Positions 1-64,000 of a DNA stretch of 64,000 nucleotides are shown piece by piece. Made by a program: the position numbers and the translations under genes. How positions within the stretch are numbered: position 1 is the first letter of the stretch; every line of letters starts with the position of its first letter. The notes under the pieces are model-generated. The model made no database searches and had not been told where the DNA came from. It saw only the letters and a list, made by a program, of their open reading frames with translations. Where the stretch lies: assembly GCA_963921795.1 (NCBI GenBank), contig OY997651.1, positions 45,683,156-45,747,155 of the forward strand, read 5' to 3'. The DNA is from Nannobrachium achirus. Taxonomy: Eukaryota > Chordata > Actinopteri > Myctophiformes > Myctophidae.

Positions 1-362
1 ATACAGGGGAAAAACCCTTTAGCTGCACAGTGTGTGATAGCAGCTTTAGTTCCAAGGGCAGTCTGACGAGGCATTTGAGGATTCACACTCTGGAAAAGCC
101 CTATAGCTGTGAAATGTGTGGCAACAGCTTTAATTGTAATCGTGATCTGAATTTGCACATGAGGATTCATACAGGAGAAAAGCCCTATAGCTGTGAAATT
201 TGTGGCAAATGCTTTAGTTTAAAAAGTAATCTAAAGCCGCACATGAGGGTTCATACAGGGGAAAAACCCTTTAAATGCACAGTGTGTGGCAACTGCTTCA
301 GTCAAGAGTGTAATCTGAAGCAGCACATGAGGATTCATACAGGGGAAAATAAAGCCCTTTAG
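1..362 (+). CDS. C2H2 zinc-finger protein, copy A, 3' end only
   Basis: This is the C-terminal end of a Kruppel-type zinc-finger protein cut by the left edge. The frame is open from base 3 and stops at TAG 360-362. Four fingers are visible ([32 protein letters not shown]), joined by TGEKP linkers with one odd HTLEKP linker. The protein ends HTGENKAL, as in copies B, C, D and F. The stretch is nearly identical to 7829-8190 of copy B; one difference seen is TTG (Leu) here against TCG (Ser) in copy B. C2H2 arrays bind DNA in the nucleus; the target is unknown. The upstream part of the gene lies outside the window. Confidence 0.9.
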   Translation, partial: TGEKPFSCTVCDSSFSSKGSLTRHLRIHTLEKPYSCEMCGNSFNCNRDLNLHMRIHTGEKPYSCEICGKCFSLKSNLKPHMRVHTGEKPFKCTVCGNCFSQECNLKQHMRIHTGENKAL

Positions 363-1280
363 CTGTGTATGGCATCAGCTTTAGTCATTTTACTCCTGAA
401 GATGCGCATGCAGATTCATACAGGGGGGAAGTCCTGGCTGTACACTTTGTTTAAGCTTTCGCCTAAATTAAACTTGTTCAAATTTCAACTTTTTCAGCTT
501 CACGCAGTTATTATTTTTTGTTCTTTTCGCTTTACAAAATGTTGTACTTTTTGAGATTCTTCTAAAAACTGTTTCCCAGTGGATTCCTGGGGGAAATGCA
601 TTCTGCCTTACCATTTATATTACGGCTTGGGATTGAGCTGAATTGAAAGTCTGTCTGAGGAGGGATGTGTACATTTTCTACTGTAGCCTATAACATATAC
701 TTTGTGCGTGTTTACAACAAGACCACACAGTTTCTGCAGGAACTGTTTTTCTAGTTAGTGAATAGTCCCAGATATTGTAGTACTTTAAAGCCTTGATGTC
801 ATATTGATGCCAACAGGGATCACTGTATTGTAAATGAACCCAGGCAGTGCTTCCTTTCTTATATGATTTAAACTGACAAGATAACAATGTCAATGTTTTC
901 CACTTTTTATGATGTAACAATAAACCAAATAAATGTGTAGGCCTATACGTTTGCAATGTCTTTATTGCGTAGTATGTGAAAGTAAGGAAAGTATTACACA
1001 GGCAGTGCTTCATTTCTTTTATGATTTAAACTGACAAGATAACAATGTTTTCCACTTTTTATGATGTAACAAACCAAAGAAATGTGTACACTTTTGCAAT
1101 GTTTTAGTGTGTAGTAAGTGAAAGTAAGGGAAGTATTCTTGTGTATATTCTTTTGAAAATAAAAGTTTGGAATCGGGATACCATTATTCATTGTATTATT
1201 ATTGTTGGTGTTGCTATTTTTTGCCATCTCGCCATCAAGCATAAATTACATTTTAGATCTTTCCACCATTATGAGCTTGT

Positions 1281-1391
<111 letters not shown>

Positions 1392-1941
1392 AAAAATATA
1401 CCCAACCTGAATGGGTTTCTAAGTGACTTACAATTGTTGTGATATTATTCCTGAAGAAAGAGGGGTATTTTCACATTCAAGGTTTTGAACCTAATTGTTA
1501 TTTACATATTCATTAGGCTATTCTATTTTTGTATTTTGCACAATCATTGCGCAAATCATTACTAAATAATTGAGAACTTTTTTTCCTTCTTCTAAAACTT
1601 CTAAATTAATCAGAGTTAAGTTAAATAGATTTAAAAGAACTCAAAAGCCCTCCTCTCAAAACAGACCACCGAGGGGACCGCTACACACTTCCTCTGACGT
1701 TAGGTGTCAAATTTCAGATGTTTTTGCAGAAGACTAAGTGTTTTCCAGTAGAAACAATTTAAATGAAAATGATTTCCAATCCTCCCACAGCATTCACACA
1801 ATACTGTTGGGGGCTACCCACTACTTATCATACTAAAAGGAATACATGCAAATGAGTTGTCCCTCCATTCAGCAATTGGTGTACACACCCTAACCAATTC
1901 TCACCTGTCCTTTAACAATGACAAGCATCCTCCAGTTACCA

Positions 1942-2157
1942 TTTTAGTGATGTCGATTTCGGTGGTCGGAGGCATGTGTACAGTGGCTAAATGTGTATTT
2001 TTAGACACAATAAGTCATCAATATTATTTACAGTAGGCTACTAGTCCCCATAAGTCACACCTGCCCATGAAAGATTGTGGTGCATCTTGGGAATGGGCTT
2101 ATTGTGTCTAAAAAGACATATTTAGCCCCTAACCACTGAAATCAAAATCATTAAAAT
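1942..2157. mobile_element. ~215-bp foldback (inverted-repeat) element, unit A
   Basis: The two ends are imperfect inverted complements. The left end has TTTTAGTGATGTCGATTTCG and GGCTAAATGTG...TTTTTAGACACAATAA; the right end has TTATTGTGTCTAAAAAG...TTTAGCCCC then ACCACTGAAATCAAAATCA. It is non-coding and MITE-like. Related copies sit near 9746, 13502 (truncated), 24955, 29765 (reversed) and 44216 (interrupted). Confidence 0.75.
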
Positions 2158-2588
2158 TGCTAAATAGATAGAAAGCAGTAAACTAAACTATTGTAACCCT
2201 TATCTTACTTTTCTCTAATTACAATCTAAAATATAAACCCTTGTTGTAAAGAAGGGCGCTTAAGGGATAGGTTTTAAATGTCCACTTATGTGTTAAGTAG
2301 CTCTATATTCCAATAGTAACCGTGATGACCTCACACCAGTGTACTTTTTTTATATTTCTACACAAGTACTCTAGGGAAAATGAGTGGTTTTCCCCTTTAA
2401 GATTGTTTTAGACGTAAATAAAACAAATTTTAAAATTGTGCAAGCAAGTATAAAGACATGCTATTAAATCATCCGGACTGTTGATGTGTTATGTTAATGT
2501 CCTTGACAGCTCAGGGCTATTGGAAACATCTTAGCTCCCCCCACTTCATTTGCTCTGCTCTGATTGGTTGAATTATAAGCGTGGAAAC

Positions 2589-3480
2589 ACCTCTCTCCCA
2601 GGATGTCATATCTCATGTTGACGTGATAAGAGATAACAGCACGGCCCGAACGTTAGGGAGGGACGGGCACCTGTCTCACTCACGCTCAGTCCAAGGTTGG
2701 TTTCCCAGACAGAGAGAAGATAACAGCTCGTTAGCGTGGCCAGCTGCATTTGATGAGTCATCTCCAGTCCAAGGCCATTTTGGAGCTGGATGCCTCTCTC
2801 TCTCCACTCAGCAGACACAGTGCACAGGGTTCCAAAAGACAGGGTGCCATACACCTGGGGTCACAGGCAGGACCCCTAACACCCCCTCACGGACAAAGGT
2901 GGTTGCCTGTTGGTGGTTGGATGCTGGTGACGGTAGGGAGTTGGTGGCAGCTCGTTTGTCCTCCAAGGTGGAGGCAAGGATCTTTAGGACTTGGTTGTGG
3001 CGCCATGTGTAACGTCCCTGGGCGAGACTGGTTTTGCACCCTGATAGAATGTGCCTTAGGGTGGCTGGAGTTGAACAAAGGGCACACCCCGGGTCTTCAC
3101 CAAACCACTGGTGAAGGTTGACTGGTGTTGGAAGAACGTCATATGTAGCTCTTATGATAAAGCTCAACTGCCTCGCTTCCATGGCCCACATATCCTTCCA
3201 GCTGATCTTCCTCCTCTCCACACTGTCCCATCGTGTCCACTGGCCCTGTTTTGCAAGAGCGACTGCCTTGGCCCATCTTCCAGCCTCCTCCTGGTGGCGT
3301 ACTTCCTCCACCACCATCTTTCTCCGTTCTGGTGCTGCTGCCTTACTCCAAGCAGGGCGAGTAGCTGTTAACCCAAAACCTCCTCGTCCCTGCTGAACAT
3401 AGCCCACAATGTATAGTAACTGAATGAGACCCAGAATTACCCTAGCTGTCAAAGATTTTCCTAGGGATGTTGAATTTCAA
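2589..3480 (-). pseudogene. Non-LTR retrotransposon fragment (C-terminal reverse-transcriptase region)
   Basis: A minus-strand open frame (2808-3452, 214 codons) looks like the C-terminal tail of a fish LINE polyprotein. It has a basic helical segment (WSKAAAPERRK), then WKDMWAMEARQLSFIIRATYD, then a zinc-knuckle-like CALCSTPATLRHILSGC. I recognise this as a LINE tail from general familiarity. There is no RT catalytic core here, so it is truncated. It sits exactly where copy A homology ends, downstream of a relic CCAAT box, and so replaces the TATA and exon 1 expected there. Confidence 0.65.
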
Positions 3481-4500
3481 TCTTTGTTAGATATGTTACT
3501 AAACACCTTTACTAACACATTGGTGAAGAAATTAGTTGGTAAGGAATTTATTCCCAGGTTTTATTAATATTCCCTCACTATGAGAGGAGGACAAAGTTTG
3601 CAAAACAAGAGGAATTTCTGCACATCTGACCTTTCAGATGTTTTTGCAGAAGGCTAAGTAGTTTACAATAGAAATTGGAATGCAAATGAATTCCAATCCT
3701 TCCACACCATTCACACAATACTGTTGGGGGCTTTACTTACTACTTATCATACTAAAAGGAATACATGCATCAGAAAAAAGGTTCTCCTGGTGTTGTAGAA
3801 TTGCTAATTCTCTGAATTGCTCATTCTTGGTTTGGGTCAGGAAAGTGCATATTTATTAACACATTACAGTGAGGAGTTCACTAGCGCCCCCCGTCCCTCC
3901 ATTCAGCAATAGGGTTACACACCCTAACCAATTCTCACCGGTCCTTTAACAATGGGACAAGCATCCTCCAAACCATTCTACATTACAACATGAATGAACC
4001 TGTGTCTTCTAACTGATTAGGTAGAGTTCCAACCCCTGAAACCAGAATTATTTAAATGTGTGTAAACTGGCACTGATGTATTTAAAGGGTGTATAAGGGA
4101 TATGTTTTAAGTAGCTCTATAGTAATAGATGTGATTGAATGTTTGTCCATTGGGATCTCTGTGTTTCCCCGCTCTGTATCAAACATAGGCCTACTAACTC
4201 AATCAGGAGACCGAACTTATGCAGGATACAGGATAAACACACACAATGGAAGTGATGAAACAGAGAAATTAACAGAAAATATTGGTAACTGGGACAATTG
4301 ATCAAATTGTTGGTGATGAATGGTTCTATTGCCTGATTTAATTACATTGTGTACCCACCTGTAACTAAATGTTATGTTATTTAAGAGTTGGGGAGACTTC
4401 TGGCCCTGTTACAGAACAAGCAATATATAGTACAGGTCACTATTAGAATATAACTTTAAGTTAAAGTCTTGTAACAAAAGTAAAATAGTTCAATCAAGCA
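3481..4500 (+). other. Intergenic module upstream of copy B
   Basis: Non-coding. 3630-3980 is a diverged copy of the intergenic sequence seen near 1715-1930 and 34900-35230. 4000-4450 matches 57480-57960 upstream of copy G. I found no supported gene; short open frames here are not conserved between the copies. Confidence 0.6.
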
Positions 4501-4504
4501 TGCA

Positions 4505-4679
4505 AGGCATGCTATTAAATCACCAGACTGTCCGTGCTGAAATGTTTCCAGATAGTTGATGTGCTATGTTAATGTTCATGTCAGCACAGTGCTATTGGAA
4601 ACATCTTAGCTCCCCCCACTTCCTTTGCTCTGCTCTGATTGGTTGAATAACCTCCTCGTGTAGCCTATAAGTACTGTAC
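4505..4679 (+). promoter_or_regulatory. Promoter of ZNF copy B, interrupted downstream of its TATA-like box
   Basis: This block is conserved upstream of copies B, C, D and E. It has a C-rich stretch, an inverted CCAAT box (ATTGG, 4638-4642) and TATAAG (4666-4671). In B the spacing between the boxes is 28 bp, against 42-44 bp in C, D and E, so B has an internal deletion. A hAT-like MITE is inserted immediately downstream, separating these boxes from exon 1 by 486 bp. Promoter function is inferred from position and conservation. Confidence 0.6.
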
Positions 4680-5165
4680 TAGGGATGTCCCGATACCACT
4701 TTTTTGCTGACCGAGTACAAGTACGAGTACTTCATTTTGAGTACTCGCCGATACCGAGTACCGATACGAGTACAATTAATAATACAAAATGTCTTTAAAT
4801 TACGTTTTCTTTTTTTTTCTTTTTTTTTTTATCAGATGTTCCTCACTTTCTGGCTGTATATAACACATTAAATTGCATTGCTTTCCCAGAACATGGCACA
4901 ACTGCCACACATTTCACTTTCTTTTTCAGGTTTAGCCCATGGAAATTCCTGTGCTGTGCAGTGTGCATGATCTTCTAGATCTGCTATGCTCAAACATTTT
5001 GTATTTTTACTTTTGATACTTTAAGAGAGAGAGAGAAAGGCGAAGTGGCGGAACACACAGGGTACTCGGGCGCTTTGTGAGCAGTATCGGACGAGTACCG
5101 ATACCGCAAAATAGGCCGATACCACGAGTAGTACCGATACCACGAGTACCGATACCGCATCCCTA
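4680..5165. mobile_element. hAT-like MITE with perfect 8-bp target duplication
   Basis: The element starts TAGGGATG and ends CATCCCTA, with further inverted ACCGATACC/GAGTAC-rich sequence inside. It is flanked on both sides by tactgtac (4672-4679 and 5166-5173), a perfect 8-bp duplication of a site that is single in copies D and E. An 8-bp duplication with short terminal inverted repeats fits hAT. It has no transposase and is non-autonomous. Confidence 0.88.
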
Positions 5166-5173
5166 TACTGTAC

Positions 5174-5274
5174 CATGTAATGTTGTAGTAGTTGTTTGTG
5201 CTTTCAGCAAATCCAGAGACAAGACAGAGAACCATTTCCAATGATTTGACTTTGAGGAACAACTGAACAAGAAG
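5174..5274 (+). other. Non-coding exon 1 of ZNF copy B
   Basis: This 5'UTR exon is conserved in copies B-E and ends AACAAGAAG before the donor GTAAGA at 5275. The true 5' end is unknown. A CTTTCAG just inside could also act as an acceptor. The start given is only the first base after the MITE target duplication. Confidence 0.55.
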
Positions 5275-5664
5275 GTAAGAGGTTGCACACTGTCTGGAGA
5301 CTTTACCGTAGTAAAGGTCAATGGTCGGTATTGTTTGATACAAACTACTAACGGTATTGTTTGATACAAACTAGTAACCTTGAAGAACACTGTCTTTATT
5401 AGAGATTAGGAGCGACATTTTCGACCATGCCTTATCTGTTTTCCCAAAATGCATATCTTTATTTATTTTTTACTATTTCGAAGAAAAAAAAAACATTTTA
5501 AAATACTTGGATGCACATTGACACTTTATGATCTTGTAGATCAGATATTTGAAATATTTAAAAAAATAAAATCATAATAGTAAAAAATGGCAAAAGAGAA
5601 AGTAGAGGATAAGCCTCTACTTTCTCCACCGTGTTTTTAAATAACAAGCCATTCATCATTACAG

Positions 5665-8190
5665 ATGAACCAACATGGGGAGGTTGTGCAGTCCTGTAGA
5701 GAACCCAAAAGGAGGAAGATTGAGCACCAGGTTTGTTTTGTTTGTGTTATTCATTTTATAGCTATTTTTTATAGCTAAGATTTTTATAGCTAAGATTACC
5801 ACGTATTATCTATTATCTTTGTTGTGTTTGGAGTTTGTTGAGTTTTTGGTCACACATCGTTTTTACATTTAATGTAGTAGTATATGTCGATGGCGCATCC
5901 CATCCCTCCCCCTTTTAATGGATATCTATTAAAACATAACTATTGATCATCTTTTGTGTTATATTGCCTTTATTTTTCCACAATTCACTGTATTCTGCAT
6001 TCATGAATTGTCTTTTCTGCATGTCATTTTACAGGTGAACCTAACAGCGGTAGTGTTGAAGGCCTGTTTTGTCCCTCTGTCACGTGTGAGGTTTAACAGT
6101 GGACTGTTGGATGTGAAGGATGAAAAGGTTCCATTGGATATTTCTAACCCTGTGGAATACACAGCTGTTCCACAAAGTAAAATGGTAATTTGATTATAAA
6201 TGATATCTGTGGTCGAGGCCTTATTACACCACATTGAACCCTAGCAAAACAACACTGTATCACCCTAGCAAAACAACACACTCCAATAATGTTAGAAACC
6301 AAGTCTAGAAGATCAACAGAAATCTGCTCCATCTAACATGAGACTGTTCTACATGTATTTATGGGATAATTCCGAAGCAATTAAAGACACCAACTGTTTT
6401 TTTTATGTAGGTGGAGTTAAAACCAGCTGTTATGGCAGTGTCCTCAAAGCCATCACCTGAGAGAGATGTGAAACTACTCATAAAGGAAGAGAGTCTTTGT
6501 ATGCCGTGCACAAGATACACTAAAGGTGAGAGCGATGATGATCCTGATGCTTGCACTCAGAAAGTACAATCAGCAGTTGTTGCCGGGACTGATTTCTGAG
6601 CTGAACCATTGAATTCAGATGAAGAATGCACACATTTATTTGATCAAACATGTGATTTTGTGACATGCCATGCTTCGTTTGTTATGAAACATTGCTGGAT
6701 CACTGCCACATTGCCAAATACAAATGTTTAAACGTGTTGGGATAAAACTGGTTATGCTTCAAAGAGTGTCCTGACTGAACTATGATTTTATTTTCCTCCT
6801 CCTAGACGGTGTCCCTCTTTGTAAAGAGGAGTCTTCACCAGAACAGAAGGAGCAGGGTTCCAGACCGATCAAGAAGGAACCAGAACCTCCACAGATCAAA
6901 GAGGAACAAGAGGACGTCCCATTAGAGGCTGGCGGGACAACGTTGACATCAGTGACTGTGAAAAGTTCAACTGATGAAAACAGAGAAACAGACCCTCCAG
7001 CCAGCTCCTCATACACACACAAACAAATGCAAGCTGGGGCAGATGGTACTCTGAAGCAGCACACAAGGATTCATACAGGAGACAAACCCTTCAGCTGTAC
7101 ATTTTGTGGTAAAAGCTTTACTACAAAGAGTTATCTGAAGCTACACATGCTAATTCATACAGGGGAAAAACCCTTTAGCTGCACATTTTGTGACAGCAGC
7201 TTTAGTGGTAAGGGTGCCCTGAAGCAGCACATGAGGATTCATACAGGGGAAAAACCATACAGTTGTACTGTTTGTGGCAACAGCTTTAAAACATTGAGTC
7301 ATCTGAAGCAACATATGCTAATTCATACAGGGGAAAAAACATTTTGCTGTACAGTGTGTGGCAGCAGCTTTAGTTGTAATGCATATCTGAAGCAGCACAT
7401 GAAGATTCATACAGGGATAAAACCATACAGCTGTACTGTTTGTGGCAACAGCTTTAATTGTAGTGGTCATCTGAAATCACACATGAGGATTCATACAGGC
7501 GAAAAACCCTATAGCTGTGAAATTTGTGGCAACAGCTTTAGTTGTAATAGTGCTCTGAAGCAGCACATGAGGATTCATACAGGGGAAAAGCCCTATAGCT
7601 GTGAAATTTGTGGCAACAGCTTTAATCGTAGTGATCATCTGAAATCGCACATGAGGATTCATACAGGGGAAAAACCATTTTGCTGTACACTTTGTGGTAA
7701 CAGCTTTAGTCTCGCACATAATCTGAAGAAACACATGTTAATTCATACAGGGGAAAAACCATTTTGCTGTACACTTTGTGGTAACAGCTTTACTCTAGCA
7801 GGTAATCTGAAGCAACACATGTTAATTCATACAGGGGAAAAACCCTTTAGCTGCACAGTGTGTGATAGCAGCTTTAGTTCCAAGGGCAGTCTGACGAGGC
7901 ATTTGAGGATTCACACTCTGGAAAAGCCCTATAGCTGTGAAATGTGTGGCAACAGCTTTAATTGTAATCGTGATCTGAATTCGCACATGAGGATTCATAC
8001 AGGAGAAAAGCCCTATAGCTGTGAAATTTGTGGCAAATGCTTTAGTTTAAAAAGTAATCTAAAGCCGCACATGAGGGTTCATACAGGGGAAAAACCCTTT
8101 AAATGCACAGTGTGTGGCAACTGCTTCAGTCAAGAGTGTAATCTGAAGCAGCACATGAGGATTCATACAGGGGAAAATAAAGCCCTTTAG
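5665..8190 (+). CDS. C2H2 zinc-finger protein, copy B (13 fingers)
   Basis: Likely nuclear DNA-binding regulator. Coding exons are 5665-5730, 6035-6184, 6411-6525 and 6806-8190. Donors and acceptors are GT/AG and phases are consistent, giving 571 residues. Exon 2 (residues 1-22) has a basic KRRK patch, a plausible nuclear localisation signal. Exons 3-4 (23-110) carry a module conserved among the copies that I do not recognise. Residues 111-207 are acidic/polar with IKKEPE and IKEE, which resemble SUMO-acceptor motifs. Thirteen fingers span about 208-566, most with C-x2-C and H-x3-H. One linker is HTLEKP and one HTGIKP. No KRAB, BTB or SCAN domain is visible. The gene is open throughout, but a MITE splits its promoter. 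Confidence 0.88.
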
Positions 8191-9108
8191 CTGTGTATGG
8201 CATCAGCTTTAGTCATTTTACTCCTGAAGATGCGCATGCAGATTCATACAGGGGGGAAGTCCTGGCTGTACACTTTGTTTAAGCTTTCGCCTAAATTAAA
8301 CTTGTTCAAATTTCAACTTTTTCAGCTTCACGCAGTTATTATTTTTTGTTCTTTTCGCTTTACAAAATGTTGTACTTTTTGAGATTCTTCTAAAAACTGT
8401 TTCCCAGTGGATTCCTGGGGGAAATGCATTCTGCCTTACCATTTATATTACGGCTTGGGATTGAGCTGAATTGAAAGTCTGTCTGAGGAGGGATGTGTAC
8501 ATTTTCTACTGTAGCCTATAACATATACTTTGTGCGTGTTTACAACAAGACCACACAGTTTCTGCAGGAACTGTTTTTCTAGTTAGTGAATAGTCCCAGA
8601 TATTGTAGTACTTTAAAGCCTTGATGTCATATTGATGCCAACAGGGATCACTGTATTGTAAATGAACCCAGGCAGTGCTTCCTTTCTTATATGATTTAAA
8701 CTGACAAGATAACAATGTCAATGTTTTCCACTTTTTATGATGTAACAATAAAGCAAATAAATGTGTAGGCCTATACGTTTGCAATGTCTTTATTGCGTAG
8801 TATGTGAAAGTAAGGAAAGTATTACACAGGCAGTGCTTCATTTCTTTTATGATTTAAACTGACAAGATAACAATGTTTTCCACTTTTTATGATGTAACAA
8901 ACCAAAGAAATGTGTACACTTTTGCAATGTTTTAGTGTGTAGTAAGTGAAAGTAAGGGAAGTATTCTTGTGTATATTCTTTTGAAAATAAAAGTTTGGAA
9001 TCGGGATACCATTATTCATTGTATTATTATTGTTGGTGTTGCTATTTTTTGCCATCTCGCCATCAAGCATAAATTACATTTTAGATCTTTCCACCATTAT
9101 GAGCTTGT

Positions 9109-9112
<4 letters not shown>

Positions 9113-9193
<81 letters not shown>
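9113..9193. repeat. TG dinucleotide microsatellite (copy B)
   Basis: About 40 TG units at the same position as the tract at 1285-1389, shorter by 12 units. Confidence 0.97.
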
Positions 9194-9195
<2 letters not shown>

Positions 9196-9745
9196 AAAAA
9201 TATACCCAACCTGAATGGGTTTCTAAGTGACTTACAATTGTTGTGATATTATTCCTGAAGAAAGAGGGGTATTTTCACATTCAAGGTTTTGAACCTAATT
9301 GTTATTTACATATTCATTAGGCTATTCTATTTTTGTATTTTGCACAATCATTGCGCAAATCATTACTAAATAATTGAGAACTTTTTTTCCTTCTTCTAAA
9401 ACTTCTAAATTAATCAGAGTTAAGTTAAATAGATTTAAAAGAACTCAAAAGCCCTCCTCTCAAAACAGACCACCGAGGGGACCGCTACACACTTCCTCTG
9501 ACGTTAGGTGTCAAATTTCAGATGTTTTTGCAGAAGACTAAGTGTTTTCCAGTAGAAACAATTTAAATGAAAATGATTTCCAATCCTCCCACAGCATTCA
9601 CACAATACTGTTGGGGGCTACCCACTACTTATCATACTAAAAGGAATACATGCAAATGAGTTGTCCCTCCATTCAGCAATTGGTGTACACACCCTAACCA
9701 ATTCTCACCTGTCCTTTAACAATGACAAGCATCCTCCAGTTACCA

Positions 9746-9960
9746 TTTTAGTGATGTCGATTTCGGTGGTCGGAGGCATGTGTACAGTGGCTAAATGTGT
9801 ATTTTTAGACACAATAAGTCATCAATATTATTTACAGTAGGCTACTAGTCCCCATAAGTCACACCTGCCCATGAAAGATTGTGGTGCATCTTGGGAATGG
9901 GCTTATTGTGTCTAAAAAGACATATTTAGCCCCTAACCACTGAAATCAAAATCATTAAAA
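9746..9960. mobile_element. ~215-bp foldback element, unit B
   Basis: Same element as 1942-2157, with the same inverted ends (GGCTAAATGTG...AGACACAATAA against TTATTGTGTCTAAAAAG...TTTAGCCCC). It was carried along by the tandem duplication. Confidence 0.75.
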
Positions 9961-10299
9961 TTGCTAAATAGATAGAAAGCAGTAAACTAAACTATTGTAA
10001 CCCTTATCTTACTTTTCTCTAATTACAATCTAAAATATAAACCCTTGTTGTAAAGAAGGGCGCTTAAGGGATAGGTTTTAAATGTCCACTTATGTGTTAA
10101 GTAGCTCTATATTCCAATAGTAACCGTGATGACCTCACACCAGTGTACTTTTTTTATATTTCTACACAAGTACTCTAGGGAAAATGAGTGGTTTTCCCCT
10201 TTAAGATTGTTTTAGACGTAAATAAAACAAATTTTAAAATTGTGCAAGCAAGTATAAAGACATGCTATTAAATCATCCGGACTGTTGATGTGTTATGTT

Positions 10300-10528
10300 A
10301 ATGTCCTTGACAGCTCAGGGCTATTGGAAACATCTTAGCTCCCCCCACTTCATTTGCTCTGCTCTGATTGGTTGAATTATAAGCGTGGAAAAGCCCCTCC
10401 TCAGGTAGCATATAAGTACTGTATCATGTAACGTTGTAGTCTATGTTGTTTGTGCTTTCAGCAAATTCAGAGACAAGACAGAGAACCATTTCCAAGGACT
10501 TGACTTTGAGGAACAACTGAACAAGAAG
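10300..10528 (+). promoter_or_regulatory. Promoter and non-coding exon 1 of ZNF copy C
   Basis: Inverted CCAAT box at 10367-10371 and TATAAG at 10411-10416. The exon 1 region ends AACAAGAAG at 10528 before the donor GTAAGA. The arrangement is intact, unlike copy B. The transcription start is not determinable; it is expected roughly 25-35 bp after the TATA-like box. Confidence 0.6.
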
Positions 10529-10805
10529 GTAAGAGGTTGCACCCAGTAATTGTGTGGAAATCGGTATTGTTTGATACAAACTACTAACCTTGAAGAAGAC
10601 TCTTTATTAGAAGTTAGGAGCTACATTTTCGTTCATGCCTTATACCACTTATCCCAAAACTTATTTTACTATTTTGAACCATTGTTTTACTATTGAAAAT
10701 GGTTTAAGGATAAGGGGTAAGACATGGACAAAAATAGGGCCCTAGATTAGCACAGCCTCTACTTTCTCCACCTTGTTTTTAATACCAAGCCATTCATCAT
10801 TACAG

Positions 10806-13231
10806 ATGAACCAAAATGGGGAGGTTGAGCAGTCCTGCAGAGAACCCAAAAGGAGGAAGATTGAGCACCAGGTTTGTTGTGTTTGTGTTATTGCATTTTA
10901 TAGATATTACCATGTGTTATCTATCATCTTGTGTTGTGTTTGTTGAGTTTTTGGTCACAAATCGTTTTTATATTTAATCTAGTAGCCTATGTTGGTGGCA
11001 TGTTCCAACCCTCCCCCATTTTAATGGATAACTATTACACCTTGTTTATGATCATCTTTTGTTTCATATTGCCTTTTGTTTTTCCACAATTCACATATTC
11101 ATGAAGTGTCTTTTCTCTATGTGATTTTACAGATGAACGTAACAACGGTAGTGTTGAAGGCCTGTTTCGTCCCTCTGTCACGTCTAAGGATTAACAGTGG
11201 ACTGTTGGACGTGAAGGATGAAACAGTTCCATTGGATATTTCTAACCCTGTGGCATACACAGCTGTTCCACAAAGTAAAATGGTAATTTGATTTCAAATT
11301 ATATCTTTTGGTTGAGGTCTTATTACACTACATTGAACCCTAGCAAAACAACACTGTATCACCCCAGCAAAACAACACACTCTAATAATGTTAGAAACCA
11401 AGTCTAGAAGATCAACAGACATCTGCTCCCTCTAAGATCAGACTGTATTACATGTATTTATGGGATAATTGTGAAGCAATTAAAGACACCAACTGTTTTT
11501 TGTATGTAGGTGGAGTTAAAACCAGCTGTTATGGCTGTGTCCTCAAAGCCATCACCTGAGAGAGATGTGAAACTACTCATAAAGGAAGAGACTCTTTGTA
11601 TGCCGTGCACAAGATACACTAAAGGTGAGATCGATGATGATCATGATGCTTGCTTGCACTTAGAAAGTGCAATCAGCAGTTGTTGCAGGGACTGATTTCT
11701 GAGCTGAACCTATTGAATTCAGATGAAGAATGCACAGATTTCTTTGATCAAACATGTGATTTTGTGACATGCCATGCTTCTTTTGTTATGAAACATTGCT
11801 GGATCACTGCCACATTGCCAAATACAAATGTTTAAACTTGTTGGAATAAAACTGGTTCTGCTTCAAAGAGTGTCCTGACTGAACTATGCTTTTATTTTCC
11901 TCCTCCTAGACGGTGTCTCTCTTTGTAAAGAAGAGTCTTCACCAGAACAGAAGGAGCAGGGTTCCAGATCGATCAAGAATGAACCAGAACCTCCACAGAT
12001 CAAAGAGGAACAGGAGGAGCCGTTCCAAACACAAGAGGACGTCCCATTAGAGAATGGTGGGACAATGTTGACATTAGTAACAGTGAAAAGTTCAACTGAT
12101 GAAAACAGAGAAACAGACCCTCCAGCCAGCACCTCCTACACACACAAACAAATGCAAGCTGGTCCAGATGGTACTCTGAAGCAGCACACAAGGATTCATA
12201 CAGGAGACAAACCCTTCAGCTGTACACTTTGTGGTAAAAGCTTTACTACAAAGAGTTATCTGAAGCTACACAAGCTAATTCATACAGGGGAAAAACCCTT
12301 TAGCTGCACATTTTGTGACAGCAGCTTTAGTGGTAAGGGTGCCCTGAAGCAGCACACGAGGATTCATACAGGGGAAAAACCATACAGTTGTACACTTTGT
12401 GGCAACAGCTTTAATTCTAGTGGTAATCTGAAATCACACATGAAGATTCATACAGGGGAAAAACCCTTCAGCTGTACACTTTGTGGCAACAGCTTTAAAA
12501 AATCGAGTCATCTGAAGCAACACATGCTAATTCATACAGGGGAAAAACCCTTTAGCTGCACAGTGTGTGGCAGCAGCTTTAGTTGTAATGCATATCTGAA
12601 GCAGCACATGAGGATTCATACAGGTATAAAACCATACAGCTGTACTGTTTGTGGCAACAGCTTTAATTGTAGTGGTCATCTGAAATCACACATGAGGATT
12701 CATACAGGGGAAAAACCCTATAGCTGTGAAATTTGTGGCATCAGCTTTAGTTATAGTAGTGCTCTGAAGCAGCACATGAGGATTCATACAGGGGAAAAGC
12801 TATATAGCTGTGAAATTTGTGGCAACAGCTTTAGTTGTAATAGTGCTCTGAAAAAGCACATGAGGATTCATACAGGGGAAAAGCCCTATAGTTGTGACAT
12901 TTGTGGCAACAGCTTTAGTTGTAATAGTACTCTGAATGTGCACATGAGGATTCATACAGGGGAAAAACCATTTTGCTGTACACTTTGTGGTAACAGCTTT
13001 AGTCAAGCAAGTAATCTGAAGAAACACATGTTAATTCATACAGGGGGAAAACCCTTTAGCTGCAAAGTGTGTGACAGCAGCTTTAGTTCCAAGGGCAGTC
13101 TGAAGATGCATTTCAGGATTCATACTCTGGAAAAGCCCTATAGCTGTGAAATGTGTGGCAACAGCTTTAATTGTAACAGTGCTCTGAATTCGCACATGAG
13201 GATTCATAGAGGGGAAAATAAGGCCCTTTAG
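10806..13231 (+). CDS. C2H2 zinc-finger protein, copy C (12 fingers)
   Basis: Coding exons are 10806-10871, 11133-11282, 11510-11624 and 11910-13231. Phases are consistent, giving 550 residues. The exon 2 product has the basic KRRK patch; the exon 3 product begins [13 protein letters not shown]. Exon 5 opens with an acidic spacer carrying IKEEQEE, then twelve C2H2 fingers from about residue 215, ending HRGENKAL. Several recognition helices contain Cys, Asn and Ser (for example [18 protein letters not shown]) rather than the usual charged contact residues. The finger region is very close to copy D but lacks D's duplicated finger pair, and it keeps three C-terminal fingers that D lost. All exons are intact; probably functional. 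Confidence 0.88.
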
Positions 13232-13500
13232 CTGTACTGTGTGTGGCAGCAGCGTTAGTCATTTTACAACTCCTGAAGATGCACATGCAGATTCAGACAG
13301 GGGGGAAAGTCCTGGCTGTACACTTTGTTTAAGCTTTCACCTAAATTAAACTTGTTCAAACTTCAACTTTTTCAGCTTTACGCAGTAATTATTTTTTGTA
13401 CTTTTCTCTTATACAAAATGTTATACTTTTTAGGATTCTTCTAAAAACTGTTTCCCAGTGGATTCATGTGGGAAAAGCATTCTGTCTTACCATTTATACT

Positions 13501-14425
13501 ACTTCGGTGGTTGGGGGCATGTGTACAGTGGCTAAATGTATATTTTTAGACACAATAAGTCATCAATATTATTTACAGTACTAGTCCCCATAAGTCACAC
13601 CTGCCCATGAAAGATTGTGGTGCATCTTGGGAATGGGCTTATTGTGTCTAAAAATACATATTTAGTAGGGGTGTGTATCCATCCCTTACAAGGCGATTCG
13701 ATTCGTATCCGATACATGGGCTGCGATTCGATTCAAAGACGATACATCTTACATACAGAACGATTCGATACGATTCAATTCGGTGCAATTTCGATACGAT
13801 TTCGATTTTGTGGAATTTTATGCGATTCGATTGGATTCGATGCGTTTTGCTGTGATCTGATACATACGTTTAATGAAACATTCATTTTCCATTCAATTAA
13901 AAAGCTATAATCTATAAAGTAGCATTGCTGACCTTCAAATAATGGATATCTCATAAAAGACCAAGGAATAACAGAACATTGTAAAGAAAGATGGATGACA
14001 AATCATTTTAGTATCATGTCATTGTTGTGTTCATTTTAAATAGACACAGACATGTAGAATTGTAGATACAAAAAATAATTAATGTAAACTACAAAGCCTA
14101 CTGACATGGTTTGAAAATCTGTCTCACACACCCATTTCTAAGAGCTTCACTTTGGCAGTTACAGTTAGTCAGGTGGAGAAATATAAAACAAACACACAAA
14201 GGCCTGGCCCTTCAGGCTTCAGTACAGTGCAATAATTGTACTTTGCAAAGCTGCTATTATAACACTGAAAAACTAAAATACATCCTCACCAATGCCACAG
14301 ATCAGATCAATCCTCCACAGATCAGATCAGATCAGATCACCAAATAAAACTAGTAAAAGAGCCTGCTGTTATTCAGTCAATAAGATCATTTCAAAGAGAT
14401 CCACTTTACAACAGTAACAATATTA
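13501..14425. mobile_element. Compound insertion in the copy C 3'UTR (foldback fragment plus GATTCGATTCG-rich hAT-like element)
   Basis: The 3'UTR shared by the other copies is broken after ACCATTTATACT (13500) and resumes at TTACTGCTTGGG (about 14426). The insert begins with a truncated ~215-bp foldback (13502-13665). From 13666 follows TAGGGGTGTGTATCC and GATTCGATTCG-rich sequence resembling non-autonomous hAT elements of fish. The remainder to 14425 is AT-rich with a short GATCA repeat near 14320. No transposase is visible, and the boundaries inside are approximate. Confidence 0.55.
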
Positions 14426-15387
14426 CTGCTTGGGATTGAGCTGAATTGAAAATCTGTCTGAGGAGGGATGTGTACATTTTCTACTGTACATAATATATTT
14501 TGTGCGAGCCCAGTTCTGCAGGAATATTGTAGTACTTTAAAGCCTTGATGTCATATTGATGCCAACAGGGATCACTGTATTGTAAATGAACCCAGGCAGT
14601 GCTTCCTTTCTTATATGATTTAAACTGACAAGATAACAATGTCAATGTTTTCCACTTTCTATGATGTAACAATAAACCAAATAAATGTGTAGGCCTATAC
14701 TTTTGCAATGTCTTTATTGCGTAGTATGTGAAAGTAAGGAAAGTATTACCCAGGCAGTGCTTCATTTCTTTTATGATTTAAACTGACAAGATAACAATGT
14801 TTTCCACTTTTTATGATGTAACAAACCAAAGAAATGTGTGTGTGTCCGTGCGTGCGTGCTATGTGTGCGTGTTGTGATATTATTCCTGAAGAAAGAGGGG
14901 TATTTTCACTCTTCACATTCAAGGTTTTGAATTTGAACCTAATTGTTATTTACATATTCATTAGGCTATTCTATTTTTTTATTTTGCACAATCATTGCAC
15001 AAATCATTACTAAATAATTGAGAACTTTTTTTCTTCTTCTAAAACATCTAAATTAATCAGAGTTAAGTTAAATAGATTTAAAAGAACACAAAAGCCCTCC
15101 TCTCAAAACAGACCACAGAGGGGACCGCTACACACTTCCTCTGACGTTAGGTGTCACCTTTCAGACGTTTTTGCAGAAGTGTTTTCCAGTAGAAACTATT
15201 TGAATACAAATGATTTCCAATCCTCCCACAGCATTCACACAATAGCCTACTGTTGGGGGCTATGCCCACTACTTATCATACTAAAAGGAATAGGCCTACA
15301 TGCAAATGAGTTGTGCCTCCATTCAGCAATAGGGGTACACACCCTAACCAATTCTCACCTGTCCTTTAACAATGAGACAAGCATGCA
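14426..15387 (+). other. 3'UTR and intergenic module of copy C
   Basis: Non-coding. It matches 42000-44040. The TG tract has collapsed to a few units near 14838-14870. It ends at ACAAGCATGC, where the large DNA-transposon-like element begins. No gene is supported. Confidence 0.65.
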
Positions 15388-15579
15388 GCAAAAAGTCTGG
15401 TGTTAAATTGATTCCCACAGAGTCAATTTCAACTCTTTCTGTGAGTTTATATGTGTCCACACTTTCTAGAGTCAAATTAACACTTTGGAAATAGTTCATT
15501 ATTTAACACTAGCCAGGAGTTCCTTCTTTAACTCTTTCTCCAGAGTTTCAAATAACACTGTGCTCTGAGTTGACTGTTT

Positions 15580-15905
15580 ACTCTTTACCAGAGTTAGATA
15601 ATTAACACACCTCAGAGTTAATGTTTACTCTTTACCAGAGTTAAATACTTTTTTCACTCTTTACCAGAGTTAAATACATTTTTTTAAATAACACTACTGT
15701 GAGTTAATATTTTACTCTTTACCAGAGTTAAATACTTTTTTCACTCTTTACCAGAGTTAAATGTTTTTTTTAAATAACACTACTGTGAGTTAATATTTTA
15801 CTCTTTACCAGAGTTAAATACATTTTTTCACTCTTTACCAGAGTTAAATACATTTTTAAAATAACACTACTCTGAGTTAATGTTACTCTTTACCAGAGTT
15901 AAAGC
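15580..15905. repeat. Left subterminal repeats of the large element
   Basis: The motif ACTCTTTACCAGAGTTA recurs about eight times, at near 15580, 15627, 15656, 15714, 15743, 15800, 15830 and 15885. Spacing alternates ~29 and ~57 bp, a higher-order period of about 87 bp. The motif is itself a partial inverted repeat (CTCT...AGAG). Such arrays are commonly transposase-binding regions; that role is inferred. Confidence 0.85.
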
Positions 15906-15999
15906 AATCAGACAAGTAAATAGACAAATAACACTTCAAAACAGTTTAAAACATTTATTTCGGCCATAAAAATCCCAGTCCATAAAACAGTCAAGTATT

Positions 16000-18474
16000 T
16001 CATTCCAACAGAATGAATGGAGTGATCACATATAAAGATTCATCTGAAATACTGTAGGCAGTCTGCATGTCAAATGGTGTACAAAACTTCAGGTCAGCCA
16101 GTTTAATTACAAGTCTTTCATCACTTCTTGACACTCTGAATGCATGATGATGCTCATCAAATTGCTCTGTAAACAGCCTGCTTGACAAAAAGAAAATGTG
16201 TTCCTCAACTAAAAGTACATCACTTATTTGACAGAAGACTGGCATATCTTCCTCTAATGCCCTACACACAACAAGTCCAGCTTTAAATTGAACACCATTA
16301 ACTTTAACCCAAGTGGTTGAGAAAACCTCTTTTGAAAAAATCATGTTGTCATTGTTAACATCATTTTCTTCGAGGGAAAAAGTTTTAATTGGCCCATATT
16401 CTGTGTGCTTGAGATTGAAGCTTTCCCAATGATGGGCAATGGCCATCTGATGCTTTTTAGCCAGTGATTTTGTTATGTTTTTGAAATTTTTAAAATAATC
16501 TTTAAACATCTTGTGTTTGGCTTCAAACCTCATACACCACATATGTAGCAATGGGCCAATTTTCCTTATAGCATGTGGATAATGTATCATAAAGTGATGT
16601 TTCGGTATCAAGTTTCTGTTTGGATACAATTGTTTAAATAGTGTGTGGTGCTCCAAAATCAAATGCTTTAAATATGTCGTCATGCCTAGAGTTAGAGAAG
16701 GTGAAAACACTATGTTCATTATTTGAAGTAACAGCAGCAACAAATTCCAGTTTTTGTTCCCTGCAGGAATAATGTCACCAAACAGCAGTGGGATGTTTTT
16801 TACAAGACACAACGTCTGAATAGAATTTAAACCAATGTTATTGCCAGCACTCTCCAAAATAATCTTTGTGGGACGGTTCTTTCGTTCTAAAAATCCATAA
16901 TCAAAGGAATAAATCCTGGAAAGTAAGTCCTGTTCTGAAATGCAGTTTTTTGTGAGATATCCAAAAAGCAACTTCATTTCGTACTGAGCCACACCCTCAA
17001 GAAGATCATGCATTATATCAAATGCATAGTTATTAGAAACATGAAAGTACTTCAATGAATTAAGTGTAGAATTCTTTTTCACACCATATACTGACTTCAA
17101 TTGTGGATTATCCTGGAGAGACTGACAATGCATTTCAAACGCATCTTTTCCACGAAGGATTACTTTAGGATCATCCTCACAGTATACTGTTTGAGTATCA
17201 TCCTTCTCGATTAAACAAAAACGACAAAAATATTGGCTATTGAATGACTCATTAAAACCAAGAATTGAGTGCATCCCTAGATTATCTCCTGTGATCTGTG
17301 AGATTGTACCATATATCTGCTCATCAGAAAATGGTAGACTGAGCCCTTCACTTTCCAGTTTTTTCACATCATTTAGCAACGGTTCCAGTATAGCATCAAA
17401 GCCATACTTTTGGAGATCTTGTGTGTGAAAAAGTGATATCAAATGAATGTTCATTAGAGCCGAATTATATTTTGGGGGCAAATTTCTAAGAATGAAATAC
17501 AGACAGCCTAATTTGTGAAGTCCACGTTTGGAACCAAGGGCATTTCCAGTTTCAAAATCATCGTAATAGACTTGAATTTGTAGTGCGTGTCTTTTAGCTG
17601 TGAATAAAGGGTGAGTTTTAAAATAACTTCCATCACAAAAGTCAGTATAAATGTCAGGCTCAGATCTACACTCTTTCTTAAGTAATTCACAAATGTCTGG
17701 ATTTCCGCACATAAATGTCAAGGTTTCTAAAATTGGCACATATATAAAAGTATCCTTAACAGGAACTTGATCATACGTGCCAGATTTCTGATTAAGCCTG
17801 GTGTCAAATCTCACTCCCAGTGTAATTTCTATTGGCTCTACGACTTCCCATTTTTGTGTAAAGTATTTATTTCGTTTCCATTCTGTATTCAGGTTTGTGA
17901 AAGGGTTTTCTAAACGGTTCATAGATTCATTTATCACAGATATGTCAGGGTTAGGTAAAGCAGAGATGATAGTCTGTTTTGCTTGTGAGCGAAGCTCGCT
18001 TGTAAGTTCCTCCAGATCCCCTACAATTGAGGTTACCAAGCTGTTGGAAATACCACTCCCCTGTAATTTAGCCACAATAGATGCACACATGTCTTTGGTT
18101 GTATCCGTAGGAAGTCCTGAATCATTGTTCTCAAAAGAAACACTGGAAGAGCAACATTGATGTGGGGAATTCAACTCATCCCCCAAAGCAAAGGCTTGAG
18201 ATGAAGATGCAACTGGCTCACTGGAACTTGCAACTGGCTCACTGGAACTCTCAACATTAACATTTGAAGTTTGAGAGATTTGCTCAGCATGATGAACACT
18301 GTTAAGGTGCTTCCGAAAACCGTAAAATGTTAAGAACTGACGCCTACAGCCTGGCTGAGAACAAAGCAATTTGAATTTACCACCAGGATAGAAACTATGT
18401 ACAGTTCTTATATGTGATACTAATTCTTGACAACTGGGATAGCCTTTCTGACACATAAAACAGGTCAGCATCAC
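16000..18474 (-). CDS. Transposon-encoded 824-aa protein with N-terminal C2H2 motifs, probable transposase
   Basis: A single uninterrupted minus-strand frame starts MMLTCFMCQKGY. The first ~70 residues hold two C2H2-type motifs (CFMCQKGYPSCQELVSHIRTVH and CSQPGC...HLNSVH). A Ser-rich linker follows, then a long conserved core with acidic and His clusters such as AFDIMHDLLEGV and HYPHAIRKIGP, with FEAKHKMFKDY after it. I know this core from fish and invertebrate proteins of transposon origin but cannot name its family. The catalytic residues are not assigned. It begins 47 bp after the end of the nine-exon gene on the same strand. The length and lack of stops suggest recent activity. Confidence 0.7.
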   Translation of the reverse strand: MMLTCFMCQKGYPSCQELVSHIRTVHSFYPGGKFKLLCSQPGCRRQFLTFYGFRKHLNSVHHAEQISQTSNVNVESSSEPVASSSEPVASSSQAFALGDELNSPHQCCSSSVSFENNDSGLPTDTTKDMCASIVAKLQGSGISNSLVTSIVGDLEELTSELRSQAKQTIISALPNPDISVINESMNRLENPFTNLNTEWKRNKYFTQKWEVVEPIEITLGVRFDTRLNQKSGTYDQVPVKDTFIYVPILETLTFMCGNPDICELLKKECRSEPDIYTDFCDGSYFKTHPLFTAKRHALQIQVYYDDFETGNALGSKRGLHKLGCLYFILRNLPPKYNSALMNIHLISLFHTQDLQKYGFDAILEPLLNDVKKLESEGLSLPFSDEQIYGTISQITGDNLGMHSILGFNESFNSQYFCRFCLIEKDDTQTVYCEDDPKVILRGKDAFEMHCQSLQDNPQLKSVYGVKKNSTLNSLKYFHVSNNYAFDIMHDLLEGVAQYEMKLLFGYLTKNCISEQDLLSRIYSFDYGFLERKNRPTKIILESAGNNIGLNSIQTLCLVKNIPLLFGDIIPAGNKNWNLLLLLLQIMNIVFSPSLTLGMTTYLKHLILEHHTLFKQLYPNRNLIPKHHFMIHYPHAIRKIGPLLHMWCMRFEAKHKMFKDYFKNFKNITKSLAKKHQMAIAHHWESFNLKHTEYGPIKTFSLEENDVNNDNMIFSKEVFSTTWVKVNGVQFKAGLVVCRALEEDMPVFCQISDVLLVEEHIFFLSSRLFTEQFDEHHHAFRVSRSDERLVIKLADLKFCTPFDMQTAYSISDESLYVITPFILLE

Positions 18475-18521
18475 TTAAGCCACTTGCTCACAAATAAGAC
18501 AGGTCAGAATCCTTAAGCCAC

Positions 18522-23102
<4,581 letters not shown>

Positions 23103-23375
23103 GTTTACTCAAACCTGCAATAAAATAAAAGTAAATTAACTAAAATTAAGCTTAGTTACTACATGTAGATACAGTAGGCAAAAAAGCTTTTAAAATTGGA
23201 AATTTCATTGGGGAAAAACATGGTTATTTGGTTAGAAAACAATGTTAGAGAATCTCCCCATACAGTAACATCATCCTACCTTCATTGACATTAATGATAC
23301 AAAGTAAATTTGTAGTAAATTAATAAAGCCATCCTCCTAAAATCATGCCTTCAGAGCTTTTGCAACAGGTGGTGG

Positions 23376-23682
23376 CAGTGGTGGAAAAAGTACTTAACAT
23401 TTTACTTAAAGTATCAATAGGTTTAAGTATCAAGCTACTGCAATATAGCAACTGTAAAAGTAAATGTCCGGAATTTACTTGAGTACATTTTGTACAAAGT
23501 ATTCGTATCAAAATGTACAGTTAAAAGTACAAATGTAGAACATACTGAAATATGCCAAATGTATAGGCCTACAAATATTAGGACATGACCGAGCTACAAG
23601 CTCACCATACTGCAATGCGACGCGGTTTGCAGTATTGATACTTTTACTTAAGTAAACCATTTGAGTACTTCTCCCACCATAG
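23376..23682. mobile_element. hAT-like MITE (CAGTGGTGGAAAAAGTAC type)
   Basis: Left end CAGTGGTGGAAAAAGTACTT. Right end GAGTACTTCTCCCACCATAG, an imperfect inverse. The interior repeats ACTTAAAGTA and AAGTAC motifs. It is a widespread fish-type non-autonomous element. It lies upstream of the start codon of the nine-exon gene; no clear target duplication was found. Confidence 0.65.
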
Positions 23683-24468
23683 CCCCATGGAACAGTGCAC
23701 CCGTCGCTGCATACTGTACTGTTGTGCTCCGAGATGAGCTCCTATAAAGTTAATGCCTCAACATCACATTGGAAAACACTCGAAATCCCACTCCAGCCCA
23801 CGGTACATAACATGAACCACGGCATGAAACAACCGCTTGGTTCCACACTACGCGCCTCCTCGCAATTCATGATTTTCAATGAGAGGCGGGTTAGCCACGC
23901 AGCGAAGTTTTGGGGCGGCGAGGAGAGCGGGCGCAGTCCCGTGAAACCCCCAGCGAGCGTGCTCATCAGTAGGCTAAAGACCGAATGACAACCGGGAGCT
24001 AGTCTTGATTTCATTTACTGTGAAATAATTTAAGTCATAACCTGAGTAAGTGGGGCTTGACCGCTTGAGTGAGATAATAATATCACTGTTAAGAATAAAC
24101 GTATATTTTCGGCACAAACGGCCATGGAGACCAGGCTCCATGGTTTGTGTAAAGCATGTTCACCATTAGACCTAGGCCTACTAGTTTAGACAAACATTGT
24201 GTATAGGCCTAGCAATTGGCCTACATCGCTTCATGGATGTTTTCTTGTAGCTACATACTGCAGTGTGCAGCACACAAATACAATTATTTTAATAAATAAA
24301 GTCTGCACTTACCAAATTATGTTTAAGATGAGATGAACACATTGAAGAAAAGTTCACTGTGTGACCGTTGGTCTGTTGGTCTTCATCAATCAATTCAAAA
24401 TGAATGCAGGTGTGGGCAGGAGGAGCTTAATTGACTCTCTGATGAGTTGAGTGTGTTCAAATTACTCT

Positions 24469-24745
24469 CTGGGAGTTGAAATGAACTCCGGGTGAAACTC
24501 CCAGAGATCAACTATATAAAATAACTCCAAAGGGAGTTCATTTCAACTCCGGGTGGAAACTCCCAGAGATCAACTTTATAAAATAACTCCAAACACAGTG
24601 AATGAACTCAGGGCAGAGTTTGGTAACACTGACATAATCAACTCTTTCAAATAACTCCAACTCTGAACCCAATTTGAATCGGAATGTGTTAAAATGACAC
24701 TTTGGGAGTTGAAATCAACTCTGTAATTTTTAACCCTGATATTTC
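24469..24745. repeat. Right subterminal repeats of the large element
   Basis: Two ~61-bp units containing GGGAGTTGAAATGAACTCC and AACTCCCAGAGATCAAC start near 24471 and 24532. Further ACTCC/GAGTT motifs follow to 24745. They mirror the ACTC/GAGT theme of the left end but are a different repeat unit. Confidence 0.75.
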
Positions 24746-24763
24746 AACTCCTGAATTTTTGCT

Positions 24764-25560
24764 CCTCCAGTTACATACATTACAGCATGCAGAAACCTGT
24801 GTCTTCAATCAGACACTGATACAGTTTCAAACCTTTTTTTTGTGTAAACTAGCACTGATATATTTAAAGGACAACTTTGGTATATGTTAGTAATTAGATG
24901 AAAGAAACGATGAGTGTTTTTTTACTACCTTCTGTCGTTTTAGCCATTTTATTGATGTTGATTTCGGTGGTTGGGGGCATGTGTACAGTGGCTAAATGTA
25001 TATTTTTTAGACACAATAAGTCATCAATATTATTTACAGTACTAGTCCCCATAAGTCACACCTGCCCATGAAAGATTGTGGTGCATCTTGGGAATGGGCT
25101 TATTGTGTCTAAAAAGACATATTATTTAGCCCCCAACCACTGAAATCAAAATCATTAAAATTGCTAAACCGATAGAAAGCAATAAACTAAACTATTTTAA
25201 CCCTTATCTTACTTTTCTCTATTACAATCTAAAATATAAACCCTTGTTGTAAAGAAGGGTGCGTAAGGGATATGTTTTAAATGTCCACTTACCGGTATGT
25301 GTTAAGTAGCTCGATCTATATTCCAATAGTAACTGTGATGACCTCACACCGGTGTACTTTGCAATACAAACCCCAAAATCAGTCCTCCAGGGTCTTTTTT
25401 CCTCTTGGGAAAATGAGTGGTTTCCCATTTAAGATTGTTTTAGACATAAATAAAACACAATTTTAAATAGTAAGCAAGACATGCTATTAAATCACCCGCA
25501 TGTGTGTGCTGAAATATTTCTAGATAGTTGATGTGCTATGTTAATGTCAGCTCAGGGCTA
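24764..25560 (+). other. Intergenic module upstream of copy D, with foldback element
   Basis: Non-coding. 24955-25160 is another copy of the ~215-bp foldback. The rest is nearly identical to 44640-45060 upstream of copy E. No gene is supported. Confidence 0.7.
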
Positions 25561-25763
25561 TTGGAAGCATCTTGGCTCCCCCCACTTCCCTTGCTCTGCT
25601 CTGATTGGTTGAATTAAAAGTGTGAAACCCCCTCCCCAGGTAGCCTATAAGTACTGTACCATGTAACGTTGTAGTCTATGTTGTTTGTGCTTTCAGCAAA
25701 TTCAGAGACAAGACAGAGAACCATTTCCAAGGATTTGACTTTGAGGAACAACTGAACAAGAAG
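25561..25763 (+). promoter_or_regulatory. Promoter and non-coding exon 1 of ZNF copy D
   Basis: Inverted CCAAT box at 25604-25608, TATAAG at 25646-25651, exon 1 ending AACAAGAAG at 25763 before GTAAGAG. The block is almost the same as in copy E, including the intron start. Confidence 0.6.
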
Positions 25764-26035
25764 GTAAGAGATTTGTAGAGATCGGTATTGTTTGATAAAA
25801 AACTACTAACCTTGAAGAACTGTCTTTATTAGAAATTAGGAGCTCAGTTTAGAATACTTCAAATGTACTTTGACACATTGACACAGATCAGCTATTTGAA
25901 ATATTGAAACAATGTTTTTCAAAACAGTACAAAAGGTTTAAGGAGGGTAAGGCATGGACAAAAATAGAGCCCTAGATTTGCACATCCTCTACTTTCTCCA
26001 CCTTGTTTTTAATACCAAGCCATTCATCATTACAG

Positions 26036-28296
26036 ATGAACCAAAATGGGGAGGTTGAGCAGTCCTGTAGAGAACCCAAAAGGAGGAAGATTGAGCACCA
26101 GGTTTGTTGTGTTTGTGTTATTGCATTTTATAGATATTACCATGTGTTATCTATCATCTTGTGTTGTGTTTGTTGAGTTTTTGGTCACAACTCGTTTTTA
26201 TATTTAATCTAGTAGCCTATGTTGATGGCGTTTTTGCACAATTCACATATTCATTAAGTGTCTGCATGTGATTTTACAGATTAACGTAACAGTGGTAGTG
26301 TTGAAGGCCTGTTTCGTCCCTCTGCCACGTGTAAGGTTTAACAGTGGACTGTTGGATGTGAAGGATGAAACAGTTCCATTGGATAGTTCTAGCCCTGTGG
26401 AATACACAGCTGTTCCACAAAGTAAAATGGTAATTTGATTATAAATTATATCTGTTGGTTGAGGTCTTATTACACCACATTTGAACCCTAGCAAAACAAC
26501 ACTGTATCACCCTAGCAAAACAACACACTCTAATAATGTTAGAAACCAAGTCTAGAAGATCAACAGAAATCTGCTCCCTCTAACATGAGACTGTTCTACA
26601 TGTATTTATGTAATAATTGCGAAACAATTAAAGACACCAACTGTTTTTTTTTATGTAGGTGGAGTTAAAACCAGCTGCTATGGCAGTGTCCTCAAAGCCA
26701 TCACCTGACAGAGATGTGAAACTACTCATAAAGGAAGAGAGTCTTTGTATGCCGTGCACAAGATACACTAAAGGTGAGATCGATGATGATCCTGATGCTT
26801 GCTTGCGTCTTAGAAAGTGCAATCAGCAGTTGTTGCCGGGACTGATTTCTGAGCTGAACCATTGAATTCAGATGAAGAATGCACAGATTTCTTTGATCAA
26901 AAATGTGATTTTGTGACATGCCATGCTTCTTTTGTTATGAAACATTGCTGGATCACTGCCATATTGCCAAATACAAAGGTTTAAACTTGTTGGAATAAAA
27001 CTGGTTCTGCTACAAAGAGTGTCCTGACTGAACTATGATTTTATTTTCCTCCTCCTAGACGGTGTCCCTCTTTGTAAAGAAGAGTCTTCACCAGAACAGA
27101 AGGAGCAGGGTTCCAGACCGATCAAGAATGAACCAGAACCTCCACAGATCAAAGAGGAAGAGGAGGAGCCGTTCCAAACACAAGAGGACGTCCCATTAGA
27201 GGCTGGCGGGACAACGTTGACATTAGTAACAGTGAAAAGTTCAACTGATGAAAACAGAGAAACAGACCCTCCAGCCAGCACCTCCTACACACACAAACAA
27301 ATGCAAGCTGGTCCAGATGGTACTCTGAAGCAGCACACAAGGATTCATACAGGAGACAAACCCTTCAGCTGTACACTTTGTGGTAAAAGCTTTACTACAA
27401 AGAGTTATCTGAAGCTACACAAGCTAATTCATACAGGGGAAAAACCCTTTAGCTGCACATTTTGTGACAGCAGCTTTAGTGGTAAGGGTGCCCTGAAGCA
27501 GCACACGAGGATTCATACAGGGGAAAAACCATACAGTTGTACACTTTGTGGCAACAGCTTTAATTCTAGTGGTAATCTGAAATCGCACATGAAGATTCAT
27601 ACAGGGGAAAAACCCTTCAGCTGTACATTTTGTGACAGCAGCTTTAGTGGTAAGGGTGCCCTGAAGCAGCACACAAGGCTTCATACAGGGGAAAAACCAT
27701 ACAGTTGTACACTTTGTGGCAACAGCTTTAATTCTAGTGGTAATCTGAAATCGCACATGAAGATTCATACAGGGGAAAAACCCTTCAGCTGTACACTTTG
27801 TGGCAACAGCTTTAAAAAATCGAGTCATCTGAAGCAACACATGCTAATTCATACAGGGGAAAAACCCTTTAGCTGCACAGTGTGTGGCAGCAGCTTTAGT
27901 TGTAATGCATATCTGAAGCAGCACATGAGGATTCATACAGGTATAAAACCATACAGCTGTACTGTTTGTGGCAACAGCTTTAATTGTAGTGGTCATCTGA
28001 AATCACACATGAGGATTCATACAGGGGAAAAACCCTATAGCTGTGAAATTTGTGGCATCAGCTTTAGTTATAGTAGTGCTCTGAAGCAGCACATGAGGAT
28101 TCATACAGGGGAAAAGCTATATAGCTGTGAAATTTGTGGCAACAGCTTTAGTTGTAATAGTGCTCTGAAAAAGCACATGAGGATTCATACAGGGGAAAAG
28201 CCCTATAATTGTGACATTTGTGGCAACAGCTTTAGTTGTAATAGTACTCTGAATGTGCACATGAGGATTCATACAGGGGAAAATAAGGCCCTTTAG
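26036..28296 (+). CDS. C2H2 zinc-finger protein, copy D (11 fingers, internal finger-pair duplication)
   Basis: Coding exons are 26036-26101, 26280-26429, 26659-26773 and 27059-28296, with consistent phases, 522 residues. N-terminal modules are as in the other copies; exon 3 begins [13 protein letters not shown]. The fingers start near residue 215. Relative to copy C, the pair SGKGALKQH plus NSSGNLKSH is present twice in tandem (fingers 2-3 and 4-5, a 168-bp duplication). The last three fingers of C are missing, and the ORF ends directly after the NSTLNVH finger with HTGENKAL. The upstream sequence resembles copy E while the fingers resemble C, so D is a mosaic. All exons are intact. Confidence 0.88.
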
Positions 28297-28670
28297 CTGT
28301 GTATGGCGGCAGCAGCTTTAGTCATTTTACAACTCCGGAAGATGTGCATGCAGATTCATACAGGGGGGAAAGTCCTGGCTGTACACTTTGTTTAAGCTTT
28401 CGCTTAAATTAAACTTGTTCAAACTTCAACTTTTTCAGCTTTACGCAGTTATTATTTTTTGTACTTTTCTCTTTACAAAATGTTATACTTTTTGAGATTC
28501 TTCTAAAAACTTTTTCCCAGTGGATTCATGTGGGAAATGCATTCTGTCTTACCATTTATATTACTGCTTGGGATTGAGCTGAATTGAAAATCTGTCTGAG
28601 GAGGGGTGTGTACATTTTCTACTGTACATAATATATTTTGTGTGAGCCCAGTTCTGCAGGAACTGTTTCT
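28297..28670 (+). other. 3'UTR of copy D
   Basis: 3'UTR homologous to 8191-8580. It breaks after AACTGTTTCTCTAGT, where a finger fragment begins. Confidence 0.7.
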
Positions 28671-28815
<145 letters not shown>

Positions 28816-28829
28816 TGTACTGTGTGTTG

Positions 28830-29230
28830 CAGCAGCTTTGTCTGATAGATATTGATTCCAGAGGGGAAATTCAGATATCCCATAGCTACATACAGGCATA
28901 TTAGTTAAAACACATCACAAAAAGAGGAGTTGGACACAGGTTAAAAACAGAGAGTGAATACACATAAAAACATTAAAAAGCAATTAAAAGGGTAACCATG
29001 GGGATAATAAAAAAGTCCATTGCATAGGCCCAAAAAAACGAATTAGTAATCCAGGTCTAGCGGCTGGCCATCGAATTAAAAAGTCTAATGGCGGAGGGAA
29101 TAAAAGTGTTCTTAAAACGATTATTGTTGCAGGGCCACGAACGGGACATGTCCTTACGACTGCTTTTCTGGCATTTTAAGATGTTGTGGAGAGGATGGCT
29201 AGCGTCGCTCATTATGGCCCTGCGGAGGAG
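28830..29230 (-). pseudogene. Antisense LINE 3' fragment
   Basis: On the minus strand a 61-codon frame (29057-29242) ends with RFKNTFIPSAIRLFNS, the typical C-terminus of fish LINE reverse-transcriptase proteins. Its 3' end at 28844-28870 reads GGGAATTTCCCCTCTGG..., as does the GATA-tailed copy at 43018-43130. It is heavily 5'-truncated. It separates two copies of the ZNF 3'UTR. Confidence 0.7.
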
Positions 29231-29684
29231 GGATGTGTACATGTTCTACTGTACATAATATACTTGCGTATACAGCGAGCCCACACAGTTTCTGCTGGAA
29301 CTGCTTTTCTAGTTAGTGAATTGTCCCAGATATTGTAGTAGCCTACTTGTCTTAACATCATATTAATGTCAACAGGGATCACTGTACTGTGAATGAACCC
29401 AGGCAGTGCTTCATTTCTTTTATGATTTATGATTTATGACAAGATAACAATGTTTTCCACTTTTTATGATGTAACAAACCAAAGAAATGTGTACACTTTT
29501 GCAATGTATTAGTGTGTAGTAAGTGAAAGTAAGGGGAGTATTCTTTTGTACATTCTTTTGAAAATAAAAGTTTGGAATCAGGATAACATTATTCATTGTA
29601 TTATTATTGTTGGTGTTGCTATTTTTGCAGTATCGCCATCAAGCATAAATTACATTTTAGATCTTTCCACCATTATGAGCTTGT

Positions 29685-29698
<14 letters not shown>
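29231..29698 (+). other. Second 3'UTR copy in the D unit
   Basis: 3'UTR sequence matching 8490-9110, repeated after the LINE fragment, with the AAAATAAAAG poly(A)-type signal near 29560. Confidence 0.7.

Positions 29699-29764
<66 letters not shown>
29699..29764. repeat. TG dinucleotide microsatellite (D unit), inversion junction
   Basis: About 33 TG units after the usual GAGCTTGTAGAG flank. Immediately after it, the intergenic module continues in reverse orientation. Confidence 0.95.
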
Positions 29765-29765
<1 letters not shown>

Positions 29766-30425
29766 TTTAATGATTTTGATGTCAGTGGTCAGGGGCTAAA
29801 TGTCTTTTTAGACACAATAAGCCCATTCCCAAGATCCAACACAATCTTTCATGGGCAGATGTGACTTATGGGTACTAGTACTGTTAATAGTATCGACGCC
29901 TTAATGTGTCTAAAAATACATATTTAGCCACTTGTACAAATGCCCCCAACCACTGAAATCAACATCACTAAAATTGCAAAAATGATAGAAGCAGTAAAAG
30001 AACACTCATCTTTTCTTTTCTCTAATAAAAATCTCAAATAGGCTATACCAAAGTTGTCCTTTAAATACATCAGTGCCAGTTTACACAAATCTAAACATTT
30101 CTGGTTTCAGGTTTGAAACTGTATCAGTGTCAGTTAGAAGACACAGGATTCTCTATGTTGTAATGTAGAATGGTTTGGAAGATGCTTGCCCCATTGTTAA
30201 AGGACAGGTGAGAATTGGTTAGGGTGTGTACCCCTATTGCTGAATGGAGGGACAACTCATTTGCATGTATTCCTTTTAGTATGATAAGTAGTGAGAATAG
30301 CCCCCAACAGTATTGTGTGAATGGTGAGGATTGGAATTCATTTATATTCAAATTGTTACTACTGGAAAATACTTATTCTTCTGCAAAAACTGAATCTGAA
30401 AGGTGACATCTAACGTCAGATGTTT
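29765..30425 (-). other. Inverted intergenic module, including reversed foldback element
   Basis: The order is reversed relative to 43790-44650: the foldback comes first (29765-29977), then GGTGAGAATTGGTTAGGGTG (complement of ...CACCCTAACCAATTCTCACC), then the CAACAGTATTGTGTGAATGG block, then AACGTCAGA near 30415. No gene is present. Confidence 0.75.
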
Positions 30426-31185
30426 TTCATCCACCTTTTCCCCCTGAACAAATTCTAACGTAAAACGGTTTTAGACAACGCGGACGGCGGACATTATGAT
30501 CGGTATCGGGTCCCTTTATTTGAACAGGGCCGGGCATGTTCCAGTGGGACATGCTGCCAATGCCCCTCTGCCAAGCCCTCTGGTGGCGGATACCATTCTG
30601 GTCTTCGGAGCACCACCCCCACCCCCACCAGGTGTTATATTGCCACCAGGTGCGATTGTCCCTGTCCTTGCCCCTCTGCCTGCACCTGGGCCTGTATCCC
30701 CACCCCTACCCCTACCCCTACCGCGGGTGCAGTGCGGCAGGCTGCCAAATAAAGTCTCTGAGGATTTTTTTTTTTTCATCCATATATTTGGCTTTTACGG
30801 GTTGAACATGTTTATGAGGACAGAGCACTGTGTTGAGGGGGAGGGCTTGTGTTGGGGGTCCTCAGAGTTACAACAGGGGGTCCTCCAAATCTTTGTGTGA
30901 TAGAAACTCTCTTTTTTATATTAACCACTTGAACCCTAAAGTCCATATTCTGAGAACTTTAGCAAAAAATCGGCTATTTCCGGCAAAGAGGTTTGGTGTA
31001 GAGGGGAAAAAAGAGCAGACTAAGTCCAGAGTGAAAGGTCAAGTTTATTAAGTATTGACGGTTCAAGTGGTTAAATATCTGAAAACACACATTGACATGA
31101 ATCCAAAATACACTGATGATTGTGCTGTCAAACAATGAAACTATATGGAATCTATGAACAGGTTGTGGGGGTCCCTGCTTCATCT
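30426..31185. other. Unassigned region with a proline-rich open frame
   Basis: 30496-30900 is a + strand frame coding Pro/Gly/Ala-rich sequence (GAPPPPPPGVILPPGA), followed by AATAAAGTCT and a T-run. I recognise no domain. Compositional bias makes open frames likely by chance. 30840-31225 contains GGGGGTCC and ends TTGAAGACCCCTGCA, resembling a non-autonomous hAT-type fragment. Function is not inferred. Confidence 0.35.
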
Positions 31186-33490
31186 CTCTCTCAACTAAGG
31201 GGTCCTTGGCCTGAAAACGTTGAAGACCCCTGCATTAGACAGTGTAAATGGGGAGGGAACAGTTGATGAGTGGAATGATAGCCTGTGTGCAATGATATTT
31301 CACAATGCACATGACTGCATACCAATTAAGAAAAATCAGAGATACAAAATAAGTGTCCCATGGTGGAATAAGCTATGCACAAAAGCAATTCGAGAAAGGA
31401 ATAGAGCATATAGAGAACTGAGAAGGAGCCCGACAGAGAACAACGCAAGAGTATAAACGTTGCAGGCAAGAGCTAGGAGAATGATTAAAACAATTTAAAA
31501 AAATTGTATTGGAGGAATTACTGCAAAGGGGAGTAGACACTTCAGTAGGAGAAATATGGGCAGCGGTTCACAGAATGTCTCGAGTGAAGAGGAGGATGCC
31601 AGTGTTAGAGGAAGAAGGGGTGGTGGGCAAAAGTGATGTAGAGAAAGCAAAGATGTGTTAAAGTAAGTTTAAGGCTGTGCAAGTGTGCATATTGGGTCAA
31701 ATATTGGGGATGAAGACATAGAAGAAAATAAATGAAACATTATGCCAATGTAGCCCCCACAGTTAGTACCAGCCATGAACCAGCGACAACAGCCCTGCTA
31801 ATCGGGCTCAGCCCTATTAGCACGACTGGTTGTGCGTTGGACTGGCGAGTGGGAGTCCCGGGTTCAATCCCCGCTTCCGCGTATCACTACAATCTGGCGT
31901 TGTCGGCAGGATGAGGAGCGTGGTATCCTCGCGTGAGGGACAGGTCCACGTCGTGTGCGGCGGTCCACGGCGTGAAGTGTGAAGCGCGAGGGCGCGCTCC
32001 AAAGATCAGGGGGGTGATTGTAGCCCCCACAGTTAGTACCAGCCATGAACCAGCGACAACAGCCCTGCTAATCGGGCTCAGCCCTATTAGCACGACTGGT
32101 TGTGCGTTTGACTGGCGAGTGGGAGTCCCGGGTTCAATCCCCGCTTCCACGTATCACTACACCAACACTCACCTAAACTCCAAGTAAACAATGACAACAC
32201 TGATTTGTATTTGTATATATATAGCTATAAAGAATTGAGGGCAAAACAGCACCGGGAAAGGAAAGTTAAAAGTTATTTAAGAATTTAGGAGATTTTGTGT
32301 TGGAGGAAATACTGGTGCTTATATGGGATGGGGTATGGGAAGAGGGAACCCTCCCGAAAGCCTGGAAGCAAGCTGTGGTGGTCCCAATTTTAAAACCAGG
32401 TAAAGATGCTGCAAAGCCAGGGTCATGTAGGCCTATAGCACTGGCAGCAGTGTTATAAAATCATGGAAAGAATGGTGACTGACAGGCTAGTGTTTGAAAG
32501 TGGAGGAGCTAGGGGTGGTTCAACCTTGTACAAAGTGGGTTCCGCAGAGGAAGGAGCACTACAGACTTGGTGACATCACTGGATTCAGATATAAAGAAGC
32601 CCATGGTAAACAAAGAGGGACCGGTAGCAATGTTTTTGGACATTGACAAGATTGATGTGTTGTGGAAAGAGGGGCTAACTATAAAAACTTCACGAGGCAG
32701 GAATCAGAGGCCGCCTACTAAATTGGGTCCAGAACTTTTTCAAGGACAGGGTAATACCGGTTAGAGGCTTTGTCGGACAGAACTTTAATTGACAACGGAA
32801 CAATGCAGGGTAGCGTAATCAGTCCAGTGTTGTTCATTGTAATGATAAATGATATATTTAAGGAGGTAGGGCCAGGCTTTGGTCTGTCCCTGTTCGCAGA
32901 TGATGGAGTTGTCTGGAAAAGAGGAAGAGACATCGATTAGGGAGCTGTAAATAAAATAACTGAATGGGGAAGCAAGTGGGGGTTTAAAACAAGAGAAACA
33001 AGGGACATATAAATGGCTTACATATGAATGGACAAGAAATAGAGCAAGTTAAATATTTTAAATTGTTAACTTGATGAGAGACTCACATGAAAAAAAACAT
33101 AGAAAGCAGAGAAGTGTGAAAAGGTTATTAATGTGATGAGATGTCTTTCTGGAAGTTTGTGGGGTGCTGATCAGTTAACTCAAATTATGATTTATAGGGC
33201 AATGGTGAGGTCAAGGATAGACCATGGATGTGTGTGCTATGGATCAGCAGCCAAAATGCATTTGAAGAAGCTAAAGGTAGTACAGGCAAAGGCCTTGAGA
33301 GTGTTGTGGAGGCCTCTGCACCGATTCCGGCATTACTAATTGAGAAGGGAGAGACTCCGCTGGAGATGTGGAGGCCAAAGTTGGCTATGCAGTATATAAG
33401 TAAACTCAGGGGATACCTGGGAGAGAACCCAGCCAAATCAGTGGTGCAAGACGCATGGGAGTGGGGAGGGGACACATTTAACACATAATT
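31186..33490 (+). pseudogene. Degraded LINE (reverse-transcriptase region), interrupted by a SINE
   Basis: Scattered + strand frames spell a non-LTR polyprotein: VPWWNKLCTKAIRERNRAYR (31340-31410), KAWKQAVVVPILKPGKDAAK near 32360, SGFRRGRSTTDLVTSL near 32535, NGTMQGSVISPVLFIVMIND near 32800 and the catalytic-type SLFADDGVVWK near 32890. Stops and frameshifts separate these blocks, so it is non-functional. The motif order is that of a LINE RT of the I/Jockey-like type. A duplicated tRNA-derived SINE sits at 31751-32160. Confidence 0.7.
31751..32160 (+). mobile_element. tRNA-derived SINE with duplicated head
   Basis: A 140-bp block (31751-31890) is repeated at exactly 270 bp (32021-32160) with few changes. 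Each contains tRNA-like sequence with an A-box-like TTAGCACGACTGGTTG and a B box GGGTTCAATCC. The intervening 130 bp is G+C-rich. Function is inferred from the box motifs; it is not a standard tRNA gene because no full cloverleaf is evident. Confidence 0.65.
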
Positions 33491-33501
33491 TGACATTATA
33501 T

Positions 33502-34895
33502 GTGCTCAAGACTAACGGCATCCCTACGTCCCAGGGACTTAAATATATGTGTTCGGGACGCAAATGAATCTCCCCTGGGACGCATTCGGGACGTAGAGGA
33601 TTTTTTTGAGCCAACGGTGCATATCAATGTCACTGCTCAAACCATGGTGTGCAAACTCGCAGCATGAGACTCACAGAAAATGAATAGGCTATGATGTAAA
33701 CAGAATGTTTAAGAAGTTACCACAGGCAGTGCTGATCATCCTTTTCAGGTACTTAGTTGCTAAAATGCTGCGCAATTTGAAGAGATTAACTAGCAGAATG
33801 AGGCAGAGAACAGACTGTCTGGGTTACAACTAGTGGAAAATAGCCGATCTACAAGCTGTGGCTGAGAGATAAATCTTAGCATCCCCGCCCCCTGCTTCGC
33901 CTCATAAAGAGTAACGTTATATGATTTGGATTGTGATTATTAATGAAAATGTAAAACGGAACACTGTCAATGCACCAAGCACAGACACATAGCCTACGTT
34001 TAGTGAGCAGCACGAGCAGTTGTTTGGATATTGGAGTAGGACACATTGTAATTAAATCAACGGTTTGTTTAACTTTTGTCATCTCTATAAACCTATAGCC
34101 TATATTCCCAATTACAAGACGTTATGTGAATATGTTCATCTAATCGTCTAATCAACTTCATCAGCCGTGAGCCGTGCAAGCTGGCATTCATTTTACAAAG
34201 TTCCCGTGCCGTGTGGCAGCTTATTTTCTCCAGTCCAGTAGTGTCTCTAAAACTCTCAAAAACAACCGGTCCACTCATAATAAATAACTCCATTTCGGCA
34301 GCAGTTCATCTGAATCGCTTGCTGTGAACTGAAGCACAGAGCAGACTGCACGCGTCTGCACTCTCCACTCGATGAAGCGTGGATGGCACTGGTTATACTT
34401 CTTTCAGTACGACGGTGTTGTGCGGTGCGGTGAGCATATAGACGATCTAAAAGCCCTCAAAGCCCTGAGGATGCGCGTAGTTGTAGGGTTGTAGATTAGC
34501 GCGCAACACGTTCGTACGGACAAAGTACAAACCCAGTTTTACCGTAATTCCTCCAACAGTCGTGCATGATTGGTTCTTTAGTTTACCGTATATGACAATC
34601 ACACCAGCAAACTGGCTGAGGTAAGATTTTTAGAAGCCACAAATGACAGTATAAAAATAGAAAGGATTGTCAAGCCAATTTCACCAGCAGCAACAACAAC
34701 AAAAACAACAACAACAATATAACAACAATAACAATAATAATACATATTATTATAATAGTAATACTAATAGGCCTGCAATAATTTATTATTATTTTTATTA
34801 TTTTTTGGGACGGATTACATTCATTTGGGGACGGTTCAATTTGTATTTTGGGACGGTCCCGGGACGTAGGTGAAAAAAGTTAGTCTGGAGCCCTG
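33502..34895. mobile_element. hAT-like non-autonomous element (~1.4 kb)
   Basis: Left end GCTCAAGACTAAC followed by CTACGTCCCAGGGAC. Right end GTCCCGGGACGTAG then GTTAGTCTGGAGCCCTG. The ends are imperfect inverses with internal GGGACG repeats. The interior is non-coding apart from short unsupported frames, and an AAC/AAT-rich microsatellite lies near 34685-34745. Family assignment rests on the terminal sequence only. Confidence 0.55.
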
Positions 34896-35244
34896 CCTTT
34901 CAGATGTTTTTGCAGAAGGCTAAGTAGTTTACAGTAGAAACGATTGGTATGCAAATGAATTCCAATTCTTCCACACCATTCACACAATACTGTTGGGGGC
35001 TTTACTCACTACTTATCATACTAAAAGGAATAGGCCTACATACACGCAAGGTTCTCCTGGTGTTGTAGAATTGCTAATTCTCTGAATTGCTCATTCTTGG
35101 TTTGGGTCAGGAAAGTGCATATTTATTAACACATTACAGTGAGGAGTTCACTAGTGCCCCCCGTCCCTCCATTCAGCAATAGGGTTACACACCCTAACCA
35201 ATTCTCACCTGTCCTTTAACAATGGGACAAACATCTGTTGTACC
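34896..35244 (+). other. Fragment of intergenic module
   Basis: A copy of the sequence at 3630-3970 (CAGATGTTTTTGCAGAAGGC, then the CATTCAGCAATAGGG block). Non-coding. Confidence 0.65.
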
Positions 35245-37202
35245 CCTGAAACAGGGGAGAATATAATATGTGTGTGTGAAACAACACAGACACGTCTTTT
35301 CTCATTCAAGTGGTTGTATTGAATCCAAAACACAAATAAAGAGTTTCACAACCATGTACATATTAATCATCACTACAGTTGCAAAACCAGAACCAGGGAG
35401 GTGTGCAGGTATAGCTTAGTCATGCATAATCATCCATTGCATTTATACAGACACTTTTATCTTTTAGCATGAATTATCAAATGAATTACGACTGCTTTTA
35501 ACTTCAATACCTTTTAGCCAAATGTATGATTTTACCACTTATCATGAATTATCACATGAATTATAACTGTTTTTAACTTCAATAACTCTTTGGACATTAC
35601 TTGAATTATCACATTAATTATTCTTGCTTTTAACTACAATAAACTCCTTGTACATTAACACAGCGGCCGCCCCGAGGCGCCACTCCACATAACGCAATGG
35701 ACGACTACCGGCTCCGCCCCCTCCAAAAGCTGCCTCCGCCACTATCACAGCGCGCCGCTATTGGCTTCATTCACTTCAATGGGAAATACGGCGGATTGTA
35801 CACACATTTTACACATTAAATATGAATTCCGTTTTGGACCCAGAGCTTCGAAATCTCTTCCAATCCATCAACAAGGCCTGGATCTGCATTGGAAAAAATA
35901 TTTAGACCTTTACACTTTTAAAACAATACGACATAGGAATATATATAAGGTCGCAGCAGAGGAATAAGGTTGCTGGACCACAGAAAGCCGTTTCAAACCA
36001 ATTTAAATATGAATGGACTGTATTGGCCTAAACGACAATAACCCATGACTACAAACACCTTATTTGTTATGTTAAATAGCAACTGATATGTAATGTACGT
36101 CTGTGAATGTCTGAATGAACAGGGGTAGCGACGCGAAGTGTTGTATTTCAACTCTGCTTTCGACTGCAGGCTGTGGGTAGGGGCGTCACAAGGGGGGGAA
36201 AAGTGGGACTGACTTACCAGGGCCCACGGTGGAAGGGCCTTAATTATTTTAGACTTTATCGATTGAAAAATAGCAGATATACAAGCTCATAGCGCGGCAC
36301 TGAGTGCCACGCTGCGAGCTTGTAGATTTGCTATTTTTGAAATCCCACGATGAAGAACATTCATGTGGGCCCACAGCGAATCCTTGTACCCAGGGCCCAG
36401 AATTTGACCCTCTCCCTCTGCGGCTCGGCAGCTAAACTTGTCAGGAATCGCGAACATTTCACGCCAGAGATATCAAATGTTATAGATAAGATTTATAAGC
36501 AATCGGCATGATAAGAAACATGTAGCCTACATTTGAAGCAGTTTATTCTGGTTGGTTGTTTGTGTAATGGAGAGTAATAGCATCTAAAATAATCAGTGAA
36601 AAGTGAAAACGGCTCTGTATAGGCCCAGCAGACAGGCGATTTCCTCATTCTGCTGTTGCGTCCTTATATATTCCTTTGTCGTATTGTTTTAAAAGTTTAA
36701 AGGTCTACATATTTTTCCAATGCATATCCAGGCCTTTGTTGACGGATTGGACGAGATTTCGAAGCTCTGGGTCCAACACGGAATTAATATTTAATGTGTA
36801 AAATCCGCTGTATATCCATTCAAGTGAATGGTGCGGCTGTGATTCTCGTCGGAGGTCTCGGTGGAGAGGTGGGGGCGGAGCTCCCGGTAGTCATGGATTG
36901 TAACCCACATAGTTGTATCTAATTTTAGTGACGACATCATCAGATAGCAACGTGCAGCAGCCCACACCATACTAGCTTAGCCACACTAGCTTAGCATTAC
37001 CTCATGTAAATACTCTGTGGCCATAGTGTGAAAACGCCACCAATGTCAACAATGCAATTTCCTCATCAAAACACAGAATGCAGTGCTAGCATATAGCAAA
37101 TATCCATTAAATAACATCCATACCTGAAACAGGGGAGAATATAATATGTGTGTGTGAAACAACACAGACACGTCTTTTCTCATTCAAGTGGTTGTATTGA
37201 AT
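35245..37202. mobile_element. 1.96-kb segment bounded by 80-bp direct repeats, with a central foldback
   Basis: An identical 80-bp sequence (starting CCTGAAACAGGGGAGAATAT) occurs at 35245-35324 and 37123-37202. Between them is a foldback with ~260-bp imperfect inverted arms (35695-35967 and 36644-36900; outer ends CAATGGACGACTACCGG and CCGGTAGTCATGGATTG). The direct repeats could be remains of an LTR pair or of a duplication; no gag/pol frame is visible. No gene is supported. Confidence 0.55.
36266..36338. repeat. Micro-foldback hairpin, copy 2
   Basis: A 73-bp nearly perfect hairpin. Arms AAAAATAGCAGATATACAAG... and ...TGTAGATTTGCTATTTTT meet at a GCACT/GAGTGC centre. It lies inside the larger foldback. 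Confidence 0.8.
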
Positions 37203-38268
37203 GAAGAACGTTGGCTGTGGCTCCCCCTACAGACAGACTGAAGAACTGAAGGCATGAGCAATCGATTTCTGACAGGTCAAGGCATTACTAGCCCATTCAG
37301 TTAAATATTCATTCCATTACACACAGTTAAATATTCATTCTATTACACACTCCCCCTCAAAAATAAATGTTGTCTTCAACATTGTGATCTTTTGACCCTT
37401 AGTACACATTTACAATCTGGAACTCTTTTGACAAATATTACATTTTGAAATTCACATTTCACAAAATGACATGCATCCTGGCACCCCGGAACTCTTTTTA
37501 TGCCCTTGTTATCGGTGCCAGTGCTCACAACTCTGGAACTCTTTTGCAAGTATCATATTCTGAAATTCACACCTCACAAAATGTCAATGCATCATGACAC
37601 CCCGGAACTCTTTTTATGCCCTTGTTATCGGTGTCAGTGCTCACAACTCTGGAACTCTTTTTATACCCTCGTTAACACATTGACCGCCATTTTAACATTC
37701 ACTGTAGGCTCCCCTGCCATTTTGTTTAAGCATTTTCTTCATATTTAGACATTTTTCCTAAATTCCCTGTTTGCACGAAAATGTCATACAGTGCATGGAT
37801 TAAAAGAGGACATCCTCTAGTCTCTCCAAAAAATATTTTTTTGTATGTACGATGTAGCAATCTAGAGTTTTGGCCATTTCAAACCCCTTGTTTTTTCAAA
37901 ATCCAGGTGGAAATTCAAAATAATTGGAGTTATTGACCTTTTTGTGAATGATCTGTTTTCAAGTGGATAACTCACTTGAGATGTGTCTTTATGGCTTCAG
38001 GCATTATCAGATAAGTGTACTAATGTAATTATGTAATAGGATTTATTTTTAGAATTTTCTGTTTAGAAAAATGCAGAGAAAAATATTTTTATTGGCTATA
38101 TCTGACCAAAAAACTCACATACTATATTGCAGTATTTCTGTGAGTATTTCTGTGAGCCCCCACTTGGGGGCGCTTTCTCTCTGTCTCTGTGTGTCTGCTG
38201 GTTGTCTTTTGCTCTGTACAGGTGCACACACACAAATAGACATAAAAGGGGGCATGAGTCTTTTTTCT

Positions 38269-38562
38269 AACATGTCCTAGAATGTGAAAATAGCAGATCT
38301 ACAAGCTCTACAAGCTCAACACATCGCTCTGAGACTGTGACACATTGAGAGCTTGTCATTCAATTTTATATGAGATACTTCAATGGTTTCCAGTGGAAAT
38401 AAGCTTAGTCTTTTCATGGATCTCCTTTTAGTAGACCTTGTACCAGTGAACTGTACCGTCATGAAACTGTACCTTTTCCTATGCAAACTTCTAATAAAGT
38501 CTTCAATCAATCAATCAAAGTCGAGCTTGTAGATCTGCTATTTTCACATTCTAGGACATGTT
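38269..38562. mobile_element. Micro-foldback with perfect 40-bp arms and 214-bp insert
   Basis: Arms AACATGTCCTAGAATGTGAA... (38269-38308) and the exact reverse complement (38523-38562). They contain the shared AAAATAGCAGATCTACAAGC core. The spacer ends AATAAAGTCTTCAATCAATC, resembling a retroposon tail with a simple repeat, so a retroposon may sit inside the hairpin. Confidence 0.75.
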
Positions 38563-39118
38563 GGAAAAATGTCTCCCCCTGCCCCTAAAAAAATCCTCTG
38601 CACTGCCCTGCTAAACAGCTCCTCTGCGTCTTTGCTCGTTAGTAACGACACTAGTTGATCTCTTGCTTTTTGGGAGGAGCGTGGTGGGGGAGCGTGGGAG
38701 TTTTGGTGGTGGTCCGTGAGAAGTGTTGGCTGGAGACCAGGCAGGGTAATGAGAGGACGGACCCCCTTCCAGGGACCACTTCACTTGTCTCTGACTCAAC
38801 TGGATCGCGTCGTGAACTTTATGTAATCGGGCAGTTTTATTGATTGATTTTGTAAGAGTTGATTATCGTGTTCCCACTGCTCTGCGGAGCGAAGCGTTGG
38901 GCCCGCGGACCCCCTGTTAGAAAGCCGACCAGGGACCCCCCTTTGCAAAGGACCGCCTGGCGCCAATGGCCTGCTTGGCTGCTTGTGGACCATTACAAAA
39001 CAATATATTATAGCCTGGATATATGGATTATAACCTGTGGATTCTAATCAACCATCATCATTCTCAGGTATGTTTTAGAAGCATTTATATGGCGAATTGG
39101 CGATAATTATTTTGTATC

Positions 39119-39152
<34 letters not shown>

Positions 39153-39250
39153 TCTCTGAATCAGAGACTCTGATAGCACTGTGCTGATCAGGACAGGGGG
39201 ACCACTGAAACAGACAGTGGTCCGTGGACCACCAGCCAGCTAAGAGATGT

Positions 39251-39354
<104 letters not shown>

Positions 39355-39788
39355 CTGTTCTCACACTTTTTTTTTCTTCTCTTTTTTTTCCGCCAGCCTT
39401 GTGTGCGCAAAATGCGTCACTGTGCCAGTTCACTGTGGGTTATGGGGAGATTTATATGCATTTGTATTGCAATTTATACATTATTACAGTCTTTTTTTCA
39501 AACACACTTACTTTGATGTGTGATATTTTAGGTTCTCTGTAAGATAAAAGGATAAAAATTTGTCACGAGCTGGGGGAGAGTGTAATTAAACATTACATTA
39601 TATAAAAGCAAATTCTCGGGACTATCGGGCCTGGCGGGGAACGACATTGGGATTTTCTCGGGACTATCGGGGGAGGCGGGGAATGAGTTAATGGTTTGCT
39701 GTATTTATCACCCGACTTTGTCTCAAGTCCACGAGTGAGTCATAGTTTATGACAAGGATTCTAGATGAAAAAGTGTGCATTCAACAGT

Positions 39789-41785
39789 CTATATCCCATA
39801 TATGAAAGGAGGCCGGTAGTAGTATGGCAGCATCGGAACTGTCCATGGCACTTGGGTATTTGCATAGTAAGGCAGCGCTGTTATGTCATGACAAGTTGGA
39901 TTTCCAAGTTGGTCATACGTGAAGATCTTTGGTGATCTGCGCTCTCTCTGAGGTCGGTGAGATCGTTGCTCCTCCTCGATATCTTGAACTGATGACTGGG
40001 GTACTTCTCCCATAGGTAAGTTCTCCATTTGATTGTTCTCAGGTATGTATTCACCCACAGGTAAGTTCTCCATTTGATTATTCTCAGGTAAATATTCCAC
40101 TTGGATTCCTTCACTCTCAGGTAAGTATTCCTCTGGGTTCTCCTCGTGTTCAGGTAAGTAGTCAAATGATTCCCCCCAATCACCTATGCCTTCTGACTGA
40201 GACTGCCAATTGTCAACGGGCTCTTCTACTTCAGTCTCACTTGGGACATGTCCCTGCTGATTCGGTGACTGGCATGGCTGTTGAAGTGGTGAATCCACAA
40301 AGTAATATTCCTCCTCTTCATCATCCTCGTCATCCTCTTCAACCATGTATTTCTTTGTCTCTGATGCTTTTCTCCGTGGTTTCAGTTTCACATGCGGTTG
40401 TACTGGAACTTCCAGTGGCAGGTGGTCACAGGGCAAGAGAAGATTGCGATGTAATACCCTAGATCTCCCTTTTCCTTGTTCTGGTTTTAGCTCATAGACT
40501 GGTACATCTTTTCCAACTTGACGAACAACAGTATGGATAGAGTCTTCCCAATGATTTCTTAACTTGCCTGGGCCTCCGCGAGGTGTCATGTTCCTCACTA
40601 AAACACGGTCCCCTGGGTACAATGCTGAGCTTCTCACTTTGGTATCATAAGCTCCCTTGCTCTTTACTGTAGCTTTATGCATGTTTTCTTGGGTGATCTT
40701 ATAGGCCTCTTCCATCCCCTTTTTCCATTTCTCCACATAGTCACTGAGACTGCCACTCCTTGGTTCAGGATTTAAGTTGAATAGCATATCGATGGGTAAT
40801 CGTGGGGACCGCCCAAAGAGGAGGTAGAATGGGGAGTATCCGGTTACTTCACATCGAGTGCAATTGTATGCGTATATCAGCTTATTCAAAGAATCCTTCC
40901 AGTTTGTCTTTTGTTGGTCAGTAAGCGTCTTCAACATCTGGATTAAAGAGCGATTAAAACGCTCTACTTGTCCATTTCCCTGTGGGTGGTAAGGTGTTGT
41001 CCTCGACCCAGCGACACCACAGTACTTGCTCAGTTGGGAGAAGAGTTGGTTCTCAAACTCGCCACCTTGATCATGATGTATTCTCGCCGGAAAACCATAT
41101 TTGAGGGCATAGTCATTAAAGATCCGATCAGCCACCGTTTTCGTACTCGTTTTCGTTTTTGTACTGCACCACCGGTGCTATATTCTGGTCGTCTCTCTGG
41201 CTCTGTTGTATCTCTGCTGTGGTAAATGAGATGATCGGTGCATTTCTGGTAGTCACTGCACACGTAGCCGAGATAGCCATTGACCATGATATGTCAGATT
41301 CTTGCTGTGCTTCTACTGCCTGTGCAGTTGCTCCCACTGCATCAAATGACATCTCCTCCGTACAGTGTCGCATTAGTGTCTCCATGTCTATGGGCATCCT
41401 TGACAAACTGTCCGCATCTATATTCTCTTTCCCTGGGCGATACTTAATGCTGAAATGGAAATCAGCAAGTTCCGAGACCCACCGACTTCCTGTTGCATTT
41501 AATTTGGCAGTGGATAACACATATGTAAGTGGGTTATTATCACTGTACACTGTGAAGAAAGAGGCGTAGTATAATCGCCCATTTAAGAGCCAGAAACTCC
41601 AATTTCCCTGAATGGAGATTGTAGTTCTTCTCTGGTGCTGTCAAGATCCGTGATCCATACGCAATGACACGGAGTTTCCCAGTCTGCCGCTGATATAACA
41701 CAGCTCCTAAACCTTTGTTGGATGCGTCCGTGTGAAGGATGAAAGGCTGAGAAAAGTCTGGGAATCCAAGGACTGGAGGCTGAAC
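39789..41785 (-). pseudogene. Ty3/Gypsy retrotransposon pol remnant (RNase H + integrase)
   Basis: Minus strand. 41560-41785 encodes the end of RT and start of RNase H (HTDASNKGLGAVLY). 41128-41550 continues RNase H (YSDNNPLTYVLSTAKL, then SIKYRPGKENIDADSLSR). 39789-41135 (448 codons) is the integrase core with HHDQGGEFE and TTPYHPQGNGQVER (the second Asp and Glu of a DDE triad), a C-terminal domain (LYPGDRVLVRN) and an acidic tail with repeated ENNQMENLP. The zinc-binding N-terminus and first catalytic Asp of integrase are missing: the frames join across a deletion near 41135. The 5' part is cut off at 41785, where ZNF 3'UTR sequence starts. Confidence 0.85.
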
Positions 41786-42608
41786 TCAGGGGGGAAAGTC
41801 CTGGCTGTATACTTTGTTTAAGCTTTCGCTTAAATTAAACTTGGTCAAACTTCAACTTTTTTCAGCTTTACGCAGTTATTATTTTTTGTACTTTTCTCTT
41901 TATAAAATGTTATACTTTTTGAGATTCTTCTAAAAACTGTTTCCCAGTGGATTCATGTGGGAAATGCATTCTGTCTTACCATTTATATTACTGCTTGGGA
42001 TTGAGCTGTATTGAAAATATGTCTGAGGAGGGATGTGTACATTTTCTACTGTACATAATATATTTTGTGCGAGCCCAGTTCTGCAGGAATATTGTAGTAC
42101 TTTAAAGCCTTGATGTCATATTGATGCCAACAGGGATCACTGTATTGTAGATGAACCCAGGCAGTGCTTCCTTTCTTATATATTTTAAACTGACAAGATA
42201 ACAATGTCAATGTTTTCCACTTTTTATGATGTAACAATAAACCAAATAAATGTGTAGGCCTACACTTTTGCAATGTCTTTATTGCGTAGTATGTGAAAGT
42301 AAGGAAAGTATTACCCAGGCAGTGCTTCATTTCTTTTATGATTTAAACTGACAAGATAACAATGTTTTCCACTTTTTATGATGTAACAAACCAAAGAAAT
42401 GTGTACACTTTGCAATGTTTTAGTGTGTAGTAAGTGAAAGTAAGGGAAGTATTCTTGTGTACATTCTTTTGAAAATAAAAGTTTGGAATCGGGATACCAT
42501 TATTCATTGTATTATTATTGTTGGTGTTGCTATTTTTTGCAAGGAATTGTTCAGTATCGCCATCAAGCATAAATTACACTTGAGATCTTTCCACCATTAT
42601 GAGCTTGT

Positions 42609-42612
<4 letters not shown>
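41786..42612 (+). other. ZNF 3'UTR copy without its gene
   Basis: It begins GGGGGGAAAGTCCTGGCTGT, the sequence just after the finger ORFs elsewhere, and runs to the TG tract. It carries an AAAATAAAAG signal near 42475. The corresponding coding part is absent, replaced by the Gypsy remnant. Confidence 0.75.
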
Positions 42613-42691
<79 letters not shown>

Positions 42692-42704
42692 GTGTGTGTG
42701 TGTG
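42613..42704. repeat. TG dinucleotide microsatellite abutting zinc fingers
   Basis: About 46 TG units with one CG interruption. Directly followed, with no spacer, by finger-coding AGAGGATTCATACAGG. Confidence 0.95.
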
Positions 42705-42991
42705 AGAGGATTCATACAGGGGGAAACCCCTATAGCTGTGAAATTTGTGGCAACAGCTTTAATTGTAATAGTGCTCTGAAGAAGCACATGAGGATTCATA
42801 CAGGAGAAAAACCCTATATCTGTACACTTTGTGACAACTGCTTTAGTCGAGAGGATAATCTGAAGCAGCACATGAGGATTCATACAGGGGAAAAACCATA
42901 CAGCTGTACACTTTGTGTCAAAAGCTTTAATTGTAATAGTCATCTGAAGCAGCACATGAGGATTCATACAGGGGAAAGGAAAGCCCTTTAG
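42705..42991 (+). pseudogene. Orphan three-finger C2H2 fragment
   Basis: It encodes [10 protein letters not shown], then [34 protein letters not shown] and [17 protein letters not shown], ending HTGERKAL and TAG. The frame is open back through the TG repeat as a Cys-Val run, which is an artefact. No exons 1-4 or promoter are adjacent, so it is a displaced 3' piece of a family member, related to 28671-28815. Confidence 0.85.
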
Positions 42992-43017
42992 CTGTACTGT
43001 GTGTGGCAGCAGCTTTG

Positions 43018-43019
43018 TC

Positions 43020-43060
<41 letters not shown>

Positions 43061-43130
43061 CTTTATTGATCCCAGAGGGGAAATTCAGATATCCCATAGC
43101 TACATACAGGCATATTAGTTAAAACACAGT
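43018..43130 (-). mobile_element. LINE 3' tail with GATA repeat
   Basis: (GATA)n followed by CTTTATTGATCCCAGAGGGG and AAATTCAGATATCCCATAGC. This is the reverse complement of a fish LINE 3' end with a simple-repeat tail, the same sequence as 28844-28910. Confidence 0.7.
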
Positions 43131-43403
43131 GCTTCATTTCTTTTGTGATTTAAATTGACAAGATAACAATGTTTTCCACTTTTTATGATGTAACAAACCA
43201 AAGAAATGTGTACACTTTTGCATTGTTTTAGTGTGTAGTAGTGAAAGTAAGGGGAGTATTCTTTTGTACATTCTTTTGGAAATAAAAGTTTGGAATCAGG
43301 ATACCATTATTCATTGTATTATTATTGTTGGTGTTGCTATTTTTTGCAGTATCGCCATCAAGCATAAATTACATTTTAGATCTTTCCACCATTATGAGCT
43401 TGT

Positions 43404-43494
<91 letters not shown>

Positions 43495-44215
43495 GTCCGT
43501 GCGTGCGTGCTATGTGTGCGTGTTGTGATATTATTCCTGAAGAAAGAGGGGTATTTTCACTCTTCACATTCAAGGTTTTGAATTTGAACCTAATTGTTAT
43601 TTACATATTCATTAGGCTATTCTATTTTTTTATTTTGCACAATCATTGCACAAATCATTACTAAATAATTGAGAACTTTTTTTCTTCTTCTAAAACATCT
43701 AAATTAATCAGAGTTAAGTTAAATAGATTTAAAAAAACACAAAAGCCCTCCTCTCTCAAAACAGACCACAGAGGGGACCGCTACACACTTCCTCTGACGT
43801 TAGGTGTCACCTTTCAGACGTTTTTGCAGAAGTGTTTTCCAGTAGAAACTATTTGAATACAAATGATTTCCAATCCTCCCACAGCATTCACACAATAGCC
43901 TACTGTTGGGGGCTATGCCCACTACTTATCATACTAAAAGGAATAGGCCTACATGCAAATGAGTTGTGCCTCCATTCAGCAATAGGGGTACACACCCTAA
44001 CCAATTCTCACCTGTCCTTTAACAATGAGACAAGCATCCTCCAGTTACATTACATTACAACATGCAGAAACCTGTGTCTTCAATCTGACACTGATACAGT
44101 TTCACACCTTTTTTTTGTGTAAACTAGCACTGATATATTTAAAGGACAACTTTGGTATATGTTAGTAATTAGATAAAATAAACGATGAGTGTTTTTTTAC
44201 TACCTTCTGTCGTTT
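43131..44215 (+). other. Second 3'UTR copy and intergenic module before copy E
   Basis: 3'UTR sequence to 43407, a TG tract (43408-43492), then the intergenic module matching 14870-15380. It carries the uninterrupted ACAAGCATCCTCCAG site that is split by the large element in the C-D interval. No gene is supported. Confidence 0.7.
43408..43492. repeat. TG dinucleotide microsatellite
   Basis: About 42 TG units after GAGCTTGTAGAG. Confidence 0.96.
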
Positions 44216-44650
44216 TAGCCATTTTAGTGATGTCGATTTCGGTGGTTGGGGGCATGTGTACAGTGGCTAAATGTATATTTTTAGACACAATAAAGCTGGT
44301 TGCACACTGCTGCGTTTTTCGTTGCGAAATGCGTTTTTCAGGGCTAGGAGAGAGAGAGAGATAGAGAGAGCAAGAGACCGAGTGGTGCGCGAAACGGACG
44401 GCAGTGTGCAAACGTGACTGACATAACGTGAGGTTGATTTTTTATTTGCGTGCTCCGAAATTCACTCCGATATTCGGCCCGAAAAACGCAGCAGTGTGCG
44501 ACCACCTTAAGTCATCAATATTATTTACAGTACTAGTCCCCATAAGTCACACCTGCCCATGAAAGATTGTGGTGCATCTTGGGAATGGGCTTATTGTGTC
44601 TAAAAAGACATATTTAGCCCCCAACCACTGAAATCAAAATCATTAAAATT
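44216..44650. mobile_element. ~215-bp foldback element interrupted by a nested MITE
   Basis: Same foldback as 1942-2157. Its left half runs to AGACACAATAA (44293) and its right half resumes GTCATCAATATT at 44511. Between them lies a separate MITE. Confidence 0.75.
44294..44507. mobile_element. Harbinger-like MITE (214 bp, TAA target duplication)
   Basis: 28-bp inverted ends: left AGCTGGTTGCACACTGCTGC..., right the inverse ...GCAGCAGTGTGCGACCACCT, with 3 mismatches. TAA flanks both sides (44291-44293, 44508-44510) and is single in the other foldback copies. A 3-bp TWA duplication fits PIF/Harbinger. Non-coding. Confidence 0.8.
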
Positions 44651-45059
44651 GCTAAACCGATAGAAAGCAATTAACTAAACTATTTTAACCCTTATCTTAC
44701 TTTTCTCTATTACAATCTAAAATATAAACCCTTGTTGTAAAGAAGGGTGCGTAAGGGATATGTTTTAAATGTCCACTTACCGGTATGTGTTAAGTAGCTC
44801 TATATTCCAATAGTAACCGTGATGACCTCACACCGGTGTACTTTGCAATACAAACCCCAAAATCAGTCCTCCAGGGTCTTTTTTCCTCTTGGGAAAATGA
44901 GTGGTTTTCCCCTTTAAGATTGTTTTAGACATAAATAAAACACAATTTTAAATAGTAAGCAAGACATGCTATTAAATCACGCGCATGTGTGTGCTGAAAT
45001 ATTTCTAGATAGTTGATGTGCTATGTTAATGTCAGCTCAGGGCTATTGGAAGCATCTTG

Positions 45060-45248
45060 GCTCCCCCCACTTCCCTTGCTCTGCTCTGATTGGTTGAATT
45101 AAAAGTGTGAAACCCCCTCCCCAGGTAGCCTATAAGTACTGTACCATGTAACGTTGTAGTCTATGTTGTTTGTGCTTTCAGCAAATTCAGAGACAAGACA
45201 GAGAACCATTTCCAAGGATTTGACTTTGAGGAACAACTGAACAAGAAG
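45060..45248 (+). promoter_or_regulatory. Promoter and non-coding exon 1 of ZNF copy E
   Basis: Inverted CCAAT box at 45089-45093, TATAAG at 45131-45136, exon 1 ending AACAAGAAG at 45248 before GTAAGAG. Virtually the same as copy D. Confidence 0.6.
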
Positions 45249-45512
45249 GTAAGAGATTTGTAGAGATCGGTATTGTTTGATAAAAAACTACTAACCTTGA
45301 AGAACTGTCTTTATTAGAAATTAGGAGCTCAGTTTAGAATACTTCAAATGTACTTTGACACATTGACACAGATCAGCTATTTGAAATATTGAAACAATGT
45401 TTTTCAAAACAGTACAAAAGGTTTAAGGAGGGTAAGGCATGGACAAAAATAGAGCCCTAGTTTTGCACATCCTCTAACCTTGTTTTTAATACCAAGCCAT
45501 TCATCATTACAG

Positions 45513-47742
45513 ATGAACCAAAATGGGGAGGTTGAGCAGTCCTGTAGAGAACCCAAAAGGAGGAAGATTGAGCACCAGGTTTGTTGTGTTTGTGTTATTG
45601 CATTTTATAGATATTACCATGTGTTATCTATCATCTTGTGTTGTGTTTGTTGAGTTTTTGGTCACAAATTGTTTTTATATTTAATCTAGTAGCCTATGTT
45701 GGTGGCATGTTCCAACCCTCCCCCATTTTAATGGATAACTATTAAACCTTGTTTATGATCATCTTTTGTTTTATATTGCCTTTTTTTTCTCCACAATTCA
45801 CATATTCATGAAGTGTCTTTTCTGCATGTGATTTTACAGATGAACGTAACAACGGTAGTGTTGAAGGCCTGTTTCGTCCCTCTGTCACGTCTAAGGATTA
45901 ACAGTGGACTGTTGGATGTGAAGGATGAAACAGTTCCATTGGATATTTCTAACCCTGTGGAATACACAGCTGTTCCACAAAGTAAAATGGTAATTTGATT
46001 TCAAATGATATCTTTTGGTTGAGGTCTTATTACACTACATTGAACCCTAGCAAAACAACACTGTATCACCCTAGCAAAACAACACACTCTAATAATGTTA
46101 GAAACCAAGTCTAGAAGATCAACAGAAATCTACTCCCTCTAACATGAGACTGTTACATGTATTTATGGAATAATTGCGAAACAATTAAAGACAACTGTTT
46201 TTTTTATGTAGGTGCAGTTAAAACCAGCTGTTATGGCAGTGTCCTCAAAGCCATCACCTGACAGAGATGTGAAACTACTCATAAAGGAAAAGAGTCTTTG
46301 TATGCCGTGCACAAGATACAATAAAGGTGAGAGGGATGATGATCCTGATGCTTGCTTGCAATCAGAAAGTGCAATCAGCAGGACTGATTTCTGAGCTGAA
46401 CCATTGAATTCAGATGAAGAATGCACAGATTTCTTTGATCAAACATGTGATTTTGTGACATGCCATGCTTCTTTTGTTATGAAACATTGCTGGATCACTG
46501 CCACAATGCCAAATACAAATGTTAAACTTGTTGGGATACAACTGGTTCTGCTTCTGCTTGTCCTGACTGAACTATGATTTTATTTTCCTCCTCCTAGACG
46601 GTGTCCCTCTTTGTAAAGAAGAGTCTTCACCAGAACAGAAGGAGCAGGGTTCCAGACCGACCCAGAAGGAACCAGAACCTCCACAGATCAAAGAGGAACA
46701 GGAGGAGCTGCTCCAAACACAAGAGGACGTCCCATTAGAGGCTGGTGGGACAACGTTGACATTAATAACAATGAAAAGTTCAACTGATGAAAACAGAGAA
46801 ACAGACCCTCCAGCCAGCACCTCCGACACACACAAACAAATGCAAGCTGGTGCAGATGGTATTCTGAAGCAGCACACAAGGATTCATACAGGAGACAAAC
46901 CCTTCAGCTGTACAATTTGTGGTAAAAGTTTTACTACAAAGAGTTATCTGAAGCTACACAAGCTAATTCATACAGGGGAAAAACCCTTTAGCTGCACAGT
47001 GTGTGGCAGCAGCTTTAGTTGTAATGCTTCTCTGAAGCAGCACATGAAGATTCATACGGGGATAAAACCATACAGCTGTACTGTTTGTGACAACAGCTTT
47101 AATTGTAGTGGTCATCTGAAATCACACATGAGGGTTCATACAGGGGAAAAACCCTATAGCTGTGAAATTTGTGGCAACAGCTTTAGTTGTAATAGCACTC
47201 TGAAGCAGCACATGAGTATTCATACAGGGGAAAAACCATTTTGCTGTACACTTTGTGGTAACAGCTTTAGTCAAGCAGGTCATCTGAAGAAACACATGTT
47301 AATTCATACAGGGGAAAAACCCTTTAGCTGCACAGTGTGTGGCAGCAGCTTTAATTGTAATGCTTCTCTGAAGCAGCACATGAGGATTCATACAGGGGTG
47401 AAACCATACAGCTGTACTGTTTGTGACAACAGCTTTTATTGTAGTGGTCATCTGAAATCGCACATGAGGATTCATACAGGGGAAAAACCCTATAGCTGTG
47501 AAATTTGTGGCAAAAGCTTTAATTGTAATAGGTCTCTGAAGCAGCACATGAGGGTTCATACAGGGGAAAAGCCATATAGCTGTGAAATTTGTGTCAACAA
47601 CTTTAGTTCTAATAGTGCTCTGAAGCAGCACATGAGTATTCATACGGGGGGGAAACATTGCTGTACACTTTGTGGTAACAGCTTTAGTCTAGCAGGTAAT
47701 CTGAAGAAACACATTAATTCATACAGGGGAAAAACCCTTTAG
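45513..47742 (+). CDS. C2H2 zinc-finger protein, copy E (10 fingers, frameshift-truncated)
   Basis: Coding exons are 45513-45578, 45840-45989, 46212-46326 and 46598-47742; phases are consistent, 491 residues. N-terminal modules are as in copy C ([13 protein letters not shown]). Ten C2H2 fingers begin near residue 215. Fingers 2-3 and 6-7 are near-duplicates (NASLKQH plus CSGHLKSH). In finger 10, ACACATGTTAATTC has become ACACATTAATTC, losing two bases. This shifts the frame and ends the protein SYRGKTL. Finger 10 loses its second zinc-binding His context. Further fingers downstream are therefore not translated in frame. Confidence 0.82.
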
Positions 47743-48165
<423 letters not shown>

Positions 48166-48185
48166 TGCGTATGGCAGCAGCTTTA

Positions 48186-48315
48186 AGCCTCGAACAGAGT
48201 CGGTCCGCGGTGGAGTGCGGTGTAGTCTTTTTGAGTCATAAAACTACAACGTTAACGCTCAAAAATACTACACCGCACTACACCGCGGGGGGCGGACCCG
48301 ACTCTGTTCGAGGCT
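48186..48315. mobile_element. 130-bp near-palindromic MITE
   Basis: The ends are inverted: AGCCTCGAACAGAGTCGGTC and the inverse GACTCTGTTCGAGGCT, continuing through CGGTGGAGTGCGGTGTAGT against ACTACACCGCACTACACCG. Nearly the whole element can fold into one hairpin. The flanks are TTA (48183-48185) and TCA (48316-48318); the other ZNF copies read CAGCTTTAGTCATT here. A 3-bp TTA-type duplication suggests Harbinger. Confidence 0.8.
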
Positions 48316-49060
48316 TCAGTCATTTTACAACTCCTGAAGATGCGCATGCAGATTCATACAGGGGGGAAAGTCCTGGCTGTACACTTTGTTTAAGCTTTCG
48401 CTTAATTAAACTTGTTCAAATGTCAACTTTTTCAGCTTTACGCAGTTATTAGTTTTTGTTCTTTTCGCTTTACAAAATGTTGTACTTTTTGAGATTCTTC
48501 TAAAAACTGTTTCCCAGTGGATTCCTGTGGGAAATGCATTCTGTCTTACCATTTATATTACTGCTTGGGATTGAGCTGAATTGAAAGTCTGTCTGAGGAG
48601 GGATGTGTACATTTTCTACTGTACATAATATATTTTGTGCGTGTTTACAGCGAGCCCACACAGTTTCTGCAGGAACTGCTTTTTTAGTTAGTGAATAGTC
48701 CCAGATATTGTAGTACTTTAAAGCCTTGATGTCATATTGATGCCAACAGGGATCACTGTATTGTAAATGAACCCAGTTAGTGCTTCCTTTCTAATATGAT
48801 TTAAACTGACAAGATAACAATGTCAATGTTTTCCACTTTTTATGATGTAACAATAAACCAAATAAATGCAATGTCTTTATTGCGCAGTATGTGAAAGTAA
48901 GGAAAGTATTATTTTGAAAATAAAACTTTGGAATCAGGATACCATTATTCATTGTATTATTATTATTATTGTTGTTATTTTTTGCAAGGAATTATAGTAT
49001 TGCCTATCAAGCATTACATTTTAGATCTAGAGCTTGTAGAGTGGCTGTGTGTGTGTGTCT
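48316..49060 (+). other. 3'UTR of copy E
   Basis: 3'UTR homologous to 8200-9100, with AATAAACC and AAAATAAAAC signals near 48850 and 48920. The TG tract is reduced to a few units near 49045. Confidence 0.7.
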
Positions 49061-49814
49061 GAAAACTTTAGTTTCAGACACACACAACTCCTGTCACTCC
49101 TCGTCCTTAAAGGCCTCCCACTCAAACCTATGCAACATTCTTCTAGCCCTCTTGTAATTTCCACTTTAAAAATTTGGCAACAAATTAGACAACACTTTGG
49201 ATGGACATCCTGGTCTCAAGCTACACCATTATGTAACAACCAACAATTAAACCGGGCAAAACTGGTGGTAGATTTTCCTTCTGGTCGACACAAGGTTTGT
49301 CCTGCCTGGGAGACCTTTATATAGACGGCATGTTTGCCAGCTTCACACAGTTACGCTCGGTATTTAATCTACAACACTTCGATTTATTTAGATATTTCCA
49401 AATTCGTAATTTTGCTAGACATAATACCTTATCATTTACACAGATTCCACCGGCTTCGGGCATTGACCTTATTTTACCAGTAATTCAACTGTCAAAAGGC
49501 CAAATTTCTTTTTTATATAATCTACTATCGGCAGCGACTCCCCCTGCTTTGTTGAAGATCAAAGTAGGGTGGGAAACTGAACTGGGTATCACTATGTCAG
49601 AAAAGTTCTGGGACGCTGCATTAAATGCTGGTAACTCTTCATCATCCTGTGCGAGACTTGGTCTCATTCAATTCAAAGTACTTCATAGGATACATTATAG
49701 TAAAGCTAAATTATCGAGAATATACCCAGATCTTTCTGACTCCTGTGATAGATGCTCTCAAGCCCCAGCCGATTTGACTCATATGTTTTGGTCATGCCCA
49801 CGCCTGACCAAAAC
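49061..49814 (+). pseudogene. L1/Tx1-like LINE fragment (C-terminal part of ORF2)
   Basis: A + strand frame (49297-49839) contains GDLYIDGMFASFTQLRSVF, FRYFQIRNFAR, RLGLIQFKVLHRIHYSKAKL, YPDLSDSCDRC and LTHMFWSCPRL, the usual C-terminal region of fish L1-type ORF2 proteins with its Cys motif. The RT core is absent. It joins ZNF exon 4 sequence directly at about 49815, in place of the promoter and exons 1-3 of copy F. Confidence 0.75.
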
Positions 49815-51756
49815 ATATGCCGTGCACAAGATACACTAAAGGTGAGAGGGATGATGATCCTGATGCTTGCTTGTGCTCAGAAAGTGCAATCAGCAGTTGT
49901 TGCCGGGACTGATTTCTGAGCTGAACCATTGAATTCAGATGAATGCACAGATTTCTTTGATCAAACATGTGTTTTTGTGACATGCCATGCTTCTTTTGTT
50001 ATGAAACATTGCTGGATCACTACCACATTGCCAAATACAAATGTTTAAACTTGTTGGAATAAAACTGGTTATGAGTGTCCTGACTGAACTATGATTTTAT
50101 TGTGTCCCTCTTTGTAAAGAAGAGTCTTCACCAGAACAGAAGGAGCAGGGTTCCAGACCGATCAAGAGTGAACCAGAACCTCCACAGATCAAAGAGGAAG
50201 AGGAGGAGCCGTTCCAAACACAAGAGGACGTCCCATTAGAGGCTGGCGGGACAACGTTGACATTAGTGACTGTGAAAAGTTCAACTGATGAAAACAGAGA
50301 AACAGACCCTCCAGCCAGCACCTCCTACACACACAAACACATGCAAGCTGGTGCAGATGGTACTCTGAAGCAGCACACAGGGATTCATACAGGAGACAAA
50401 CCCTTCAGCTGTACACTTTGTGGTAAAAGCTATACTACAAAGAGTTATCTGAAGCAACACATGCTAATTCATACAGGGGAAAAGCCCTTTAGCTGCACAT
50501 TTTGTGACAGCAGCTTTAGTGGTAAGGGTGCCCTGAAGCAGCACATGAGGATTCATACAGGGGAAAAACCATACAGTTGTACACTTTGTGGCAACAGCTT
50601 TAATTCTAGTTGTACTCTGAAGCAGCACATGAGGATTCATACAGGGGAAAAGCCCTATAGTTGTGAAATGTGTGGCAACAGCTTTAATTGTAATAGTAAT
50701 CTGAAATCGCACATGAGGATTCATACAGGGGAAAAACCCTTCAGCTGTACACTTTGTGGCAACAGCTTTAAAACATCGAGTCATCTGAAGAAACACATGC
50801 TAATTCATACAGGGGAAAAACCCTTTAGCTGCACAGTGTGTGGCAGCAGCTTTAATTGTAATAGTAATCTGAAATCGCACATGAGGGTTCATACAGGGGA
50901 AAAAACATACAGCTGTACTGTTTGTGACAACAGATTTAATTGTAGTGGTCATCTGAAATCACACATGAGGGTTCATACAGGGGAAAAACCCTATAGCTGT
51001 GAAATGTGTGGCAACAGCTTTAGTTGTAATAGTTCTCTGAAGAAGCACATGAGGATTCATACAGGGGACAAACCATTTTGCTGTACAGTGTGTGGCAGCA
51101 GCTTTAGTTGTAATGCATATCTGAAGCAGCACATGAGGATTCATACAGGGATAAAACCATACAGCTGTACTGTTTGTGGTAACAGCTTTAATTGTAGTGG
51201 TCATCTGAAATCACACATGAGGATTCATACAGGGGAAAAACCCTATAGCTGTGAAATTTGTGGCAAAAGCTTTAATTGTAAAAGTACTCTGAAGCAGCAC
51301 ATGAGGATTCATACAGGGGAAAATCTCTATAGCTGTGAAATTTGTGGCAACAGCTTTAGGTGTAATAGTGCTCTGAAGAAGCACATGAGGGTTCATACAG
51401 GGGAAAAGCCATATAGCTGTGAAATTTGTGGCAACAGCTTTAGTTGTAATAGTACTCTGAAGCAGCACATGCGGATTCATACAGGGGAAAAGCCATTTTG
51501 CTGTACACTTTGTGGTAACAGCTTTAGTCTAGCCAGTAATCTGAAGAAACACATGTTAATTCATACAGGGGAAAAACCCTTTAGCTGCACAGTGTGTGAC
51601 AGCAGCTTTAGTACCAAGGGCAGTCTGAAGAGACATTTGAGGATTCATACTCTGGAAAAGCCCTATAGCTGTGAAATGTGTGGCAACAGCTTTAATTGTA
51701 ATAGTGCTCTGAAACAGCACATGAGGATTCATACAGGAGAAAATAAAGCCCTTTAG
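49815..51756 (+). pseudogene. C2H2 zinc-finger copy F: intact 16-finger ORF lacking upstream exons and acceptor
   Basis: Only the last ~28 bases of exon 4 remain (ATGCCGTGCACAAGATACAC..., donor GTGAGAG). At exon 5 the poly-pyrimidine tract and AG are deleted: other copies read TTTTCCTCCTCCTAGACGG, here TTTTATTGTGTCCCTC. Even so, the exon 5 frame is open from 50095 to TAG 51754-51756 and has sixteen complete fingers, the most of any copy. The first in-frame ATG is at 50341 (MQAGADGTLKQH), just before finger 1. A protein from that ATG would lack the exon 2-4 modules and the acidic spacer. Either it has lost function very recently or it is transcribed from another promoter. Confidence 0.8.
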
Positions 51757-52472
51757 CTGTACTGTGTGTGTGGCAGCAGCTTTAGTCATTGTACAACTCC
51801 TGAAGATGCACATGCAGATTCATACAGGGGGAAAGTCCTGGCTGTATACTTTGTTTAAACTTTCACCTAAATTAAACTTGTTAAAACTTCAACTTTTTCA
51901 GCTTTAAACAGTTAGTTTTTTACTGAGATTCGTCTAAAAACTGTTTCCCAGTGGATTCCTGTGGGAAATACATTCTGTCTTACCATTTATATTACTGCTT
52001 GGGATTGAGCTGAATTGAAAGTCTGTCTGAGGAGGGATGTGTACATTTTCTACTGTAGCCTATATAATGCTGTTTACAGCAAGACCACACAGTTTCTGCA
52101 GGAACTGTTTTTCTAGTTAGTGAATAGTCCCAGATATTATATTACTTTAAAGCCTTGATGTCATATTGATGTCAACAGGGATCACTGTATTGTAAATGAA
52201 CCCAGGCAGTGCTTCCTTTCTTATATGATTTAAACTGACAAGATAACAATGTCAATGTTTTCCACTTTTTATGATGTAACAAACCAAATAAATGTGTACA
52301 CTTTTGCAATGTGTTTATTGCGTAGTAAGTGAAAGTAAGGAAAGTATTCTTTTGAAAATAAAAGTTTGGAATCAGGATACCATTATTCATTGTATTATAT
52401 TGTTATTTTTTGCAAGGAATTGTAGTATTTCCTATCAAGCATTACATTTTACATCTAGAGCTTGTAGAGTGG

Positions 52473-52474
<2 letters not shown>

Positions 52475-52570
<96 letters not shown>
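52475..52570. repeat. TG dinucleotide microsatellite
   Basis: About 48 GT units in the 3' flank of copy F. Confidence 0.96.
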
Positions 52571-52571
<1 letters not shown>

Positions 52572-52637
52572 TGAAGTTACTTGTATTTGGATTATTATTA
52601 CAAAACATGCACTTCAGCTGTAAATACATTTCTGCCA

Positions 52638-52719
52638 TTTGAAAATAGCCGTTCTACAAGCTCACAATGTGTTGCAATGCGATGCATTATTGTGAGCATG
52701 TAGATCAGCTATTTTCAAA
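52638..52719. repeat. Micro-foldback hairpin, copy 4
   Basis: 82-bp hairpin. Arms TTTGAAAATAGCCGTTCTAC... and ...TGTAGATCAGCTATTTTCAA, with a TGCAATGC/GATGCATT centre. Confidence 0.78.
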
Positions 52720-53892
52720 AGGCTGTTATAGGCTATAAATTAGATTTTTTTTTACTTCAAGTTGAGCCAGCCTGTCAGCAGTGCAGCTGGACCAGAGCTA
52801 GTTCTGTAGCAGCGTTTATGGGGTTAAAGGGACATTTCACTTAAAAAAAACTCTGAGCACAGGAGCAGAGAGGGACGGACCACGAGAGAACAGAGATTCA
52901 GAAAGGGTCTGTATTATTTTAATGTGTTTGCTGTGCACAAACCAGCGTGTAGTTTTGTGTCCTGTGAGTGTTTGCACGACAGTCTGAGAGGAGGATAAAG
53001 CTGCAAGTTTGCAAAACAAGAGGAATTTCTGCACGAGGTTCAGAGACAAAGGTTTTGTTGTGCTACAAGCTAACGCTAATGCTCAGATTTGTAAAACTAT
53101 ACATTTTTGGAATCTTCAGAGCATGGGGAATCCAAAAATCATTTGCAGAGACACCTGCAAAGCCGCCATTTTGGACGTTCAAAATGGCCGACATAAAATA
53201 CATAATTTGTGCTATCTTGGCTTCTAGACAACCTAGAAACGTAATTAAACATGCCAATCCTATGTTTTCTGGGTCAAGGAATTGAATGAATGAATGATGG
53301 ATGTAAAATGTTCTGGACCCCCACCCCCGATTTTCATAATATTGGAGTTGTTTTGTAGGTTTTAAAACATCCTGAGTTCATTTATTAGCCTTTTAAAGCA
53401 GCCAGAATAACCTTTATGACCTTTGGTTGGGGTCTTTCCTCACCTGGGACCCCATAGACAGACCCCTGAGCCTATCTCAGTAATCACTCTGCTCCTGCTC
53501 CAGAACAATGTTAAATTAGATCATAATTGAAGCATAAAAGTTGTTGTAGCTGGGCTCTGAAAACAAAAATGAGTAGTAGCAAATACCAGGGGTCTTCCAC
53601 AGGGGATCCGGGACCCCTGCTGGGTGAGTTACTACAGGGGGCCCGCCAAATCTTGATGGGATCTTTTTTCTTTTCACATTTGAAACTGAAATTGTGAATG
53701 TTTTTATGTATCCTGGGATTATTGCGACCATAGGTCGCAGTTTGCGATCATAGGTTGCAGTTTACTATCAGAACCGTCACATCTTGACCGTCTATCTGTC
53801 TGTCTGGACGGGTAACGCTTTTTTGTTGATTGACTCTCACACTTTGACATCCCGCTCACTGTGATGTCAGGGGAACCAAATCCCCTTTATGT

Positions 53893-53893
<1 letters not shown>

Positions 53894-53962
<69 letters not shown>
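53894..53962. repeat. CA dinucleotide microsatellite
   Basis: About 34 uninterrupted CA units. Confidence 0.96.
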
Positions 53963-53964
<2 letters not shown>

Positions 53965-54276
53965 CTCTGTTATTGTCACCCCAAAACCCTCACCCTATCC
54001 TCTTAAAGAGCCCATGGTCAATTATGCCCAAAGAGATTCACTACAATACTGTACATGTCCTCCCTAATTGTGTTGACAGTCTCCACCTTAGCATTTGCAG
54101 GGAGGAGTGCAACCTGCTTTGCAGCCAAATTTGATGGGCTCAAGTACTGCCTTTGGAGCAGGGAGGGCAAGACACCTGATTTTCTTCGATTGATCGAAGC
54201 TTGGGGCAATTTGTCAGGTATGACAAAGTAGGCATCATAATACGATACCTTCATCAAGGGACATGATTTTGTGGAA
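53963..54276. other. Short unassigned segment left of the palindrome
   Basis: Non-repetitive sequence with an unsupported 79-codon minus-strand frame. Nothing recognisable. Confidence 0.4.
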
Positions 54277-54750
54277 GTGCACTAGGGTGGATCTTAAATT
54301 ACCTTTTTTTGATTTTCTTGAGTCTTACCCCCCAATTATGTTCCTATGTACAAAAAACTGCTTTGGTTAAAATTTGGTTGAATTTCAAGCATATTTAGAG
54401 GTAGCTCAATCAAGTCAAAGATTGTACATTTTATTGGTCAAAATCGAATTGCACTGCCTGCACATTTAAGTTATATATTACACATTATTCTTATACTATG
54501 CACAGAAATTATATTTTTAAGCTTACAAATCTAAACACAAATCTGATTACATGTTTGTCATATGTCAAAACAGAATTAATGTATTGTAGGAAATAGCAAA
54601 GCAAAGAATGACAAATTGCTATTTTTCAGGTAACGTGGAGAATGACTTTATTGCACACTCTTCAGTCATACTCACAACACAACAAGCACACAGCCCCACT
54701 TGTTTACCCCCAAAACCCCTGAAAGTCACTGCAATATAGTAACTTAGTAG

Positions 54751-55185
54751 TTACTGATCAATTAAAGTTGATTTGCGGCTATCGGGATACTTGTGCCGAT
54801 GGTTCTGCACAATTTGCAGCAAGTACTGGAGTTGGGTCTCATCTTTGGTGATGAGACCACAATATTCCTGTATTAGGGCAACCCCACGCTCTGCATGATC
54901 ATTGACAACATTGATTGTCTTCATTACAGCCAGAGCTTCTTGGTAGTCCTCCCTGGTCTCCCACTCATCGGGATCAACATCAAGGAAGTCATCTGGGAGA
55001 TCCATCAGTTTGAAGAGCACCTTGGATTTGGGAGATACAAAATCTTCAATGTTCTTCCTTGCAACTGTTCCAAGGTCAACAGTGATTCTCTTCATATGCC
55101 CCTGTTCATCCTCTTCATTTCCATCTTTCATGGCTCTCACCATCAGCCTCTTTGTTTGCGCACTCACTTGACAGTGCAAGTCCAA
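54751..55185 (-). pseudogene. Unrecognised transposon-associated protein fragment, left arm
   Basis: A 144-codon minus-strand frame ending in a TGATCAATTAAAG context. Features: HMKRITVDLGTVARKNIEDF, an acidic LPDDFLDVDPDEWET, and NDHAERGVALIQEY. It is the same protein as in the right arm but cut at its N-terminus, where the arms differ by a short indel. I recall similar C-terminal regions in transposon-like fish and cnidarian proteins but cannot name the family. Confidence 0.55.
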
Positions 55186-55358
55186 CGATCTCTGGAGCCA
55201 AATACCACAAGTGATTGGAGAACTTTTGAGAAGCAGCTTTAGACACCTCAGGATTTATTGATGCATATTCCAGCAACGATTTTAACAGTTGCAAGTCATT
55301 TAGTGGAGCGCTGACAGCAACGTGTTGCTGTCAGGAATATGCATCAATAAATCCTGAG

Positions 55359-55862
55359 GTGTCTAAAGCTGCTTCTCAAAAGTTCTCCAATCACTTGTGG
55401 TATTTGGCTCCAGAGATCGTCAGACTTGCACTGTTTGACAGTCAAGTGAGTGCGCAAACAAAGAGGCTGATGGTGAGAGCCATGAAAGATGGAAATGAAG
55501 AGGATGAACAGGGGCATATGAAGAGAATCACTGTTGACCTTGGAACAGTTGCAAGGAAGAACATTGAAGATTTTGTATCTCCCAAATCCAAGGTGCTCTT
55601 CAAACTGATGGATCTCCCAGATGACTTCCTTGATGTTGATCCCGATGAGTGGGAGACCAGGGAGGACTACCAAGAAGCTCTGGCTGTAATGAAGACAATC
55701 AATGTTGTCAATGATCATGCAGAGCGTGGGGTTGCCCTAATACAGGAATATTGTGGTCTCATCACCAAAGATGAGACCCAACTCCAGTACTTGCTGCAAA
55801 TTGTGCAGAACCATCGGCACAAGTATCCCGATAGACGCAAATCAACTTTAATTGATCAGTAA
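55359..55862 (+). pseudogene. Unrecognised transposon-associated protein fragment, right arm
   Basis: A 167-codon + strand frame. It starts inside a longer protein (FSNHLWYLAPEIVRLALFD) and ends RKSTLIDQ with TAA at 55860-55862. It has an AATAAAG signal at about 55960. It contains the same acidic and NDHAERGVALIQ segments as the left arm, differing from it by isolated residues (DRRKS against DSRKS). There is no start codon context or promoter, so it is called a 3' fragment of a mobile-element gene. Confidence 0.55.
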
Positions 55863-56339
55863 CTACTAAGTTACTATATTGCAGTGACTTTCAGGGGTTT
55901 TGGGGGTAAACAAGTGGGGCTGTGTGCTTGTTGTGTTGTGAGTATGACTGAAGAGTGTGCAATAAAGTCATTCTCCACGTTACCTGAAAAATAGCAATTT
56001 GTCATTCTTTGCTTTGCTATTTCCTACAATACATTAATTCTGTTTTGACATATGACAAACATGTAATCAGATTTGTGTTTAGATTTGTAAGCTTAAAAAA
56101 TATAATTTCTGTGCATAGTATGAGAATAATGTGTAATATATAACTTAAATGTGCAGGCAGTGCAATTCGATTTTGACCAATAAAATGTACAATCTTTGAC
56201 TTGATTGAGCTACCTCTAAATATGCTTGAAATTCAACCAAATTTTAACCAAAGCAGTTTTTTGTACATAGGAACATAATTGGGGGGTAAGACTCAAGAAA
56301 ATCAAAAAAAGGTAATTTAAGATCCACCCTAAAGTGCAC

Positions 56340-56660
56340 ACACATGAAGAGGCTGATACCCTGATTCCTCATCAAGTCCTTGCCCCTGCAGCTTATGGTG
56401 CTTTGCAAGACATGACATATGTGTTTGGTCACCCGACACCGATGTCCTCCTCCGATGGAAATAGATATATTCAAGCAAGTTCAAGTTATTGGATGTCACA
56501 AATGACAAGGGTTCCTTGGCCTACACAATTTGTCTCATGCTGGCTGTTGGAATCTCCAAAAAGACATGGGTCAATGTCTACTTGAAGCCTGATGATGATG
56601 ACCAAGTCATTAACCACTTCATTGACCCTTCATTGAATAAAGCTCCTTTGAATTGAATTG
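56340..56660 (+). pseudogene. Second fragment of the same kind of element protein, right of the palindrome
   Basis: It encodes THEEADTLIPHQVLAPAAYG, then, after a frameshift, NDKGSLAYTICLMLAVG and KPDDDDQVINHFID. HEEADTLI motifs precede the WYL segment in the related proteins I recall, so the order here is rearranged. It ends near AATAAAGCTCC (56636). Confidence 0.5.
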
Positions 56661-56668
56661 TGTGTGTT

Positions 56669-56672
<4 letters not shown>

Positions 56673-56750
<78 letters not shown>
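56673..56750. repeat. TG dinucleotide microsatellite
   Basis: About 39 TG units. Confidence 0.95.
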
Positions 56751-56754
<4 letters not shown>

Positions 56755-57385
56755 TGTGTTAGGGCTGTAATCTAGCCCTGTTTTAGGGATTCGAACTTCG
56801 GGGGGATTTTCCGAACGGACCATCGAACCTTAGATGGTTCGTTCAATTGAATAAAAACCGAACGTTCGAACGTTCGAACCATCGAACATACTGTACCTTG
56901 GCTTTAACCAGCTAAAACAGCGTAGGAAATGTTTTAAATGCGCTTTTATCCATTGAAAACGTGTGGATGCGTGGCCGCATTAACACCTAGGCTAACACTT
57001 GGAAAATCCAACCCAATCGGAGAAAATGTTGCGCAGTTTGTTGACGAACAGGCTCAATGTATAGCGGAGTTGCACGGATGATGATTAGGCTTGGTGACTG
57101 CGTCGGAGCGCGTCGCGTTCGGGCTAAACTGGTCTCGATGCAACAACCCCAGAAATCGCATTATAGATCCTTTAGGGGGTTGCAATGAAATCCATCTTTG
57201 CTCATGCTTAGGAGAAAGGCTGTTTAATCTTTGGGTGCGTGGATGGCTGGGTGTTCGCTGTTCAGAGCACACACACGTCTGTCTCTGCCTAGTCTCGCGT
57301 GGCCAGACTGTTGCCTCCGCGATTTGGTCAAATGCTCCCGGCATACAGTCTGGCAGACGGAAATAGAAACGTGAGTGCGAGATAA
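56751..57385. other. Unassigned sequence with GTTCGAACGTTCGAAC repeat
   Basis: 56790-56890 contains self-complementary GAACGTTCGAACGTTCGAAC and GATTCGAACTTCGG, resembling the end of a non-autonomous DNA transposon. 57060-57380 has only unsupported overlapping frames. No gene is supported. Confidence 0.4.
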
Positions 57386-58130
57386 AGCGCCCCCCGTCCC
57401 TCCATTCAGCAATAGGGTTACACACCCTAACCAATTCTCACATGTCCTTTAACAATGGGACAAACATCCTCCAAACCTTTCTACATAACAACATGAATAA
57501 ACCTGTGTCTTCTAACTGATTAGGTAGAGTTCCAATCCCTGAAACCAGGGATTTAATGTGTGTAAACTGGCACTGATGTATTTAAAGGGTGCAGGGATAT
57601 GTTTTAAATGTCCACTTATGTGTTAAGTAGCTCTATAGTAGATGCGATAGAATGTTTGTCCATTAACTGGGATCTCTGTGTTACCCCGCTCTGTATCAAA
57701 CATCAATCAGGAGACCGAACTGCAGGATACAGGATAAACAAGCACAATGGAAGTGATGAAACAGAGAAATTAACAGAAAATATTGGTAACTGGGACAATT
57801 GATCAAATTGTTGGTGATGAATGGTTCTATTGCCTGGTTTAATTACATTGTGTACCCACCTGGAACTAAATGTTATGTTATTTAAGAGTTGGGGAGACTC
57901 CTGGCCCTGTTACCGAACAAGCACTATAGTATAGGTCACTATTAGAATATAACTTTAAGTAAGTCTTGTAACAAAAGTTACGATTGTTTTAGACATCTTT
58001 TAAATAGTTCAATCAAGCATGCAAGGTATGCTATTAAATCACCAGACTGTGTGTGCTGAAATGTTTCCAGATAGTTGATGTGCTATGTTCAGGGCTGTTC
58101 AGCTCAGGGCTATTGGAAGCATCTTAGCTT
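57386..58130 (+). other. Intergenic module upstream of copy G with truncated promoter
   Basis: Matches 3890-4600 upstream of copy B. At 58131 the promoter homology stops at GCATCTTAGCT and jumps straight to TTTTTAATACCAAGCC in intron 1. The CCAAT box, TATA box, exon 1 and most of intron 1 are deleted. Confidence 0.7.
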
Positions 58131-58158
58131 TTTAATACCAAGCCATTCATCATTACAG

Positions 58159-58536
58159 ATGAACCAGCATGGGGAGATTGAGCAGTCCTGTATAGAACCC
58201 AAAAGGAGGAAGATTGAGCAACAGGGTTGTTGTGTTATTGAATTGTATAGCTAGTTGTAAGATTACCATTTAGCCTATTATCTATTATCTTTGTTGTGTT
58301 TGTTGAGTTTTTGGTCACACGTCATTTTTACATTTAATGTAGTAGCAATGTAGCATTATGTCGATGGCGGTGTTATATTGCCTTTTATTTGTCTTTTTCG
58401 CCATGTCATTTTACAGGTGAACCTAATTGTAAAATAATTGTTTTTATGAAGGTGGAGTCAAAGCCATCCCCTGACAGAGTCAAACTTCTCATAAAGGAAG
58501 AGAGTCTTTGTATGCCGTGCACAAGATACACTGAAG
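58159..58536 (+). pseudogene. Decayed exons 2-4 of ZNF copy G
   Basis: Exon 2 (58159-58224) keeps ATG and 22 codons, but its donor is GGTTGT instead of GTTTGT. Exon 3 is reduced to about a dozen bases after the acceptor at 58416. Exon 4 (58452-58536) has lost 30 bases in frame yet keeps GTGAGAG. With exon 1 and the promoter deleted, this 5' end is unlikely to work normally. Confidence 0.8.
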
Positions 58537-59731
58537 GTGAGAGCGATGATGCTTGCTTGCGCTCAGAAAGTGTAATCGGCAGTTTTAGCTGGGACTGATT
58601 TGTGAGTTGAACCATTAAATTCAGATGAATGCACCGGTTTCTGTGGTTAAACAATGACAAGAGATAGATGTTTTGATCACATGCATTCAAAAGGAGGCAA
58701 GTTGGTCAGGTATGTAGACTAAGCCAGAAAAGTGAACAGCACAATGTTTTGACAAGCTATGCTGGGGGACACACAGAGATATGCACACAGAAAGTGTAGA
58801 CAGTCAATGCATTTGACATAACTTTTGTGCGTGATTTCAGCGAACCCACACAGGGGTTCAGCAGGAACCCCTTTTCTAGTTAGTGAATAGTTCCCAATAT
58901 TGTAGTCCTTGAAAGACAGTCATGTTAGTACTATGTCTTCATATTGATGACAACAGGGATCACTGTATAGGGGCATAAAAGGGACATACATGGATTTGTG
59001 GTTTTCTATGTTCCTGGACAATAGCTAACCCAACTTCACACTCGGCACATCCCTGAACCCTCCCACAGGTCTGTGGTATGTTGGATGCATTAATTCATTC
59101 GTAGGCTATGTGCTCAGCATATGCCTACTACTGATATGCCGACTTGCCATGCTTCCTTATGAAACATGACAGGATCATTGCCACATTGCCAAATAAAAAT
59201 GTTTAAACTTGTTGGAATGTGCTTCCTTTCTTATATGATTTAAACTGACAAGATAACAATGTCAATGTGTTCCACTCTTTATGATGTAACAATAAACCAA
59301 ATAAATGTTTTGCAATGTCTTTATTGCGTAGTATGTGAAAGTAAGGAAAGTATTACCCAGGCAGTGCTTCATTTCTTTTATGATTTAAACTGGCAAGATA
59401 ACAATGTTTTCCACTTTTTATGATGTAACAAACCAAAGAAATGTGTACACTTTTGCAATGTTTTAGTGTGTAGTAAGTGAAAGTAAGGGAAGTGTTCTTG
59501 TGTACATTCTTTTGAAAATAAAAGTTTGGAATCGGGATACCGTTATTCATTGTATTATTATTGTTGGTGTTGCTATTTTGTGATTTTGTGACATGCCATG
59601 CTTCTTTTGTTATGAAACATTGCTGGATCACTGCCACAATGCCAATTACAAATGTTTAAACTTGTTGGGATACAACTGGTTCTGCTTCTGCTTGTCCTGA
59701 CTGAACTATGATTTTATTTTCCTCCTCCTAG
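58537..59731 (+). other. Enlarged intron 4 of copy G with an inserted 3'UTR piece
   Basis: Intron 4 sequence is interrupted. 59218-59576 is a copy of the ZNF 3'UTR (matching 8680-9045, with AAAATAAAAG), and GTGATTTTGTGACATGCCATG resumes at 59578. The middle, 58690-59210, is mixed 3'UTR-like and unassigned sequence. Confidence 0.6.
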
Positions 59732-60672
59732 ACGGTGTCCCTCTTTGTAAAGAAGAGTCTTCACCAGAACAGAAGGAGCAGGGTTCCAGACCGATCAAGA
59801 AGGAACCAGGACCTCCACAGATCAAAGAGGAACAGGAGGAGCTGTTCCAAACACAAGAGGAAGTCCCATTAGAGGCTGGTGGGACAACGTTGACATTAAT
59901 AACAGTGAAAAGTTCAACTGATGAAAACAGAGAAACAGACCCTCCAGCCAGCACCTCCGACACACACAAACAAATGCAAGCTGGTCCAGATGGTACTCTG
60001 AAGCAGCACACAAGGATTCCTACAGGAGACAAACCCTTCAGCTGTACACTTTGTGGTAAAAGCTTTACTACAAAGAGTTATCTGAAGCTACACATGCTAA
60101 TTCATACAGGGGAAAAACCCTTTAGCTGCACATTTTGTGACAGCAGCTTTAGTGGTAAGGGTGCCCTGAAGCAGCACATGAGGATTCATACAGGGGAAAA
60201 GCCCTATAGTTGTGAAATGTGTGGCAACAGCTTTAATTGTAATAGTAATCTGAAATCGCACATGAGGATTCATACAGGGGAAAAACCCTTCAGCTGTACA
60301 CTTTGTGTCAACAGCTTTAAAACATCGAGATATCTGAAGAAACACATGTTAATTCATACAGGGGAAAAACCCTTTAGCTGTACACTTTGTGGTAACAGCT
60401 TTAGTCAAGCAGGTAATCTGAAGACACACATGTTAATTCATACAGGGGAAAAACCCTTTAGCTGCACAGTGTGTGACAGCAGCTTTAGTTCCAAGGGCAG
60501 TCTGAAGAGGCATTTGAGGATTCACAATCTGGAAAAGCCCTATAGCTGTGAAATGTGTGGCAACAGCTTTAATTGTAATCGTGATCTGAATTCGCACATG
60601 AGGATTCATACAGGAGAAAAGCCCTATAGCTGTGAAATTTGTGGCAAATGCTTTCGTTTTAAAAGTAATCTA
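59732..60672 (+). CDS. Exon 5 of ZNF copy G: seven fingers, eighth broken by a LINE, frame continues
   Basis: Acceptor TCCTCCTCCTAG at 59731 is intact. The frame (codons from 59734) has the acidic spacer with IKKEPG and IKEEQEE, the first in-frame ATG at 59974, then seven complete fingers ([63 protein letters not shown]). Finger 8 begins [14 protein letters not shown] and is cut in its helix before its zinc-binding His. The ZNF match ends at AATCTAA (about 60673). There is no stop: the same frame runs on into the LINE coding sequence to base 64000. Confidence 0.85.
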
Positions 60673-63600
60673 ATGACAACAACGGCGACAAGCGGTCCAA
60701 CGTTACCACCAGCTCTCGAGGCTGGGGCCACCGAGCCTAGAAGTCTCATAAAAGGAGCTAGACCGCTGGACATCGGCCCCGCTATACCACCAACGCCTGG
60801 AGCTGTGGCCACCGTGCCTAGAGGCCCCGGGCAGCGGGACACCGGCCCGAGGACATCGCAGGATCCCGAGGCTGACTACACCGAGCCCAGAAGTCTCTTG
60901 GAAGGAGCTGGGCCGCTGGACATCGGCCCCGCTATACCACCAACACCTGGGGCTGTGGCCACCGTGCCTAGAGGCCCCGGGCAGCGGGACACCGGCCCGA
61001 GGACATCACAGGCTCCCGAGGCTGACTACACCGAGCCCAGAAGTCTCTTGGAAGGAGCTGGGCCGCTGGACATCGGCCCCGCTATACCACCAACACCTGG
61101 GGCTGTGGCCACCGTGCCTAGAGGCCCCGGGCAGCGGGACACCGGCCCGAGGACATCGCAGGCTCCTGAGGCTGACTACACCGAGCCCAGAAGTCTCTTG
61201 GAAGGAGCTGGGCCGCTGGACATCGGCCCCGCTATACCACCAACACCTGGGGCTGTGGCCGCCGTGCCTAGAGGCCCCAGGAAGCGGGACAGAGGCCCAA
61301 GGACATCGCAGGCTCCCGAGGCTGTGGCCGTCGTGCCTAGAAGTCTCATTAAAGGAGCTGGGCCGTCATCTGGGACATCATCATCATCATCAGCTGGGGT
61401 GGCCACCGTGTCTAGAAGTCTCTGCACCGGAGCTAGGCCGGTGGCCACCAGCAAGAATAATCCAGCTCTGGACAATGACACAACACGGTCCCCCCCTCAC
61501 CTGCAACCCCCAAAGCCACCTATGGCTAAGGTAAAATACAGAAACCCAGTTTTTAAAAAACACAGAAAATGTAAATTTTTTAAAACACTAAACCAAGCTA
61601 AAACTGTGTGGGACCCCTTATGTAAACCCAAAGGTTTGTTCTGTGGCCATCTAAACATCCAAAGTATGGTAAATAAGCACAGTGAACTAGAAAATCTGCT
61701 TGTAAACTCTAACATTGACTGTTTAGGACTGACGGAAACATGGTTAAAGCGGTCATCCCCAGATGCCTTAGTGAGCATGCCTGGTTACAAGGTGTTCAGA
61801 AGGGACAGAGTAACTGGGAAGGGTGGGGGGGCCTTGCTTTATATCAAGAACACCTTACAATGTAAGCAAATTGTATGGCCCACTGAGATCCAGGCCGAAT
61901 GTGTAGGTGTAGAAATTACACTATCCACAGAGATGAAGTTCACTCTAATTTGCTTATACCGTCAGCCATCAGCTAAAGTAGAAGTATACGACCAGCTAAA
62001 GACCATCCTCACGGCGTGTGATTTTAATCAAGAAGTAATACTAATTGGTGATACAAATGTTAACTGGGACGATAAAAAAATAAGAAAAAATCTTAAACTA
62101 GTAACAGACCACTATAATTTGACCCAATTAATAGAGCAACCTACAAGAATAACCAGTCACTCAGCAACCAAGATAGATTTACTGTTTTCAAATAAAGTGG
62201 AAAGAATCGCTAAAACATTTAACTTCGTGACAGGTCTCTCTGATCACAACATCATATTATTTTCCAGAAAACTCTCAAAACAGGCGTTCAGCAAAGCTCA
62301 GTCCCAGCCTATAGTCAAAACAATCCCAAAACATCTGCAACATAGCCTTGAGGTCGCCCTACAAGGGCTTGAGTGGGATGATTTACACTCATGTGATGAT
62401 GTTGAGACCGGATGTAATATCCTTCTTTCCAAAATTGGCAGAGTAATGGAATCTTTCACCAGAGGTGGTAACCAGAGGAAAGGGAGGAAAATTACTCTAC
62501 CTTGGGTCGATAAAAAATGCAGAGATCAAATGAAAACCAGAGATTTACTGCTTAAAAAGGCATTAAAATCTGGCCTGACAACGGACAGACAGCTATTCAC
62601 ACATGCTAGAAACAAAGTCACAAATTTCTTAAGGAAGGCTAAAGCTGGATTTTATATCTCCATCATAGAGAGTGCCAGAGGAAATGGGAAAAAAGTTTGG
62701 GAATACATAAATAAACTGACAGGGAAATACTATAAGCAGGATAATAACAACTTAGAACTTAAAATAGATAATGTCCTGGTGAAAGATCCCCACACGCTTG
62801 CTAGCAACCTAATGCTGTTTTTTCTAAACTCTGTGTATGAAATCACCCAATTGTTCAGACCCTCTAAGTTTGTTCCACGCCCTGTTCAAAATGATCTCCC
62901 CATTTTTAATTTGGAGGAAGTCACAGAAAACGAGGTGACAAACATTGTCAGATCACTAAAAGCATCCAAAGCTAAAGATGCACATGGGCTTGACACAAAC
63001 TTTCTTAAAACAAATATTGACTCTCTGGTGGCACCAATCACACATCTGGTAAATCTGTCCATAAGAAAATGCACTGTCCCAACTCAGTGGAAAGCTGCTG
63101 TTATAACACCTATATTCAAATCTGGCTCAAAAACGGACATATCAAACTATAGACCCATAAGCATCTTACCTGTTATATCAAAAGTGGCTGAAAAGTGGAT
63201 TGTAAAGTCTATTGTTAAACATCTAGACAAAGGCTACACCCCTCTGCATCCTATGCAGTTTGGGTTTCGAGCCTTCCACTCCACTGAGTCAGCAAATTGC
63301 TTATTCATTGAAAAGTTAAAGTGTGCTTTGAACAAAGCCCCATGCGCAATGGCAGTATTTTTGGATTTCAAGAAAGCATTTGACTCTGTCAGCCATCAGG
63401 TCCTCTTGTCCAAACTAACACATTTCAACTTGTCCCCAGAGGCCATCAAATGGTTTACATCATACCTATCAAATAGAGAACAGTGTGTTAGTATAAATGG
63501 CATCAAGTCTCCTTATCACACTTGCTCGGTTGGTGTCCCCCAGGGATCAATAGTAGGACCAATTCTGTTTTCTCTGTTTATAAACGATCTACCTGATGTA

Positions 63601-64000
63601 TGTAAAGATGTACATATTCAGATGTACGCAGATGATGCTGTTATACTGACTCATGGAAAGAGCTATGCAGAGGTGTCAACGGTTTTAACTTCTGTTCTGA
63701 CCAGCGTTCAGGACTGGCTTACAGACTCATGCCTGCTCCTGAATGCAAAAAAGACGGTCTGCATGGCTTTTTCCAAAAGACCAGTTGTGATGGAATCATC
63801 AAATGTGTTTCTGGGTGGAGAGGAACTTGAACTTGTGTCAGAGTTCAAGTACCTCGGGGTCATGTTAGACTCAACCCTAACCTTTAAAAAACATGTAAAA
63901 AAGGTTACAAACACAATCAAGTTCAACCTTCAGAACTTTAAACAAATCACACCTTTTTTGGCAGTTAGTGCTGCTAAATCGTATCTCCAATGCATGATCC
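60673..64000 (+). CDS. LINE retrotransposon polyprotein (endonuclease + reverse transcriptase), 3' end outside window
   Basis: An open frame of 1,109 codons to the window edge, starting ATGACAACAACGGCG at the junction. Residues 1-~280 are Pro/Gly/Ala-rich and include the 150-bp repeats. The endonuclease domain follows: [14 protein letters not shown] (61729-61746), [19 protein letters not shown] (SDH at 62239-62247). Reverse transcriptase: [25 protein letters not shown] (from 63358), [28 protein letters not shown] (YADD at 63625-63636), then FKYLGVMLD. The catalytic motifs look intact. The clade resembles CR1/L2/Rex types (inferred). It is in frame with the upstream zinc fingers. Confidence 0.88.
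60718..61450 (+). repeat. Four 150-bp tandem repeats plus a degenerate fifth, coding
   Basis: Units begin at 60718, 60868, 61018 and 61168, with a degraded unit from 61318. Each encodes 50 residues with [20 protein letters not shown] and [20 protein letters not shown]. The period is a multiple of three and copies differ by few bases, so the frame is kept. A TCATCATCA run follows near 61375. Confidence 0.92.

Follow-up and report, generated by a model that had tools for sequence, protein, structure and literature searches.

The zebrafish LINEs ZfL2-1 and ZfL2-2, of the L2 clade, are described as encoding the endonuclease and the reverse transcriptase (RT) in one protein and as ending in short 3' repeats, and their inserts as 5'-truncated, with microhomology-type 5' joins (PMC4245944, PMC4176376). 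ZfL2-2 is further reported to have a single open reading frame (ORF) and repeat units near its 5' end (PMC4245944, PMC4176376), the latter described as 5'UTR (PMC4176376). For inserts of ZfL2-1 in a cell assay, the 5' end is described as joined only with microhomology or extra bases (PMC4245944). A different arrangement is that of R2, whose zinc fingers lie N-terminal to the RT and are reported to contact target DNA (PMC12180492). The endonuclease of R2 is restriction-like and follows the RT, and its fingers evolved at the rDNA target. In addition, 2A and 2A-like N-termini occur in APE-type LINEs, with the 2A (StopGo) motif quoted as D(V/I)ExNPGP (PMC4981915).

Here, we report the analysis of a zinc-finger/LINE reading frame in a 64,000-nucleotide stretch of the genome of the fish Nannobrachium achirus (C14:45683156-45747155; hereafter, the window). 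As judged from sequence comparison, this frame very probably arose when an ordinary 5'-truncated LINE landed in the final finger of one copy of a zinc-finger gene and happened to match its phase. The LINE resembles ZfL2-1 and ZfL2-2 in combining endonuclease and RT in one protein, in its short-repeat 3' end, and in 5' truncation with a microhomology-type join, and shares with ZfL2-2 the single ORF and the repeat units near the 5' end; in contrast to ZfL2-2, the repeats are coding and, unlike in the ZfL2 elements, the ORF has its start only a few bases from the 5' end. The likeness is one of features, not of clade placement. With R2, the joined frame shares zinc fingers N-terminal to the RT, but its endonuclease is of the apurinic type (Exo_endo_phos) and its fingers came from a host exon through insertion, so that it does not belong with the finger-guided LINEs of the R2 type.

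Translation of the plus strand from 59734 to 63999 yields 1,422 codons without any stop, just as the earlier note had read them. Read between stops, the frame begins at 59701, is still open where the window ends, and reaches TAG at window-equivalent 64465-64467, 1,577 codons from 59734. Pfam finds in this one frame (P0001) zf-C2H2 families, Exo_endo_phos (residues 640-838; 61651..62247), and RVT_1 (residues 1133-1377; 63130..63864), the last two above the Pfam cut-offs. A motif scan (C..C.{12}H.{3,4}H) and Pfam agree on seven C2H2 fingers at 60043..60609, all on the plus strand like the other parts of the frame. The eighth, at 60640..60672, is cut: it ends KSNL at 60672 and has lost both histidines through the LINE insertion, while the paralogues go on KPHMRVH. 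From 60673, the LINE fills the window to 64000, and the insert extends to about window-equivalent 64784. The linker behind the broken finger is a coding tandem repeat of 150 bp in 4.2 copies (60729..61365) that also occurs in other LINE copies and thus belongs to the LINE; further on come the SDH of the endonuclease (62239-62247) and the YADD of the RT (63625-63636). The succession of seven fingers, a broken eighth, a repeat-rich linker, and SDH-type endonuclease and YADD RT motifs was recognized in the earlier note and is corroborated in all its parts. The copy number of the 150-bp repeat varies among LINE copies with the frame unbroken; judging by ORF length, L013 has five units more than L012.

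The openness of each half is to be expected, since the zinc-finger half and the LINE half are both real coding sequence, and the sole coincidence is the matching phase, one in three. We compared the 5' junctions in 20 rows, excluding the window copy as well as L013, L015, L021, and L022, in which the piece retrieved by BLAST starts within the element. Across the other 15, the LINE frame extends upstream without a stop for no more than 162 nt; at the window copy it does so for 969 nt, a longer stretch of the kind expected where a LINE has landed in an exon.

The host gene copy was damaged upstream of the insertion, as the earlier note had noticed. Its exon 5 (59732..60672, as far as the LINE) is preceded by an exon 4 (58464..58536) that retains both acceptor and donor and is in phase with exon 5. 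The ATG exon (exon 3; 58159..58224), by contrast, has lost its donor, reading CAG/GG where the four other window copies that have this exon read CAG/GT; use of the next GT leads to a stop in exon 4, and exon 2 was not found at this copy. A gained segment at 58654..59578, missing at this place in the other copies, mostly resembles DNA downstream of those copies, and four AATAAA signals (59192, 59291, 59300, and 59517) lie ahead of exon 5. In the other copies, the coding path from the ATG exon through exon 4 to exon 5 is in phase, as seen on joining the exons of the copies at 5665 and 45513; in two more, the end of exon 4 was not located. Any transcript of exon 5 would therefore most likely have its start at another place, such as a copy further upstream. 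The zinc-finger array outruns the window on both sides: among the matches listed, fingers extend at least from about 45615425 to 45903726 (C14:45615000-45903726).

The insertion can be delimited on both sides. Of the 1,162 candidates for a junction query of 201 bp, 40 were scored; among the matches listed, the window's own place alone aligns with the query over its full length. Two paralogues on the same contig match its bases 1-114 at 100% identity, and LINE copies elsewhere match bases 111-201. Both paralogues are empty at the site and read AATCTAAAGCCGCAC, compared with AATCTA/ATGAC...TAAAG/CCGCAC in the window copy. The earlier note had pointed to the 3' end beyond the window as the place to look for a target-site duplication; there, directly past the TAAAG tail of the LINE, the zinc-finger exon resumes with the final stretch of the finger gene, CCGCACATGAGGATTCATACAGGGGAAAATAAAGCC. 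The target itself has a TAAAG, on which the tail ends, and the overlap amounts to 0-3 bp (TAA), varying with the assignment of the shared bases. Over the whole exon, the identity of the paralogues to the host exon is lower, about 90% (1,079 columns for L029), which indicates that the zinc-finger array is a mosaic and that these are not simple sister copies.

A search of the 1.66-Gb assembly that holds the window with 761 bp of the LINE yielded 98 candidate places, and all 40 that were scored, including the window's own, are 98-100% identical, as expected of a young LINE family. We fetched and compared 20 of these 40 copies, that of the window among them. All 20 end in GCATTGTCCCGTCTAAATAAACAAA followed by a TAAAG/TAAG-type tail. 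Twelve, the window copy counted, are truncated, and the starts of the 11 others are scattered over approximate element positions 674-1540 (BLAST). The remaining eight hold the junction-ATG sequence and about 576 bases more upstream (585 in L021), beyond which their flanks diverge. A short C-run and ATGATGCAACGG form the beginning of these complete copies, whose frame is open from this point to beyond the junction ATG; nearly all of the additional upstream sequence is coding (about 191 codons). The frame remains open to the TAG at the natural stop in five of the eight and is broken earlier in three. Genome-wide, a pattern search detects 11 complete-type 5' ends, the three beyond the fetched eight likewise with unrelated flanks up to the C-run. 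With an apurinic-type endonuclease and an RT in one ORF, this is an APE-type LINE, and the common 3' end, the short-repeat tail, and the many 5'-truncated copies are those of a dispersed LINE. The closest protein relatives include two with species names, both from fish (Merluccius polli and Pygocentrus nattereri). Neither the LINE 3' end nor the 5' end of one complete copy had a match in Rfam at E<=1.

Only about 2-5 C-rich bases precede the ATG of the complete LINE (L012:1859-2434 and 10 other complete copies), and the element is thus nearly leaderless. CATGAT stands directly before the C-run in four of the 11 complete copies (5' flanks of L013, L021, L025, and L031), and CATGAG lies no more than about 8 bases past the tail in three of the 20 copies (3' flanks of L009, L013, and L019). 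Perhaps these hexamers, noticed post hoc, reflect a target preference or a trace of 5' joining.

The ORF of the complete copies starts with a hydrophobic stretch and LLLSGDVHPCPGP, which is 2A-like. In a single comparison, this region is 42% identical to P0008 across 69 aligned columns (E 1e-5), with LLLSGDVHPCPGP present in both; P0010 is matched less strongly (E 0.003), and there the match ends with GDIHLNPGP. The N-terminal region is thus related to other LINE proteins. With the 2A and 2A-like N-termini of APE-type LINEs, the complete copies share the hydrophobic stretch and LLLSGDVHPCPGP, but the N of the motif is missing: in place of D(V/I)ExNPGP, the complete LINE has GDVHPCPGP. The same change of NPGP to PCPGP is seen in the relative P0008. 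The LINE N-terminus can accordingly be read as a degenerate 2A-like one, and the window copy lacks the entire region.

Comparison with the complete copies changes how the junction has to be understood. The window LINE starts at about element position 577 (574 by BLAST, with target bases counted in) and is, therefore, 5'-truncated. The junction ATG (60673..60675) corresponds to a methionine within the complete ORF, about codon 192, and an ORF of 1,264 codons runs from it to the TAG. The earlier note had called the LINE complete-looking, which holds for the endonuclease and the RT; the element itself is missing about 191 N-terminal codons. The natural start of the ORF, which that note had suggested could be the ATG at the junction, lies the same distance upstream. 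The junction ATG as the native start of the LINE, or as the beginning of the element, is ruled out by the coding sequence upstream in the complete copies.

Relative to the 19 other copies, the window LINE has 6-38 differing sites over up to 3,250 aligned columns, the fewest relative to L014, as would be expected of a recent insertion. Compared with six other copies, its ORF carries six private changes, five of them amino acid-changing and one silent; this 5:1 ratio, a small count, gives no sign of purifying selection on the ORF. With so few changes in a recent copy, the open frame says little on selection either way. In L014, the same (TAAAG)4 tail is followed by CCGCACA, the seven bases also found at the zinc-finger site. 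This is possibly due to an L014-like RNA that read past its end and primed on the CCGCACA match, or to chance.

Taken together, these observations are best accounted for by the chance insertion of a truncated LINE. A young LINE with an apurinic-type endonuclease would have inserted by target-primed reverse transcription into a copy of the tandem zinc-finger family, the (TAAAG)n tail presumably pairing with the TAAAG of the target; first-strand synthesis would have halted about 576 bases before the 5' end of the element, and the 5' end would have been joined at the A of an internal ATG. The site is consistent with such tail pairing and fits the 5' joining described for ZfL2-1 in the cell assay (PMC4245944). 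Because the LINE ORF spans nearly the whole element from its 5' end, no stop is found between the break and the endonuclease, and this, together with the one-in-three match of phase, yields a single open frame that includes the zinc-finger exon. This frame would then be a by-product, leaving a cut zinc-finger gene and a truncated LINE. The earlier note had favored much the same explanation, a LINE in finger 8 with the frame matching by chance; the empty sites, the resumed finger, and the near-identical copies with other flanks bear this out, except as regards the junction ATG, which is not where the LINE ORF itself begins. Several findings sit less easily with this reading, namely, the intact 1,577-codon frame, the unbroken endonuclease and RT motifs, the exon 4/exon 5 join that is still in phase, and the use as empty sites of paralogues that are not simple sister copies.

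In a working fusion, the LINE endonuclease and RT would be guided to particular sites through DNA binding by the seven fingers. In favor of it, the frame is open, all seven fingers and both enzymatic domains are intact, and there is precedent in the N-terminal fingers with which R2 is reported to contact its target DNA (PMC12180492). Were an upstream copy spliced into it, the joined frame could in principle be expressed. We nevertheless regard such a fusion as very improbable, given that the junction occurs at one place in the genome among the matches listed, the private ORF changes bear no sign of selection, the native N-terminal LINE region is absent, and exon 5 stands behind a lost ATG-exon donor, an exon 2 that was not found, and AATAAA signals. 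It is just as improbable that the fusion is translated, for example, by splicing of an upstream copy to exon 4 or 5, with the fingers steering nicking and reverse transcription of other LINE RNAs. The retargeting of insertion that the earlier note had considered gains no support, the junction being found at a single place among the matches listed, the host copy damaged, and selection not visible, and the finger-guided enzyme was dropped as the main reading for want of constraint, recurrence, and an intact host gene. Nor do two empty paralogues, one occupied place, and a 5:1 ratio from a small count indicate the conservation or selection that a domesticated host-retroelement fusion gene should display. 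Translation of the LINE part alone, into a truncated protein unrelated to the fingers, could start at the junction ATG or at an ATG of exon 5, the open frame containing one in-frame ATG at the junction and nine further upstream. This, too, seems unlikely, if less so than a working fusion: in complete copies, translation starts about 191 codons further upstream, within a region that has relatives in other LINE proteins, so that the ATG at the junction did not evolve as a start, and no promoter is known. The least probable explanation, to which we give next to no weight, is an erroneous assembly join of the zinc-finger exon and the LINE. The analysis draws on a single assembly and the LINE is a young repeat, but both flanks fit one exon, the target TAAAG is common with the tail, as a true insertion gives, and the window copy has private changes.

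Proteins that combine C2H2 fingers with RVT_1 do occur among predicted sequences of other animals. When 5.8 billion proteins were searched with the joined frame in full (612 hits), the best 120 included three: P0255, with a partial RT between two finger arrays; P0257, with a retroviral-type RNase H; and P0279, with an integrase domain. These look like gene-prediction chimaeras and demonstrate that joined gene models occur, not that they work. No C2H2 domain is listed for the best 120 of 971 relatives of the LINE part alone, and among the paper titles listed none describes a C2H2-LINE fusion.

As an insertion, the event described here is ordinary. We infer, however, that the ORF of this LINE family, starting a few bases from the 5' end, with no stop upstream, would be fused in frame in about one-third of sense insertions into coding exons. 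Host-LINE fusion frames could arise simply by this route, and gene models of this kind call for transcript evidence before any function is assigned to them. Were the protein produced, the locus would provide a natural test of finger-guided LINE insertion.

Three other features of the window deserve mention. At 16000-18474 on the minus strand, an open frame of 824 residues has C2H2-like motifs at its start and no Pfam match at E<=0.001. At 54751-55862, open frames on opposite strands encode an almost identical peptide (ITVDLGTVARKNIEDFVSPKSKVLFKLMDL...), in a near-palindromic duplication whose plus-strand frame has no Pfam match. Finally, a minus-strand frame at 39789-41177, with weak integrase-core matches under the Pfam cut-offs, is likely a piece of an LTR element.
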